64,000 nucleotides of DNA from Hyphomicrobium sp. NDB2Meth4 (GTDB lineage: Bacteria; Pseudomonadota; Alphaproteobacteria; Rhizobiales; Hyphomicrobiaceae), in contig NZ_FPEJ01000005.1 of assembly GCF_900117445.1 (NCBI RefSeq), positions 124,001 through 188,000 of the forward strand, read 5' to 3'. Under the pieces are notes generated by a model. The model was not told the DNA's origin, made no database searches, and saw only the letters and a list, made by a program, of their open reading frames with translations. Both the position numbers and the translations under genes were made by a program. Of the stretch, positions 1-64,000 are shown one piece after another (position 1 is the stretch's first letter; each line of letters opens with the position of its first letter).

Positions 1-1
1 C

Positions 2-211
2 ATCGTCATCATCCGCCGCTGCGACACCGCCGAGAACGGCGACATCGTCGTCGCCCTCGTGGAGCACGAGGAGGCGACCCTGAAGCGGCTGCGTAAGAAG
101 GGCACCACCATCGCCCTCGAAGCCGCCAATCCGGAATTCAAGACCCGCATCTTCGGCCCCGATCAGGTCGATATCCAGGGCCGCCTTGTCGGCCTGATGC
201 GCCGGTATTGA
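2..211 (+). CDS. lexA: LexA repressor, C-terminal part (cut by window edge)
   Basis: LexA is the SOS-response repressor, which cleaves itself when RecA is activated. Only the last 69 residues are here, read from base 2 to a TGA at 209-211. They match the end of the S24 peptidase-like domain: GDIVVALVE, then EEATLKRL, which carries the catalytic lysine of the Ser/Lys dyad, then RIFGPDQV and the terminal [11 protein letters not shown] typical of alphaproteobacterial LexA. The DNA-binding domain and catalytic serine lie left of the window. The gene converges on comEC with 34 bp between the stops. Confidence 0.93.
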
Positions 212-245
212 TGCGCCGCGGCTGTCAGCCGACAGACGCGCGCGA

Positions 246-2408
246 TTAGTCGAGCGCAGCCGAGCGGGTCGCGTCCTCGTTGGTATCTTGCCGTCGAGGC
301 CGCGGCATCGACCACGGCCGCAGACCGCGTCGCGCCGCAACGGTGTCGACACGCACGCGCCCGTCGCTCTCAATGTAAAGCGCGTGCGGCCCCTCCCGCC
401 GCACCGCAAAGAAATCGACAACCACCTTCGGCCCCGAGCATCCCTTCGGGCTGACGATCGGCGCAATGAGGATGGTCGCGCGCCGGCAATCCTCGGCGAA
501 CGCCGCCGGATGCCGGGAGACCGCAAGCGCCATCCCCTTCACCTTAGCGCTGCAGCCGATCCCGTCGCACGCAAACCCGGAACTCTTCGCAGCCGCTTCC
601 AGCGTACGCCCCGTCCCATCGTACTCGAGCCAGCGCTCCAATTCGTACGATGACCGTCCCGCACCGACCGCCGACAGTTCACCGCCGTTGACGCGCGCGG
701 CAATTAGCTCTCCATCCCGCCCGATCAGCACGTCCGGCACCGGCAATGTCGGCGCCAGCGCGATCCCTGCGGCGATCGCCCCTAGGCCACCAATGCGCCA
801 TCGCGTCTGCCACAGCAGCAGCCACAGGCCGCCCAGCACCATCAAAAGGAACGCCGCAACCGGCATAGCCGGCACCGAAATCACCGCACCGGGAAGCTCG
901 GCGACGCGCTCGGCGCCCCACACCATCGCGTCGATGCCCCAGCCCATGATCCACAGCGGAACGGCTTCGAGACCCAGCGGCATCACCACGATACTCACCA
1001 GCGCCGCCGGCATCACGACGAGATTGCACACCGGCACCGCAATCAGATTGGCGAGCAGCGCATACTGCTGGCTCTTGTGAAAATGATACGCGGTGAACGG
1101 GGCCACCGCCGCGCTTGCAACCAGCGTCGACAGCACGATGCCGCCGATGAACATCCCAGCGCGCACCCAGCGCCGCTCCATCAGCGCCCGCCATCTTTCG
1201 CTCTCTCGCAGCGCCTCATAAGCGCAGATCAATCCCAGCACCGCCGCGAACGACATCTGAAACCCGACGTCGAACAGGCTCTCTGGAAAGGCGACGAGAA
1301 TGAGCGTTGCCGCCAGCACCACGTTGCGCACCGCCAGCGCCGGTCTGTCGAGCAGCACCGCCAGGAACATGATGGAAATCATGATCGCCGAGCGCACCGT
1401 CGCGAACGCCCCACCCGAAATCATCAGAAACCCGAATGCCGCTGCCATCGCCGTCGCCGCGGCCCACTTCTTGATCGGATAGCGCAGCGCAATGCTCGGA
1501 AACGCCGCCAGCATCAGGCGCACAATGAAAAACACCGACCCCGCCATGATCACCATGTGAAAGCCGGAGATCGACAGAATGTGCAGGATGCCCGAATCCC
1601 GGAACGCGTCATTCGTCTCCTCTGAGATACCGCCACGCTCGCCCGTGATCAGCGCCGTCGCGATCTCACCGCGCTCGCCCGGCAACGCCGCCGTGATGCG
1701 CGCGCCGATCATCTGCCGCAAGCGCTCGACGTGAGCCCACGCCCTGAGATCGAGCGGCGCTGCATCTGCGCCCACCATCGGCTCGACCACCGGCGTCGAT
1801 AGCGAGTACCCCACCGCCCCCAGCCGCGCGAACCACGCCTGCCGCCCGAAATCGAAATCGCCGGGCATCGCCGGCCCCGACGGAGGCATCAGCGTCGCGC
1901 GCGCACGCACCACCTGTCCCGGCTGCAATCCTTCCGGCACGCGGGGCACCGAAATGCGCACCCGCACCGGCCGCGCATCGGCGCCTAGGTCGCCGACGCT
2001 GATCGTGCGCAGCGTCAGCCGCTTGCCCCGCGTCACGCGCGGCTCGATCAGCTCGACCCAGCCGCGCACCTCGATGTTGTTGTGCTGACGCGCCAGCACG
2101 GGGGCCGCCACCGTCTCGACGCGCACCTTCGCCAGCGCGAACCCGAAGCTCGATGCCAGCAGCGCCGAAACGATGATTCGCTCGACCGTCCCCTGTCCGC
2201 TGCGCGCCGCCCACACGGCCAGGACGACCGCAAGCGGCGCCAGCGCGAGCAGCAGCGAAGGCTCGGAGGACAGCGAAAAATAGGTGCCGATGCCGCAGCC
2301 GATCAGCACTGGCCCCCAAGCGAACCAGCGCTCCTGTTCAACCTCCAGCTGGCGCGACAGCCCCCACAGCCCCCGGCCCGCCGATCCCTCGTCACCCGAC
2401 GCCGACAC
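246..2408 (-). CDS. comEC: ComEC/Rec2 family competence protein
   Basis: Multispanning inner-membrane protein of the ComEC/Rec2 family, the channel that takes up transforming DNA. The central competence domain carries the signature [16 protein letters not shown], and hydrophobic segments run through the middle of the protein. The N-terminal part contains the DUF4131-like region. The C-terminal extracytoplasmic part is short and shows no metallo-beta-lactamase motif. The frame is open back to a TTG at 2477, which leaves almost no room for gltX signals. I prefer the GTG at 2408 because AAGGGG lies about 6 bases upstream, giving 720 residues. The gene is divergent from gltX. The family call is secure; the start is not. 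Confidence 0.9.
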
Positions 2409-2488
2409 CAGCCGCCCCTTACCCCACCTGCCGAGGCATGCTACATGGCCCGGAGACTTCCCGCATCCGAACGTCAATCGATAAAATC

Positions 2489-3931
2489 ATGAACAATCCG
2501 ACACGCAGCGCCGCAGCGCCGATCGTGCGCTTTGCCCCTTCGCCCACCGGCTATCTCCACATCGGCGGCGCCCGCACGGCCCTCTTCAATTGGCTCTACG
2601 CCCGTGGCCGCGGCGGCAAGATGCTGCTGCGCATCGAGGACACCGATCGCGAGCGCAACAATCCCGCCGCTGTCGCCGCTATTCTCGACGGCCTAAAGTG
2701 GCTGGAGCTCGATTGGGACGGCGAGGCCGTTTCCCAGTATGGCCGCGCCCAGCGCCATCGTCAGGTTGCCGAAGAGCTACTGGCGAACGGGCACGCCTAC
2801 CGCTGCTGGCTGACACCCGCCGAACTCGACAAGATGCGTGAGGAGGCCCAGGCCGAAAAGCGCCCGCTGACAATCCGCTCGCCCTGGCGCGACCGCGACC
2901 CAGCCGAGGCGCCCGCAGGCGTGCCCTACGTCATCCGCCTCAAGGCGCCGCGCGACGGCGAGACCGTCGTCGATGATCTGGTGCAGGGCCGCGTCGTGTT
3001 CCAGAACAAGGAGCTGGACGACCTCATCATCCTCAGGTCCGATGGCAACCCGACCTACAATCTCGCTGTCGTCGTCGACGATCACGACATGAAGATCACC
3101 GACGTGATCCGCGGCGTCGATCACCTCACCAACGCCGCGCGTCAGACCCAGATCTACGTTGCCATGGGTTGGGTGGTGCCGAGATTCGCCCACGTTCCGC
3201 TGATCCACGGACCCGACGGCGCCAAGCTATCGAAGCGCCACGGCGCGCTCGGCATCGAGGCCTATCGCGAGATGGGCTATCTGCCCGCCGCCTTGCGCAA
3301 CTATCTCGTGCGCCTCGGCTGGAGCCACGGCAACGACGAAATCATGTCGACCTCGCAGATGCTCGACTGGTTCGACGTCACCGACATCAACCGCTCGGCC
3401 GCGCGCTTCGATTTTGCGAAGCTTGAGGACCTCAACGGCCACTACATCCGCTCAACTGACGATCAGGAGCTGCTGCAGCGGGTCGAGGATATTCTTCCCT
3501 ACCTGCCCAATGGCACGCAGATCACCGAGCGGCTGGACGCCAACATGCGCGCCAAACTGCTGATCGCGATGCCCGGCCTCAAGGAGCGCGCCAAGACCCT
3601 CATCGAGCTGATCAACGGCGCCGAGTTCCTTTTTGCCGACCGCCCGCTGAAGCTCGACGAGAAAGCCGAAAAGCTGCTCGACGCCGACGCCCGCCAGAAA
3701 CTCGCTGCCATGCTGCCCAAGCTCGAAGGCGCAAGCCGCTGGCAGGCCGCCGATCTCGAGGCCATCGTCCGCACCTTCGCCGAGGAAACGGGCGCCAAGC
3801 TCGGCAAAGTGGCCCAGCCCCTGCGTGCAGCCTTGACCGGCAAGTCGGTTTCTCCGCCGGTTTTCGACGTCATGGCCGTGCTCGGACGCGATGAAGCCCT
3901 AGGCCGAATTCGCGACCACGCCCAAGATTAG
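2489..3931 (+). CDS. gltX: Glutamate--tRNA ligase
   Basis: Class I aminoacyl-tRNA synthetase that charges tRNA-Glu, in the cytoplasm. The HIGH motif appears as [19 protein letters not shown] near the N terminus and the KMSKS loop as [11 protein letters not shown]. The C-terminal half is the helical anticodon-binding domain. The frame is open to an ATG at 2438, but the extra 17 residues are not family-like. The ATG at 2489 starts at [21 protein letters not shown], gives 480 residues and matches family length. gltA follows on the same strand after about 280 bp. Confidence 0.96.
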
Positions 3932-4214
3932 TTGCCCCGGCAATGCCCCCGCCAAGCCCTACGCTGAGTTGCGTAGGCGACGGGAATAGCTAGCGAATTT
4001 GGCAAATGGAGTTGCGCGCGCGGTATTGCCCAGGCAGTCTATGGTGCGCTGCGAAAATGGTGTAGCATCGCAGCAAATAAGTCGCCCGGCGTCTGAGCAC
4101 CGCCGAGGCGTCCCATAACTAAAATGCTCATAGGGGACGTTGTTTGAGAAGCTCGGGAGATCTTCACCTGCTCGCACTCAGTTCCCACCGCCGGGTATCA
4201 CAGGATTCCGCGCC

Positions 4215-5528
4215 ATGAACGTCCACGAAAAAGCGCCCACTGCCGAGACTGCCGCTGAGCTGACCCTGGAAGGCAAATCGTCCAAGATGCCCGTGCGTAG
4301 CGGCACCCTTGGCCCCGACGTGATCGATGTCGGCAAGCTCTACCGTGATACCGGATGCTTCACCTACGATCCGGGCTTCACCTCGACCGCAAATTGCATG
4401 TCGCGCATCACCTACATCGATGGTGACGCCGGCGTTCTGCTCTATCGCGGCTATCCGATCGACCAGCTTGCCGAGCAGTCGAACTTTCTCGAGGTTTGCT
4501 ACCTGCTCCTGCACGGCGATCTGCCGACCAAGGAACAGTTTGGCAGCTTCCGCACCACCATCACGCGTCACACCATGCTGCACGAGCAGATGACGCGCTT
4601 CTTCACCGGCTTCCGTCGTGACGCCCATCCGATGGCCGTCATGGTCGGCACTGTCGGCGCGCTGTCGGCGTTCTATCACGACTCGACCGACATCAACGAT
4701 CCCACGCAGCGGGCAGTCGCTTCCTATCGCATGATTGCGAAGATGCCGACGATCGCTTCGATGGCCTACAAGTATTCCATCGGCCAGCCGTTCATCTATC
4801 CACGCAACGATCTCGACTTCACCACCAACTTCCTGCAGATGTGCTTCGCGATTCCGTGCGAGCCGTTTGTCGCGAACCCGGTGCTGACGCGCGCGCTCGA
4901 TCGCATTTTCATCCTGCACGCCGACCACGAGCAGAACGCTTCGACTTCGACGGTGCGCCTTGCAGGCTCGTCGGGCGCCAATCCGTTCGCGTGCATCGCC
5001 GCCGGCATCGCATGCCTCTGGGGGCCCGCGCACGGCGGCGCCAACGAAGCGGCGCTCAACATGCTGCAGGAGATCGGCACCGTCGACCGCATCCCCGAGT
5101 TCATCAAGAAGGCGAAGGACAAGAACTCCGGCTTCCGCCTGATGGGCTTCGGTCACCGCGTCTACAAGAACTACGACCCGCGCGCCAAGGTGATGCAGAA
5201 GACCTGCCACGAGGTGCTCGACGCGCTCGGCATCCACGACGATCCGCTGCTGAAGGTTGCGATGGAGCTGGAGCGTATTGCTCTGCAGGATGAGTACTTC
5301 ATCGAGAAGAAGCTCTATCCCAACATCGACTTCTACTCCGGCATCACGCTGCGCGCGCTCGGCTTCCCCGTGTCGATGTTCACGGTGCTGTTCGCCATCG
5401 CCCGCACCGTCGGCTGGATCGCGCAGTGGAAAGAGATGATCGAGGATCCCGAGCAGCGCATCGGCCGCCCGCGTCAGCTTTACATGGGCTCCGCCGAACG
5501 CAACTTCGTCCCCATGGATCAGCGCTGA
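4215..5528 (+). CDS. gltA: Citrate synthase
   Basis: Type II citrate synthase, which condenses acetyl-CoA with oxaloacetate at the entry of the TCA cycle. Recognisable blocks are [20 protein letters not shown], the catalytic-histidine regions [20 protein letters not shown] and [14 protein letters not shown], the block [14 protein letters not shown], and [13 protein letters not shown] with the catalytic Asp/Arg region. The ATG at 4215 (MNVHEKAPT) gives 437 residues. An upstream in-frame ATG at 4140 would add 25 residues without family resemblance. ACAGGA upstream may serve as the ribosome binding site. The gene converges on lpxB. A 15-bp tandem duplication spans its stop codon. Confidence 0.96.
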
Positions 5529-5544
5529 GTGGATCAGCGCTGAG
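5515..5544 (+). repeat. 15-bp perfect tandem duplication across the gltA stop
   Basis: The 15 bases at 5515-5529 are repeated exactly at 5530-5544. Because the unit is a multiple of three and contains the stop, the second copy repeats the last gltA codons (Asp-Gln-Arg-stop) in frame. This looks like replication slippage. Confidence 0.9.
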
Positions 5545-5591
5545 ACGGCGCACCGCAGCGATGCGCGATGAGGATCAAAGCGGCCGGTGGC

Positions 5592-6842
5592 TCATCGCCC
5601 CGGCCGCAATCCGTTCACGGCATAGTCCAGCACGATGTTCGCCGCTTCCGCGCTCGGCGAGGAGCCCTCGATCAGCATCTTGTGTGGGATGCGTGCAAGT
5701 GCCGTCACCTGCGCCTGCCGCTCCGGCGTCTCGCGCAGCAACAGCTCCAGCGCATCCGCAAGCTTCACCGGCGTGCAGTCTTCCTGCAGCAATTCCGGAA
5801 AAGCGTTCTCGCCCAGCACGAGATTGGCGAGCACGACGGATTGCACGTTGAGCAGAAACCGCAGCTGCGCCGCGATCCCATCGACCTTGTAGGCAACCAC
5901 CATCGGCGTGCCCGCCAGCGCCAGTTCCAACGTCACCGTGCCCGACGCCGCCAGCGCCGCATGCGCGAGCCGGAAAGCGGCGAACTTGTCTTCTTCGCCT
6001 TCCACCAGATGCGGCGTCACCGTCCATGACTGCATGTGCCGCTCGACGAGCGGGCGCACATGCGGCACCACCGGAATGATCACCTGCGGACGCACCCTGC
6101 GCTGCTGCAACAGCTCCAGCGCCTCGCCGAAAGGCTGCATCAGCCGCGTCACCTCGGACGCGCGGCTGCCCGGCAGCACCACGAGCGTCAGCCGGCCCGG
6201 ATCGAGTTGCAGCCGCTCCGCCAGCCCGGCTGCGTCCACCGCATGCATCCAATCGACCTTCTCGATCAGTGGATGCCCCACGTACGTGCACGGCGGCCCG
6301 CCAAGCCGCTGATGCGCCGCCGGCTCGAACGGCAGCAGCCCCATCACATGATCAACGTAAGGCCGCATCTTGCGCGCCCGCCCTGGCCGCCATGCCCACA
6401 CGCTCGGCGAGACATAATCGATGATCGGGATCGACGGCGCCCTCTTGCGTATGCGCTTGGCGATCGGATGCGTGAACTCGGGCGCATCGATGATCACGAC
6501 GGCATCGGGCTCCGCTGCTACCGCCGCATCGACCGTGCGATGCACGCGCGAGATGATGCGCGGCAATCGCGGCAAGATCGACAGCGGCCCCATCACCGCC
6601 ACATCGGACAAAGGAAACTGCGAAGCGAGTCCCGCTGCTTCCATCTGCTCGCCGCCGACACCCAGATAATGGATGCGCCCCTTGCAGCGCGCATTCAGCG
6701 CATGCATCAGCTTTCCGCCGAGCGCATCACCCGAGTGCTCGCCCGCGACGAGAAAAATGCGCAGGTCGTCGCGCCCGCCCGTGGGGCCGCCTTTTCCTGA
6801 CGTCGGGGCGCGCGCAGCTGCAGCGCGATCAGTAAGGCTCAT
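5592..6842 (-). CDS. lpxB: Lipid-A-disaccharide synthase
   Basis: GT19 glycosyltransferase that joins lipid X and UDP-diacylglucosamine to form the lipid A disaccharide at the inner membrane. Family blocks are LRIFLVAGEHSGDALGGKLM near the N terminus, IIDAPEFTHPIAKRIRK, YVSPSVWAWRPGRARKM, LPFEPAAHQRLG, VVLPGSRASEVTRL and ALAASGTVTLELAL. The length is 416 residues, slightly long because of about 25 poorly conserved leading residues. The start at 6842 overlaps the lpxI stop as ATGA, which suggests translational coupling. It is the last gene of the reverse lpxD-fabZ-lpxA-lpxI-lpxB run. Confidence 0.95.
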   Translation of the reverse strand: MSLTDRAAAARAPTSGKGGPTGGRDDLRIFLVAGEHSGDALGGKLMHALNARCKGRIHYLGVGGEQMEAAGLASQFPLSDVAVMGPLSILPRLPRIISRVHRTVDAAVAAEPDAVVIIDAPEFTHPIAKRIRKRAPSIPIIDYVSPSVWAWRPGRARKMRPYVDHVMGLLPFEPAAHQRLGGPPCTYVGHPLIEKVDWMHAVDAAGLAERLQLDPGRLTLVVLPGSRASEVTRLMQPFGEALELLQQRRVRPQVIIPVVPHVRPLVERHMQSWTVTPHLVEGEEDKFAAFRLAHAALAASGTVTLELALAGTPMVVAYKVDGIAAQLRFLLNVQSVVLANLVLGENAFPELLQEDCTPVKLADALELLLRETPERQAQVTALARIPHKMLIEGSSPSAEAANIVLDYAVNGLRPGR

Positions 6843-8143
6843 GACGCACTATCCTGCCGCGGCGCGGCGATGAGAAACAGTTTGTGGCGCTCGGCCGTCT
6901 CGATCCCGTGCGCCAGATCGATCATTGAGCAGCCGGCAACCGCAACGCCGGCCATATGCGCCGCCGCCGCCGCCGTCAGCACTGAAACGATATCGGCGGC
7001 AACCACGCTGCTAACCACAACCATAGCCGAACGCTTGCTCCACCGCCGTCGTCCCCACTGCCTCAGATTGCCCGCACGCGCGATGAGTGCAGCAACGCCT
7101 TCGTCACTCTCGATCGCCAGAACATGCCCGCGATCTATGACAGTGCCACCGCTGTGGCACAGCGGCGCCAGGGCATCCAACAGCTCGGCGCCACGCACCG
7201 CGTCCTCAAGCTGCACGGCTGTCGGTCGAACAATACCCACCGTCGAAAAATGCCAGCGCGAGGACCTCGCCAAACCCGGCGCAACATCGCCGGCTCTCCT
7301 GTCAGCGGCCCCAACGACGAACATTCCTTCGGCATCCGCACTGCGAATGAGTTCCGCGCGCTCTAGCGACAGCGCACCACCCGCGAGCACCGCAATCCCC
7401 GAAAGCCCGGCGGCTGCAGCAGCCGAAACGCTGCGCGGCCCAATCGCCGGCATGTCGACGCGCATCTCCTGCCCCGGCTTCGGCCGCTTGACGAGCACCC
7501 CCGTGCGCAGAGAGACATCGCGTCCCGCCGATATTCGCTGCAGACCGAGCCGCGCCAACATCGCATCGGTGTTCTCGGCGCCCTCGATGGCTTCGACGCG
7601 CCCATCCGCCACCACCACGGCCTGTCCCACATCGAACGGCCCTAAGGCGCGCACCAAGGCAAAGCCCAGGTCGATGTCGCGCTGATCGCTGGCGCTCGCC
7701 GCGTGCGCACCGAGCGCCCCCTCGCCCACCACCAGGGACGGCGCCACCTGCGCCGGCGAGACGACCTTGAACCCCTTGCCTTCGAAGAAGCGGACCACGC
7801 GCGTCAGCACGCTGTCGTCGCCGCCCGAAGTCACGATGCGCACGATCGCTGGCAGATTGAGGAAGAAACCCAAGTCAGGGCGGATTCGCGTCAGATCAGG
7901 CCGACGCACCGCGCCCGCGATCACCACCTCGGTCGTACCGGCATTGCGCAGCGCGCGCAGCAGCGCACCGAACTGCGCCCATCCAACGTGCGTAACTGGA
8001 ATGCCGGCCAGATCGCGGTCGAACTCGCCGTCGATGGCAACGACGTGCACCGCCGCACCGCTCGCCCGCACATGCTCCGCAACCTCGCGCGGCAGACTGC
8101 CTCCGCCCGCTACGATGCCGACCACGCGCGGCGGCCCTGCCAT
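6839..8143 (-). CDS. lpxI: LpxI-type UDP-2,3-diacylglucosamine pyrophosphatase with duplicated C-terminal domain
   Basis: LpxI (DUF1009) replaces LpxH in many alphaproteobacteria and releases lipid X from UDP-diacylglucosamine. Residues 1-290 form a normal LpxI: a Rossmann-like N-terminal part with GIVAGGGSLPREVAEH, then the catalytic domain with GVLVKRPKPGQEMRVDMPAIG. D230 in RVDMPAIG corresponds to the catalytic aspartate region known from Caulobacter LpxI. The protein is 434 residues against about 280 for the family. Residues 306-427 look like a second, diverged copy of the C-terminal domain (TVIDRGHVLAIESDEG, RAGNLRQW) that lacks the RVDMPAIG motif. The position between lpxA and lpxB fits the role. 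Confidence 0.9.
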   Translation of the reverse strand: MAGPPRVVGIVAGGGSLPREVAEHVRASGAAVHVVAIDGEFDRDLAGIPVTHVGWAQFGALLRALRNAGTTEVVIAGAVRRPDLTRIRPDLGFFLNLPAIVRIVTSGGDDSVLTRVVRFFEGKGFKVVSPAQVAPSLVVGEGALGAHAASASDQRDIDLGFALVRALGPFDVGQAVVVADGRVEAIEGAENTDAMLARLGLQRISAGRDVSLRTGVLVKRPKPGQEMRVDMPAIGPRSVSAAAAAGLSGIAVLAGGALSLERAELIRSADAEGMFVVGAADRRAGDVAPGLARSSRWHFSTVGIVRPTAVQLEDAVRGAELLDALAPLCHSGGTVIDRGHVLAIESDEGVAALIARAGNLRQWGRRRWSKRSAMVVVSSVVAADIVSVLTAAAAAHMAGVAVAGCSMIDLAHGIETAERHKLFLIAAPRQDSAS

Positions 8144-8146
8144 GAT

Positions 8147-8944
8147 CTAGGCCTCGGTCGCTTCTTTCGGCGTGCACAAGGAGCGCTTTCCGCCGACGCG
8201 GATGAACGCGATGATCTCCTGCACGATTGGGTGATCGGCGAACTCCTGCGCCACGTCCGCGGTGCGCTCCGCCAAAGTCCCCTCGGCAGCAAAAAGCGCG
8301 CGATAGGCCCGCCGCAGATCGTGGATGTTGTCTCGCGAGAACCCTCGCCGCTGCAGCCCCACGATGTTGAGCCCGGAAAGATGCGCGCGGTTGCCAAGCG
8401 CCATGCCGTACGGGATGAGATCGTTCTCGAGCCCCGACATGCCGCCGAGGAACGAGTGCGCCCCGACGCGCGCAAACTGGATCACCGCCGCGCCGCCACC
8501 GATGATCGCGAAGTCGCCCACGGCGCAATGCCCAGCCAGCATCACGTTGTTGGAGAACACGACGTTGTTGCCGACGTGGCAGTCGTGCCCGACGTGCGAA
8601 TTGGCCAGGAACGCGCAGCGGTCGCCAACCGTCGTCGTCATGCCGCCGCCTTCGGTGCCGGGGTTCATCGTCACCCCTTCGCGGATCAGGCAGTCGGCGC
8701 CAATCGATAGCGTCGAAGCTTCGCCGTGAAACTTGAGGTCCTGCGGCTGATGCCCGATCGAAGCGAACGGAAAAATCTTTGTACGCTCACCGATCGTCGT
8801 GCGGCCGGCAACGACCACATGGCTCATCAGCTCGACTCCGTCGCAGAGCGTGACGTCCGCCCCGACGACGCAATAGGGCCCGATCTTGACGCCGTCGCCG
8901 ATTTTGGCGCCGGCCTCGATCACAGCAGTGGGATGGGCAGTCAT
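8147..8944 (-). CDS. lpxA: Acyl-ACP--UDP-N-acetylglucosamine O-acyltransferase
   Basis: First step of lipid A synthesis, carried out by a trimeric left-handed beta-helix enzyme. Hexapeptide repeats run from MTAHPTAVIEAGAKIGDGVK onward. The catalytic histidine lies in NSHVGHDCHVGNNVVFSNN, and the C-terminal helical domain includes GLNIVGLQRRGFSRDNI. The ATG at 8944 matches the usual family start and sits one base after the fabZ stop. An ATG at 8953 would add three residues and overlap fabZ. The length is 265 residues. Confidence 0.95.
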   Translation of the reverse strand: MTAHPTAVIEAGAKIGDGVKIGPYCVVGADVTLCDGVELMSHVVVAGRTTIGERTKIFPFASIGHQPQDLKFHGEASTLSIGADCLIREGVTMNPGTEGGGMTTTVGDRCAFLANSHVGHDCHVGNNVVFSNNVMLAGHCAVGDFAIIGGGAAVIQFARVGAHSFLGGMSGLENDLIPYGMALGNRAHLSGLNIVGLQRRGFSRDNIHDLRRAYRALFAAEGTLAERTADVAQEFADHPIVQEIIAFIRVGGKRSLCTPKEATEA

Positions 8945-8945
8945 C

Positions 8946-9467
8946 TCACCCATTTTTCGTCGATGCGCTGGCTGCGAAGGCGCGGGCCTCTGCGGTGTCG
9001 GCGAGCATGGCGCTCACTTCCGCCTCGGCCACCGTCTTGCCGTCGACTTTCGCATCGCCGAAGAAGCGCCACACGCGCCCGCGGTTACGGATCTTGCGCA
9101 CGTGATAGTGGATCTGATCGCCCGGCAGCACCGGCTTGCGGAACTTCGCGCGGTCGATGCTCATGAAGTAGACGAGTTCGGCCACATAATCCTCGCCCAG
9201 GCTGTGCACGCACAGAGCACCCGCCGTCTGCGCCAGACCCTCGATGATCAGCACGCCCGGCATCACCGGGTACTGCGGGAAGTGACCCTGAAAGAACGGC
9301 TCGTTGATGGTCACGTTCTTGACGCCGACGCAGCTCCTGTCGCCATCCATGTCGTAGATGCGGTCGAGCATCAGGAACGGATAGCGGTGCGGCAGCAGGC
9401 TTAGCACCCGCGCGATATCCGCGGTCGCAAGCGCCGTCGTTGCTTTGGCTTCGCCCATATCGTTCAT
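8946..9467 (-). CDS. fabZ: 3-hydroxyacyl-[ACP] dehydratase FabZ
   Basis: Hot-dog-fold dehydratase of type II fatty acid synthesis, placed as usual between lpxD and lpxA so that it competes for the same hydroxyacyl-ACP pool. Key blocks are [14 protein letters not shown], and [19 protein letters not shown] with the catalytic His and Glu. The length is 173 residues, with a non-conserved C-terminal tail of about 15 residues. The start at 9467 has AGGG a few bases upstream. The stop is one base before the preferred lpxA ATG. Confidence 0.96.
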
Positions 9468-9519
9468 TTCTTCGACCCTCTAACCCTTCGGCGCCGTGCG
9501 CGCCGGACACATACCCGCT

Positions 9520-10563
9520 TTAACCTTCGTCGGCACCGTCCTTCTCGCCGCGCTTTACCGCGCGGGCAAGAAAGGCAATCTCGCGCCCCCACTGCGTGAG
9601 GGACCTGGCCGGCGTTCCGCCGACCCGGGCACGCGCTGGCACATCCTTGGACGGGTGGCTAGCACCGGCGACCTGCGCTCCCGAACCGATCTTGATGTGA
9701 CCGACCGATCCGGACTGGCCGCCCATGACGACGAAATCGCCCAGCTCCGTGGAGCCGGAGATACCAACTTGGGCAACAATCACGCAATGCCGCCCGATGA
9801 CGACGTTGTGCCCGATCTGCACCAAATTATCAATTTTGCTGCCTTCTCCTATGATGGTGTCCTTAAGAGCCCCCCGGTCGATCGTCGAATTGGCGCCGAT
9901 TTCCACGTCATCCTGGATCAACACCCGGCCAATTTGCGGCACTTTGAAATGCCCGCTGGGGCCCATGGCAAAGCCGAAGCCGTCCTGACCGATCCGCGCA
10001 CCGGCATGGATAATGACCCGGTCACCAATAAGTGTATGCACCACCGTCGCCAGCGAGCCGACGTAGCTGTCCCGACCGATACAAACCCGGTAACCGATCA
10101 CAGCTCCGGCGCATATGCGCGTCCCCCGGCCGATCCTGGCTTCTGGACCGATAACCGCGCCGGCCTCGACGACCACCCCTTCTTCGAGTTCGGCGGTTGG
10201 ATCGACCCCGTGTCGCGCCCCCAGAGCCCCCTGCGAGAAGCGTGAATCCGGATAGAACAGCGCTAGCGCCCGCGCAAAGCCGCGGTAGGGATCGGCCGTC
10301 ACGAGCCGCGCCGTCGTATCGGGCACCCGCGACTCGAACGCTGACGTCACCAAGCACGCGCCCGCATGCGTCGCCTTCAGCTGATCGGCGTACTTCCGGT
10401 TATTGAAGAATGAGATTTCGCGCGCCCCAGCGTCCGTCAGCGTGCGCACGTCTTGGATCAGGCTGGCAGGGTCGGCCCCTCGGCCAAGTTCCGCTGCTGT
10501 CGCCTTGGCAATTTCCGCCAGCGAGAACGGCCCAACCCGATTGAAAAATCCGGGATGTTCCAT
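9520..10563 (-). CDS. lpxD: UDP-3-O-(3-hydroxyacyl)glucosamine N-acyltransferase
   Basis: Third step of lipid A synthesis, adding the N-linked hydroxyacyl chain. The N-terminal uridine-binding domain (about residues 1-110, with GAREISFFNNRKYADQL) is followed by hexapeptide repeats of the left-handed beta helix. The catalytic histidine is in KIDNLVQIGHNVVIGRHC. The C terminus GTPARSLTQWGREIAFLARA is typical. The length is 347 residues, normal for the family. About 110 bp containing two hairpins separate it from bamA upstream. Confidence 0.96.
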   Translation of the reverse strand: MEHPGFFNRVGPFSLAEIAKATAAELGRGADPASLIQDVRTLTDAGAREISFFNNRKYADQLKATHAGACLVTSAFESRVPDTTARLVTADPYRGFARALALFYPDSRFSQGALGARHGVDPTAELEEGVVVEAGAVIGPEARIGRGTRICAGAVIGYRVCIGRDSYVGSLATVVHTLIGDRVIIHAGARIGQDGFGFAMGPSGHFKVPQIGRVLIQDDVEIGANSTIDRGALKDTIIGEGSKIDNLVQIGHNVVIGRHCVIVAQVGISGSTELGDFVVMGGQSGSVGHIKIGSGAQVAGASHPSKDVPARARVGGTPARSLTQWGREIAFLARAVKRGEKDGADEG

Positions 10564-10570
10564 GCCTTAC

Positions 10571-10634
10571 GCCGCCTTCGCGGCGCCTCCTCCAATATGT
10601 GACGCTTCTCCTGCGCGGAGCCGCTGCTCCGCGC
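10571..10634. other. Two hairpins between bamA and lpxD
   Basis: GCCGC(10571-10575)/GCGGC(10580-10584) and GCGCGGAG(10613-10620)/CTCCGCGC(10627-10634) form perfect stems. No T tract follows on the reverse strand, so they look more like RNA processing or stabilising hairpins than a classical terminator. Confidence 0.5.
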
Positions 10635-10673
10635 TACGCCACAGGAGGCGTTCTTACCCCGAATGGGCGACGA

Positions 10674-13100
10674 TTAGAACTTCGTCGCCGCACCGAAGCG
10701 GAAGAACTGCTCGTCGTCGTAAGTTTCTTTGCTGAGAACCTTGGCAAAGTCCATGCGGATCGGACCAACCGGCGAGGCCCACATGATCGAGGCACCGACC
10801 GACGAGCGGATCGCCGAGCTATCCGCGGTACAGACCGCGTTCCACACTCCGGCGCTGTTCTGATACGCGCTGCCGCAGCCCTCTGCAAACGAGCCGGTGT
10901 TAGCTCCCCACAAAGAACCAGCATCCGCGAACACCGCACCCGAAATTCCAAGGTCATCCGGAATGAACGGAATGGGGAAGCGGACTTCCGCGGTGGTCGC
11001 CCAGTAGTACTGACCACCCAGAGCGTCGCCAGTGTTCAAGTCGCGAGGGCCGTAACCCGCTCGATCGAAACCACGAACCGTCTCACCACCCTTGAAGTAC
11101 ATGTCGATCAAGCGCAGCTGCTCGCCACCCCATGAATTGATGGAGCCGCCAATCGCACGTGCAACGAAGGTGATGTTGTCGGTGATCGGATAGTAGCCGC
11201 GCGCTTCGGCAGCGAAGCTGACGTACTGCACATCGCCACCAAGACCGGCAAAGTCGCTGCCTACCTGGAACCAGAGTCCCTTGGTCGGATTACGCGGATC
11301 GTTGCGCAGATCGTAGGTGATCGTCGCACCCATCAGTGAGGTGTAAGACGCGCCCTGCATACCTGCCTCGCGGATCGCGAGCGAGGAGTAGTCACTGACG
11401 TCCGTAATCTCGTCACGCGATGCCGTGTAGTTCGTCTGCATCCACAGCTTCTCGGACAGCGGGAAGCCGAGGCGCAGCGTGCCGCCGTAACGCGAGCTCT
11501 GATACGAACCAGTACCAGACGTACCGCCGCTCCAGCTGCTGCTCGAACCGGTATTCGTCGTCTTCGCGAATATGTCGAAACCAGCCGCCATGTTGCGATC
11601 GAGGAAGCGCGGCTCGGTGAAGCTCAGGTTGACCTGCAGGCGCTGCAGAGATCCCGAGACGCCCAGGCGCAGGAACTGGCCGTTGCCCATCAGGTTACGC
11701 TCGGTGATCGACACGTCACCGATCACACCTTCAGACGTCGAGTAACCGGCACCGAACGAAAGCTCACCCGTCGACTGCTCGACAACCTCGACATCAAGGA
11801 TCACGCGGTCCTGGTTGCTGCCGGGACGACGCTTCACGTCGACGTTCTTGAACAGACCGAGGTTGGTCAGGCGCTTCTTGGCCTGGTCTACCATGAGCGG
11901 ATTGTAGGCGTCGCCCTCGGCCACCTTGAACTCGCGGCGCAGCACATAATCCTTGGTGCGCGTGTTGCCGGAGATGTTGATGCGCTCGACGTAGACGCGC
12001 GGGCCTTCCTCGATCACGTAGTTGAGCGAGATCCGGCGCGCCACCGGGTCGGGCGTCGCTTGCGGACGCACGCGGGCGAACGCAAAGCCGTCCTGGGACA
12101 CCGCGGCGGTCACTGCCTCCACCGACTTGTCGATCAAGCCGGCATTGTAGGTATCGCCGCTTTCGGTCAGCACCTTGCCCTTGAACTTAGCGCCATCGAT
12201 CGCCGAAACCGTGCTCTCGATGTTGATGTCGCCGAAGGTGTACTGCTCGCCTTCCTCGATCGAGTAGGTGAGGAAGAAGCCCGAGCCATCGCGGTCAAGC
12301 TCGGCATTGGCTGCCGTCACCTGCACGTCGGCATAGCCGTTCTTCAGGTAGTACTGGCGCAGCAGCTCGCGGTCGAGGCTCATGCGATCGGGATCGTAGA
12401 TCGCAGTACCCTTGAGGAAGTCGAACCAGCCCTTTTCCGTCGTCGAGATGACGTCGCGCAGCTGAGTGTCGGAAAACGCCTTGTTGCCGACGAAGTGAAT
12501 GCCTTTGACCTTCGTCGCGCTGCCTTCAGCGATTTCGAACACCAGGTTCACGCGGTCCTGCTCGAGCTCGATGATCTTCGGCTCGACGGTCGCGGCGTAG
12601 CGGCCCTGGCGGCGGTAGACGTCGAGGATGCGCTGCACGTCCTGCTGGACACGAGCACGGGTGAAGACCGAGCGCGGCTTCATCTGCACTTCGTTGCGCA
12701 GAGTGTCCGTGTCGACTTCGCTGTTACCCTCGAAGGCCACCTGGTTGATGACCGGGTTCTCGACGACGGTGACGATGATGTCCGCGCCCGAGCGATCGAT
12801 GCGCACGTCGGAGAACAGACCCGTTGCGAACAGCGCCTTGATCGACCCGTCCACCTTGGCGGGATCGTAAGTGCTGCCGACCGAGAATTGCAGATACGAA
12901 CGAACCGTCTCCGGTTCGACGCGTTTGTTGCCTGACACCTCAATGGCGCGAATAGGCGCGCTTTGGGCCAGGGCAGACGTAGAGGACAGCGCGCCACCGA
13001 CGCAGGTGATCCCCGAGGAGACGATCGCCAGAATGAACGCGAGGCGACAGACTCTCACCGTAATGGCTCGAACCAGAGGCATTCGTGGACATGCCCTCAT
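10674..13100 (-). CDS. bamA: Outer membrane assembly factor BamA
   Basis: Essential Omp85 protein of the outer membrane that inserts beta-barrel proteins. A signal peptide ends near ALA-QS (about residue 46 from this start). Five POTRA domains follow, beginning at IRAIEVSGNKRVEPETVRSY. The C-terminal part is a 16-strand barrel with the conserved block YFKGGETVRGFDRAGYGPR, and the protein ends in FRFGAATKF with the terminal phenylalanine needed for assembly. The length is 808 residues. The ATG at 13100 gives a long N-region; the later in-frame ATG at residue 7 is an alternative. It lies downstream of rseP, as is usual. Confidence 0.96.
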   Translation of the reverse strand: MRACPRMPLVRAITVRVCRLAFILAIVSSGITCVGGALSSTSALAQSAPIRAIEVSGNKRVEPETVRSYLQFSVGSTYDPAKVDGSIKALFATGLFSDVRIDRSGADIIVTVVENPVINQVAFEGNSEVDTDTLRNEVQMKPRSVFTRARVQQDVQRILDVYRRQGRYAATVEPKIIELEQDRVNLVFEIAEGSATKVKGIHFVGNKAFSDTQLRDVISTTEKGWFDFLKGTAIYDPDRMSLDRELLRQYYLKNGYADVQVTAANAELDRDGSGFFLTYSIEEGEQYTFGDINIESTVSAIDGAKFKGKVLTESGDTYNAGLIDKSVEAVTAAVSQDGFAFARVRPQATPDPVARRISLNYVIEEGPRVYVERINISGNTRTKDYVLRREFKVAEGDAYNPLMVDQAKKRLTNLGLFKNVDVKRRPGSNQDRVILDVEVVEQSTGELSFGAGYSTSEGVIGDVSITERNLMGNGQFLRLGVSGSLQRLQVNLSFTEPRFLDRNMAAGFDIFAKTTNTGSSSSWSGGTSGTGSYQSSRYGGTLRLGFPLSEKLWMQTNYTASRDEITDVSDYSSLAIREAGMQGASYTSLMGATITYDLRNDPRNPTKGLWFQVGSDFAGLGGDVQYVSFAAEARGYYPITDNITFVARAIGGSINSWGGEQLRLIDMYFKGGETVRGFDRAGYGPRDLNTGDALGGQYYWATTAEVRFPIPFIPDDLGISGAVFADAGSLWGANTGSFAEGCGSAYQNSAGVWNAVCTADSSAIRSSVGASIMWASPVGPIRMDFAKVLSKETYDDEQFFRFGAATKF

Positions 13101-13293
13101 TATTGCCGAACTCCCCCTCGGTTTACGGACCCCGTCGGCTTCGGAGCACCGGACCGCATGACTAACACGCGCGCATCGGAAACTGACCCAAACGGTCTGA
13201 TTCTTCTTGTGAGCGCACTCCCCTGTGTAAATTCCTTCTTAACGATTCAGAAGGGGTCGCGGAAGTGGCAAGATTACGTCACTGAACGCCATT

Positions 13294-14454
13294 TCAACCT
13301 GCACCGGTCCATCCGCGCCACACCCGCAATAAATCGTTCAAATTCACATAGACCATGAGCATCAGAACCAGCGCGACACCGATCTGGAATCCGATCTCCT
13401 GCATGCGTCGGCTGAGCGGTCGGCGCATCACGCCTTCGATGGCGTAATAAACAAGATGTCCACCGTCTAGCACCGGGATCGGCAGCAAATTCAGGAAGCC
13501 GATGTTCGCCGAGATGAAGGCGATCCAGCGCAGCAGGGGCTCCAGTCCGCCCTCGGCCACCTTCGCCGTGACCTGGGCCATCAGGATCGGGCCGCCCATT
13601 TGGTCGGCCGCCTGCCGCTGCGTCACAATGTCTGCAATGCCCTGCACCGTGTGCACAATGTTGGTGTAGGTCTCGCGCACCCCGAGCCGCATCGCCTCGA
13701 TCGCGCTGACAGGCTTGGCCTCGTTATACCCCGAGACGCTCGATGGCGTGACGCCGATCAAGCCGCGCTTGAAGGTCCCGCCGAAGGTATCCGGCTGCTC
13801 GCGCACCTCCGGCGTCACCGTCAGGTCGAGCTTTTCGCTGCCGCGCTCGACGCCGATCTTCAGCGGCTTACCCCCACTGATCCCGACGATGCGCTGAATG
13901 TCCTCGAACCCTTCGACCGTCCAGCCGTCGATGCTCTTGATCACGTCGCCCGGCTTGATCCCGGCCATCGCCGCCGGCATGCCTTCCTTCACCTCGCCAA
14001 CCACAGGCGCAATGGTTCGCACGCCGTAGGCCATGTTGACGCCGGCATAAACCATTGTCGCCAATATGAAATTGGCCATTGGCCCGGCGGCGACCACAGC
14101 CGCGCGCTGCCACAGGGGTTTCGTCTGGAAGGCGCCCGAGCGTTCCGATACCGACAGCTTCTCCAGCCGGTCGGCAGATGGCTGGCTCGCCGCGTTCTCG
14201 TCATCGACGAACTTCACGTAGCCGCCGAGGGGGATCCAGGCGAAGCGCCAGCGCGTCCCCTTACGGTCGTTGAACCCGAAAATCTCCCGGCCGAAACCAA
14301 TCGAGAACGTGCTCACAGACACGCCGCACCAGCGCGCCACGATGAAGTGGCCGAACTCGTGCACGAAGACCACGATCGTCAGCACCACCAGGAACTGAAC
14401 GATGGTGATCAGCACCCCGGACATCGAGGCAGCGGCATTGGCCAGCGTGAGCAT
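13294..14454 (-). CDS. rseP: RIP metalloprotease RseP/YaeL family
   Basis: Inner-membrane site-2 protease (M50) that cleaves transmembrane anti-sigma factors and signal peptide remnants. The zinc motif is HEFGH in VVFVHEFGHFIVARW. A PDZ domain (GMPAAMAGIKPGDVIKSIDG) lies in the middle, and the third metal ligand is in NLLPIPVLDGGHLVYY. The length is 386 residues. It sits between dxr and bamA in the standard order. About 190 bp with no gene separates it from bamA and may hold a bamA promoter, though I see no convincing motif. Confidence 0.95.
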   Translation of the reverse strand: MLTLANAAASMSGVLITIVQFLVVLTIVVFVHEFGHFIVARWCGVSVSTFSIGFGREIFGFNDRKGTRWRFAWIPLGGYVKFVDDENAASQPSADRLEKLSVSERSGAFQTKPLWQRAAVVAAGPMANFILATMVYAGVNMAYGVRTIAPVVGEVKEGMPAAMAGIKPGDVIKSIDGWTVEGFEDIQRIVGISGGKPLKIGVERGSEKLDLTVTPEVREQPDTFGGTFKRGLIGVTPSSVSGYNEAKPVSAIEAMRLGVRETYTNIVHTVQGIADIVTQRQAADQMGGPILMAQVTAKVAEGGLEPLLRWIAFISANIGFLNLLPIPVLDGGHLVYYAIEGVMRRPLSRRMQEIGFQIGVALVLMLMVYVNLNDLLRVWRGWTGAG

Positions 14455-14599
14455 GGATCTCCTATCATTTCTCGGCCCCGCGAAGACAGCGCCCCGAGGG
14501 GGTGGCAGATCCCGCGAATCTCGGAATGGTACGCGGGAAAAACGGCGATTTCGGTCCTCATCCCCAACGGAATTCCCGGGATAAGCACCAAAGGTTTAG

Positions 14600-15811
14600 C
14601 TACACATAGCGAACCAGCACATCGCGTGCCAGTCGTCGCCCCTCGGCGTCTGCGGCGAGCACCTCGCCCAGAGCGCCCGCGGTAATGATGGCGCCGCGCG
14701 CGTCGGCCGCTTCCAGCGTCTCCGCAACCACCCGGACGATATCGAGAAATCCTATTTGGCGGGTCAAAAACGCCTCGACGGCCACCTCGTTGGCAGCACT
14801 CAGGATTGCGGGCGCCGTGCCGCCGCGAAGCAACGCATCGCGAGCAATGGTTAACGCCGGAAACCTCTTCTCGTCCGGCGGCTCGAAGGTCAGCGTGCCC
14901 ACCGCCGCCAGGTCAAGCCGCTGCGTCGGCGCACTCATGCGCCGCGGCCAGGACAGAGCGAGTGCGATCGGGGTGCGCATGTCCGGAAAAGCCATCTGCG
15001 CCAGCACCGACCCGTCCGTATAGCTGACGAGGCAGTGCACGATGGACTGCGGATGCACCACCGTCCCGAGCTGCTGCGCCGATACCGGAAACAGATGGTA
15101 GGCCTCGATCAGCTCCAGCCCCTTGTTCATCAAGGTGGCCGAATCGATGGTGATCTTCGCGCCCATCGACCAGTTCGGATGCCGCAGCGCCTGTTCCGGC
15201 GTTGCGCGCTCCAGTTCGTCGCTGTTCCAGGTACGGAACGGCCCGCCCGACGCCGTCAGCACGATGCGCTCGATGCTCTCAGGCGCCGCACCCGCCAGCG
15301 CCTGCAGCGCCGCCGAGTGCTCAGAATCGACCGGCAGCAGCTCGGCTTTAGCGTCCGCCACCGCCGACATGAACACATCGCCTGCCGAGACGAGGCACTC
15401 CTTGTTGGCGAGCGCCACCCGTCGCCCCTGCCGAACTGCCTCGAACGTCGGCTCCAGGCCCGCCGCCCCGACAATCGCCGCCATCACGCAATCGGCACGC
15501 TCCGCAGCAGCCGCCGTGACCGCCTCCGGTCCTGCCGCGGTGCGGATGCCCGTGCCCGCCAGCGCCTCGCGCAGCTCCCCGTGCTTCGAAGCATCGCCGA
15601 TCACCGCAAGCCGGGCCCGCGTCCGCCGCGCCGCCGAAGCGAGGTCCGCGACGTTGCTCTGCGCGGTGAGAGCCACGATCTCGAAGGCCGCGCTGTTGCG
15701 CTCCACCAGATCGAGCGTGCTTTTCCCTATCGAGCCCGTGGCCCCCAGGATCGTCAGCGTGCGCGGTCCCGCCACTGGCACCTGCTCCCGGCCAGTGGCT
15801 GCTTCTGTCAT
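14600..15811 (-). CDS. dxr: 1-deoxy-D-xylulose 5-phosphate reductoisomerase
   Basis: NADPH-dependent enzyme that makes 2-C-methylerythritol 4-phosphate in the MEP isoprenoid pathway. The N-terminal Rossmann motif is LTILGATGSIGKSTLDLV. The metal and substrate site includes LLPVDSEHSAALQAL, and GAKITIDSATLMNKGLELIE is characteristic. The ATG at 15811 (MTEAATGREQ) gives 403 residues; an upstream ATG at 15868 would overlap cdsA and adds unrelated residues. It supplies precursor for the undecaprenyl chain made by neighbouring uppS. Confidence 0.95.
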   Translation of the reverse strand: MTEAATGREQVPVAGPRTLTILGATGSIGKSTLDLVERNSAAFEIVALTAQSNVADLASAARRTRARLAVIGDASKHGELREALAGTGIRTAAGPEAVTAAAAERADCVMAAIVGAAGLEPTFEAVRQGRRVALANKECLVSAGDVFMSAVADAKAELLPVDSEHSAALQALAGAAPESIERIVLTASGGPFRTWNSDELERATPEQALRHPNWSMGAKITIDSATLMNKGLELIEAYHLFPVSAQQLGTVVHPQSIVHCLVSYTDGSVLAQMAFPDMRTPIALALSWPRRMSAPTQRLDLAAVGTLTFEPPDEKRFPALTIARDALLRGGTAPAILSAANEVAVEAFLTRQIGFLDIVRVVAETLEAADARGAIITAGALGEVLAADAEGRRLARDVLVRYV

Positions 15812-15833
15812 GCCTTTGCGCCGGGGATGCACG

Positions 15834-16694
15834 TCAGAATCCGAACAGCAGTGCGCGCGCCGGCGCATGTGGATCGATGGCCAGCGCCATCAGCCCGCTG
15901 ACGACTGCAACCGCAACAATGCTGTCCATGCGGTCCATAAAGCCACCATGGCCTGGGATCAGCTCGCTGGCGTCCTTGAGGTGGAAATGGCGTTTGAGGG
16001 CCGACTCCGCCAGATCACCCGCCTGAGCAACCAACGCCAGCGCCAGACCTAACAGCACCAGCCGCACCGCACCTGCCTCGGGCTCGAGCATTGAGAATAC
16101 GACCCCCGAGATTGCGCCCGCACAAAGTGCGCCGATCAGCCCCGCCCACGTCTTGTTAGGCGAGACCGCGGGCCACAACTTCGGTCCGCCAATCGTTCTT
16201 CCCGCCGCATAGGCCGCTATGTCCGACGACCACACCACGGCGAAGATGAACAGCACTGCGGTGAACCCGAACGGCTCGTCGCTGCGGATCCACAGCAGCG
16301 CCAATGCCGGCAATCCGACGTAGAACACACCAAGCGCCGACAATCGCGCGCCATGTCCGAAATACAGCGGGATCAGCGTAATCGCCGCCACCAGCAGCAC
16401 CGCAAGGCCCAGCGCCGCATATCCGGCCCCCGCCAGAACGATCGCCCCAGCCACCGCGATGGCATGCACGAAGAATCCCAGATCGAATGAAACGCCGCGT
16501 ATCAGCCGCCCCCACTCCCAGCTGATCACCACAGCACACACAAGGAGGAGGAAGGCGAACGCCATCGGTCCCCAATAGGCGAGGCCAAAGGCGACCGCAG
16601 CGAGCACGCTTCCGGAAATCAGCCTCAGCTTCAGGTTGCTCGACAGCCGGGGCATGCTGGCGCTCTCCTCCGACGCTATCGTATCGTCAGGCAT
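15834..16694 (-). CDS. cdsA: Phosphatidate cytidylyltransferase
   Basis: Integral membrane enzyme that makes CDP-diacylglycerol from phosphatidate and CTP, the branch point of phospholipid synthesis. Several hydrophobic segments are followed by the CTP-transferase signature: VVWSSDIAAYAAGRTIGGP, then SPNKTWAGLIG, and KRHFHLKDASELIPGHGGF with GFMDRMDS. The start is placed at ATG 16694 (MPDDTIASEE), 8 bases after the uppS stop, giving 286 residues. The open frame extends to 16844 inside uppS, but those 50 residues are Arg-rich and unrelated. Confidence 0.95.
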   Translation of the reverse strand: MPDDTIASEESASMPRLSSNLKLRLISGSVLAAVAFGLAYWGPMAFAFLLLVCAVVISWEWGRLIRGVSFDLGFFVHAIAVAGAIVLAGAGYAALGLAVLLVAAITLIPLYFGHGARLSALGVFYVGLPALALLWIRSDEPFGFTAVLFIFAVVWSSDIAAYAAGRTIGGPKLWPAVSPNKTWAGLIGALCAGAISGVVFSMLEPEAGAVRLVLLGLALALVAQAGDLAESALKRHFHLKDASELIPGHGGFMDRMDSIVAVAVVSGLMALAIDPHAPARALLFGF

Positions 16695-16702
16695 CGACTG
16701 CC

Positions 16703-17467
16703 TCACACGACCGAGCGCTTGGAACGGCCACCGAAACGCCGCTCGCGCGCCCGGTAACGTGCAATCGCTTCCTCGAGCAGCTCGCGTCCGAAATCGGGCC
16801 AGAAAGCATCGAGGAACACGAACTCCGTGTAGGCGCACTGCCATAGCAGAAAATTGGAGATCCGCAGCTCTCCGCTGGTCCGCACCAGAAGGTCCGGATC
16901 GGGGATACCGGCCGTATCCAGCGCCGCCCCCAGCGTGTCCACGTTGATCTCAGACGGCTGCATGGTTCCGGCGAGGACACGCTCGGCGAGCAAGCGGGCA
17001 GCCTTGGCTATCTCGGCACGCGCCCCGTAGTTGAAGGCAATGATCAACGTGATCGCCTTGTTGTCACGCGTCAGCTCCACCGCCTCGTCGATCAGCGCCA
17101 TGAGTTCGGGATCGACATTGCCCCGCTCGCCGATGACAAGGATCTTCACACCATTATGGTGCAGCTCGGCCAAGTCACGCCTGATGAAACGCTTCATCAA
17201 GCCCATCAGGTCGTCGATCTCGTCCGCGGGGCGCGACCAGTTCTCCGATGAGAAGCTGTAAAGCGTCAGGTAGGGGATGCCGAGCTCGATCGAAGCGCGC
17301 ACCGTACGCCGGACAGCCTCGACACCGTTGCGATGGCCAACCGCCCGCGGCAAGCCGTGTTTGGTAGCCCAACGGCCATTGCCATCCATGATAATGGCGA
17401 CATGGCGCGGCATCGAAGCATCGCGCGGCGAAAGTGCTGGCTTGGAGTCTGCTTCCGTCACCGGCAA
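16703..17467 (-). CDS. uppS: Undecaprenyl diphosphate synthase (cis-prenyltransferase)
   Basis: Makes the C55 lipid carrier for peptidoglycan and O-antigen. The catalytic aspartate is in IIMDGNGRWATKHGLPRAVG. Other conserved blocks are YSFSSENWSRP and LLVRTSGELRISNFLLWQ, followed by FWPDFGRELLEEAI. The length is 254 residues, near family length, with about 20 variable residues at the N terminus. It lies in the frr-uppS-cdsA-dxr order common to proteobacteria. Confidence 0.96.
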   Translation of the reverse strand: MPVTEADSKPALSPRDASMPRHVAIIMDGNGRWATKHGLPRAVGHRNGVEAVRRTVRASIELGIPYLTLYSFSSENWSRPADEIDDLMGLMKRFIRRDLAELHHNGVKILVIGERGNVDPELMALIDEAVELTRDNKAITLIIAFNYGARAEIAKAARLLAERVLAGTMQPSEINVDTLGAALDTAGIPDPDLLVRTSGELRISNFLLWQCAYTEFVFLDAFWPDFGRELLEEAIARYRARERRFGGRSKRSVV

Positions 17468-17527
17468 TTGGTTTCCAACATCTCGGGGAACCCTAGGATA
17501 ACGGCAATACCACTTTGATCAAAGCCT

Positions 17528-18091
17528 TCAAACCTTATGGATCTCGGCTTCCTTGGCCGAAAGCGTCTCGTCGATCTCCTTGATCAGACGGTCCGTCAGC
17601 TCCTGCACCTTCGCCGACGACTTATGGTGGTCATCCTGGCTGATCTTGCCGTCCTTCTCCAGCTTCTTGAGAAGATCCATGCCCTCACGGCGCACGTTGC
17701 GCACGGCGACGCGGCCATGCTCGGCGTACTTGTGGGCGAGCTTGGCGAGCTCGTTGCGCCGATCAGCCGTCAGCGCCGGAATGGGTAGGCGCAGCAGCGT
17801 ACCATCGACGACCGGATTGAGGCCGATGTTCGACTCCCGGATCGCCTTGTCGACCGCCGAGACGTTGCTCTTGTCCCAGACCTGCACCGAGATCGTGCGC
17901 GGCTCCGGCACCGAGACCGTCGCGACCTGGTTGAGCGGCATGCGCGAGCCATAGACGAGCACCTGGATCGGATCGAGCAGATGCGCGCTGGCGCGTCCCG
18001 TGCGCAACCCCGACAACTCGCGCTTCAGCGCATCGAGCGAAGCGCGCATGCGCTTCTCCAGATCGTTGAGGTCAAAGGAACCGGTCGACAT
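17528..18091 (-). CDS. frr: Ribosome recycling factor
   Basis: Splits post-termination ribosomes together with EF-G. The length is 187 residues, the standard size. The sequence is the tRNA-mimic helical bundle: [20 protein letters not shown] at the start, then [30 protein letters not shown], and the C-terminal [19 protein letters not shown]. It lies between pyrH and uppS, as is usual. Confidence 0.97.
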
Positions 18092-18195
18092 GGGTTTCTC
18101 CTTGGGCGGCCGTGTTGGAAGCTTTTAGCGGCTCCACTGCCGGCCGATTGGGGTCAAGATTCTTCCGCAGCGCGCAGTAGCCCCTGCGCCGCCGC

Positions 18196-18942
18196 TCATT
18201 CGATGACGGTTGCCCGCCCGTCGCCGCGCAGAACCTTGAGAAGGTTGCCCGGCTCTTCGATAGAAAAGACAATTACCGGAAGTGCGTTGTCGCGAGCAAG
18301 CGCGATCGCGGCACCATCCATCACCTTGAGATCACGCGCTAAAACCTCGGCATATCCGAGCCGGTCATACCGGAGCGCGTTAGGGTTCTTGCGCGGATCG
18401 CTGTCATAGACGCCATCCACCTGGGTCGCCTTCGCAACGGCCTGACAGTCCATCTCGATGGCGCGCAGCGTCGCGGCCGTATCCGTGGTGAAGAACGGAT
18501 TTCCCGTCCCGGCAGCGAAAATCACCACCCGGCCGGCGTTCATGTGATGTAGAGCCTTGGGCCGCACATAGCTCTCGCACACCGTCGGCATGGGAATGGC
18601 GGACAGTACGCGAGCGTCAACGTTGGAATTCTTGAGCGCGTTCTCCAGAGCCAGCGCGTTCATCACCGTCGCCAGCATGCCCATGTAGTCGGCGGTGGCC
18701 CGCTCCATCCCCTTGGCTGCGCCCGCGAGGCCCCGGAAGATATTTCCCCCGCCTACGACGACCGCGATCTCCGCACCCGCCGCCAAAGCCTCAGCGATAT
18801 CCCGCGAGAGCCGCTCACAAACGGCCATATCGATGCCGAAGGCGCCCTGCCCCATCAGCGCTTCGCCAGAAAGCTTCAGGAGTAGCCGCTTATAGACGAG
18901 CGGTTGGCTCTCCGCTCCCCCGGCTGCTGCATGAGCTGCCAT
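18196..18942 (-). CDS. pyrH: Uridylate kinase
   Basis: Bacterial-type UMP kinase of the amino-acid-kinase fold. Conserved blocks are [44 protein letters not shown] and the [12 protein letters not shown] loop. The start is decided by an AGGAGG a few bases before the ATG at 18942 (MAAHAAAGG), giving 248 residues. The open frame reaches 18999, but that extension has no family support. tsf is upstream behind a terminator, so pyrH probably has its own promoter in the gap at 18943-19050. Confidence 0.96.
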
Positions 18943-19052
18943 GACTGCCTCCTCGTTATCGCGGCGCAGCTGGTCGCCGTTGCCGGCTGATGATCGCACC
19001 TAGCTAGCGCACCCGGAGCGGATTCGCCTAGGGCCGATCCGCACCCAGTCGC

Positions 19053-19080
19053 AAAAGAGCGCGCCCTCGGCGAGGACGCG
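19053..19080 (-). terminator. Intrinsic terminator after tsf
   Basis: Read on the reverse strand, a 9-bp stem (19072-19080 with 19060-19068, one G-T pair, 3-base loop) is followed by TTTT at 19056-19053. It is correctly placed to end the rpsB-tsf transcript before pyrH. Confidence 0.75.
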
Positions 19081-19101
19081 CCCTTGAAAAGTTTCGTGTT
19101 A

Positions 19102-20031
19102 TCAGCCTGCTGTGCCGGCGGCAGCAGCGACTTCGGCGGCGAAGTCGTCTTCCTTCTTCTCGATGCCTTCGCCGAGCGCATAGCGCACGTAGCCGACGAG
19201 CTTGATCGGACCGCCGACCTTGCCTTCCGAATCCTTCACAGCCTGAGCCACGCTCTTCGAGGGATCGTGGATATAGGACTGCTCCAGCAAGCAATTGTCC
19301 TTGCCGTAGCTCTTCATGCCGGAAGCGACGATCTTCTCGATCACCTGCGGTGGCTTGCCCTGGTTCTTGTCGGCGAGGATCGCCTTCTCACGTTCCAGCG
19401 TCTCGGCCGGAACGCCCTCTAGGTTGAGAGCAACCGGGTTCGTCGCGGCAACGTGCATGGCGATCTGGCGCGCGAGGGCAGCCAGCTCATCGGCGTTCTT
19501 GCCCGGCGACTCCAGCGCGACCAGCACGCCGATCTTGCCCAGACCCGGCGCCACCTGGCTGTGCACGTACGAGCCGACGACGCCCTCCGGCACTTCGAGC
19601 TTCGCCGTGCGGCGCACGCTCATGTTCTCGCCGATGGTGGCGATCAGTTCCTTCACCTGGTCTTCGACCGAGATCGACTTGCCGGGGAACGTGGCAGCCA
19701 GCAGCTCTTCGACGCTGCCGTTGGCTTCCTTGGCGAGCGCGGTGACCTTGGTCACCAGATCCTGGAACTGCTCGTTGCGGGCAACGAAGTCCGTCTCCGA
19801 GTTGACCTCGACGACAGCACCCGACTTCCCGTCGGCTGAGATGCCGACCAGGCCCTCGGCGGCGACGCGGCCGGCCTTCTTGGCAGCTTTGGAAAGGCCC
19901 TTCTTGCGCAGCCAGTCGATGGCCGCCTCGATGTCGCCCTTCACCTCGGTGAGAGCGGCTTTACAGTCCATCATGCCGGCGCCGGTCTTCTCGCGCAGCT
20001 CTTTGACGAGGTTTGCGGTAATCGTCGTCAT
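19102..20031 (-). CDS. tsf: Translation elongation factor Ts
   Basis: Guanine nucleotide exchange factor for EF-Tu. The N-terminal UBA-like module is [19 protein letters not shown], followed by [16 protein letters not shown] and the core block [19 protein letters not shown]. The length is 309 residues, normal for alphaproteobacteria. It is co-transcribed with rpsB upstream; the 96-bp gap contains two strong hairpins, and an intrinsic terminator follows the gene. Confidence 0.97.
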
Positions 20032-20050
20032 TGATCAGCTCATTAGCTTG

Positions 20051-20122
20051 GCGGGCGCCCATCGCTCAAAGCATGGCGCCCGCGGGTTGGCACAATGGTG
20101 AAGCGGCCGCACATGGCGGCCG
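20051..20122 (-). other. Two GC-rich hairpins between rpsB and tsf
   Basis: Perfect stems 20051-20059/20075-20083 (9 bp) and 20104-20110/20116-20122 (7 bp) lie in the rpsB-tsf gap. Neither has a T tract on the reverse strand. They may partly attenuate or process the transcript so that S2 and EF-Ts levels differ. Confidence 0.5.
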
Positions 20123-20127
20123 TTTCG

Positions 20128-21114
20128 TCAGGCAGCGGCCGATTCGACCAGCTTCTTCGCCTGCTCGGACCACTTCTCGGTCTCGATCTGGCCCTTCAGC
20201 TTCAGCTTCCGGTCCAGCGCACCGGTCTGCTCCGGATCGAGGTCGGCAAGCTGCCAATAGTGGAAGACGCCAGCGTCGTTGAGGCGCTGCTCAAGCTTCG
20301 GCGAGATGCCGGTGATGCGCTTGAGGTCGTCCGGTTCGCCGCGCGGAGCTTCGATACCGCGGAACGCTGCCGGCAGATCCTCGGCCGGAGGCGCTTCCGA
20401 AGCACCGACGTCGATACCAGCCGAGGACTGGCTGCGCTCCAGGCCGTCGAGAGCGGCGCGGGCGATCAGGTCGCAATAGAGCGTGATGGCACGGCCGGCG
20501 TCATCGTTGCCCGGAACCGGGAAGTCGATGCCGTCCGGATCGCAGTTCGTGTCCACGATGGCGACGATCGGAATACCCAGCTTCTTGGCTTCCTGGATGG
20601 CGATGCTTTCCTTGTTCGTGTCGATCACGAACAGAAGGTCAGGCGTGCCGCCCATGTCCTTGATGCCGCCCAGAGCCTGATTGAGCTTGTCGCGCTCACG
20701 CGTCAGGTTGAGGATTTCCTTCTTCGTGCGGCCATGCGGCTCGGCGAGAATGTCGTCGAGCTGGCGCAGGCGGCGGATCGACTGCGAAATCGTCTTCCAG
20801 TTCGTCAGCGTGCCACCGAACCAGCGGTGGTTGATGAAGTACTGGGCGCTGCGCTTGGCGGCTTCGGCGATCGAGTCGGAGGCCTGGCGCTTCGTGGCGA
20901 CGAACAGAACGCGGCCGCCGTGGGCGACGGTGTCGGAGATCTTCAGCAGCGCCTGATGCAGCATCGGCGTCGTCTGCGTCAGGTCGATGATGTGAATGTT
21001 GTTGCGGGCGCCGTAGATGAAGGGCGCCATCTTGGGGTTCCAGCGGTGCGACTGGTGACCGAAGTGCACGCCAGCTTCCAAAAGCTGACGCATATTGAAC
21101 GCAGGAAGCGTCAT
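20128..21114 (-). CDS. rpsB: 30S ribosomal protein S2 with C-terminal helix-hairpin-helix extension
   Basis: Small-subunit protein S2. The core (to about residue 235) starts [20 protein letters not shown] and contains [38 protein letters not shown] and [20 protein letters not shown]. The protein is 328 residues, against about 240 in E. coli. After a linker, residues 262-328 resemble the helix-hairpin-helix module ([20 protein letters not shown]) found as tails on several Rhizobiales proteins. It is the first gene of the rpsB-tsf unit, behind a clear promoter. Confidence 0.96.
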
Positions 21115-21161
21115 GGGTAGTCCTTTTTCCGGTTGATCCTCCGCGAACCTTAGAAGAGCGC

Positions 21162-21177
21162 CCCCTTAGCCAAGGGG
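21162..21177 (-). promoter_or_regulatory. Hairpin in the rpsB leader
   Basis: CCCCTT/AAGGGG with a 4-base loop forms in the roughly 125-base rpsB 5' leader. S2 autoregulation through its leader is known in other bacteria; whether this hairpin does that here is inference. Confidence 0.35.
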
Positions 21178-21248
21178 TGCTCCACCGGAGCGCCGAACGG
21201 GGCTTTCAATCCGCTCTGACGACGAAGTCCGCGTGTGAGATGGGCGCG

Positions 21249-21277
21249 CTTATAGAGTGTACACTCCGAAATGACAA
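21249..21277 (-). promoter_or_regulatory. Sigma70-type promoter of rpsB-tsf
   Basis: On the reverse strand, TTGTCA (21277-21272) is followed by a 17-base spacer and TATAAG (21254-21249). Spacing is optimal, and it is the best promoter match I found. Transcription would start near 21242, leaving a leader of roughly 125 bases. Confidence 0.75.
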
Positions 21278-21327
21278 GCTTACCCCCGCGTAGCGTCGGT
21301 TAACGCCCGCAGGTTCCGGAAAGTCGC

Positions 21328-22107
21328 ATGAGCAACAAAGTCATAAACGTACGCGCGCTGCAACTTGGTGAGCGCATCGACCTCAAGGGCCTCGAGCGCG
21401 ACGACGCCTTCTCGACCACCCCCCTGGCCTTCCGCACCAGCGGCGAAGGCATCGCCGTCCTGTTCAAATCCGGCGCCGCCGTCTTCATCGGCATGAACCC
21501 CGTGGACGAGGAGCAGCTGATCCGCGGCCTCGACGACCGCATCATCGCCCCCCTGCTGGAGCGCGAGACCGAGACCTTGCGCCTCGTCGTGAAGCCCGAG
21601 GAGGACGGCCTCCTGACGCTCGCCGGCGACTTGCAGATCAAATCCGCTGATCCAGATCGGCTCCTGCTCGTCGCCGAGGCGATGGCAATGACTGTCGCCT
21701 TCGCCTATGACGAGCGCCGCCTCGCTGCCGCCTTCGAGCGCATCGACGAGGTTGCCCAGTCGCTGAAGCAGCGCCTCTTGCCCCGCGAGCCCCAGGGCTC
21801 ACTGCTCGAGCAGATCGGCGAGGCCCTGTTGTTGCAGCAGCGGCTCGCCGCCCGCGTCGACCTCGACGACAAGCCCGACGTGTTGTGGGACCACCCCGAA
21901 CTGGAGCGCTTCTGGGCCCGCCTCGTCGACGAGTACGATCTGCCCCAGCGCGGACGCGCCATCTCGCGCAAGCTGGAGGTGATCCGCGGCACAGCCGACA
22001 CCTTGACCGACCTCTTCGCGACGCGCACCTCTCACCGCCTCGAGTGGTACATCATCGCGCTGATCGCCGTTGAGATCGCCCTCACCCTCTACGACCGCTT
22101 CGTGTAG
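21328..22107 (+). CDS. RMD1/DUF155 family membrane protein
   Basis: Member of the DUF155 (RMD1/YagE-like) family, which in eukaryotes includes mitochondrial RMD1/RMND1. The biochemical role in bacteria is unknown to me. The family signature is at the C terminus: VLWDHPELERFWARLVDEYD, then RGRAISRKLEVIRGTADTL and LFATRTSHRLEWYIIALIAV, which ends in one hydrophobic anchor. The N-terminal part starts INVRALQLGERIDLKGLE. The length is 259 residues. It is divergent from rpsB, with 213 bp between the starts. Confidence 0.85.
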   Translation: MSNKVINVRALQLGERIDLKGLERDDAFSTTPLAFRTSGEGIAVLFKSGAAVFIGMNPVDEEQLIRGLDDRIIAPLLERETETLRLVVKPEEDGLLTLAGDLQIKSADPDRLLLVAEAMAMTVAFAYDERRLAAAFERIDEVAQSLKQRLLPREPQGSLLEQIGEALLLQQRLAARVDLDDKPDVLWDHPELERFWARLVDEYDLPQRGRAISRKLEVIRGTADTLTDLFATRTSHRLEWYIIALIAVEIALTLYDRFV

Positions 22108-22197
22108 GCGCAGGGCGCCCCGCGGCCTGTGGGGCGGCCATTAGCTTGCGCGGCGGATGCCGCACACCAAGCCTCTCCAAGCCCCTGTCAGACAGAC

Positions 22198-23076
22198 TTA
22201 CTTTCCAAGATCCGCGCGTTGCTCTTTGGGAGCCGTCTGCTCGCGCCGCGGATTGGGCTCCGGCACGCTTGCCGGCTTCTCATAGCTGCTCGTCGCGGAA
22301 TTTATCGGCAGGCAACCCTTGAAGCGGCCCGCGGCGTCCTCCGAGACAATGGCAATCGCAGTGAAGCCCTGCGCGCTCCACTTCTGCAGCACCGTCAAGC
22401 GCTCCTCGCGCATGCCGATGCGCGCATTCGTGCCGGCCGTCTCGCCTTCCCATATCTGGATGAAGACGCAGCTTCCGGCCTTCGCCCCGCGCCGCGCCGG
22501 ATAATCGACGATCATCCCGCGCTTCAGGCCCGGCGAGGCCGACATGTCCTCGCTGGCCTTCACGTACTTGGCCACGCCCTTGCCGACGATCTTCCCGTAG
22601 TAGCGCGACGTCGGATCGGCGACGCAGAAGCTGTTGTCCTTGGCAAGTCGCGTATACCCCGCGAGCTTGCTCGTCTCGAAACCGAAAGGCCCGGCAACAC
22701 GGAAAATTCCCGCGGGAGTGCGCTTGTCGCCCTCGACCTTCTGCGGCTCGTCTTTCTTGGCGAGGTAATCGTAGTCTTCCGACCAGCCGACGCCCGCCGC
22801 CCCGACCACAGCATCCTCAGGCGGCCCGGCGCGCAACCACGATGCATCCGCCGGCGAGCGGCGCTCGAACGTGTGCAGCGTCGCCTTGACCGACGACATA
22901 TTGGGAACCGTCACGATGATGAGCCGCGTCGCACGATGCAGCGCCCGCGGACAATAAGTGGCGATGGCCTTCCCCGGAGCGACAGTCTGCGCCTGCGACG
23001 AGGAAGATGAGACAGCACCCGCCTGCGAAGAATGCAGCGCGAGCAGCAATGCAGCGGCGATAGCTGGACGAAGCAC
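22198..23076 (-). CDS. Exported YkuD-fold (L,D-transpeptidase-like) protein, apparent loss of catalytic residues
   Basis: A signal peptide (MLRPAIAAALLLALHSSQAG) precedes a domain of the COG3786/YkuD type: a GDKRTPAGIFRVAGPFGF block, then CVADPTSRYYGKIV, then GSCVFIQIWEG. In the family, the last block is normally SxIFLH and is followed by T-x-G-C. Here the His position is Gln (Q207), and the next stretch reads TAGTNARIGM with no cysteine between C203 and C255. It may be a peptidoglycan-binding pseudo-enzyme. The C-terminal 30 residues are Pro/Glu-rich. The length is 292 residues. Fold assignment is good; activity is doubtful. Confidence 0.7.
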   Translation of the reverse strand: MLRPAIAAALLLALHSSQAGAVSSSSSQAQTVAPGKAIATYCPRALHRATRLIIVTVPNMSSVKATLHTFERRSPADASWLRAGPPEDAVVGAAGVGWSEDYDYLAKKDEPQKVEGDKRTPAGIFRVAGPFGFETSKLAGYTRLAKDNSFCVADPTSRYYGKIVGKGVAKYVKASEDMSASPGLKRGMIVDYPARRGAKAGSCVFIQIWEGETAGTNARIGMREERLTVLQKWSAQGFTAIAIVSEDAAGRFKGCLPINSATSSYEKPASVPEPNPRREQTAPKEQRADLGK

Positions 23077-23133
23077 GATGACGAGCCCTTTTGCGCAAAT
23101 TGTATCGATCAGGTGCTAGGGCTGAGGGTACGT

Positions 23134-26100
23134 TTAGATATCTAATACTTCGACAACGCCGGGCACTGTGAACAGTGCGCCAACTGCATTCGGCGATACA
23201 TCGTACCGCCCCGGAATACCAATCTCGAGTGCCTTACCTCTATCGGCCAGCTCGAGGCCCAACCGAATCTCACCCCTGCCCGGCTTTAGCAAAGCCTTGA
23301 GCTGGGCAATCGCGCCAGGATTCTTTTCGATCGCGCGCCGGTCGAGCATCAGCTTGATCCCGCCCTGAACTGCCGCCACCGCCGCATCGAGCGCCTGAAT
23401 ACTCTCGACGCGCAGCTTCACGGTGTCACCGTCGCGCTCCGCCGACACCGACAGCTTCACCGGCGTGCCCGGCTCCAGCAGATCGCCAGCAGCCGCGAGC
23501 GTGTCGGAAAAGATCACCGCCTCGAACTGTCCGGTTGTATCGGAAAACAGCGCGAAGGCGAACTTGTTGCCCTTCTGCGATCTGCGCTCGCGCGCCGAGA
23601 TGACGATGCCGGCAAGTGCGCCGTTCGTTGCCCCTCGCTCCGTCATCGCTTCGAACTCGACGTAGCGCTTCACGCCCAGCTTGTGCAGCGCCTGCTCGTA
23701 TTGATCGAGCGGATGCCCCGAAAGATAAAAGCCCACCGCATCGAACTCGTGCGAGAGCTTGTCCATCGGCGTCCAGCCCATCGCTGGGCGCAGTTGCAGC
23801 AGCGGCCCCGACTTGGCGCCACCACCACCGAGCGAGAAGAAATCGGCCTGCCCGTCGGACTTCTCCTGCTCCATCCGCTGCGCCAATTCGAGGATCTGAT
23901 CGACGTTGGCGGCAACGAGTGCGCGGTTCGGCTCCAGTGCATCGAATGCGCCGGCGGCCGCCAGAGTTTCGATGCCGCGCTTGTTCAGCGCCTTTGGGTT
24001 GAGCCGCGCGGCGAAATCGGCAAGCGAGGCAAACTTCCCGCTTTTCTTGCGGTCGTCGACAATCGTCGCCACCGCCGTCGCGCCAATGTTCTTCAACGCC
24101 GCCAGCGAATAGCGGATGGCTCCGAGCTTGCCTTCCACCTTCGAAGCCTCAGCGAGGAAGTCCACCTCCGAAGCGTTGACGCACGGTGGCTGCACGGTGA
24201 TGCCGCTGCGCCGCGCCTCGGCCGCGAACATCGCGAGCTTGTCGGTGTTCGACATGTCGAGCGTCATCGACGCCGCCAGGAACTCCTCGCGGAAGTTAGC
24301 CTTCATGTACGCCGTGTGATAGCTGACCAGCGCATACGCGGCGGCGTGCGATTTGTTGAAGCCGTACCCTGCGAACTTGTCGACCAGCTCGAAAATCTCC
24401 GCAGCCTTCGCCTTGGCGACGCCGCGTTCCATTGCGCCTTCCACGAACTTGGCCTGATGGCGCGCCATCTCGGCCTTGTCCTTCTTACCCATGGCGCGTC
24501 GCAGAAGGTCAGCGGTGCCGAGCGAATATCCGCCCATCACCTGCGCGATTTGAATGACCTGCTCCTGATAGATGATGACGCCGTAGGTCTCTTTCAGGAT
24601 GCCCTCGAGCATGGGGTCCAGATAGTCGACCGGCTCTTCCCCGTGCTTGCGGTTGATGTACGTCGGGATGTTGTCCATCGGGCCCGGGCGATAGAGCGCC
24701 ACCATGGCGATGATGTCCTCGAAGCGGTCCGGCTTCAGCCGCTTCAAGCTCTCGCGCATGCCCGTACTTTCGAGCTGGAACACGCCGACCGTATCGGCCT
24801 TGGCGAGCAACTCGTAGGATTTCTTGTCGTCGAGCGGCAGTTTGGTCAGATCGAGGTCGATGCCCCGCCCGCGCTTCACCAGCTCCACCGCCTTCTTCAA
24901 CACGGTGAGCGTCTTGAGGCCGAGGAAGTCGAACTTCACCAGGCCGGCCGCCTCGACCAGCTTCCAGTTGAACTGCGTGACGGGCGAGTTGGTCTTCGCG
25001 TCTCGCGTCACCGGCACCAGCTCGACCAGCGGCCGGTCACCGATCACCATGCCGGCAGCGTGGGTCGATGCGTGGCGGTAAAGTCCTTCGAGCGTTTTTG
25101 ATATCTCGACGAGACGCGCCACCATCGGATCGCGCGCGATCTCTTCCTGCAGCTTCGGCTCGCTCTCGATCGCCTCGGGCAGCGTCACCGGATTGGCCGG
25201 GTTGTTCGGCACAAGCTTACACAGCCGGTCTACCTGCCCGTACGGCATCTGCAGCACGCGGCCCACATCGCGCAGCACCGCACGCGCCTGCAACTTTCCG
25301 TGCGTGATGATCTGCGCGACCCGGTCGTGACCGTACTTGCCCTGCACGTAGCGGATCACCTCATCGCGGCGATCCTGGCAGAAGTCGATGTCGAAGTCCG
25401 GCATCGACACGCGCTCGGGATTGAGGAAGCGCTCGAACAGCAGCCCGAACCGCAACGGGTCGAGGTCGGTAATCGTCAGTGTCCAGGCAACCAGCGAGCC
25501 CGCACCCGAGCCGCGGCCCGGGCCCACCGGCACGCCCTGCGACTTCGCCCACTTGATGAAGTCGGACACGATGAGGAAGTAGCCGGGGAACTTCATTCCC
25601 TCGATCACGTCGAGCTCGTAGGCCAGACGCTTGTCATAATCTTCGCGCGTGAAGCCTTCCGCCAGCGGCGAGACGGCGAGGCGCGCATCCAGGCCCGCCG
25701 CCGCCTGCCGGCGCAGCTCCTGCGCTTCGAGCCTGGCGACCTCTTCAGGCGTCAGGTCCTGATCGGCCGCCACGAACCGCGGCAGGATCGGTTTCTTGCC
25801 GCGAGGCCGGAAGGCGCAGCGCTTGGCGATCTCGATGGTATTGTCGAGCGCTTCGGGAAGGTCGGCGAAGACCTCCACCATCTTCTCGGCGCTCTTGAAG
25901 TCGTGCTCGGGCGTCACCCGCCGCCGGTTGTCCTCGACCACATAGCGCCCATCGGCGATGCACAGCAGCGCATCGTGCGCCTCATAGTCGGCCGGCGAAG
26001 CAAAATAGGCTTCGTTGGTTGCAACGATCGGGATGTGTTTGGCATACGCGAACTGCAGCAGCTGCGGCTCGACGTCGTGCTCGCTTTTGAGGCCATGGCG

Positions 26101-26697
26101 CTGGATCTCGACATAGAGCCGGTCGCCGAACAGCGACTTGAGCAAATCGAGCCGGCCCTCTGCCAATCCGTGCTGGCCGTCGCGCAATGCCCGGTCGATC
26201 GGTCCATCCGGGCCGCCCGTCAGCACGATCAGCCCGTCGGTGTGCTGCTTGAGGATCTCCGCGGTCGAGTATGCCGCTTCGACGTCGGGCGATTCCAGAT
26301 GTGCGCGCGAGACGAGCTTCAGCAGGTTGGCGTATCCCGCCTCATTCATCGCCAGCAGAGCGATGTTGCCGTCGCCGGGCCCCTGCGCGATCGGCGCGCC
26401 GCGCTCGGTCGCGTCATGCCGCCGGTCCTGGAAGTCGATCGTCAGGCTGACACCGACAATTGGCTGGATGCCCGCGCCCGCCAGCTTGTCGGAGAATTCG
26501 AGCGCACCGTAGAGGTTGTTCGTGTCGGTGAGACCTAGCGCCGGGAAGTTGAGCTTTTCCGCCAGCTTCGCCAGCTTACCGATGGGCAGCGCACCCTCGA
26601 GCAGCGAATAGGCGGAATGCACCTTGAGGTGCACGAAGCGCGGCTGCGCCGGCACGGCAGGCTGACCATCGTTCGGCATACGACTCGGAGCGTTCAT
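23134..26697 (-). CDS. dnaE: DNA polymerase III subunit alpha
   Basis: Replicative polymerase catalytic subunit (C-family, DnaE1 type). Order of domains: PHP at the N terminus (FVHLKVHSAYSLLEGALPIG, LGLTDTNNLYGALEF), palm with GPGRGSGAGSLVAW and the catalytic aspartates in SMPDFDIDFCQDRRDEVI, fingers with AMGKKDKAEMARHQ and GYGFNKSHAAAYALVSY, tandem helix-hairpin-helix, and an OB fold (AGIVISARERRSQKGNKFAF). The length is 1187 residues, as expected. It is reverse-strand, downstream of lolD in the usual order proS-lolC-lolD-dnaE. Confidence 0.97.
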   Translation of the reverse strand: MNAPSRMPNDGQPAVPAQPRFVHLKVHSAYSLLEGALPIGKLAKLAEKLNFPALGLTDTNNLYGALEFSDKLAGAGIQPIVGVSLTIDFQDRRHDATERGAPIAQGPGDGNIALLAMNEAGYANLLKLVSRAHLESPDVEAAYSTAEILKQHTDGLIVLTGGPDGPIDRALRDGQHGLAEGRLDLLKSLFGDRLYVEIQRHGLKSEHDVEPQLLQFAYAKHIPIVATNEAYFASPADYEAHDALLCIADGRYVVEDNRRRVTPEHDFKSAEKMVEVFADLPEALDNTIEIAKRCAFRPRGKKPILPRFVAADQDLTPEEVARLEAQELRRQAAAGLDARLAVSPLAEGFTREDYDKRLAYELDVIEGMKFPGYFLIVSDFIKWAKSQGVPVGPGRGSGAGSLVAWTLTITDLDPLRFGLLFERFLNPERVSMPDFDIDFCQDRRDEVIRYVQGKYGHDRVAQIITHGKLQARAVLRDVGRVLQMPYGQVDRLCKLVPNNPANPVTLPEAIESEPKLQEEIARDPMVARLVEISKTLEGLYRHASTHAAGMVIGDRPLVELVPVTRDAKTNSPVTQFNWKLVEAAGLVKFDFLGLKTLTVLKKAVELVKRGRGIDLDLTKLPLDDKKSYELLAKADTVGVFQLESTGMRESLKRLKPDRFEDIIAMVALYRPGPMDNIPTYINRKHGEEPVDYLDPMLEGILKETYGVIIYQEQVIQIAQVMGGYSLGTADLLRRAMGKKDKAEMARHQAKFVEGAMERGVAKAKAAEIFELVDKFAGYGFNKSHAAAYALVSYHTAYMKANFREEFLAASMTLDMSNTDKLAMFAAEARRSGITVQPPCVNASEVDFLAEASKVEGKLGAIRYSLAALKNIGATAVATIVDDRKKSGKFASLADFAARLNPKALNKRGIETLAAAGAFDALEPNRALVAANVDQILELAQRMEQEKSDGQADFFSLGGGGAKSGPLLQLRPAMGWTPMDKLSHEFDAVGFYLSGHPLDQYEQALHKLGVKRYVEFEAMTERGATNGALAGIVISARERRSQKGNKFAFALFSDTTGQFEAVIFSDTLAAAGDLLEPGTPVKLSVSAERDGDTVKLRVESIQALDAAVAAVQGGIKLMLDRRAIEKNPGAIAQLKALLKPGRGEIRLGLELADRGKALEIGIPGRYDVSPNAVGALFTVPGVVEVLDI

Positions 26698-26785
26698 GCC
26701 ACCAGATTTAGGACATTACCCCGCGCCGCCCAAGCGCTCTCATCCCCTCTCCCCATCACACTGCATTCCGCGTGGGGCAGTCGGT

Positions 26786-27556
26786 TCAGCGCAGCGAGGC
26801 CGGCTCCAACTCCACCAGCTGGCCTTCGCTCAGCGTGATGACGCGGTCCATGCGCCGCGCGATTTCGAGATTGTGCGTGGCGATCAGCGCCGCAACGCCC
26901 GTGGTGCGGATGAGGTGCACCAGCGCGTCGAACACATGCTCGGCCGTATGCGGGTCGAGGTTGCCGGTCGGCTCGTCCGCCAGCAACAGGCGCGGCTCGT
27001 TGGCAAGCGCCCGCGCGATTGCAGTTCGTTGCTGCTCGCCGCCCGACAGCTCAGCGGGGCGGTGCTCGACGCGCTCACCGAGCCCCAGCGACGTCAGAAG
27101 CTGCCTTGCCCGCTCCGCCGCCACCTTGCGATTGCGGCCTAAAATCAGCTGCGGGATGACCACATTCTCCAGCGCCGTGAACTCGGGCAGCAGCTGGTGG
27201 AACTGATAGACGAAGCCCATTTTCGCCCGCCGCACGCGCGTGCGATCGGCATCGTTCATGCGCGAGCAGTCGCGCCCCTGGATGAAGACCTGCCCTTCAT
27301 CGGGCGTCTCCAGCAGGCCCGCGATGTGCAGCAACGTGGATTTGCCCGCACCCGACGGGCCGACCAGCGCTACTGCCTGCCCGGGATAGATGTCTACGCT
27401 CGCCCCGTTCAGCACCGCGATGCGCCGCTCACCCTGGTGAAACACCCGCACCAGCTTGTCGAGCCGCAACACCGGCTGTGCGGTGGCAGTCTGCTGCCCG
27501 TTCTCTCGCAAGGCTTGCAGCTCCTCAACCAGTGCTGTCATGCGACGGTCGCTCAT
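26786..27556 (-). CDS. lolD: Lipoprotein-releasing ABC transporter ATPase LolD
   Basis: ATPase of the LolCDE complex that releases lipoproteins from the inner membrane. Walker A is GPSGAGKST, the Q-loop region is [20 protein letters not shown], the signature is [15 protein letters not shown], and Walker B is [12 protein letters not shown]. The real start is ATG 27556, which overlaps the lolC/E stop as ATGA; the longer open frame to 27739 lies inside the upstream gene. The length is 256 residues. Confidence 0.95.
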
Positions 27557-28824
27557 TCGTAGCGCAGCGCCTCTACAGGATCGAGAGTTGACGCCCGCCA
27601 CGACGGATAGAGCGTGGCGAAGATGGATAGTGCCAGCGCCATCAGCACGATGGAAACCGTCTCGCGAGGCTCCATGTCGGCAGGCAGGCGCGTCAGATAA
27701 TAGACGTTCGGGTCGAACAGCGTCGTGTCGGTCATCCACGAGACGAGTTCGCGGATGCTCTCGATGTTGAGACAGAAAACAATGCCGAGGACCAGCCCGG
27801 CAAGCGTCCCGACAATGCCGATCGACGCGCCCGTGATGAGAAACACGCGCATGATGGAGCCCCGGCTCGCCCCCATGGTTCTTAGGATGGCAACGTCACG
27901 CCCTTTGTCCTTCACCAGCATCATCAGGCCGGAAATGATGTTGAGTGCCGCCACCAGCACGATCAGCGACAGGATGATGAACATCACGTTGCGCTCGACC
28001 TCGAGCACCGTAAAGAACGTCTCGTTGCGCGCCCGCCAGTCTGACACGTGATTGACCGGCCCTGCCACGCGCTTCACTTCGCGCAGGTAATAGTCGACGT
28101 CGTTAGGGTGATCGACCACCACTTCGATCGCGTCCACTTCCGGCCCGCGCGAGAAATACCGCTGCGCCTCTGTGAGCGGCATGAACACCATGGTGCGGTC
28201 GTATTCCGCCATGCCCATCTCGAACAGGGCGGCGATCCTGTACGGCTTGGTACGCGGTGCCGTTCCGAACGGCGTCGTCGCACCACGTGGCGAAACCAGC
28301 GTGATTGTATCGCCGACATTCACGCGCAGCAGATTGGCGAGCCGCGTGCCGATGGCGATCCCGCTTCCCTCGCCGAACCCATCGAGCGATCCGAAGCGGA
28401 TGTTGTCCGCCACGAGCGGCAGCGAGCGCATACCATCCTCGCTCATGCCGCGCACCAGCGCGCCCGTCGCCTGCACCGCTGATGAAACCATCACCTGGCC
28501 TTCGATCAACGGCATCGCCGCCTTGACGCCCGTCAGCTCTTTGATGCGCTTGGCGACTTCATCGTAGTCGTCGAACGAGCCGCCGATCTTGTTGACGATG
28601 ATGTGCCCGTTGAGGCCCAGGATTTTCGAGAACAGCTCATTGCGGAAGCCGTTCATCACCGCCATGACGATAATGAGCGTGGCAACGCCCAGCATGATCC
28701 CGGTGAACGAGAACCCGGCAATGACGGAAATAAAGCCTTCCTTCCGCCGCGCCCGCAGGTAGCGCAGCGCTAACATCCACTCGAACAGCGCGAACGGCTT
28801 GGTATCGGAAGCGGCCGCCGTCAT
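27553..28824 (-). CDS. Lipoprotein-releasing ABC transporter permease LolC/E
   Basis: Transmembrane partner of LolD. The N-terminal segment [20 protein letters not shown] is the standard start, followed by the first membrane helix, a periplasmic MacB-like domain (about residues 50-260), and three C-terminal helices. The block [22 protein letters not shown] and the ending VEALRYE are typical of LolC/LolE. The length is 423 residues. One permease gene per locus is usual in alphaproteobacteria, where it may work as a homodimer (LolF-type). Confidence 0.93.
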
Positions 28825-28944
28825 CCCCCACGTACTCCCTCGATCGCCTTGGCCGGGGAGAGCTACCCCGGCATTCGGGCTAGATTGCGTTGCGGCGCAC
28901 CGGGCCCGGAGGCCCTGTCACCGCCCGGCCACTGACTACCCCGG

Positions 28945-30477
28945 TCAGTAGGCCCGCCCGATCAGTACGTATTCCTTCGCCGGGTTGCCGGTGAAAAGGC
29001 AAGCCCCCTCCGCCGGCTTCTGGCCCAGTGGCGCATTGCGGATTGTGAGCTTAAGCGCTTTCAGGCGCTCGGCAATCTCCTCCAGCACCGCCCCCTCGGG
29101 TTTCGACCAGGCAACGTACGCCCATCCCCTGAAGGCCCCGCCTTCGTCGTCGGCCTCAGCAGCCCCGAAGTAGTCCGCCAGCGCATCGAAGGTCTTGATG
29201 TCGGTAACGATGTTGCCATCGAGCCGCGCCTTGGCCTCGGCGAAGAGGCTGGCCTGGATGTCGTCCAGCAGCGCAGGAGCCCCTGAAACGAACGCCTCGC
29301 GCGGCTGCGTGTGGGAGGCGATCTTGTCGCCGTCACGCAGCTTGTCGCGGCGCATATAAGTGACGTTCCCGCCGGCGGCATCGCGGCCGCCGATCTCGAC
29401 GATGACGGGAGCGCCGCGGCGGACCCAGTTCCAGCGCTTCTCTGCCGACTTCGTCGGCTTTGCATCGACCAGCACCCGGATGCCCTGCGCCTTGAGGTCC
29501 TTTTCCAGACCCGCGCAATAATCGAGCAGTTCCTTGTCCTCGGGCTTGTCGCGCAGCATCGGCACGATGACGATCTGGCGCGGCGCGATCCTGGGCGGCA
29601 TCCTGAGCCCGTCGTCGTCGCCGTGCGTCATGATCACACCGCCGATCAACCGCGTGGAGACGCCCCAGCTCGTCGTGTGGCAGTGCTCGAGCTGCCCCTC
29701 TCGATTTTGATACTGGATGTTCTGTGCCTCGGCGAAGTGGGTGCCGAGGTAATGCGAGGTGCCGGCCTGCAGCGCCTTGCCGTCCTGCATCATCGCTTCG
29801 ATGGAATAGGTGTTGTCGGCGCCCGGGAACCGCTCGTTGGCAGGTTTCTCGCCGGCGATCACCGGCATCGCCAGCACGCCCTCGGCGAACTCACGGTAGA
29901 CCTCGAGCATCTTCAGCGTCTCGGCCATCGCATCATCGCGATCGGCGTGCGCCGTATGCCCCTCCTGCCAGAGGAACTCGGCCGTGCGCAGGAACAGACG
30001 CGTGCGCATCTCCCAGCGCACCACGTTTGCCCATTGATTGATCAGTAGCGGCAGATCGCGATAGCTCTTCACCCAGCGCTGGAACGCATCGCCGATGATC
30101 GTTTCCGACGTCGGCCTGACGATCAGCGGCTCTTCCAGCTTTGCCGCCGGATCGACCACCAGCTCCCCACCGACGTTCTTGAGGCGATGGTGGGTGACGA
30201 CCGCCATCTCCTTGGCAAAGCCCTCGACGTGCTCCGCCTCCTTGGCGATGAAGCTCATCGGGATGAACAGCGGGAAATAGCAGTTCTCGTGCCCTGTATC
30301 CTTGATGCGCTGGTCGAGCTCGGCCTGGATGCGCTCCCACACGCCCCAGCCCCACGGCTTGATGATCATGCAGCCGCGCACCGGGCTCGTCTCGGCCATG
30401 TCGCCGTCGCGCACCGCCGCCTGATACCACTCGGGGAAGTTCTGCTCGCGGGAGATGGGTAGCGCGCGCTTGCTCAT
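28945..30477 (-). CDS. proS: Proline--tRNA ligase, eukaryote/archaeal (type 3) form
   Basis: Class II synthetase that charges tRNA-Pro. The sequence follows the eukaryote/archaeal-like form: RGCMIIKPWGWGVWERIQAE, then GHENCYFPLFIP, then LIVRPTSETIIGDAFQRWVK and LINQWANVVRWEMRTRLFLR. It lacks the large editing insertion of E. coli ProS and ends in Tyr (YVLIGRAY), as type 3 enzymes do. The start is ATG 30477 (MSKRALPISREQNF), giving 510 residues; the open frame to 30597 adds unrelated sequence. It keeps the usual alphaproteobacterial position upstream of lolC/E, where a short bacterial-type ProS is more common. Confidence 0.93.
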   Translation of the reverse strand: MSKRALPISREQNFPEWYQAAVRDGDMAETSPVRGCMIIKPWGWGVWERIQAELDQRIKDTGHENCYFPLFIPMSFIAKEAEHVEGFAKEMAVVTHHRLKNVGGELVVDPAAKLEEPLIVRPTSETIIGDAFQRWVKSYRDLPLLINQWANVVRWEMRTRLFLRTAEFLWQEGHTAHADRDDAMAETLKMLEVYREFAEGVLAMPVIAGEKPANERFPGADNTYSIEAMMQDGKALQAGTSHYLGTHFAEAQNIQYQNREGQLEHCHTTSWGVSTRLIGGVIMTHGDDDGLRMPPRIAPRQIVIVPMLRDKPEDKELLDYCAGLEKDLKAQGIRVLVDAKPTKSAEKRWNWVRRGAPVIVEIGGRDAAGGNVTYMRRDKLRDGDKIASHTQPREAFVSGAPALLDDIQASLFAEAKARLDGNIVTDIKTFDALADYFGAAEADDEGGAFRGWAYVAWSKPEGAVLEEIAERLKALKLTIRNAPLGQKPAEGACLFTGNPAKEYVLIGRAY

Positions 30478-30846
30478 CGCCCACCCCACATCATCACGCA
30501 TCGCGTTGCACGCAGCTTGGGTAGGGCAAAATGGGTAAGGCGCATGGTGGGCCTGATCAGCATCAGCGAAGCGCCCGAAGGCGCGATGGAAGGACATGAC
30601 GGGGGCAAACCCCCGTCGATGCGGCTGGTAGCGTTAATCCGTGCGGGTGGCAACATGCTGCGCCGAACGTCTTGTGCGCATGCGGCCGCCACATGCGCGT
30701 GACATCGCAGCCCGCCGTCCGCCGTCTCAACTGGGTGCGCCGCAGCATTGATTGCACGCGCGAATTGCACATTCACGATGGCGCGAAATTTTTTTGGTTC
30801 GCGTGCATGAAGCCGCGTGACAGAAGGCCGCGCGTCGAGTAAAGCT
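30478..30846. other. Gene-free stretch upstream of proS
   Basis: I see no convincing gene here. Open frames on both strands have no family resemblance and no ribosome binding site. A T run (about 30789-30795) and a weak forward -35/-10 pair (GTGACA at 30817, TAAAGC at 30840, 17-base spacer) are the only notable elements. The proS promoter should also be here. Confidence 0.5.
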
Positions 30847-31062
30847 ACTGACCATAAGGGTGGGTCACAAGCCGCAGAAACAGGTGGCAGACAGCCCAAG
30901 TCTAGGGAAGATCGCAGGCATGCACGGCCTACCCTGCGGGGTGGTCAGTCGCTGCCAGAGTGTCGAGCCGGTCAGCGCAACAACGCGGCAAGGCTCCACG
31001 AAATAAAAAGCGATGAAGATGCGAGGAGCAAGGTTCGATGGACCTTGCTCTTCGCATTTTTG
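30847..31062 (+). ncRNA. Candidate small RNA
   Basis: The stretch ends in a strong forward-strand intrinsic terminator although no forward gene lies upstream, and a weak forward promoter can be drawn just before 30847. No coding frame is credible. I compared it by eye with tmRNA, 4.5S and RNase P signatures and found no match. 6S-type RNA cannot be excluded. The extent is a guess fixed only by the terminator. Confidence 0.3.
31021..31062 (+). terminator. Strong intrinsic terminator, forward strand
   Basis: A 14-bp stem (31021-31034 with 31042-31055, one G-T pair) with a 7-base loop is followed by ATTTTT at 31056-31061. The T tract is on the forward strand only, so it belongs to a forward transcript. 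Confidence 0.75.
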
Positions 31063-31098
31063 CGCCGCGCTTTACGCGAGCCGCTTACGAGATCGAGA

Positions 31099-31350
31099 TC
31101 ACCAGGGAAGGTTCTCTGGCGTGATCAATCGATAGGCAATGATCAAGTAGACCGCGGCAAACACGATCGACGCCACCACCGTGTTGATCAGGAAGATGCG
31201 TAGCATCCGCTGCTTGGCCGGCGCGCTGCCCGGCGTTCCCGGCACGACTTCCCCCGCCTCGTCCTGCGTACGCACGCCGAAGGGCAGCACGGCAAATAGC
31301 GTGATCCACCAGATGAAGATGTAGATGGCAGCGGCCATCACTCCGTCCAT
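31099..31350 (-). CDS. DUF1467 family membrane protein
   Basis: Small two-helix membrane protein, 83 residues. The N-terminal hydrophobic segment (AAAIYIFIWWITLFAVLPFG) is followed by the family loop GVRTQDEAGEVVPGTPGSAP, then a second helix (IFLINTVVASIVFAAVYLII). It is conserved next to mce, rnj and proS in alphaproteobacteria; its function is unknown. An ATG at 31338 is an alternative start. Confidence 0.85.
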   Translation of the reverse strand: MDGVMAAAIYIFIWWITLFAVLPFGVRTQDEAGEVVPGTPGSAPAKQRMLRIFLINTVVASIVFAAVYLIIAYRLITPENLPW

Positions 31351-31389
31351 GGGCCGTCCTCCTGTCTTGGCGCGCTTATCGCTGCGCGC

Positions 31390-31794
31390 TCAAGCCTGCT
31401 CCAGCTCGACCAGCGTGCCGAGGAAATCCTTGGGGTGCAGGAACAGCACCGGCTTTCCGTGCGCCCCGATCTTCGGGTTGCCATCACCCAGCACGCGTGC
31501 GCCCTGAGCTTTCAGCTTATCGCGCGCGGCGATGATGTCGTCGACCTCGTAGCAGACGTGATGAATGCCGCCCTCGGGGCTCTTGTCGAGGAACTTGGCG
31601 ATCGGCGAGCCCTCGCCCAGCGGCTCCAGCAGCTCGATCTTGGTGTTCGGCAGCGTAATGAAGACGACCGTTACGCCGTGCTCGGGCTGCGGCGTCGCCT
31701 CGGTTACTTCCGCGCCCAGCGTGTCGCGGTAAACGGCGGTGGCAGCGGCAAGGTCCTTAACCGCGATGGCAACGTGATTGAGACGTCCGATCAT
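31390..31794 (-). CDS. mce: Methylmalonyl-CoA epimerase
   Basis: Glyoxalase-fold metalloenzyme that interconverts methylmalonyl-CoA epimers in propionyl-CoA use or the ethylmalonyl-CoA pathway. The protein starts MIGRLNHVAIAVKDL with a metal-binding His, and continues with PNTKIELLEPLGEGSPIAKF, GGIHHVCYEVDDI and LFLHPKDFLGTLVELEQA. AAGGA before ATG 31794 decides the start and gives 134 residues. It lies between rnj and the DUF1467 gene. Confidence 0.93.
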   Translation of the reverse strand: MIGRLNHVAIAVKDLAAATAVYRDTLGAEVTEATPQPEHGVTVVFITLPNTKIELLEPLGEGSPIAKFLDKSPEGGIHHVCYEVDDIIAARDKLKAQGARVLGDGNPKIGAHGKPVLFLHPKDFLGTLVELEQA

Positions 31795-31864
31795 GGCATT
31801 TCCTTCTATCGGGGCCGGGGCGCACCTGGACTGGATAACCGGGCGCCGCATCGGCCGAGTGGGT

Positions 31865-33574
31865 TCAACCCTTAGTATCGACCACGTTCACGAGCACCTT
31901 GCAAATGGGCTTCTTGCCCCAAACCTCGTTGACCGCGGCCCGCACCGCCCGTCGCACCGATTCAGCCAGCGCATCGGGGTTTTTGCGGTTGTTCTGCGGG
32001 ATCGAGCGCAAGGTGCCGTCGACCGCATCGAGCACCACGTCCAGCATCTCCTCGCCGTCCGCGGTCTCCTGCGGCACGCCGTCGATCACCGCCAGCGGCT
32101 CGCCCAGCAACGCCCCCTTACGCGAAACAGCCAGGCTGACCACCACCACGCCCACGATTGACAGCTTGCGGCGCTCGCGCACCGGACCGTCGCCCTCAGG
32201 GATTAGCAGTCGCCCGTCGCGGAACAGCCGGCCCACGGGAGCATCGTCGATGATCCCCGGTTTGGGCGCCAAACGCACGATCTCGCCATCTGCCGTCGGG
32301 ATGACGGTCGGCACGCCCATTTCACGCGCCAGTTCCGTCTGCGCTTTGAGGTGCCGCGCCTCACCGTGCATCGGCACGCAGATCTTCGGCTTCATCCAGC
32401 GATACATCTGCCGCAACTCATCGCGCCGCGGATGGCCGGAGACGTGCACGAGCGCCTCGTTGTCGGTCATGATCTCGCAGCCCGCACGCGCCAGGTTGTT
32501 CTGAATGCGCCCCACGGCTTTCTCGTTGCCCGGGATCGTGCGCGAGGAAAAGATGATCAGGTCGCCCTTATCGAGCGAGATTTCGTTGTGCTCTTCCTCG
32601 GCGATGCGCGCCAGCGCCGCGCGCTGCTCGCCCTGGCTGCCGGTGCACAGCAGCACGACGTCCGATCGGTCGATGTAGCTGAACTGGTCCTGGTCGAGAT
32701 AGCGCAAACCCATCGGCAGGTAGCCGGTATCCTTTGCCACCTCGATCACGCGATGCAGCGCCCGCCCAGCCACGACCAGCTGTCGGCCGCATGCCTGCGC
32801 CGCCTCGGCAATGGCTTTGACGCGCGCCACATTCGAGGAGAACGTCGTCACCGCCACGCGCTTCTTCGCCTTGGCGATGATCTCCGCCAGCGACTGGGCA
32901 ACGTCCTTCTCCGATGGCGAGATGCCTTCGCGGAATGCATTCGTGGAATCGATCATCAGGGCGAGCACGCCCTCTTCGCCGAGCTTGGCAAGGCGCGCAG
33001 CATCCGCCGGCACGCCAATCGTCGGCGTCGCGTCGAGCTTCCAGTCACCGGTGTGGAACACAGTGCCGAGCGGCGTGCGAATAGCGAGCGCACTCATCTC
33101 CGGGATCGAATGCGTCAGCGAGAACATCTCGACGCTAAACGGCCCCACGTTGAACTGGGAATCGAGGTCGACCACGTGGATCGGAATCTCGAGGCCATTG
33201 CCATGCTCGGCCAATTTCGCCCGCAACATGCCCGCGGTGAACGGCGTCGCATAGACCGGCGCCTTAAGGCGCGGCCATAGCTCGATCACCGCGCCGATGT
33301 GGTCCTCATGCGCGTGCGTGATGACGATGCCGGTGAGGTCGCCGCGGTTTTCCTCGATGAAGCGCACGTCCGGCAGGATAACGTCGATGCCCGGATCGAA
33401 CTCGCCTTCCGGGAACGTGATGCCGCAATCCACCATCAGCCAGCGCCGCTGATCGGGCGGCCCGAAACCGTACAGGTAGGCGTTCATGCCGATCTCACCG
33501 AGACCGCCGAGCGCCACAAAAACAAATTCGTCGCCGTATGCGTCGCGGCCTTCACGCCGCTTCGGCTCACTCAT
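31865..33574 (-). CDS. rnj: Ribonuclease J
   Basis: Beta-CASP metallo-beta-lactamase nuclease with 5'-3' exo- and endonuclease activity in RNA processing. The metal motif is VITHAHEDHIGAVIELW. Other blocks are FHTGDWKLD, the beta-CASP region (MIDSTNAFREGISPSEKDVA, VAVTTFSSNVARVKAI) and VHVSGHPRRDELRQM. The length is 569 residues, with the C-terminal domain present. It overlaps birA upstream by four bases (ATGA), indicating coupling. Confidence 0.95.
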   Translation of the reverse strand: MSEPKRREGRDAYGDEFVFVALGGLGEIGMNAYLYGFGPPDQRRWLMVDCGITFPEGEFDPGIDVILPDVRFIEENRGDLTGIVITHAHEDHIGAVIELWPRLKAPVYATPFTAGMLRAKLAEHGNGLEIPIHVVDLDSQFNVGPFSVEMFSLTHSIPEMSALAIRTPLGTVFHTGDWKLDATPTIGVPADAARLAKLGEEGVLALMIDSTNAFREGISPSEKDVAQSLAEIIAKAKKRVAVTTFSSNVARVKAIAEAAQACGRQLVVAGRALHRVIEVAKDTGYLPMGLRYLDQDQFSYIDRSDVVLLCTGSQGEQRAALARIAEEEHNEISLDKGDLIIFSSRTIPGNEKAVGRIQNNLARAGCEIMTDNEALVHVSGHPRRDELRQMYRWMKPKICVPMHGEARHLKAQTELAREMGVPTVIPTADGEIVRLAPKPGIIDDAPVGRLFRDGRLLIPEGDGPVRERRKLSIVGVVVVSLAVSRKGALLGEPLAVIDGVPQETADGEEMLDVVLDAVDGTLRSIPQNNRKNPDALAESVRRAVRAAVNEVWGKKPICKVLVNVVDTKG

Positions 33575-34344
33575 GCTTCGCTGTCTTTCTTTGTGAGAGT
33601 GACATCACCGAAGGAAAAAGTGCGCACCAGCCCTTCTCCGTCGCGAATGAGAAGGGCGCCGTGCTCGTCAATTCCGGCAAACGATCCGGAAACGGCACCC
33701 TGCAAAGTATTGATAGTCAGCGCCTCGCCGATCTCGCCGGCCCGCGCCAGCCAAGCCCGGCGCACGCGCTCAAATCCCTCGCCACCGTGCCAGATGGTGA
33801 TCCAGTCCTGCATGGTCTGGGCCAGGAAGCATAATGCATCGCGTGGTGAAAGGTTTAATCCGTGCGCGGCAAGAAATGTCGCGGCCCGCCCCAAGTCGTC
33901 AGGCGCGGAGGCGAGATTGAGCCCGACCCCGACCACCGCCACGATGCCCGCCTGCGGCATCGGCGAGCTCGATTCGACCAGGATCCCGCCGACCTTCGCC
34001 CTATCAATTAGAATATCGTTGGGCCACTTCAACCGCAGCCCCGGCACCCCACCCGCCAGCCGGATCGCGTCGATGGCCGCGACGCCCGCAACCAGCGAAA
34101 GCTCACCCGCCTTCGCCGGCGCGCACGAAAGCGCACTGGCGTAGCTGGCGTAGAGGTTGCCCGGCTTCGACGTCCACTGCCGCCCCGACCGGCCGCGCCC
34201 CGCACTCTGGCGCGCCGCCATCACCCACAGCGGACCATAGTTGCCGGCGAGCACGCAGCGCATGGCTTCGGCATTGGTCGAGTCGACCTCGTCGAGGTCG
34301 ATCAGAGAACAGCCCTCCGGCAAACCAGCCGGTGAAAGCGTCAT
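33571..34344 (-). CDS. birA: Biotin--[acetyl-CoA-carboxylase] ligase
   Basis: Transfers biotin to BCCP. The catalytic domain starts at SLIDLDEVDSTNAEAMR, with the biotinyl-AMP loop in SAGRGRSGRQWTSKPGNLYA and the block LRLKWPNDILIDRAKVGGIL. It is 257 residues and lacks the N-terminal DNA-binding domain of E. coli BirA, so it is a monofunctional ligase. ATGA overlaps join it to nuoN upstream and rnj downstream. Confidence 0.94.
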   Translation of the reverse strand: MTLSPAGLPEGCSLIDLDEVDSTNAEAMRCVLAGNYGPLWVMAARQSAGRGRSGRQWTSKPGNLYASYASALSCAPAKAGELSLVAGVAAIDAIRLAGGVPGLRLKWPNDILIDRAKVGGILVESSSPMPQAGIVAVVGVGLNLASAPDDLGRAATFLAAHGLNLSPRDALCFLAQTMQDWITIWHGGEGFERVRRAWLARAGEIGEALTINTLQGAVSGSFAGIDEHGALLIRDGEGLVRTFSFGDVTLTKKDSEA

Positions 34345-35813
34345 CGGGCGGCAGCGGCAGTTGCAACATGCAGCGAGCGCGCGGCCTCGAGCGCAGCGTC
34401 GACCAGCGGCGACGGAATCACCACGAACAGCAGCACGAAGGCGCCAGCCAGCGTCATCACCACGCCCGTTGAACGCACGACCGGCAGGAAGGTCACCTTC
34501 GATTCATCGAAGAACATCACCTTCACGACGCGCAGATAGTAGTAGGCGCCGACCACGCTCGACAGCACGCCGATGATCGCCAGCGTATAGAGCCCCGACT
34601 TCATCGCCGCGCCGAACACGTACAGCTTGGCGAAGAAGCCCGCGAGCGGCGGAATGCCCGCCATCGAGAAGAAGATCATCGCCAGCACGAACGCCATGCC
34701 GAGGTTCTTGTTGGCGAGCCCGGAAAGCGAGTCGATATCCTCCACCGGACCATCCGCCGTGCGCATCGACAGGATGCAGGCGAAGGCGCCGATCGTCATC
34801 ACGATATAGATTGCGAGGTAGACCAGCAGCGCCTGGGTGCCGGCTTCGCTATTGGTGGCCAGACCGATCAGCGCATAGCCGACATGGCCGATCGACGAAT
34901 AGGCCATCAGCCGCTTGATGTTCTTTTGCCCGATGGCTGCGAACGCGCCCAGCACCATCGATGCGATGGAAAGGAACACGATGATTTGCTGCCATTGCGT
35001 CGCGATGCCGGGGAAGCCCATCAGCAGCGTCCGCACCAGCAGCGAGAACGCCGCGAGCTTCGGCGCCGCCGCGAAGAACGCAGTCACCGGCGTCGGCGCG
35101 CCTTCATAGACGTCCGGCGTCCACATGTGGAACGGCACGGCGCTGATCTTGAACGCAAGGCCGACCATCAGGAACACGAGCCCGACGATCAGGCCGATGT
35201 TCTGCGTCGCCGGCTGCCCTTGGGCCACCGTCGCGATCACCGAGAAGTCGATCGATCCGGTGAAGCCGTAGATCAGCGAGGCGCCGTACAGCAGCATGCC
35301 CGACGACAGCGAGCCCAGCACGAAGTACTTGAGGCCCGCTTCCGACGAGCGAACCTTGCTGCGGTCGATGGCAGCGATCACGTACAGCGCGAGGCTCTGC
35401 AGCTCGAGCCCCAGGAACAGCGCGATCAGGTTGCCGGCCGAAACCATCAGCATCATGCCGACGACGGCGAGCAGCATCAGAACGCAGATCTCCGGCGACA
35501 GAAGCTTCTCACGCGAAAGCGTATCGAGCGACATCACCAGCACGAGCGCAGCCGCGCCCAGGATCAAAAGCTTCGAAAACCGGCTGAACGCATCGCTGAT
35601 GAACGCGCCGTCAAACAGCGCCTCGCGCGCCCCGTCTCCGTTGAGGATCAGCGCGCCGCCGATGATAAGCACCATCACCGTCAGCCAGCCCGAGCCGAAG
35701 TCCTCACCCGGCGTCACGTCCTTGCGGAACACGCCCAGCATCAGGATCGCCATGGCACCGATCGCAATCACGATCTCCGGCAGCATCGGTGCGTAACCAA
35801 CAAACGCTTGCAT
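34341..35813 (-). CDS. nuoN: NADH-quinone oxidoreductase subunit N
   Basis: Antiporter-like membrane subunit of complex I. Many hydrophobic helices are present. Conserved blocks are VFLMVGLAFKISAVPFHMWT with PDVYEGAPTPVTAFFAAAPK and IKRLMAYSSIGHVGYALIG. The length is 490 residues, as expected. It is last in the nuo series, 11 bp after nuoM. Confidence 0.96.
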   Translation of the reverse strand: MQAFVGYAPMLPEIVIAIGAMAILMLGVFRKDVTPGEDFGSGWLTVMVLIIGGALILNGDGAREALFDGAFISDAFSRFSKLLILGAAALVLVMSLDTLSREKLLSPEICVLMLLAVVGMMLMVSAGNLIALFLGLELQSLALYVIAAIDRSKVRSSEAGLKYFVLGSLSSGMLLYGASLIYGFTGSIDFSVIATVAQGQPATQNIGLIVGLVFLMVGLAFKISAVPFHMWTPDVYEGAPTPVTAFFAAAPKLAAFSLLVRTLLMGFPGIATQWQQIIVFLSIASMVLGAFAAIGQKNIKRLMAYSSIGHVGYALIGLATNSEAGTQALLVYLAIYIVMTIGAFACILSMRTADGPVEDIDSLSGLANKNLGMAFVLAMIFFSMAGIPPLAGFFAKLYVFGAAMKSGLYTLAIIGVLSSVVGAYYYLRVVKVMFFDESKVTFLPVVRSTGVVMTLAGAFVLLFVVIPSPLVDAALEAARSLHVATAAAAR

Positions 35814-35824
35814 CGAGCTGTCCT

Positions 35825-37365
35825 CTAATGCTGTGCCGGCTGCGGCGCCGGTTGTGCGGGGATGACGGCCGGCTGGATCTTCGCCGCCGGCGTACCGACA
35901 GCGGCCTCGTACGAGGACACCAGCTTCTTCACCGAGACCGCCGTCACATCGAGGATCGGCGCGGGATAGAAGCCGAATAAGATGGTGAGGGCCACCAGCG
36001 GCGCCAGAATGCCAATCTCACGCGGCGACAGATCCTGGATGGTCTTCAGCGCAGGCTTCACCAGCGCGCCGTAGATTACCCGGCGATAGAGATAGAGTGC
36101 ATAGGCCGCCGACAGGATGATACCGCTCGTGGCGAGGAATGCGACCCAGGTGTTCACCTTGAACGCCGCCATCAGCGTCAGGAACTCGCCGATGAAGCCC
36201 GACGTGCCCGGCAGGCCGACGTTGCCCATGGTCAGCACCATGAAGAACACCGCGTAGATCGGCATCCGCTCCACGAGGCCGCCATACGCCGCGATCTCGC
36301 GCGTGTGCATGCGGTCGTAGATGACACCGACGCACAAAAACAGGCCGGCCGAGATGATGCCGTGCGACAGCATCTGGAAGATCGCGCCTTCGGTGCCCTG
36401 CGTAGAGAAAGTGAAGATGCCGAGCGTCACGAAGCCCATGTGCGCCACTGACGAATAGGCGATCAGCTTCTTGATGTCGGTCTGCGCCAGCGCCACCAGA
36501 GACGTATAGATGATGGCGATCACCGATAGCGCGAACATCATCGGCGCAAAGTAGTCGCTCGCCAGCGGGAACATCGGCACCGAGAAGCGCAGGAAACCAT
36601 AGCCGCCCATCTTCAGCAGCACCGCCGCCAGGATCACCGAGCCGCCCGTCGGCGCTTCGACGTGCGCATCGGGCAACCACGTGTGCACCGGCCACATCGG
36701 CAGCTTCACCGCGAACGAGGCGAAGAACGCCAGCCACAGCCACCACTGCATGTCGTACGGGAACTTGTACGTCAGCAGCGTGGTGATGTCGGTAGTGCCG
36801 GCATGCCAGTACATCGCCAGCACGCCCAGCAGCATCAGCACCGAGCCGAGCAGCGTATAGAGGAAGAACTTGAACGTTGCGTAGATGCGGTTCGCGCCGC
36901 CCCAGATGCCGATGATCAGGAACATCGGGATGAGGCCGCCCTCGAAGAACACGTAGAACAGCACCAGATCCAGCGCGCAGAACACGCCAATCATCAGCGT
37001 TTCCAGCACCAGGAACGCGATCATGTACTCTTTGACGCGATGGTCGATCACCTTCCAGCTCTGCAGGATCACGAGCGGCATCAGGAAGGTGGTCAGTATG
37101 ACGAACAGCATAGAGATGCCGTCGACACCCAGCTTGAACTTCATCACATCGAGCAGCGCCCGCTCCTCGACGAACTGGAAGCCGGCGGTCGTCGGGTCGA
37201 ACTTCACCCAGATGACGATCGAGATCAGGAAGGTGATGACCGTGGTGTAAAGCGCGATCCAGCGCGCATTGCCCTTCGCCTCCGCGTTCAGCACGCCGAT
37301 CAGCAGCGCGCCGACCAGCGGCATGAACATCACGATCGAAAGGATGGGGGCGGAAGCGAGATCCA

Positions 37366-37366
<1 letters not shown>
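35825..37366 (-). CDS. nuoM: NADH-quinone oxidoreductase subunit M
   Basis: Antiporter-like proton-pumping subunit of complex I with about 14 helices. The lysine-bearing helix block is [20 protein letters not shown] followed by [20 protein letters not shown], and [19 protein letters not shown] also matches. The length is 513 residues with a Pro/Ala-rich C-terminal tail. Its start shares one base with the nuoL stop (TGATG). Confidence 0.97.
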
Positions 37367-39309
<1,943 letters not shown>

Positions 39310-39314
39310 GCCCC

Positions 39315-39623
39315 TCAGCCCTTCATCATGTTGATGTCTTCCACCGCGATTGAGCCGCGGTTACGGAAGTAGACGACGACGATGGCAAGGCCGATGGCAG
39401 CCTCCGCCGCGGCGACCGTCAAGTTGAACAGGGCGAACACCTGTCCGACGAGATCGCCGAGATAGTACGAGAACGCCACCAGGTTGATATTCACCGCCAG
39501 CAGCATCAGCTCGATCGACATCAAGATGACGATGACGTTCTTGCGATTGAGGAAGATGCCCAACATGCCCAGCGTGAAAAGGCACGCCGCCACTGTCAGG
39601 TAATGACTAAGACCGATGGTCAT
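39315..39623 (-). CDS. nuoK: NADH-quinone oxidoreductase subunit K
   Basis: Three-helix membrane subunit of complex I. The sequence [20 protein letters not shown] starts at ATG 39623, and the conserved Glu-bearing helices are [20 protein letters not shown] and [20 protein letters not shown]. The length is 102 residues. The longer open frame to 39761 reads an unrelated Arg/Ser-rich extension inside nuoJ. Confidence 0.96.
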
Positions 39624-39645
39624 GCCGCTGCCCCCGCTCCCTGCA

Positions 39646-40287
39646 TCAGCTTCTCCCCTCGGCAGCTGGAATGACCGAGCCGCCCGAAGGCACCTTGACC
39701 ACCTCGACGCCGGTTGCCGGCGTGCGCGCGACCTGCTTGGCGATCGACTGACGCCGGACATTGGCCTTGTGTTGCAGCGTCAGCACGATGGCGCCGACCA
39801 TGGCAACCAGCAGCACCAGCCCGGCAACTTCGAAGAAGAACACGTACTTCGTATAGAGGACGAGCCCCAGCGCCTGCGTGTTCGAGGCTTCCCGGCCCAT
39901 CTGCGCCACGGGCGCACCCGGATTCTGCGCCAGCCCGACACCGAACCCGCGCGAGACGAACAGCGCGATCAGCTCGAACAGAACCACGCCGCCGACGATC
40001 AGCCCCACCGGCGCATTCTTCACGAACCCCGCCCTCAGCTCCGCGAAGTCGACGTCCAGCATCATGACGACGAACAGGAACAGCACCGCCACCGCTCCCA
40101 CGTAGACGATGACCAGCAGCATCGCCAGGAACTCGGCGCCCAGCAGCACGAACAGCCCGGCCGCGTTGAAGAAGGTGAGAATGAGGAACAGCACCGCGTG
40201 CACGGGGTTCTTGGCCATGATCACCATGGCCGCCGAGGCGACGGCAAGTGCCGCGAAGAGATAGAAAAAGCCTGCCGTCAGCGCCAT
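39646..40287 (-). CDS. nuoJ: NADH-quinone oxidoreductase subunit J
   Basis: Five-helix membrane subunit of complex I. The start is ATG 40287 ([11 protein letters not shown]). The helix with the conserved pi-bulge region is [20 protein letters not shown], followed by VVMMLDVDF. The length is 213 residues, with a hydrophilic C-terminal tail. About 205 bp with paired hairpins separates it from nuoI. Confidence 0.96.
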
Positions 40288-40451
40288 TGCCTGCGATCCA
40301 CAGCCTTGTGCCAGCCGCCCGCCCGACAAACCGCACCCGCTAAGGCTCGGTCCGGCAAACCGGCGGCACATCCAACCGCGATAGGGTGAGTACCCTATGC
40401 GTCAGTCCAAACCAAGCGCCGAGAGACCTTGCATCCCTTAGCGCGTTCCCT

Positions 40452-40489
40452 GCCCGTCCCCGGGCAAAACAACCTGCCCGTCACCGGGC
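40452..40489. repeat. Two tandem GCCCG-N4-CGGGC hairpins between nuoI and nuoJ
   Basis: GCCCG/CGGGC stems with 4-base loops occur at 40452-40465 and 40476-40489, inside a nearly exact direct repeat. They are the only structured element in the nuoI-nuoJ gap and may stabilise or process the nuo transcript. Confidence 0.65.
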
Positions 40490-40492
40490 AAA

Positions 40493-40987
40493 TCAGCGAT
40501 ACGGCGCGTCCGCAGCCAGATTGCGTGCGATCTCGCGCTCCCACCGGTCGCCGTTATCGAGCAGCTTTTCCTTGTTGTAGTAGAGCTCCTCGCGGGTCTC
40601 GGTGGCGAATTCGAAGTTCGGTCCTTCAACGATGGCGTCGACCGGGCAGGCCTCCTGGCACAGGCCGCAGTAGATGCACTTCACCATGTCGATGTCATAA
40701 CGGGTGGTACGGCGCGTGCCGTCGTTGCGGCGCGGGCCCGCCTCGATGGTGATCGCCTGCGCCGGGCAGATCGCCTCGCACAGCTTGCAGGCGATGCAGC
40801 GCTCTTCGCCGTTGGGATAGCGCCGCAGCGCGTGCTCACCCCGGAACCGCGGCGACAGGGGGCCGCGCTCATACGGGTAGTCGAGCGTCTTCTTCTTCGA
40901 GAAGAAGTACTTCATCGCGAGGCCGAACGCCTGCACGAACTCCCACAGGAAGAGCGACTTGACCGATTGTGCGACGTTGCTTGCCAC
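40493..40987 (-). CDS. nuoI: NADH-quinone oxidoreductase subunit I
   Basis: Peripheral-arm ferredoxin-like subunit carrying two 4Fe-4S clusters (N6a, N6b). The cysteine motifs are [16 protein letters not shown] and [16 protein letters not shown], with [19 protein letters not shown] before them. The length is 164 residues. It lies 20 bases downstream of nuoH. Confidence 0.97.
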
Positions 40988-41007
40988 GTCTCGAATTCCT
41001 TCCCGCC

Positions 41008-42075
41008 TCAGGCCACGCGCGTGTACTGCAGGACCGCCGCCACGATCACAACCATCACCAGCGACAACGGCAGAAACACCTTCCAGCCGAGGCGCATCAG
41101 CTGGTCATAGCGGTAGCGAGGCACGATCGCCTTCGCCATCGCGAACAGGAAAAACACGAACACGCACTTGAGCAGGAACCAGATGATGCCTGGAACCATG
41201 TTCAGCGGCACTACATCCACCGGCGGCAGCCAGCCACCGAGGAACAGAATGCTCGCCAGCGCGCACATCGTCACGATCGACACGTATTCGCCGAGCATGA
41301 ACAGCAGATACGGCGTCGAGCCGTATTCCACCATGAAGCCGGCGACCAGCTCCGATTCCGCTTCGACAAGATCGAACGGCGGACGGTTGGTTTCGGCCAG
41401 AGCGGACACGAAGAAGATGACGAACATCGGCAGCAGCGCCAGCCAGTACCAGTCGAGCGCCGATGCGGGCAGTCCCGCGTGCGTGCCGATGCCGGTCTTC
41501 TGCGCGTTGACGATGTCGGTGAGGTTCAGCGAGCCAACGCACAAGATCACGGTGATGATCACGAAGCCGATCGACACCTCGTACGACACCATCTGCGCCG
41601 CCGAACGCAGCGAGCCCATGAACGGGTACTTCGAGTTCGAAGCCCAGCCGCCCATGATGATGCCGTAGACCGCCAGCGACGACAGCGCCAACAAGTAGAG
41701 AATGCCGACATTGAGGTCGGAGATCACCCACTTGCCGAGCGAATCCTCGTTCACCGGGATCACCGCCCAGGAAGCGAGCGCAAAGGTTGCCGTGGCAATC
41801 GGCGCCAGCAGGAACACGCCTTTGTTGGCGCCACCCGGAATCACCGGTTCCTTGAAGCAGAACTTCAGAAGATCGGCGAACGACTGCAAAAGGCCAAAAG
41901 CGCCGACGACGTTGGGTCCGCGCCGCATCTGCACCGCCGCCCACACCTTGCGGTCCATCAGCAGGAGATAGGCCACGATCAGCAGCAGGCCGACAAGCGT
42001 CAGCAGGCTCCAGCCGATCATCATCGCCAGCCAGAGGCCGTAGTCCCACCAAACTTGCCAGGAGCTCTCGGTCAT
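41008..42075 (-). CDS. nuoH: NADH-quinone oxidoreductase subunit H
   Basis: Membrane subunit at the quinone-binding junction of complex I. Conserved blocks are [40 protein letters not shown] and [20 protein letters not shown]. The length is 355 residues with eight predicted helices. It is 15 bases downstream of nuoG. Confidence 0.97.
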
Positions 42076-42090
42076 CTTGAATGTCGCTCC

Positions 42091-44202
42091 CTACTCCGCC
42101 GCCTTGAGGCGGGGCGAGTCCTGCATGTTCTTCTTCAGCGCGCTCATCTCCGCCATCACGGCCGAGGAACGCGCAATCGGATTGGTGAGGTAGAAGTCTT
42201 TGACCGACGAGACGAACGGCTCGGCAGAGATGCTTCCCGTCGCTTTCGCCAACGCCTTGACGCCGTCGAGCGAGCCGGCCGCAATCTCGTTCAGACGGGC
42301 AAAGTGCGGCACGTCCTTGTACATTTCCGACCGCAGCTGCGCGAGCGTGTCATAGGGGAGCGCGTTGCCCACCTGCGCCGACAGCGCCCTCAGGATCGCC
42401 CAGTCTTCCTTCGCCTGCCCCGGCGCGAACACAACCCGTTCGGTGAGCTGCACGCGGCCTTCGGTGTTGACGTAGCTGCCGCTCTTCTCGGTGTAGGCCG
42501 CCCCCGGCAGGATCACGTCGGCGCGATGCGCGCCGCGGTCGCCGTGGTGGCCCTGATAAATCACGAAGGCACCGGGCGGCACGTCGATCTCGTCGACGCC
42601 GAGCAGATAGAGAACATCGAGCTTGCCGACAGCCGCGGCTGCAATCTGCCCGGCCGTGTCGAGCCCGCCCTTACCCGGCACCAGCTGAAGGTCGAGTCCT
42701 CCGACACGCGAAGCTGCAGTGTGCAGCACGTTCATCGGGTTCCAGCCGCCGACGTCCTTGCCCTCGATGGCACCCAGCGCAATGCGCGATGCCATGCCGA
42801 GGATCGCCGCCCCGTCCGCGCGCGCAACAGCACCCGCCCCAACGATGATCAGCGGCCGCTTGGCGTCCTTCAGAACTTCGGCGAACGAGTGCTTGCCGTC
42901 CGCCACTTCCTGCAGCGTCTGGCCGCCCGCGCCGAGGTAGTCATACTTGTAGGTCAGCGGTGCCGCTTCGCCGATCACGCCGACCTTGAGCCCGCCTTGG
43001 CGCCAGCGCTTCAGGATGCGAGCATTGAGCACGGCCGCCTCGAGCCGCGGATTGGTCCCAATCAGCAGGATCGCATCCGCCTCGTCGATCCCCGCGATCG
43101 TCGAATTGAAGAGATAGCTTGCGCGGCCCAGTGCCGGATCGAGCTTGGCGCCGTCCTGGCGGCAATCGATGTTCGCGACTTTGAGGCGGCTCGCCAGATC
43201 CTTGAACGCGAACATCTCTTCGACGCTCGCAAGATCGCCAGCGAGGAAGCCGATGCGCTCAGGAGAAGCCTCTTTCAGCTTCTGCGCCGCCAGTGCCAGG
43301 GCCTCGTCCCAGTTCGCCGGACGCAGCCTGCCGGCTTCGCGCACATATGGCTGGTCGAGCCGCTGCATGCGAAGGCCATCGCACGCAAAGCGCGTCTTGT
43401 CGGAGATCCACTCCTCGTTCACGTCGTCGTTGTTGCGCGGAAGCACGCGCAGCACCGCCTTGCCGCGTGAATCGACGCGGATCGCCGAACCCAGCGCGTC
43501 CATCACGTCGATCGACTCGGTCTTATCCAGCTCCCAAGGCCGCGCGATGTAAGACCACGGCCGATGCGTCAGCGCGCCGACCGGGCACAGGTCGTTCACG
43601 TTCGCGCTCATCTCCGACAGGATGCCGCGATCGAGATACGTGGTGATCTCCATGTCCTCGCCGCGGCTGATCGCGCCGAGCTCTTCCACGCCCGCAACCT
43701 CTGTCATGAAGCGGATGCAGCGCGTGCAGTGGATGCAGCGGTTCATGAACGTCTTGATCAGCGGGCCGATGTACTTCTCTTCAACCGCGCGCTTGTTCTC
43801 GTCATAGCGCGAGCCGCCGACGCCATAGGCCATCGCCTGGTCTTGCAGGTCGCACTCGCCGCCCTGATCGCAGATCGGACAATCCAGCGGATGGTTGATC
43901 AGCAGGAATTCCATCACGCCTTCGCGCGCCGCCTTCACCATCGGGCTGGCGGTGAGCACCTTGCGCGGCGCGCCGTCCTTGTTCGGCGGCAGATCCGTCA
44001 CGCCCATCGCGCACGAGGCGATCGGCTTCGGAATCCCCTCCACTTCGACCAGACACATGCGGCAGTTGCCGGCGATCGACAGGCGCTCGTGGTAGCAGAA
44101 GCGCGGGATCTCGACGCCCGCCATCTCGCAAGCCTGCAGGATCGTCGTCCCGGGCTCGACCTCGATTTGCTTGCCGTCGATGATGATTGGCTTCGTCGTC
44201 AT
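42091..44202 (-). CDS. nuoG: NADH-quinone oxidoreductase subunit G
   Basis: Largest peripheral subunit of complex I. The N-terminal domain has a 2Fe-2S ferredoxin fold (cysteines in PRFCYHERLSIAGNCRMCLV), a His/Cys 4Fe-4S region (DCPICDQGGECDLQDQAMAY) and a further 4Fe-4S motif in RCIHCTRCIRFMTEVAGVEE. The remainder is a molybdopterin-oxidoreductase-like domain that no longer binds molybdenum. The length is 703 residues. Confidence 0.96.
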   Translation of the reverse strand: MTTKPIIIDGKQIEVEPGTTILQACEMAGVEIPRFCYHERLSIAGNCRMCLVEVEGIPKPIASCAMGVTDLPPNKDGAPRKVLTASPMVKAAREGVMEFLLINHPLDCPICDQGGECDLQDQAMAYGVGGSRYDENKRAVEEKYIGPLIKTFMNRCIHCTRCIRFMTEVAGVEELGAISRGEDMEITTYLDRGILSEMSANVNDLCPVGALTHRPWSYIARPWELDKTESIDVMDALGSAIRVDSRGKAVLRVLPRNNDDVNEEWISDKTRFACDGLRMQRLDQPYVREAGRLRPANWDEALALAAQKLKEASPERIGFLAGDLASVEEMFAFKDLASRLKVANIDCRQDGAKLDPALGRASYLFNSTIAGIDEADAILLIGTNPRLEAAVLNARILKRWRQGGLKVGVIGEAAPLTYKYDYLGAGGQTLQEVADGKHSFAEVLKDAKRPLIIVGAGAVARADGAAILGMASRIALGAIEGKDVGGWNPMNVLHTAASRVGGLDLQLVPGKGGLDTAGQIAAAAVGKLDVLYLLGVDEIDVPPGAFVIYQGHHGDRGAHRADVILPGAAYTEKSGSYVNTEGRVQLTERVVFAPGQAKEDWAILRALSAQVGNALPYDTLAQLRSEMYKDVPHFARLNEIAAGSLDGVKALAKATGSISAEPFVSSVKDFYLTNPIARSSAVMAEMSALKKNMQDSPRLKAAE

Positions 44203-44224
44203 GTAATCCTACCCGGTCAGCCCG

Positions 44225-44473
44225 TCATCGCGTTGCGATGGCGAGCACGGCGAGCCCCCCGATGAACAGGCCGAGCGACACCCAGCCCTTGGCGTATGGC
44301 GACAGCGGAACCCCGGCCCAGCGCTGCGCGATCCACACGCCGCCGCCGTAGCCGAGCAGCGCACCGATCACCGCGCCGATCCAGCCGAGAATGAGATAGC
44401 CGATCGTACCGAGCACCAGCGCCCCGACGACAGCCGGGAGCGTGAACGATGCAATGATCAGCGCCAACAGATC
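44225..44473 (-). CDS. Small Gly-rich membrane protein in the nuo cluster
   Basis: Unrecognised membrane protein with two to three hydrophobic segments. A glycine-rich pair of helices (LILGWIGAVIGALLGYGGGV) is followed by KGWVSLGLFIGGLAVLAIA. I chose the GTG at 44473, which has AAGG upstream and avoids overlap with the pentapeptide gene, giving 82 residues; an ATG at 44518 is possible. It sits between nuoF and nuoG on the same strand, so it is probably co-transcribed. Confidence 0.6.
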   Translation of the reverse strand, partial: DLLALIIASFTLPAVVGALVLGTIGYLILGWIGAVIGALLGYGGGVWIAQRWAGVPLSPYAKGWVSLGLFIGGLAVLAIATR

Positions 44474-44486
44474 CACGTGCAAACCT

Positions 44487-44822
44487 TCATTTGGCTTTCG
44501 GCGCGGTAACGGCAGCATCTTCCGATTTAGCGTGCACCGCCCACACCTTCAAAAGATCACCGATCTCGATGCCGTCTATTGTCATTCCCTGCATCTGGCA
44601 TCCGGAAAGGGAAGCGCCCGCAAGGTTGGCATCCTCAACCCGTAATCCAGCAAGATTCACGTTACGCACGCGCCAGCCCGACATGTTGATGTCGTGAAAC
44701 GTGCCACCCGACATGTTCACGTTCTCATAGGTCGAACCCGACAGGTTCACATCGTCGAAATGCGAGCCCGATAGATCGCTGACACTTACGTCCAACCGAT
44801 GTTTCTCGCGGTGGATTTTCAT
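44487..44822 (-). CDS. Pentapeptide-repeat protein in the nuo cluster
   Basis: Residues about 14-85 consist of A(D/N)LSG-type five-residue repeats (SDLSGSHFDDVNLSGSTYEN, then VNMSGGTFHDINMSGW and ANLAGASLSGCQMQG) that should form a right-handed beta helix. ATG 44822 (MKIHREKHRLDVSV) gives 111 residues. It lies 5 bases downstream of nuoF. The fold is clear; its partner is unknown. Some pentapeptide proteins mimic DNA, but nothing here shows that role. Confidence 0.75.
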   Translation of the reverse strand: MKIHREKHRLDVSVSDLSGSHFDDVNLSGSTYENVNMSGGTFHDINMSGWRVRNVNLAGLRVEDANLAGASLSGCQMQGMTIDGIEIGDLLKVWAVHAKSEDAAVTAPKAK

Positions 44823-44827
44823 GCGAC

Positions 44828-46111
44828 CTATTCCGCCGCCTCTCTCGCGAGGGCCTTGCGTGCTTCGATCCGCTCTTCGATCACGTGCCGGTAGTTGCGC
44901 AACAGGCCCTGTACCGGCCACGCCGCGGCATCACCCAGCGCACAGATCGTGTGCCCCTCGACCTGCTTCGTCACGTTGTAGAGAAGATCGATCTCGCGCA
45001 GCTCCGCTTCCCCGCGCTGCATCCGATCCAGCACGCGGAACATCCAGCCCGTGCCCTCGCGGCATGGCGTGCACTGGCCGCAGCTCTCGTGCTTGTAGAA
45101 GTAGGCGATGCGCGTGATCGCTTTGATGATGTCGGTGGACTTGTCCATGACGATCACCGCCGCCGTGCCGAGGCCCGACTTCAGCTTCACCAGCGCATCG
45201 AAATCCATCGTCAGGTCGTTGCACTGCTCGGCCGGGATCATCGGCATCGAGGAGCCGCCGGGGATCGCGCACAGCAGGTTGTCCCAGCCGCCGCGCACGC
45301 CGCCGCAATGCTTGTCGATCAACTCGCGCAGCGGGATGCCCATCTCCTCCTCGACCACGCACGGATTGTTCACGTGGCCGGAGATCTGGAACAGCTTGGT
45401 GCCGGTGTTGTTGGGCTTGCCGAGCGAGGCGAACCATGCGCCGCCCCGGCGCAGGATGTCGCCCACAACCGCGATGCTCTCGACGTTGTTCACCGTGGTC
45501 GGCGCGCCATAGAGGCCGACGTTGGCCGGGAACGGCGGCTTCAGCCGCGGCATGCCCTTCTTGCCTTCAATCGACTCGATCAGCGCCGTCTCTTCGCCGC
45601 AGATGTAGGCACCCGCGCCGTGATGGATGACGATGTCAAAATCCCAGCCGTGGACGTTGTCCTTGCCGATCAGCTTCGCGTCGTAGGCCTCGTCGACCGC
45701 CGCCTGCAGCCGCTCGCGCTCGCGGATGAACTCGCCGCGGATATAGATGAAGCACGTGTGCGCGCGCATCGCGAACGAGGCGAGCAGCGCGCCCTCGATC
45801 AGCAGGTGCGGATCGTGCCGCATGATCTCGCGGTCTTTGCACGAGCCGGGCTCGGACTCATCGCCGTTGATGACGAGATAAGACGGCCGCGCATCGTTCT
45901 TCGGCATGAACGACCACTTGAGGCCGGTCGGGAAGCCGGCACCGCCGCGTCCGCGCAACCCCGAGGTCTTCACCTCGTTGATGATCCAGTCGTGGCCGTT
46001 CTCGATGAAGCCCTTGGTGCCATCCCACGCGCCGCGCGCCCGCGCCGCCGGCAGCCGCCAGTCGTGGAAGCCGTAGAGGTTACGGAAGATCCGGTCTTTG
46101 TCCTGCAGCAT
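44828..46111 (-). CDS. nuoF: NADH-quinone oxidoreductase subunit F
   Basis: NADH- and FMN-binding subunit with cluster N3. Glycine-rich NADH/FMN blocks are [19 protein letters not shown] and [18 protein letters not shown]. The 4Fe-4S motif is [15 protein letters not shown] with the fourth Cys in [16 protein letters not shown]. The length is 427 residues. It lies 13 bases after nuoE. Confidence 0.97.
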
Positions 46112-46124
46112 CGCAGTCCTCTCC

Positions 46125-46748
46125 TCAGACCTTTTCCGCTTTCAGCGTCGGATCGGCCAGCAGCGTCGTCGGACCTCCCGCGGGGCACGACGTCTGCCGG
46201 CCCGTCTGCGAGCCGGGCTTCAGCGGGCGGCCCTTCTCCAGATCCTGCAGGATCTTGGCGAACAGCTCAGGATCGAGATCCTCGTAGGTGTCCTTGCCGA
46301 TCTGCACGACCGGCGCATTGGCGCAGCAGCCGAGGCATTCGACCTCTTCCCACGAGAAATCACCGTCCTTCGACAACTCGTGCGGATGTTCGGCGATGTG
46401 CTCCTTGCACATCTCGATGATCGCATCCGATCCGCGCAGCATGCACGGCGTCGTACCGCAAACTTGCAGGTGGGCCTTCTTTCCCACCGGAGCAAGCTGG
46501 AACATCGTATAGAAAGTCGCGATCTCGAGGGCGCGGATATAGGCCATGCCCAGCATATCGGCGATGGCGCGGATGGCGGGCTCGGTCGTCCAGCCTTCCT
46601 GCTCCTGGGCGCGCCACAACAGAGCAATCACCGCGGACGCCTCTTTTCCGGCGGGATATTTGGCGATCTCACGCTGCGCCCAGGCCTGGTTTTCCGGCGT
46701 GAACGCGAAACTCAGCGGCTGCTCTGGATATAAGCGGCGGACTGCCAA
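46125..46748 (-). CDS. nuoE: NADH-quinone oxidoreductase subunit E (TTG start)
   Basis: Carries the 2Fe-2S cluster N1a. Ligands lie in [13 protein letters not shown] and [16 protein letters not shown]. Homologues start at xVRRLxPEQP; here that corresponds to a TTG at 46748 preceded by GAGAGG, giving 207 residues. The open frame reaches 46847, but the extra residues are not family-like. The C-terminal tail lacks the helix-hairpin-helix extension seen on some Rhizobiales NuoE proteins. Confidence 0.93.
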
Positions 46749-46887
46749 GGCGGGAACCTCTCGGGATCTTTCAGCGGGCGCCCGCGGAGGAGGCCCGGAT
46801 CGGTTCTGCTCGGCGATTACTCTCGCCGATATTGTCGCAGCGCACAATCACCCGTTCACTACGTCTAACGCAAACGTAACGCAAGCG

Positions 46888-46917
46888 TGCGCGGCCGCGC
46901 ACCTTGATTGACGTCAA
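46888..46917. promoter_or_regulatory. Two palindromes upstream of nuoE
   Basis: TGCGCGGCCGCGCA (46888-46901) and TTGACGTCAA (46908-46917) are perfect palindromes just after the stop of the small membrane gene and upstream of nuoE. They could be operator sites or a weak terminator stem. Confidence 0.4.
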
Positions 46918-46918
46918 C

Positions 46919-47269
46919 TCAGCTGACACCCGGTAGCGCACCCGCCCACGCGCCAGCGAGCAGCAGAGCCGCCACAGGCGCGAAGAACAGCGATGTTTGC
47001 GAAGCGACGCGCAGGAAGCCGCTCCAGAAAATCGCAAGTCCGACACCGAAGATCAGGATTACCGCGCCACCGTCCATCGGCCCGCGCACGAGCGCGAGCG
47101 CAACGCCAGCGGCAATAGAAGAAACTGCGATCAGAAGCGTCAGCGTCGGCAGACGCTCCTGCGCCTCGCCCAGCGGCCAGCCTGCTCTCTCCGCAATCGG
47201 ACGATAGAGCGCGAGCGACAGGCCCCACCCAATCGCGCCAATCGCCAGAAAGAACATGAGGTCGATCAT
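46919..47269 (-). CDS. Small membrane protein between nuoD and nuoE
   Basis: 116 residues with four hydrophobic segments (IDLMFFLAIGAIGWGLSLAL, LTLLIAVSSIAAGVALALV, AVILIFGVGLAIFWSGFL, SLFFAPVAALLLAGAWAGAL). I do not recognise the family. It starts 3 bases after the nuoD stop, so it is co-transcribed and coupled. It may be an accessory or assembly factor of complex I, but that is only from position. Confidence 0.7.
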   Translation of the reverse strand: MIDLMFFLAIGAIGWGLSLALYRPIAERAGWPLGEAQERLPTLTLLIAVSSIAAGVALALVRGPMDGGAVILIFGVGLAIFWSGFLRVASQTSLFFAPVAALLLAGAWAGALPGVS

Positions 47270-47272
47270 GGC

Positions 47273-48463
47273 CTACCGGTCAATCTCGCCGAAAACGATG
47301 TCCAGCGAGCCGAGGATGGCCGACACGTCCGCCAGCATGTGGCCGCGGTTCATGTAGTCCATAGCCTGCAGGTGCGGGAAGCCGGGCGCGCGGATCTTGC
47401 AGCGGTACGGCTTGTTCGACCCATCGGCGACGAGGTAGACGCCGAATTCGCCCTTCGGCGCCTCGACCGCGGCGTAGACCTCGCCTGCGGGCACGTGGAA
47501 GCCCTCGGTGTAGAGCTTGAAGTGATGGATCAGCGCTTCCATCGAGCGCTTCATGTCACCACGGCGCGGCGGCACCACCTTCTTGTCGGCGGCCGTCACC
47601 GGTCCTTGTCCCTCCGGCGAGCGCAGCTTGTCACAGCACTGCTGCATGATCTTCACCGACTGGCGCATCTCGGCCATGCGCACGAGATAGCGGTCGTAGC
47701 AGTCGCCGTTCTTGCCGATCGGGATATCGAAATCGAGTTCTGAGTAGCACTCGTACGGCTGCGCCTTGCGCAAATCCCAGGCCGCGCCCGAACCGCGCAC
47801 CATCACACCCGAGAAGCCCCAGTCGAAACACTCTTTGAGGCTAACGACGCCGATGTCGACGTTGCGCTGCTTGAAGATGCGGTTGCCCGTCAGCAGCGTC
47901 TCGATGTCGTCGAGCACCTTGGGGTGCGTCTCACAGAACTCGGCGATGTCATCGATCAGCTCCGGCGGCAGGTCCTGGTGCACGCCACCGACGCGGAAAT
48001 ACTTCGCGTGCATCCGGCTTCCCGAGGCCCGCTCGTAGAACACCATCAGCTTTTCGCGCTCTTCAAAGCCCCACAGCGGTGGGGTCAGCGCGCCGACGTC
48101 CATGGCCTGCGTGGTGACGTTGAGGAGATGCGACAGAAGCCGCCCGATTTCCGAATAGAGCACGCGGATCAGCTGGGCGCGCTTCGGCACTTCCAGGCCC
48201 AGGAGCTTCTCTGCCGCCATGCAGAAAGCGTGCTCCTGGTTCATCGGCGCCACGTAGTCGAGGCGGTCGAAGTAGCCGATGGCCTGCAGATACGTCTTGT
48301 GCTCGATCAGCTTCTCGGTGCCCCGGTGCAACAGCCCGATATGCGGATCGACCCGCTCAACCACCTCGCCGTCCAATTCCAGCACCAGGCGCAGCACGCC
48401 GTGCGCCGCCGGATGCTGCGGGCCGAAGTTGATGTTGAACTGACGGATGTCTGTCTCGGCCAT
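47273..48463 (-). CDS. nuoD: NADH-quinone oxidoreductase subunit D
   Basis: 49-kDa quinone-site subunit of complex I. Key blocks are [20 protein letters not shown] with the quinone-site His, [18 protein letters not shown] and [19 protein letters not shown]. It ends [22 protein letters not shown], as in the family. AGGAAG before ATG 48463 decides the start and gives 396 residues. Confidence 0.97.
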
Positions 48464-48634
48464 GCGTTTCACTTCCTAAGGCGCCCGCTAACCGTCCGAA
48501 TAGCTCTAAGGACAGCCCCCCGCAACTGAAAGCGCAACCGCGCGGCAACTTGCTTGGCTTGGGCATACAGATGCGGCCGCGCGCAATCTCAGGTAGATGG
48601 GACGGGGCTATTGAGCGAACCCGGGGGGAGAAAG

Positions 48635-49876
48635 ATGGCTTGGTCGTTTTTTGGCAAGCGGGACGAACCACCGTCGGTGCGGAAGATCATCGCCAGCCGC
48701 TCGGCCTACGAAAGTCCGGATCCCTCCAAAATCGTTCAGCAGACTGTCGACTTCGTGAACGCCATGCTCCAGCGCGGCGCCTATCTGCGCAGCGAAATCC
48801 CGATCAATGCGATGCGCAGCTATCACGTCGACTACTATCTGGCCCAGGTTTCGAATGGCGGGCACGGCCAGTTCGTCGGCAACAGCCGCTGGCAGCCGCT
48901 GGTTGTCGAAGACATCTCGGTCGGACTCGACGCCATGGGCGCAAAGCCTTTCGTCGGCATCTTCCGGGATCTGCGCGCATTGATGGATGGCGACCCCGAG
49001 CGCGGGAGGGCAATCGGTGCCGCTTTCGGTTTTGGGCCCCCCGATCCGGCCGAGGCCGCGCTCGACAAGCGCTATTTCGCCCAGGACGCCTACAAGACGT
49101 TGCTTCCGGCAAATGCTGCGTGGTTGCGGACCTTGCCGGAACTCAAGGTGGTGCCCGACGAGGTCTACCCTACTGAGATTGGGGCCATCTGCAATGCCAA
49201 TCCCCAGCGCACGGCCCGGCTTGCCGCGCGCCGGCGCCAGTCGATGGCCCAAATCATGGCCGATCCGTTGCGCGTTGCCGCCCGACTACTCAGCGTGAAG
49301 GCCAACTGCCTGCCGGTGCTAGCGTTCGGTGGGGGCGATCCATCGGCCATAGCTCCAGATGGCCGCAACACCACTGCGTGGACGATCCAGACGAGGACCG
49401 GCCCATTCGAGGTCTTCATCTTCGACGACGTCGCCCTGCTGTGCTCCAAACATCTCGCCGACGGTCGGCAGCTTACGAACGAGGTCATGGCGGAGACGGA
49501 ACGCTCTATGGCCAACGGAAACAGAACTAGCCTTGCTGCTTTCGCGTCAATGACGCGCAAGGAGGTCGCTCGCATTCCAGCAAGCGAAATCGCCGGCGCA
49601 ATAGCTGCGGCCAAGCAGATGCCCATTGTCAGGTTCGCCGAGCTGCTATGCGCCAAGCTCGATCAGGACGAGGAGTTGCAAGATGTTTACGCAGCGGTCC
49701 TTCACAGATCGGGTCAATGGCTGTGGCTCATGCAGACGAGCAAGCGGGCTGCGCTGTTCGGCTTCAACGCGCAAGATCTCGTACTCACGGATCCGAGGCA
49801 AGAAAAGCGCCTCGCAGTGTTGGGCCCAAGCGAAATCCGCAAGGCAATCAAGGAGGATGCCCTAGGCCAAGCTTGA
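48635..49876 (+). CDS. DMP19/DUF4375-like protein on the opposite strand inside the nuo cluster
   Basis: 413 residues, forward strand, with a strong GGGGGGAGAAAG site before ATG 48635. Residues about 20-90 resemble the DMP19-like (DUF4375) domain: KIVQQTVDFVNAMLQRGAYL, then INAMRSYHVDYYLAQVSNGG and HGQFVGNS. The rest of the protein is not recognised. It is divergent from nuoD (171 bp apart) and convergent with the thioesterase gene, so it breaks the nuo transcript. Codon use looks less GC-biased than its neighbours. Its function is unknown, and DMP19 as a DNA mimic is known only in Neisseria. Confidence 0.65.
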   Translation: MAWSFFGKRDEPPSVRKIIASRSAYESPDPSKIVQQTVDFVNAMLQRGAYLRSEIPINAMRSYHVDYYLAQVSNGGHGQFVGNSRWQPLVVEDISVGLDAMGAKPFVGIFRDLRALMDGDPERGRAIGAAFGFGPPDPAEAALDKRYFAQDAYKTLLPANAAWLRTLPELKVVPDEVYPTEIGAICNANPQRTARLAARRRQSMAQIMADPLRVAARLLSVKANCLPVLAFGGGDPSAIAPDGRNTTAWTIQTRTGPFEVFIFDDVALLCSKHLADGRQLTNEVMAETERSMANGNRTSLAAFASMTRKEVARIPASEIAGAIAAAKQMPIVRFAELLCAKLDQDEELQDVYAAVLHRSGQWLWLMQTSKRAALFGFNAQDLVLTDPRQEKRLAVLGPSEIRKAIKEDALGQA

Positions 49877-49977
49877 CCGTGCCCCCGCAAGGGGGAGGGG
49901 GAAGATATGAGGCGTCTGCCGATGTGAGTTGTAGATTAGCATGGTTGAACGCGATCTCGGCCCCTATCCGCTACCTC

Positions 49978-50433
49978 CTACTCCCGCCGCGCTATCGGCT
50001 CAATCGCTGAGACCCGCGCCAGCTTGGCTTTCTCGTTCACCCGCGCGACGAAACGCGCCCACGGCACGATCATGCGCTCGTGCCGCCCCTCGCCGATCAT
50101 GTCGATCCCGTCGTGCGCCCTGACGTGGAACGCCACGCGCCGCCCGGTGATTCCCGTGCATTCCGCGTCCACTGTGACAGTCTGCCCCGGCACCGTCGCC
50201 GCCGAGTGTGACACGTCGATGTGCACGCCCAGGCTCCCCTCGCCCTCATCGAGATGCGGCGCCAGCACCTTGAGGCACGCCCACTCCATCAGCCCCACCA
50301 TGAAGCCGGTCGCGAACACGGTCGGCATCTCGCGGAATTCCGGCGCCTCCGGATAAAGGTGCGGCACCGTCTTCTCGGCCGGAATACGGAACGAGAACTG
50401 CCCCTTGTCGCCAACCTTCAGCGTGTCCTTCAC
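49978..50433 (-). CDS. FlK-like hot-dog thioesterase
   Basis: 151 residues, starting MKDTLKVGDKGQFSFRIP. Blocks are KTVPHLYPEAPEFREMPTVF, ATGFMVGLMEWACLKVLAP, the catalytic-type VDVSHSAATVPGQTVTVDAE region (here HIDVSHSAATVPG) and VRAHDGIDMIGEGRHERMIV. This matches the fluoroacetyl-CoA thioesterase-like family. The substrate here is unknown. ATGA overlap couples it to the upstream gene. Confidence 0.8.
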   Translation of the reverse strand: MKDTLKVGDKGQFSFRIPAEKTVPHLYPEAPEFREMPTVFATGFMVGLMEWACLKVLAPHLDEGEGSLGVHIDVSHSAATVPGQTVTVDAECTGITGRRVAFHVRAHDGIDMIGEGRHERMIVPWARFVARVNEKAKLARVSAIEPIARRE

Positions 50434-50858
50434 GGCGCCTCCTCACCCGCGGCTTCACCGAGCTTTCCGGTTGCCACGTAGTTTCTGCTTACGTTGTAGA
50501 AGCTGAGGATAGACTCGCCAGCATCGAGCCCCTCGGCGATCTGCTTCTCCACCTTATGGAAGGGATAGGCCGCATCGCCATTGGCGAAGAGTACGATGAG
50601 CGCGCCGTTCCCGTCCTCCGACCAGTCGGCACCCGGCACTGCCTCGATGATGGCTTCACCCAGATAGCACCCGATCACGCCCACGAGCCCGCGCGCCGTT
50701 TCGGGCACCTGGGCGCGCTGGCGCTCGATAAATTCCTCGACGTAGGCGACACTGGCGGCATCGAACCCCAGCGTCCTGCCGCTTGCATGAGCGAGCTCCC
50801 GAATGACGAGTTCGGCGTTTGCCCGAATGGTTTCCAGCCGCTCTTCGCTCAACGCCAC
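50430..50858 (-). CDS. Uncharacterised protein in the nuo cluster
   Basis: I do not recognise this family with certainty. It is soluble, with a helical N-terminal half (LSEERLETIRANAELVIREL, then VAYVEEFIERQRAQ) and a domain with VGVIGCYLGEAIIEAVPG, WSEDGNGALIVLFANGD and YPFHKVEKQIAEGLDAGESI, somewhat like DUF3806-type proteins. GTG 50858 lies 4 bases after the upstream stop and gives 142 residues; the open frame to 50909 overlaps the upstream gene. Confidence 0.65.
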   Translation of the reverse strand: MALSEERLETIRANAELVIRELAHASGRTLGFDAASVAYVEEFIERQRAQVPETARGLVGVIGCYLGEAIIEAVPGADWSEDGNGALIVLFANGDAAYPFHKVEKQIAEGLDAGESILSFYNVSRNYVATGKLGEAAGEEAP

Positions 50859-50862
50859 AGCG

Positions 50863-51243
50863 TCACTCCGGCAGCCTGAGGCGCACCCACTGCCCGGCAT
50901 ATGCAGCAACCACGAGCGGCACCGCCAGCAGGGCGAACGTGAAAAGTCCCATCGGCCACAAGCCCGCGTTCACTTCTGCGGCAGCGAGACTGAGCAGCAC
51001 CGCCCACACCGCCTGCGCACCGGCGATCACCAGCCCCCAGCGCCAGGGATGCTCGGGAAAGCCGAGACCGAGCAGAAAAGCGGTGCCGAGCATCAGCGGG
51101 TAGCCGATCATCCAGTATTTGGGATCGTCCCACGCCTCGCGCCGCTCACCGAGGAGCCGCACCAGATCCCAGCTCAGCACGCCGCATACGACGGCGATCG
51201 ATGCCGGAACGATGCCTGAAATGTCGGGACCGGAGCGTGCCAC
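50863..51243 (-). CDS. Small membrane protein in the nuo cluster
   Basis: 126 residues with about four hydrophobic segments (SGIVPASIAVVCGVLSWDLV, YWMIGYPLMLGTAFLLGLGF, WGLVIAGAQAVWAVLLSLAA, MGLFTFALLAVPLVVAAYAG). The family is not recognised. It lies 24 bases after nuoC on the same strand and just before two soluble genes. Confidence 0.7.
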   Translation of the reverse strand: MARSGPDISGIVPASIAVVCGVLSWDLVRLLGERREAWDDPKYWMIGYPLMLGTAFLLGLGFPEHPWRWGLVIAGAQAVWAVLLSLAAAEVNAGLWPMGLFTFALLAVPLVVAAYAGQWVRLRLPE

Positions 51244-51267
51244 GCCTCACCTCCGCACGAAAGCGCT

Positions 51268-51885
51268 TCAGGCCCTGCCCGAAGGGCCGGACGCCTTCTC
51301 GTCGCCCGGCAGCACGTAGTTGGTGCCTTCCCATGGCGACTCAAAATCGAACGAGCGGAATTCCTGCACCAGCTCGACCGGCTCATAAACGACGCGCTTC
51401 TGCGCCTCGTCGTAGCGAACCTCGACGTAGCCGGTGAGCGGAAAGTCCTTGCGCAACGGATGGCCCTGAAAGCCGTAGTCGGTAAGCAGGCGGCGCAGAT
51501 CCGGATGGCCCGAGAACAGGATGCCATACATGTCGTAGGCCTCGCGCTCGAACCAGTTCGACGCCGGAAACACACCCACGGTCGACGGCACAGGCGTCGT
51601 CTCGTCGGTCGTCAGCTTCAGCCGGATGCGCTGATTGAGGCGCGGCGACAGCAAATGATAGACGACGTCGAACCGCTCGGCCCGCGCCGGCCAGTCGACG
51701 CCGCAGATGTCGATCAGCACCTCGAACTGGCACTGCGCATCATCCCGCAGCAACGTCAGCACATCGACGATCTTGTCGCGCGCAATATCGAGCGTCAGCT
51801 CGCCATGGGCAATGTGCGAGCCCAAAACAGCTGCACCCAGCGCGCCTTTGCAGTGCGTTTCCAGTTGCTGAAGCTTCTCGCTCAT
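51268..51885 (-). CDS. nuoC: NADH-quinone oxidoreductase subunit C
   Basis: 30-kDa peripheral subunit. The family signature appears as [20 protein letters not shown], then [20 protein letters not shown] and [20 protein letters not shown]. The length is 205 residues and it is not fused to NuoD. A small secreted protein gene separates it from nuoB. Confidence 0.97.
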
Positions 51886-51913
51886 CGCTGCATTCGCTTT
51901 CTAAGGTCGCCGC

Positions 51914-52324
51914 TCACGGCTTCTCTGACGTGCGCTTCAAGTCGGAGCATCCGGCCGTCGCTTCAGGGCCGCCCTCGATATAGCAGGCCGCGATGTGATC
52001 TGGAGCGAGGATGCGCCCCTGCACCGAAGCTTTGCTGGTGGTCGCGGTCCAGGCGAACGACACGTTGTCGGGAAAGACGATCCCAAAGATATCCTTGTGA
52101 CCGCCGTCGTAATCGAAGTAGCCGCGGAAGCGCCGATCTGTCTGCTCGGTGATGTGCACGGTCCGCTCGCGCGTCCTCAGCCCAAACCTTTCACCGATTG
52201 TGTCGTTCTTGCCCGACCAGGTCCCGACCATGTTCGGGATTTCGTCGGCCGATGCGAGCCCGGCGCTCGCAATGGACACGATCGCGCTCAGGACAGAGGC
52301 AAGGGCGAGCTTTGCGCGTTGCAT
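51914..52324 (-). CDS. Small exported protein between nuoB and nuoC
   Basis: 136 residues with a signal peptide ending near GLASA-DEI. The mature part begins IPNMVGTWSGKNDTIGERFG and is probably a small beta-rich domain (FRGYFDYDGGHKDIFGIVF, ASVQGRILAPDHIAACYIEG) with two cysteines near the C terminus. The family is not recognised. Such GTW(S/T)G proteins occur in Rhizobiales genomes, but I cannot name a function. Confidence 0.7.
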   Translation of the reverse strand: MQRAKLALASVLSAIVSIASAGLASADEIPNMVGTWSGKNDTIGERFGLRTRERTVHITEQTDRRFRGYFDYDGGHKDIFGIVFPDNVSFAWTATTSKASVQGRILAPDHIAACYIEGGPEATAGCSDLKRTSEKP

Positions 52325-52342
52325 TGCTTCTCCTCCGCGCCT

Positions 52343-52900
52343 TTAGCGCTCGATCGTACCCGTGCGGCGGATCTTACGCTGCAGCAGCAGCACGCCATAG
52401 ACCAGGGCTTCCGCAGTCGGCGGGCAGCCCGGCACGTAGATATCGACCGGCACGATGCGATCGCAGCCGCGCACCACTGCGTAGGAATAGTGATAGTAGC
52501 CGCCACCGTTGGCGCACGAGCCCATCGAGATCACGTAGCGCGGCTCCGGCATCTGGTCGTAGACCTTGCGCAGGGCCGGAGCCATCTTGTTGGTGAGCGT
52601 GCCGGCGACGATCATCACGTCCGACTGGCGCGGCGAGGCGCGCGGGGCGAAACCGAAGCGCTCCAGGTCATAGCGCGGCATCGACGCCTGCATCATCTCC
52701 ACGGCGCAGCACGCAAGGCCGAACGTCATCCACATCAGCGAGCCCGTGCGCGCCCAGTTGATGAGATCGTCCGTCGTGGTGACGAGGAAGCCCTTGTCGG
52801 CGAGCTTGGAGGAAATCTGCGTGAAGCCCTCCTCGCCCGGCTTCACCAGAAAGCCGCCCGAGCCGTCGAGCTCAGCCTTGGTCGGCGTGATCAATCCCAT
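52343..52900 (-). CDS. nuoB: NADH-quinone oxidoreductase subunit B
   Basis: Carries cluster N2, the last Fe-S centre before quinone. The Cys pair is in [20 protein letters not shown], with further ligands in [16 protein letters not shown] and [18 protein letters not shown] 52900 ([10 protein letters not shown]) gives 185 residues and overlaps the nuoA end by 10 bases. The longer open frame to 53011 is not family-like. Confidence 0.97.
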
Positions 52901-53256
52901 TCCAGGGCTCCCTTGCGCCACTCGTAGATGAAGCCGACGGTCAACACGCCGAGGAAGATCATCATCGCCCAGAATCCGTAAAGGCCGATGTCGCCGAACG
53001 CGACCGCCCACGGGAACAGGAACGCGACCTCGAGGTCGAAGATGATGAAGAGGATGGCGACGAGGTAGAACCGCACGTCGAACTTCATGCGCGCATCATC
53101 GAATGCGTTGAAGCCGCATTCGTACGCGGACACCTTTTCGGGGTCCGGGTTGTTGACGGCGATCATGAATGGCACCGCCATGAGAGCCACGGCGATGAAG
53201 AGCGCAATGCCGATGAACACGGCGATCGGCAGGTAATCGTAGAAGAGCTGGTCCAT
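52891..53256 (-). CDS. nuoA: NADH-quinone oxidoreductase subunit A
   Basis: Three-helix membrane subunit of complex I and first gene of the nuo series. Blocks are [20 protein letters not shown] with the conserved loop Cys, [20 protein letters not shown] and [10 protein letters not shown]. The length is 121 residues. Its promoter should be in 53257-53450, but no convincing -35/-10 is visible. Confidence 0.96.
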
Positions 53257-53582
53257 GCGAGCTTGCCTGGGGCGTGCCTGGGATCGGTTAGGCTGGCGTG
53301 TCGTTTTAGACTGAGAGGCCGCGATACGGCCAGCCGCTACCGCGCAGTCCGCTGCGCTGCAATAACGACTATTTGTGTGTTAACGCACCCGCCTCGCCCG
53401 CGCAACCCGCGCGCGCCGGCAGCGGATCACATGATCCGCCGCTATATGCCGCTCTGGGTCAGTTCCAGGTGTGGAGCAAACGGCGCCAGCATTGGACGCA
53501 CAGCACCGTGCGCAGGCGCAGCGGCCAGAAGGGCGCGCTGCCGCAGGTGGGCTGAAGGCCGATTTGGATAAAGAAGGATTAG
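53257..53582. other. Gap between nuoA and the island
   Basis: It contains the nuoA leader and promoter region. Several open frames are present on both strands, but none has a ribosome binding site or family resemblance. I find no RNA gene other than the tRNA fragment that follows. Confidence 0.5.
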
Positions 53583-53627
53583 TGGCGCGAGAGACGGGAC
53601 TTGAACCCGCGGCCTCCGGCGTGACAG
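53583..53627 (-). other. 3' fragment of tRNA-Asp(GUC), probable attL of the island
   Basis: On the reverse strand the sequence has CCA (53585-53583), discriminator G, acceptor strand CTCTCGC, a complete T arm GCGGG-TTCAAGT-CCCGT, a variable loop, the 3' anticodon stem GCCGG and the loop CTGTCAC with anticodon GTC. The 5' anticodon stem, D arm and 5' acceptor strand are missing. This is what remains when an integrase uses the tRNA 3' half as its target. Confidence 0.8.
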
Positions 53628-53643
53628 GACAGAGGCCCAAATC

Positions 53644-53673
53644 ACCCTTAGATACCCTTAGCTACCCTTTACC
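53644..53673. repeat. Three phased 10-bp repeats next to the att core
   Basis: ACCCTTAGAT (53644), ACCCTTAGCT (53654) and ACCCTTTACC (53664) follow each other with exactly 10-bp spacing, one helical turn. The position 17 bp from the att core suggests arm-type binding sites for the integrase or excisionase. Confidence 0.6.
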
Positions 53674-53824
53674 TCGATATTTCCTCTGCTTACCCGAAAA
53701 CACCCCCCGACATAACCACCCTATTCCCCATTCATAACCACCTCCGTTTCCCGCCGCGTGCTGACCTATTGCTGACCCGTTTCAAATGCCCCCTTATGAC
53801 CCAACCTCAAACCGGGAGCAGCAC

Positions 53825-55180
53825 ATGGCAGACAACTTTACCCAACGCACCATCGAAGCCCTTCAAGCCGATCCCAACAAAGATACCTTTCTCTGGAGCT
53901 CCGATCCCCCGGGGTTTGGTATCCGCGTCAAACGGTCTTCCGGCCTCAAGTCCTTCATCGTCCAGTACCGCAACAAATATAACCAGTCCAAACGCCTTAC
54001 GATAGGCCGCTACGGCATCCTCACCCTCAAGGACGCCCGCGACCTCGCCAAGGCCGCCCTCGCCAAGGTCGCCGCTGGCCTCGATCCCGTCGAAACCGTC
54101 AAAAAAGATAAAGCCGCGCTCACCGTGCGCGACATGTGCGACCTCTATTTCGACCACGCCGAGCAGGGCATACTCCTCACCAGAAACGGAACACCCAAGA
54201 AGCACGCAACCCTCTCCGCCGACAAAGGCCGCATCGAACGGCACATAAAACCCCTCATCGGTTCCATCCCTCTACCTGAGCTGTCCTTCGCCGATGTCCA
54301 GCGCATGCACCACGGCATCGTCACCGGCAAAACCGCCCTCGAGGAAACCCGTCCCGGTGTCCATATACGCGTAACCGGCGGAGCCGGAGCCGCCGCCAAG
54401 ACCGTCAAGCTCCTCAGCGCCATCTGCAATTACGCCCAGCAGCACCGCCTCCTAACCCAGAACCCGTGCACCAACATCAAGGTCAAGCCCGACGGAAAAC
54501 GCACCCGACACCTCACCCCCGCCGAATACAAGTCACTCCGTCTCGCTATCACCAACACCGCCGTCAATGGCTCTTTTCCTATGCACGCCCGCGCCATCAT
54601 CGCCCTGGCCCTCACCGGGTGCCGGAAAACCGAACTCCTGTCCCTCCATGAAAACGACGTCCGCGCCGACTGCCTCCGCCTCCGGGAAACCAAAACATCC
54701 AAACCCGGGCAACCCGAATACCGCCCCTGCGGCGACACGGCGCTCGCCTACCTCAATTCCCTAAAAACAGGAAAAACGGATTGGCTCTTTCCTTCCCCCA
54801 CCAAAGACGGCCCCACGGTCAATGTGCGCAAATTCATGGCCGGACTCTGCCAGGCCGCAGACATCGAAGGCGTATCCAGCCACACCCTACGGCATAGCTA
54901 CGCGACCGTAGCCAACGAACTCGGCTACAGCGAATACATCATCGCAGGCCTCCTCGGACACAGCCGCACATCGGTCACCGCCACATACGCCCACCAAGTG
55001 GATCATGTCCTCAAATCAGCGGCCGACCGCGTCTCAGCCGAAATAGCCGAGCGCATGGGTCTCAACATCATTCTTCCCGAGTCTTCTCCTCAAGCCAGCC
55101 CGCCACATCCTCGGCCGCATACAGCACCTTCGCCTTTCCCCCACGGCCAAAACGAAAATAGCGCGGACCTTCACCCTTGA
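53825..55180 (+). CDS. Tyrosine integrase (P4-type, DUF4102/SAM-like N-terminus)
   Basis: Site-specific recombinase that inserts and excises the island. The N-terminal arm-binding domain has LWSSDPPGFGIRVKRSSGLK and RLTIGRYGILTLKDARDLAK. A SAM-like core-binding domain lies around residues 105-200. The catalytic domain shows Arg in LALTGCRKTELLSL, the H-x-x-R box as SSHTLRHSYATVANELG, GLLGHSRTSVTATYAH with the second His, and the nucleophile Tyr in ATYAH. ATG 53825 (MADNFTQRT) has GGGAGC upstream and gives 451 residues. Its 3' end overlaps an excisionase-like gene on the other strand by 113 bp. Confidence 0.93.
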   Translation: MADNFTQRTIEALQADPNKDTFLWSSDPPGFGIRVKRSSGLKSFIVQYRNKYNQSKRLTIGRYGILTLKDARDLAKAALAKVAAGLDPVETVKKDKAALTVRDMCDLYFDHAEQGILLTRNGTPKKHATLSADKGRIERHIKPLIGSIPLPELSFADVQRMHHGIVTGKTALEETRPGVHIRVTGGAGAAAKTVKLLSAICNYAQQHRLLTQNPCTNIKVKPDGKRTRHLTPAEYKSLRLAITNTAVNGSFPMHARAIIALALTGCRKTELLSLHENDVRADCLRLRETKTSKPGQPEYRPCGDTALAYLNSLKTGKTDWLFPSPTKDGPTVNVRKFMAGLCQAADIEGVSSHTLRHSYATVANELGYSEYIIAGLLGHSRTSVTATYAHQVDHVLKSAADRVSAEIAERMGLNIILPESSPQASPPHPRPHTAPSPFPHGQNENSADLHP

Positions 55181-55274
55181 GCCGCAAAACCTCCATCGCG
55201 CGCGGAGATGCCCTCAGCATCTCCGCCACCTCGGCACTCGTCAGAAATTTCGGAAACCGTCCCCCCTCACTCAA
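55068..55274 (-). CDS. AlpA/excisionase-like DNA-binding protein (distal of tandem pair)
   Basis: Small MerR-type helix-turn-helix protein: FLTSAEVAEMLRASPRAMEV, then GPRYFRFGRGGKAKVLYAAE and DVAGWLEEK. I place the start at a TTG overlapping the upstream stop (TTGA), which gives 68 residues; an ATG at 55295 is an alternative. It is a close paralogue of the gene before it. Likely roles are excisionase or regulator of the integrase, whose 3' end it overlaps antisense. Confidence 0.7.
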   Translation of the reverse strand: MSEGGRFPKFLTSAEVAEMLRASPRAMEVLRLKGEGPRYFRFGRGGKAKVLYAAEDVAGWLEEKTREE

Positions 55275-55474
55275 ACCTTGAACTGCTCCGCCCAAGCGAG
55301 AACATCCTCCAGCTTATAAATCACCTTAGCCTTGCCCCCCGAACCAAACCGTAGGTACGGCGGCCCGCGCCCTTCCAGACGCATCTTCTCCAAAGACCGC
55401 GGCTTATACTTCAGCATCTCAGCTACCTCCGCAGTGCTCAGGAACACCGGGTAATTCTTTTCACCCTCATCCAT
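55271..55474 (-). CDS. AlpA/excisionase-like DNA-binding protein (proximal of tandem pair)
   Basis: 67 residues from ATG 55474: FLSTAEVAEMLKYKPRSLEK, then GPPYLRFGSGGKAKVIYKLE and DVLAWAEQF. This is the helix-turn-helix of AlpA/Xis-type proteins. The open frame reaches a TTG at 55501. It overlaps the next gene's start and is probably co-transcribed. The pair suggests duplication followed by divergence of an excisionase or regulator. Confidence 0.75.
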   Translation of the reverse strand: MDEGEKNYPVFLSTAEVAEMLKYKPRSLEKMRLEGRGPPYLRFGSGGKAKVIYKLEDVLAWAEQFKV

Positions 55475-55563
55475 CCCTTTGAACCGCCCCACGCTCACCA
55501 AAAATCACTTCACCACCCGACCCACCCACTGCTATCCTTCACTCAGCAGCTTTCAGGACCAAC

Positions 55564-56058
55564 ATGAACCCCACCGCACAACTCACGGCCGCCGAACGGG
55601 AATTGAACGCGGCCCTTGCCACCTTCAATATCGCGCGGCTTAGCCTCAACACAACACTTTCGGGCGTCGGCGCGCGGGAAGGGGCCTCCGACCGGCTCAT
55701 CAGTCACACCGAGGAATACGGTGTCGACCACACCCTTTCCCAGCTGCGGAAGAACCCCTCCACCTTCGACCTCTCCGGTCCCATCCCCGAAGGCGCCCTG
55801 GCGCAACTGAAGAACCACCTTACCCGCGCCCGCGATGCCAACGAAGGCGTCGACCTTGCCATGGCCAAGCGCGAGAAGCTGGCAACCGCCGCCGATCCTT
55901 CGCGGCCCAAAGCCTTGATGGTCTTCGGCAGGCAGGTGTTCTTCGACCCCGACGCCGGCACCGCCCATGACCGGGACACCGGCACCGTCAGCCCCGCCAC
56001 CTTCGAAAACGTCCAAACCAAGGAACCCGACCGCAAGCGCGACCGCGACCGCAACTGA
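55564..56058 (+). CDS. Uncharacterised island protein
   Basis: 164 residues, soluble, mostly helical: an N-terminal helix (TAAERELNAALATFNIARLS), a middle block QLRKNPSTFDLSGPIPEGAL, then LTRARDANEGVDLAMAKREK and a small beta region KALMVFGRQVFFDPDAG. It ends in a highly charged tail (DRKRDRDRN). I do not recognise the family. A strong hairpin follows the stop. Confidence 0.6.
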   Translation: MNPTAQLTAAERELNAALATFNIARLSLNTTLSGVGAREGASDRLISHTEEYGVDHTLSQLRKNPSTFDLSGPIPEGALAQLKNHLTRARDANEGVDLAMAKREKLATAADPSRPKALMVFGRQVFFDPDAGTAHDRDTGTVSPATFENVQTKEPDRKRDRDRN

Positions 56059-56072
56059 CCCCCCATGCAAAC

Positions 56073-56092
56073 GGGGAGGCCAAAGCCTCCCC
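56073..56092 (+). terminator. Terminator-like hairpin
   Basis: GGGGAGGC(56073-56080)/GCCTCCCC(56085-56092) with a CAAA loop lies 15 bp after the stop of the uncharacterised gene. It is perfect and stable, but no T tract follows immediately. Confidence 0.5.
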
Positions 56093-56210
56093 GCGCGGAA
56101 CTCTATTTTCTGCCTACCCCTGAACTCCCATCCGACAATCCCCACACGGGCCACTTGCCCCGCAGATTCCCTTGTGAGATACGCGCTCCAACCACATCAC
56201 GGAGGCGCGC

Positions 56211-56264
56211 ATGAACAAATACATCAAACCAGAGCGCATCAGCCTCAAACTCCACCCCGACCGG
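56211..56264 (+). pseudogene. Truncated gene start, probably nuclease-like protein
   Basis: ATG 56211 has a GGAGG site and reads MNKYIKPERISLKLHPDR. From memory this matches the first residues of a proteobacterial family of predicted nuclease-like proteins that continues ELxExWxQ. After residue 18 the frame becomes low-complexity and unlike any protein, so I infer that the gene was cut by the insertion carrying the transposases. The remainder is not seen elsewhere in the window. Confidence 0.4.
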
Positions 56265-56427
56265 CTTTGCACAATAAGCTCAAGTTCGCACAAAAACCCT
56301 AGCATCTGCACAAAAACTCCCCTCACCCAGCCGCACAACCGCAAACCGACGGGTCACACTTTTTCCTGGAACAATTCCCGGTTCATATCGTTGCAACCCC
56401 GTGATGTCGCATTTCATGGAGGGTTCC

Positions 56428-56904
56428 ATGCAACCGTTTGTCCAGATATCGCACGAGGAGCTGACTCAGCTGAGGGAGAGATTGAAAGCTCTCGAGGAGG
56501 AGCGGTCAATTCTGCTTGGCTCGATACGCTTCATCGAAGAGAGATTCGCAGCCCCCCATGATTTGAGCCAGCGCGAGCCGAACATCGCGGCCCCGAGCAC
56601 GTCGGCTCAGCCTGATGATGTCGCTGATCTGGAGGATCTACCTCCTGAAGCTCTGGAGACGCTAGGATTGTCCGAAGCTGTTCTCGAGATTGCTCGTAAG
56701 TATAGGCGTCCGATGAAGGCCAAGGGATACATGGCCTGCTTACCCAAGGTCGGCTTCAATCGAGAGGTCGAATACCAGAACGTCTACAATGCGCTTGTTC
56801 GGATGAGCAAAAAGAAGCGCCTTACCAGAACAGCAGACGCGAAATTCTCTCTTCCCGATGACGGAAAATCATCCTGGAATGGATCCGCACAATTGCGGCG
56901 GTAA
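56428..56904 (+). CDS. Coiled-coil and winged-helix-like protein upstream of transposase
   Basis: 158 residues from ATG 56428, which has GGAGGG upstream. Residues about 8-40 form a coiled coil (ELTQLRERLKALEEERSILL). A linker rich in Pro, Ser and Asp follows. Residues about 90-145 look like a winged helix: KAKGYMACLPKVGFNREVEY, then QNVYNALVRMSKKKRL. It lies 83 bp upstream of the transposase on the same strand, so it may be its DNA-binding partner or regulator. The family is not recognised. Confidence 0.6.
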   Translation: MQPFVQISHEELTQLRERLKALEEERSILLGSIRFIEERFAAPHDLSQREPNIAAPSTSAQPDDVADLEDLPPEALETLGLSEAVLEIARKYRRPMKAKGYMACLPKVGFNREVEYQNVYNALVRMSKKKRLTRTADAKFSLPDDGKSSWNGSAQLRR

Positions 56905-56987
56905 GATTCAAACGCCTCTTCTGGGTTCAAACCAAGCCGCACACGGTCGCACCACCATTCGTGCTGCTAGTAAAGGAGCGTCATCCA

Positions 56988-58037
56988 ATGCCGTCAAAAA
57001 AAGGCCGCCCATCTCAAAAACTGCCTCCCGAGGATCACGACCATTCAAAACCGCCACGCCGCGTCCGAACCTCTTGCCCGCCAAGAGCGTCTGGGCGCCT
57101 ACGCAAAACCTATCGACAGAATTGGCCTGCTTACAACGCCGCTCAGACATATGAAAAAGCACAATTTCAATCGTTGCTGTCAAAACTTACGGAAGGTTTG
57201 GAGCACCCGAAACAACGCGTGAATGGGCGCCCGCGCATCCCTTTTAAGGTGGCGATGTTCTGCGCGGCCTACAAAGTGTATTCTACCTTTTCCGCGCGGC
57301 GGTTCATGACTGATCTCCGGGAGGCGCATAAGAGTGGTTTGATAACGGTGCTACCACATTTCAATACAGTACTTAACTTACTCGAAGACGCGACGATTAC
57401 CCCCGTTCTAAAAGAGCTTGTAGTCATAAGCAGCTTGCCTCTGCGGGGCATAGAAACCTGCTTCGCCATCGATTCTTCCGGATTCACTGCGCCGCTCTAC
57501 ATTGATGACGATGCGGACAATGCAAGCGCCGATCGCAGGCAACATGGTTGGGTCAAGGCCCATGTTATGTGCGGGGTGAAGACCCACATTATAACCGCCG
57601 TAGACATTCGGGGGCCATACTCTGCCGACACAAACTCTTTCCCATGCCTTCTAAAGAAAACCTCAGAATCGTTTTGTGTAAGGGAGGTCAGCGCCGACAA
57701 AGCGTACTTTAGTCGCGCGAATTTCGTCTTAGCAGAAAAAATCAAAGCCCGTCCTTATATTCCATTCAAGAGCAACGCCACGGGGTTGGGACCTCCGCAA
57801 ATGGAAAAAATGTATCATCATTTTCAATTGAGGCGAGATGATTTCATGCGGCATTACCATAAGAGAAGCAATGTCGAAACCGTATTCTCCACATTGAAGC
57901 GAAAGTATGGGGCATTCCTTCGCAGCAAAAGCGAACACGCCATGGTCAATGAGGTTCTTCTACGGGCTGTCTGTCACAACCTATGCGTCCTTATTCAAGA
58001 GGCGCAAGAATTAGGGATCAAACCAGAACTCGAGTAG
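56988..58037 (+). CDS. DDE transposase without SWIM domain
   Basis: 349 residues from ATG 56988, with AAGGAG upstream. The RNase H-like core carries D162 in CFAIDSSGF, D237 in VREVSADKAYFS and E297 in HKRSNVETVFSTLKRKYG. It is related to IS4/IS5-type DDE transposases. The first 38 residues are basic and Pro-rich. It is a clear paralogue of the next transposase; the three catalytic residues are spaced identically. Codon use is much less GC-rich than in the backbone, a sign of transfer. Confidence 0.85.
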   Translation: MPSKKGRPSQKLPPEDHDHSKPPRRVRTSCPPRASGRLRKTYRQNWPAYNAAQTYEKAQFQSLLSKLTEGLEHPKQRVNGRPRIPFKVAMFCAAYKVYSTFSARRFMTDLREAHKSGLITVLPHFNTVLNLLEDATITPVLKELVVISSLPLRGIETCFAIDSSGFTAPLYIDDDADNASADRRQHGWVKAHVMCGVKTHIITAVDIRGPYSADTNSFPCLLKKTSESFCVREVSADKAYFSRANFVLAEKIKARPYIPFKSNATGLGPPQMEKMYHHFQLRRDDFMRHYHKRSNVETVFSTLKRKYGAFLRSKSEHAMVNEVLLRAVCHNLCVLIQEAQELGIKPELE

Positions 58038-58085
58038 GCTAATGCGTGTATCCTGACAGAAGCGGCGACCCAGCCACCCTCGGGG

Positions 58086-58268
58086 CTATGTTTTTTCGTC
58101 TGAGGCTCTACGCTTCGGCTCGCTTTCCTTGCTGACTTGCCTTGGGCGGTCCCAGTAGGGTGACTTACAGCGCGGGCAGACCTTTGGGTCACGCGCCTTT
58201 TCTCTTGGCAGCCATTCGTGCCCGCATCGCTCGCAGCGATAGCCCCATAGCTGAACCTTCTCCACCAT
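58086..58268 (-). CDS. Small zinc-ribbon protein
   Basis: 60 residues from ATG 58268 (MVEKVQLWGY). Two CxxC pairs, RCERCGHEW and KVCPRCKSPYWDRPR, form a rubredoxin-like zinc ribbon; the tail is charged. Similar short proteins occur widely in archaea and bacteria without assigned function. It is divergent from the SWIM transposase across a palindrome, so it may regulate it. The open frame to 58322 is probably not used. Confidence 0.7.
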   Translation of the reverse strand: MVEKVQLWGYRCERCGHEWLPREKARDPKVCPRCKSPYWDRPRQVSKESEPKRRASDEKT

Positions 58269-58329
58269 GCGGCGCTGTATATTCCTTCCGGGAATATACT
58301 TCAAGGTCATTGACGGCGACAACCTACTA

Positions 58330-58355
58330 GGGATATATACCTATTAGGTATACCC
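58330..58355. promoter_or_regulatory. Palindrome between zinc-ribbon and SWIM-transposase genes
   Basis: TATACC (58336-58341) and GGTATA (58347-58352) form a perfect inverted repeat with 5 bases between, extended by GGG/CCC. It is A+T-rich, lies 12 bp before the transposase GTG and could cover both promoters: a candidate operator. Confidence 0.5.
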
Positions 58356-58366
58356 AGGGCGTCGCC

Positions 58367-59596
58367 GTGCCTCAGACCTTGTCGCCGCGAGAAATTGCAG
58401 GACTGCAAATAGCCGCCATGGCACGGCTGAGGCGCCGCGGCGAATTTTGGCTGGTGCCATCGCATGGACAGGGGCGTGGTGGAAGCCCTCATAAAGTAAG
58501 ACCCCACCCAACAACCCCTCACTGCTCTTGCCCTGACCACACACTACACGGCGGAAAATGCAAACACATCTATGCTGTCGAATACGCGCGCCAACGAGAG
58601 AACGCCGTAGCAAACGACCCGCATGATGAAGCTGAAATTCCAGTCGCACCACCGCCTCGAAAAACCTATCCGCAGGCCTGGAAGGCCTACAACGCAGCGC
58701 AGACGCAAGAAAAGGCGATTTTCCAACACCTGCTTAAAGAACTCGTGCGCGACGTCGGTCTTGAAACCTCTGAGGCCTCTAATGGACGTCCGCGGTTTCC
58801 GCTCGAGGACGCCCTGTTTTGCGCATGCTTCAAGGTGTATGCGACCTTCTCAGCCCGCCGCTTCATGACCGACCTGAGGGACGCGCATGGAAAGGGCTAT
58901 ATTTCGTCGGTTCCGCACTTCAACACGATCCTCAACTACCTTGGCGCTGAGGCAACCACGTCCATTCTGATGGATCTTGTCGCGCGCAGCAGCAAGCCGC
59001 TGTCGGGGATCGAAACGGACTTCGCTGTCGACTCAACCGGGTTCTCTTCATCGCGGTTCGATCGCTGGTTTGATCATAGGCAGAAGAAGCTTCGTCAGGA
59101 GCACTCATGGGTGAAGGCGCACGCCGTTTGTGGCGTCAAAACGAACGTGGTGACCGCGGTTGTCATCGGTGAGAAAAATGCACCTGACGGCCGCCAGCTT
59201 CCGCAATTGCTGGCTAAAACCGCTGAGCATTTCACAATGCGTGAGGTGTCCGCGGACAAGGCGTACTCATCGTTCGCGAACCTTGATCATGTCGACCGTT
59301 ATGGCGCGACTCCCTTCATCGCATTCAGGCGCCATGTCAGTGGGCGTGGACCAAAGGTGTGGGAAAAAATGTTCCTCATGTTTCAGCTGGAGAGAGAAGC
59401 GTTCTTTGCGCACTATCACAAGCGCAGCAATATCGAAGCCTGTTTCTCCATGATCAAGAGAAAGTTCGGAGACAGCGTTCGAAGCCGACTACAGGTTTCC
59501 ATGAAAAATGAAGTGCTCTGTAAGATTATCTGCCACAATATCTGCGTGTTGATCCAGGAAGCGCATGAGCTTGGTATCGAACTAAAGTACGAATGA
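58367..59596 (+). CDS. DDE transposase with N-terminal SWIM zinc finger
   Basis: 409 residues from GTG 58367. Residues 1-80 hold a SWIM finger: C53 and C55 in HCSCPDHTLHGGKCKH, with C65 and H67 completing CxC-xn-CxH. The catalytic core follows with D222 in FAVDSTGFSSS, D297 in VSADKAYSS and E357 in HKRSNIEACFSMIKRKFG. Relative to the other transposase every catalytic residue is shifted by exactly 60, so the core has no net insertion and the SWIM module is the whole length difference. SWIM fingers bind DNA or protein; here it could set target choice or regulation. Confidence 0.85.
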   Translation: MPQTLSPREIAGLQIAAMARLRRRGEFWLVPSHGQGRGGSPHKVRPHPTTPHCSCPDHTLHGGKCKHIYAVEYARQRENAVANDPHDEAEIPVAPPPRKTYPQAWKAYNAAQTQEKAIFQHLLKELVRDVGLETSEASNGRPRFPLEDALFCACFKVYATFSARRFMTDLRDAHGKGYISSVPHFNTILNYLGAEATTSILMDLVARSSKPLSGIETDFAVDSTGFSSSRFDRWFDHRQKKLRQEHSWVKAHAVCGVKTNVVTAVVIGEKNAPDGRQLPQLLAKTAEHFTMREVSADKAYSSFANLDHVDRYGATPFIAFRRHVSGRGPKVWEKMFLMFQLEREAFFAHYHKRSNIEACFSMIKRKFGDSVRSRLQVSMKNEVLCKIICHNICVLIQEAHELGIELKYE

Positions 59597-60090
59597 CATA
59601 GCTGCGGGCCGTGCCGGCAGAGCTTCCGTGGGCAACTCCAATGCGGTTGTTTGCGCTCGCAATTGGAGTATTTGTCGCCCGCCACGGGGTTCACCTGCAG
59701 CAACGTTCGCCTATCTCGGCCCTCGGCGGTTCGTGCAGCAATTGCTGTCGCACCAAGTCGAGTCAGATTTTAGTCGCCCGGCTTTGCAGATATCCGCGTA
59801 CCTACGTGGCGACCGCGGATTAGCCAGGTTCGGCCAGCCAATATCTGACACGGGGAGCCGCAGCTGGGCAGCACGGCCTGTGGCCCTCGTGACGCAAACA
59901 CTCTTTGAACCGATCAGCGAGCTTATCTGTGTCCAGCACCTCGCCCAAGCTCTCAGCAAACGAAGGCCAATGCGTCATGGAATCGGGTGGGGGCTGTTGG
60001 CCCTCTGCATCCCCGACGTATGACAAGCGGGCGATTATCAGCGGCAGGCGGCCTCTATGCGACCGCCTGCAGAAAACCATCTATGGCGAA
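59597..60090. other. Gene-free stretch after the transposases
   Basis: I see no credible gene. Open frames on both strands (for example 59628-60023 forward and 59820-60080 reverse) lack ribosome binding sites and recognisable motifs. CTCCAAT at about 59635 and ATTGGAG at about 59661 form an imperfectly spaced inverted repeat. It may be decayed mobile-element sequence. Confidence 0.45.
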
Positions 60091-60342
60091 CTAATGCTGT
60101 CCGTGTCCGTGTCCATGGCGGTGGCCATGCCGATGCCTAAAGCCACGAAAGTGGTGGCGGTGGTGTCGAATGAAAAAGGGGATGTAATGCCGGTGACGGC
60201 TGTGAAGGCGCCGATGGACTTGTTGGAGCATGCCGTTCTCCAGCCCGACGGTACGCACAGCGGGGATCGGTGCGGCGTGAACGGATGTCGCCATCACTCC
60301 CAGTACGCAGACTAAGCCGCAAACCTTGATTGCGCTCAACAT
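60091..60342 (-). CDS. Exported His-rich small protein
   Basis: 83 residues from ATG 60342, with a perfect AGGAGG. A signal peptide (MLSAIKVCGLVCVLGVMATS, cleaved near VHA-AP) precedes a tail with about 20 histidines mixed with Arg and Gly, ending GHRHGHGHGQH. Such a tail should bind Ni, Zn, Co or Cu in the periplasm. It is the last of a reverse run that begins with the RND pump, so a metal buffering or delivery role is inferred. Confidence 0.7.
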   Translation of the reverse strand: MLSAIKVCGLVCVLGVMATSVHAAPIPAVRTVGLENGMLQQVHRRLHSRHRHYIPFFIRHHRHHFRGFRHRHGHRHGHGHGQH

Positions 60343-60563
60343 GATTTCCTCCTGACAACGCAACTTGGCCGCAAGCGAGCGATGCGTCGCTGAACGCTTG
60401 CAGCCAAGTTTCATATTGCACACCAAGCTGAAACCAGCCTGAACGGGCATTGAGGAACGGAGGATCGTCGCGAATGTCAGTGGGTGCGGGCGTCAGGAGG
60501 ATCTGAATACTAGGCGGCCCGCGCATCGCCGATTTCGCGTCGACGGAACCTATGCTTCAGCGC

Positions 60564-60833
60564 TTAATGGCCGTGAGCGTCCTTGATGCCCAGCAGCTTT
60601 TGAGCTTCTTTGAGCGCCGCTTCGCATTCCTCATTCTTCTTCGCCGTATGCATCTCCTCAGCAGTGGCTCGCGCGGCCTTCACTTTGGCCATGTCGCCAT
60701 CGCTCAGCTTCGCCGTTGCCATCGCCTTATCCACGGCGGCCATGTCTGCATCGCAATGATCGCCTGCTGCCATGGCAGGAATTGCGAGGCCGATTGCTGC
60801 CGCCGCAGCCAAGGTCAAGGTCAAGTTCTTCAT
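60564..60833 (-). CDS. Exported small helical protein
   Basis: 89 residues from ATG 60833, with GAGGAG upstream. A signal peptide (MKNLTLTLAAAAAIGLAIPA, cleaved after AMA) precedes a helical mature part with two cysteines (GDHCDAD and NEECEA) and a C-terminal DAHGH. The family is not recognised; similar short exported proteins occur beside metal-efflux genes. Its neighbours suggest a metal-related periplasmic role. Confidence 0.65.
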   Translation of the reverse strand: MKNLTLTLAAAAAIGLAIPAMAAGDHCDADMAAVDKAMATAKLSDGDMAKVKAARATAEEMHTAKKNEECEAALKEAQKLLGIKDAHGH

Positions 60834-60921
60834 AGTTGTCTCCTCTCAATTTGAGCCGAGCTTCCTGTGAGCTCGGCTCGTTGGTCAACTCTCTGTGTTA
60901 GTTTTTGTCCGAACGCTTGGC

Positions 60922-61164
60922 CTACCAGTTTCGGCCGTGACCATGGCCCCGGCGCGCGAACTTCAACCAGGGATTCCGAGCCCAGCGGTTGCGGACATGC
61001 CCGCGGCGTTCACGGTCCACGTGCCGCGAGTAGCCCCGGTCGTGATCGCGGGAGCTGTAACCACTGCGGTTGTGGTCTCCAGCCTGGGCTGCCGACGCAG
61101 CGATGCCTAGGGCGCCGCATCCTGTCAGAACGGCAAGCGCAAAAAGCGAGGGAGTGCGAAGCAT
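60922..61164 (-). CDS. Exported Arg/His-rich small protein
   Basis: 80 residues from ATG 61164, with GAGGAGA upstream. The signal sequence (MLRTPSLFALAVLTGCGALG, then cleavage near AQA-GD) also contains a TGCG that could be read as a lipobox. The mature part is rich in Arg, His, Gly and Tyr (SSRDHDRGYSRHVDRERRGH) and ends ARRGHGHGRNW. The family is not recognised. A metal- or polyanion-binding role is possible. Confidence 0.6.
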   Translation of the reverse strand: MLRTPSLFALAVLTGCGALGIAASAAQAGDHNRSGYSSRDHDRGYSRHVDRERRGHVRNRWARNPWLKFARRGHGHGRNW

Positions 61165-61382
61165 GGGAATTCTCCTCTTCGACAATATATTTGTTTAGTC
61201 GCCGAGTTATTCGGCCATTCCCTTTTTAATAGGCTGCGAATGTCCCTCACGTGAACTGCCCGTTCACCGTCAATTCATTGACCTGATGAGGGGCTGAATA
61301 AAATAGAAATGCGCGTGTTTTGCGGCGCCAAACTGAAATGAATCTGAATAACGAAGGCGAATTGCGATTTTATCCGGACAAC

Positions 61383-62285
61383 TTACTCGACGAGGCCAAA
61401 ATGCGCATTGTGGTCACGACCGCCGGGCTTGTAGTCCGGGCGCAGGCGACTAAGCTCCTGCCGCGCAGCGGTGGCGTCGCCTGCTTGCTCGTAGAGCAGA
61501 GCTCGGTCTGCGCGCGCATGGTCATCTTCGGGCGCGAGTTCGAGGGCCCGGTTCAAGTCAATGAGCGCCTGACCATCTTGACCTCTCTTGAGAAAGAGAT
61601 GCGCGCGACGATGATGCGCCTCCGCAAATGCCCCGCCGGCTTGAACGGACGCATTCATGTCAGATATCGCGGCGTCGAGCTGACCGGTTTTCTCGTAGGC
61701 GCGCGACCGATGGAAGTACGTCATGGCATGAGACGGGTTATGAGACAGCGCGCGTGTGAAGCTTATAATTGCGTCGGCGAATAGCCCCTGTGCCATCAGG
61801 GTCCGGCCCAAATTATCGAACACGACACCCCCGCCGATGCCGGGGTCGAGCAGGGCCGCAGTCTTGAAATCCTCTGTTGCGCTAGCCCAGAGATGTACCC
61901 GGGCGTTGATCAGCCCACGATTGTAGTAGGCAACCGCCAGCGTGGGATCGATGGCAATCGCGTAGTCCGAGTCGCCTACCGCACCTAAAATATCCCCCCG
62001 CGCAGCCCGGATCAGGGCACGCGCTGCACAGGCGAGCGCATTGCCGGGATCGATGCGGATTGACTTCGTTAGGAGCGTGAAAGCTCGGCGGAGGTCGCCG
62101 CCTCGACTTTGCGCGATTGCAAGGCTGTAGATGCGCTTACTCAGCGCGCGGTTCCTGGCGCGAGTAGGCGCTTCGGTAGGGTTGGCGCGTGTCGATATTG
62201 GAAAGAGCGAGTCTGCCAGCGAAAGCTGGGGAGCCACTACACAGACCGTGGCAACGATCGCGATTGCCAGCGCTTGCGCAAACAT
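61383..62285 (-). CDS. Exported tetratricopeptide-repeat protein
   Basis: 300 residues from ATG 62285, with GGGAGGAAAG upstream. A signal peptide (AQALAIAIVATVCVVAPQLS) is followed by about six TPR units, recognised by the W/L-G-Y-A-F-A-P spacing (for example ALACAARALIRAARGDILGA and AVAYYNRGLINARVHLWASA). TPR proteins are scaffolds. It lies 93 bp downstream of the RND pump gene, so it may assist that system. A forward open frame across 61320-61784 is a shadow. Confidence 0.8.
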   Translation of the reverse strand: MFAQALAIAIVATVCVVAPQLSLADSLFPISTRANPTEAPTRARNRALSKRIYSLAIAQSRGGDLRRAFTLLTKSIRIDPGNALACAARALIRAARGDILGAVGDSDYAIAIDPTLAVAYYNRGLINARVHLWASATEDFKTAALLDPGIGGGVVFDNLGRTLMAQGLFADAIISFTRALSHNPSHAMTYFHRSRAYEKTGQLDAAISDMNASVQAGGAFAEAHHRRAHLFLKRGQDGQALIDLNRALELAPEDDHARADRALLYEQAGDATAARQELSRLRPDYKPGGRDHNAHFGLVE

Positions 62286-62377
62286 CGCTTTCCTCCCCTT
62301 GCGGCACACTGCGCAGTCTTATGTGGCCCAATACCCTCCGCACTGCATTGGACGAGCGATGAGCATTGCGTGCAGCA

Positions 62378-64000
62378 TCATTCGGCGGCGAGGCCCGCGG
62401 CCGCGGGATCAACGGGACGCGGCTGGGCCAAAATGTAGCGCTTATAGAGCGCGGGAAGCACGATCAGTGTTAGCAGCGTTGCGGTGATCAAGCCGCCGAT
62501 GACCACAGTGGCGAGGGGCTTTTGAACCTCCGCTCCCGTGCCGGTCGCCAGCGCCATCGGCACAAAGCCGAGTGAGGCGACGAGCGCGGTCATGAGCACC
62601 GGCCGAAGACGCGTCATCGCCCCTTCGTAGATGGCATCTTCCCCCGGCTTCCCTTGTTCTCGTAGCTGGTTGATGTAGGTCACCATCACAAGACCATTGA
62701 GGACCGCGATACCGGACAGGGCAATGAACCCGACGGCTGCCGAGATCGAGAATGGCATGCCGCTGAGGTAGAGCGTGAAGATGCCGCCCGAAACCGCCAG
62801 CGGTACGCCGGAAAAAACGAGCAAGGCTTCGCGCACACTACCGAGAGCGGTGAACAGCATGAGAAAGATGACGAAGAAGCAGACAGGTACGACGATGAGC
62901 AGGCGGCTTTGAGCTGTCTGCAGGTTTTCGAACTGACCACCCCAGGTGATCCAATTACCGGGCGGGATCTTGACCTGGGCGTCGATCTTCTGTTGGGCCT
63001 CCTGAACGAAGGAGCCGATGTCGCGGCCGCGCACGTTCGCCTGCACGACAACGCGGCGTTTGCCATTCTCGCGGCTGATCTGGTTGGGGCCTTCCTCGAT
63101 GTTGAATGTGGCCAGTGTCTTAAGTGGCACGAAATTCGGGCGGCCGGGCCCCGCTGTGGGAATAGCGACCGGGAGATTCTGCAGTGTGTCGAGGTCATCG
63201 CGCAGACGATCGGGAAGGCGGACAAGGATGTCGAAACGCCGGTCGCCTTCAAACACAAGTCCCGTCTCGCGTCCGCCGACCGCGATGGAAACCACGTCAA
63301 GCACATCGCCGACATTGAGTCCGTACCGCGCGATTGCTGCTTTATCGAGTTTCACGTTGAGCATTGGCAGGCCCGTGGTCTGCTCGACTTTTACATCGGC
63401 CGCTCCCGGCACGGAGCGCAGCACCGAGGCGATCTTATTTGCGGTTTCTCCCAGCTCCTCGAATTTGTCGCCAAACACCTTCACTGCCACATCGCTGCGC
63501 ACGCCGGCGATGAGTTCGTTGAAACGCATCTGGATGGGCTGCGTATATTCGTAGTTGTTGCCCGGCAACTGGCCGACCGCCTTGGCGATCCTTTCGATCA
63601 GTTCGGCTTTGCTTTCTCCCGGATTGGGCCACTCGTCCTGCGGCTTCAACATGATGAATGTGTCGGATACGTGCGGCGGCATGGGATCGGCGGCCATCTC
63701 GGCCGTTCCCGTCTTGGAGAAGACGAACGCAACTTCGGGAAATTTGCTGACGGCGGATTCCACCTTCAACTGCATGTCGAGCGATTGCGTCAAGGAGGTG
63801 GAAGGAATGCGCATGGCGTGCATCGCCAGATTCTTCTCGTCCAGTGTCGGAATGAACTCCTGACCGAGGCGCGTGAACAGAAATAGCGACACGGCAAAGA
63901 AGCCGAGAGCAACGATGATTACGAAGCCTGTGTCCTCGAGCCCGGCCCGCAGCATCGGGGCATAGCGCGCCTTGGCGAAGCGGATAAAAAAGTTGTCCTT
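62378..64000 (-). CDS. CzcA/CusA-type heavy-metal RND efflux pump, C-terminal part (cut by window edge)
   Basis: Inner-membrane proton-driven transporter of the heavy-metal efflux family, working with a CzcB-like adaptor and outer-membrane channel. About 540 C-terminal residues are visible, and the frame continues past 64000 (reading KDNFFIRFAKARYAPM into the edge). Segments include FIPTLDEKNLAMHAMRIPST, a porter domain, GLPMLNVKLDKAAIARYGLN, NGKRRVVVQANVRGRDIGSF, then the helices GIAVLNGLVMVTYINQL and EGAMTRLRPVLMTALVASLG. Metal specificity cannot be decided because the charged TM4 residues lie outside the window. Confidence 0.9.
   Translation of the reverse strand, partial: KDNFFIRFAKARYAPMLRAGLEDTGFVIIVALGFFAVSLFLFTRLGQEFIPTLDEKNLAMHAMRIPSTSLTQSLDMQLKVESAVSKFPEVAFVFSKTGTAEMAADPMPPHVSDTFIMLKPQDEWPNPGESKAELIERIAKAVGQLPGNNYEYTQPIQMRFNELIAGVRSDVAVKVFGDKFEELGETANKIASVLRSVPGAADVKVEQTTGLPMLNVKLDKAAIARYGLNVGDVLDVVSIAVGGRETGLVFEGDRRFDILVRLPDRLRDDLDTLQNLPVAIPTAGPGRPNFVPLKTLATFNIEEGPNQISRENGKRRVVVQANVRGRDIGSFVQEAQQKIDAQVKIPPGNWITWGGQFENLQTAQSRLLIVVPVCFFVIFLMLFTALGSVREALLVFSGVPLAVSGGIFTLYLSGMPFSISAAVGFIALSGIAVLNGLVMVTYINQLREQGKPGEDAIYEGAMTRLRPVLMTALVASLGFVPMALATGTGAEVQKPLATVVIGGLITATLLTLIVLPALYKRYILAQPRPVDPAAAGLAAE

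Follow-up and report, generated by a model that had tools for sequence, protein, structure and literature searches.

A probable one-ended copy of a cargo-type SWIM-DDE transposon related to the IS5 superfamily in Hyphomicrobium sp. NDB2Meth4

The window, i.e. the whole stretch of 64,000 nucleotides analysed here (G000:C15:124001-188000 in a 4.08-Mb genome), contains a locus that we regard as a DNA transposon of the cargo type, related to the IS5 superfamily and present as a one-ended, probably immobile copy (probability about 0.7). Its components, from left to right, are a GGCTTTGC end (56263), a small upstream gene, a SWIM-less DDE transposase gene (ORF A), a zinc-ribbon gene on the minus strand and a DDE transposase gene with a SWIM finger (ORF B). 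All of these except ORF A would be the remains of one element; ORF A, diverged and SWIM-less, would most simply be left over from a second one. The locus is flanked by an integrase gene beside a tRNA on one side and by metal-efflux genes, assigned by reading, on the other. The preliminary description of this DNA dealt with the two transposase genes; the zinc-ribbon gene, the upstream gene and the left end, all missing from it, are the features that make sense of the locus.

ORF A (56988-58037, plus strand) encodes 349 amino acids from its ATG, its frame being open from a GTG at 56961. ORF B (58367-59596, plus strand) encodes 409 amino acids from GTG 58367 or 405 from TTG 58379, of which the TTG fits the starts in relatives. 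Both frames are intact, lie on the same strand and keep all catalytic residues (D162/D237/E297 and D222/D297/E357), as previously read, and the coordinates and domains of the tandem pair are confirmed. Pfam DDE_Tnp_1 matches ORF A with 65.2 bits and ORF B with 66.9 bits (cutoff 23), and SWIM PF04434 matches ORF B alone of the two (24.2 bits, cutoff 19.6, residues 50-75). The proteins, 53% identical over 313 residues, are indeed homologues that differ by their N-terminal module, and the catalytic spacing is D-75-D-60-E in both. The equal core spacing claimed earlier thus stands, but not the claim of a clean SWIM addition: the offset of 60 alone is insufficient for it, the first ~38 residues of ORF A have no alignment to ORF B, and small gaps lie between RKTY and the first D. 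An AlphaFold model of ORF B (19 sequences; pLDDT 81.1, pTM 0.67) predicts a DDE core and, at the N-terminus, a small unit of strand and helix; Foldseek against the PDB retrieves general DDE folds alone (best P element, E 7e-5, TM 0.24; Tn5, TM 0.30-0.35). GC is 0.503 in ORF A; the four genes of the locus (GC 0.50-0.59, GC3 0.54-0.67) lie below three neighbouring nuo-like host genes (0.63-0.65 and 0.85-0.90), which fits acquired DNA.

The upstream gene (56401-56904, plus strand) ends 83 nt 5' of ORF A and is possibly an accessory gene or regulator. It has no convincing match in Pfam, PHROG or PADLOC, and a single-sequence AlphaFold model of its product, poor overall (pLDDT 59), suggests a long N-terminal helix (residues 18-49). 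Genes at the equivalent position are present in loci L004, L006, L021 and L034. A conserved family of upstream genes was considered and rejected, as just L004, L021 and L034 match one another and the window gene matches none.

The zinc-ribbon gene (58086-58268, minus strand) lies 48 nt from ORF A and is divergent from ORF B. Its product possesses two C..C pairs and the motif CKSPYW, and 16 aligned sequences share 11 invariant columns. Present in one copy in its own genome, the gene is divergent and adjoins the DDE gene, as in the window, in 13 of 29 related elements delimited by their ends (see below). The protein occurs in 11 of 18 genomes searched, a set in which 7 had been picked because their transposases lack it; two copies each are present in G060 and in G070, where the second lies at C9:60204. 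It is likely an autoregulator of the transposase. The control region (58277-58355) contains two palindromes, GTATATTCC..GGGAATATAC at 58277-58299 and GGGATATATACC..GGTATACCC at 58330-58355, both read from the sequence. They are likely operators and promoters, and the zinc-ribbon protein would repress this shared region through them. Intergenic palindromes are also present in several other loci. A TAGTAATATAC-like motif (up to 2 mismatches) is found in 14 of 19 zinc-ribbon loci, the window included with 2 mismatches, versus none of 20 loci without the gene; it is missing in the other 5 zinc-ribbon loci. Its best match has 1.8 mismatches on average versus 3.6 in shuffled pieces. These counts include loci from which the motif had been read, shared descent may contribute, and locus starts are approximate. 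A zinc-ribbon homologue at L106:5902-6048 (42 bits) lies away from any transposase, so the protein may also act alone.

Other loci carry different candidate regulators. An XRE helix-turn-helix gene lies beside the transposase in L010, and L122 has a P63C-domain gene, with look-alikes, by reading, in L037 and L100. The transposase genes of L014 and L037 share 78% DNA identity in a match that starts at the start codon, with different upstream genes and promoters; regulator and promoter have hence been exchanged, which makes the two loci a natural experiment on such exchange.

That transposon ends might be found by comparing copies had been proposed before, and comparison of relatives yielded both ends and target duplications. 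The inverted repeats within window positions 53000-61000 resembled chance pairings, and it took the comparison of relatives to reveal the ends. Blind searches for inverted repeats in single loci exceeded their 30 shuffles in four loci only (L005, L013, L015, L016). The common GGCTTTGC start was recognised across the flanks of relatives and then tested with target duplications. In this way 29 elements of 2,140-6,688 bp (median 3,890) with GGCTTTGC-type ends and target duplications were delimited; genome collections supplied 12 of them and viral contigs 17. The duplication is exact over 9 bp in 24 elements and over 10 bp in four, and matches at 8 of 9 positions in one. With one best-scoring end pair kept per locus, 14 of 37 loci have an exact 9-bp duplication; the 10-bp duplications of L008 and L036, missed by the 9-bp rule, were added by reading. 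A second set of 31 loci added 13 further distinct elements, ten with an exact 9-bp duplication, L103 and L105 with 10 bp and L117 with 8 of 9 (L111, a duplicate of L110, was counted once). Reversed-pattern controls gave no 9/9 match in the 37 loci (one 8/9, L029) and none in the second set. Several of the loci without an end pair are short contigs or have short flanks.

The ends are asymmetric. In the best-ordered elements one end carries three direct copies of a ~10-bp site at +6, +24 and +44, and the other a terminal copy plus an inverted copy at +34. At the left end, the second site (about +24, up to 2 mismatches) is present in 16 of the 29 elements, the third (about +44) in 15 and both in 13; the inverted copy at about +34 of the right end occurs in 16. 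Eleven elements have neither extra left site within 2 mismatches, two of which (L010, L118) have direct copies at the right end instead. The ~10-bp motif has a TGCNCA core in 16 of 29 elements. The site variant differs among elements yet is common to the copies within one (e.g. L098, L103, L110, L114, L122), as would be the case for a binding site that co-evolves with a transposase reading it. The transposase would accordingly recognise multi-copy end sites, and the element would move as a unit together with its cargo. L122, with an exact 9-bp duplication besides its P63C-domain gene, lies with L094 and L096 on one 123-kb viral contig (IMGVR_UViG_3300037083_000054), which contains three copies of the family.

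The window copy has a left end only. This end (56263-56321, plus strand) consists of GGCTTTGCACAATAA and, from +25 and +45, the end motif twice more in direct orientation, with 2 and 1 mismatches, in the layout of relatives flanked by target duplications (+24/+44). None of 300 control pieces fits as well as its second motif copy. The end pattern alone has a single match in the 4.08-Mb genome, as has its backward control, and is not above chance; the claim of a left end therefore rests on the three-site layout and its position. Directly outside lies the 9-mer ACCCCGACC (56254-56262), a putative target duplication if a right end existed. A motif search for a right end (up to 3 mismatches in 11) followed by ACCCCGACC (up to 2 mismatches) found none as far as C15:223300, ~40 kb past ORF B. 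An exact TGTGCAAAGCC is present at C15:222365, ~42 kb from the left end, and its adjoining 9-mer has 5 mismatches to the one expected. The window copy has both the three-site left end and, divergent from its SWIM-DDE gene, the zinc-ribbon gene; each occurs in 13 of the 29 elements, and neither is universal. That both ORFs are intact with all catalytic residues counts against a dead relic, which need not keep them.

The SWIM finger had been taken as a novelty of ORF B, but it is the common form of the transposase family. By a simple motif test it is present at the N-terminus in 26 of 35 loci of the first scans; L016 carries a variant, and frameshifts alone make L015 and L017 SWIM-less. SWIM-bearing transposases span several bacterial phyla and Micrarchaeota. 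SWIM-less rows are scattered in a 35-row tree with strong support on just 12 of 32 inner branches, and the clustering of their labels does not exceed chance expectation (7 changes against a mean of 8.0 after shuffling; 127 of 500 shuffles gave as few). The direction of change is not settled by the tree; because the SWIM form is commoner, loss or replacement of the finger in ORF A is likelier than its gain in ORF B. Among the elements with SWIM-less matches that are flanked by target duplications, the full end layout is kept in L114, whereas L023 shows just the third site and L067 has neither; the finger is therefore not clearly tied to end layout. Such elements allow the role of an N-terminal SWIM finger in a DDE transposase to be asked.

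Within its own genome the family comprises ORF A, ORF B and one broken fragment with two stops (C15:208613-208789, L003), ~25 kb downstream of ORF B. Searches of 60 relatives including the genome itself, and of a sample of 398 genomes of its phylum, likewise including it (E 1e-20), found matches in this genome only. A scan of genome contigs yielded 29 loci, every record being titled MAG, from Planctomycetota, Acidobacteriota, Chloroflexota, Rokubacteria, Verrucomicrobia, Myxococcota, Micrarchaeota and others; binning errors could blur individual assignments. Viral contigs contributed 6 and later 36 loci, some contigs being common to both sets, and a search of viral contigs with P0001 returned two contigs, both already in the set. 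Four weak matches came from plasmids (24-27% identity) and none from phages. Of 347 genomes in the phylum of one carrier, 6 have matches, the carrier being one of them. Among 26 carrier genomes, 16 have just one match; with fragments counted, the others have two to six.

The nearest NCBI model for the transposase core is IS5_2 (NF033579, cutoff 140 bits), which none of 12 members passes (99.5-125.6 bits; P0002 120.7, P0001 105.5). The IS4/IS5 superfamily is characterised by the signature Y(2)R(3)E(6)K around the catalytic glutamate; Y350-R353-E357-K364, invariant in all 19 sequences compared, has this spacing. The terminal GGCTTTG of the elements presumably resembles the IS903 end. The IS903 group of the IS5 family shares the DDE_Tnp_1 core. 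The eight IS5/IS903 rows consulted in a published table all list a target duplication of 9 (PMC3281130); this size is found in 24 of the 29 relatives, with 10 bp in four and 8 of 9 in one, and the window copy, in which no right end was found, shows no duplication. The IS903 group differs in its length of about 1,050 bp, versus 2.1-6.7 kb with regulators and cargo, and the SWIM N-terminus and multi-site ends belong to the elements described here. Transporter IS (tIS), defined as IS-type elements with passenger genes (PMC9330008), resemble them in carrying such genes between their ends; the parts of that description consulted name no SWIM transposase, and in the present elements R-M genes are frequent cargo. 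Transposases of eukaryotic MULEs often possess a SWIM finger, and their target duplications, where given, are of similar size (8-11 bp; PMC6446971). MULEs belong to another transposase family by profile, with no IS256 or MULE model among the matches, and the present elements are prokaryotic with an N-terminal SWIM finger. No title among the literature matches listed, which cover neither ISfinder nor most subscription papers, concerns a SWIM-DDE insertion sequence of prokaryotes.

DNA-methyltransferase or restriction genes are present in 10 of the 29 elements according to Pfam and PADLOC scans of 40 chosen ORFs from 23 of them. L005, L006, L013, L019, L100 and L117 were outside the scan, so cargo counts are lower bounds. 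A methyltransferase is combined with an SfiI-like gene in L008, a BglII-like gene in L033 and a BstXI-like gene in L115; in L010 and L110 the methyltransferase has an Mrr-like part. Large N6-methylase proteins are encoded in L011, L036 and L116, a methyltransferase in L107 and a partial R-M gene in L114. In L115 (5309-9534, flanked by a target duplication) the BstXI-like endonuclease scores 347.6 bits, and the methyltransferase has an internal helix-turn-helix match. In L021 a DUF7014 gene contains an AbiJ domain that scores below threshold; L103 has a gene resembling MqsA and L023 one resembling HicB. The remaining scanned ORFs match helix-turn-helix, response-regulator, TPR or protease families, or nothing. 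No recognisable cargo was seen in the window copy.

The tandem pair itself is probably an accident. The preliminary description proposed a two-transposase element and named independent copies with separate ends as the finding that would speak against it; relatives in fact have one transposase each and are bounded by ends and target duplications of their own. Side by side, two family transposases occur in the window region alone (also listed as L073) among 124 locus files with a family DDE match, many of which overlap and whose flanks measure 1.5-10 kb. Candidate further pairs in L019, L052, L061 and L091 are frame pieces of single genes. Since no right end was found and ORF A lacks ends of its own, the pair is read as a compound relic. 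Compatible with a one-ended relic, and rated only a little short of an even chance, is a tandem formed when two once separate elements landed next to each other and lost their ends. The gene order fits two arrangements known from other loci, an upstream gene immediately before a transposase (L019, L110) and a divergent zinc-ribbon gene (the 13 of 29), and GC3 differs slightly between ORF A (0.54) and ORF B (0.62; z 2.1). However, just 48 nt separate ORF A from the zinc-ribbon gene, with no trace of ends, and upstream gene, zinc-ribbon gene and transposase follow one another in this order within single elements in L006, L021 and L034, which would leave ORF A as the only intruder.

A genuine two-transposase element, in which the SWIM-less protein would serve the SWIM protein as partner, inhibitor or end-selector on shared ends, is unlikely. 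It would accommodate the two open frames with catalytic residues, the position of ORF A close behind the upstream gene and the SWIM-less L023 and L067 within elements flanked by target duplications; against this stand the single side-by-side pair among the loci examined, the identity of only 53%, the missing second end and a sisterhood of ORF A and ORF B neither shown nor rejected (p-AU 0.374, 33 rows). Still less probable is the domestication also suggested earlier, in which the host keeps one or both proteins for a role other than transposition. A missing end, intact ORFs and the lack of another intact genomic copy would agree with it. Yet positive support is wanting: the gene is absent both from the 59 other relatives and from the phylum sample of 397 further genomes (E 1e-20), its GC lies below that of neighbouring host genes as if acquired, and no sign of host conservation is seen.

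The family with R-M cargo is of greater interest than the pair. We consider it an evenly balanced proposition that SWIM-DDE elements are a cross-phylum family of regulated cargo transposons, without description in the literature searched, that spread R-M and other defence or addiction genes. Their transposase would be controlled by a divergent, exchangeable small DNA-binding regulator (zinc-ribbon, XRE or KGG type), and their asymmetric ends, with three sites at one and two at the other, would co-vary with the transposase, the window copy decaying after it gained a SWIM-less transposase. R-M systems are known to move between genomes, often by an unclear vehicle; with defined ends, 9-bp duplications and R-M genes in 10 of 29 delimited copies, this transposon family offers a concrete, testable one.

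On its left the locus is preceded by tRNA-Asp (53583-53662, minus strand), which adjoins a tyrosine integrase and two HTH_17 excisionase-like ORFs (53786-55501). The transposon relic may sit inside an integrated island; 15-mers of the tRNA region do not recur downstream. To the right, the metal-efflux surroundings (60091-63955) contain, by reading, CzcA/CusA-like pumps, as does L081, and a small His-rich protein is encoded at 60091-60450 (minus strand).
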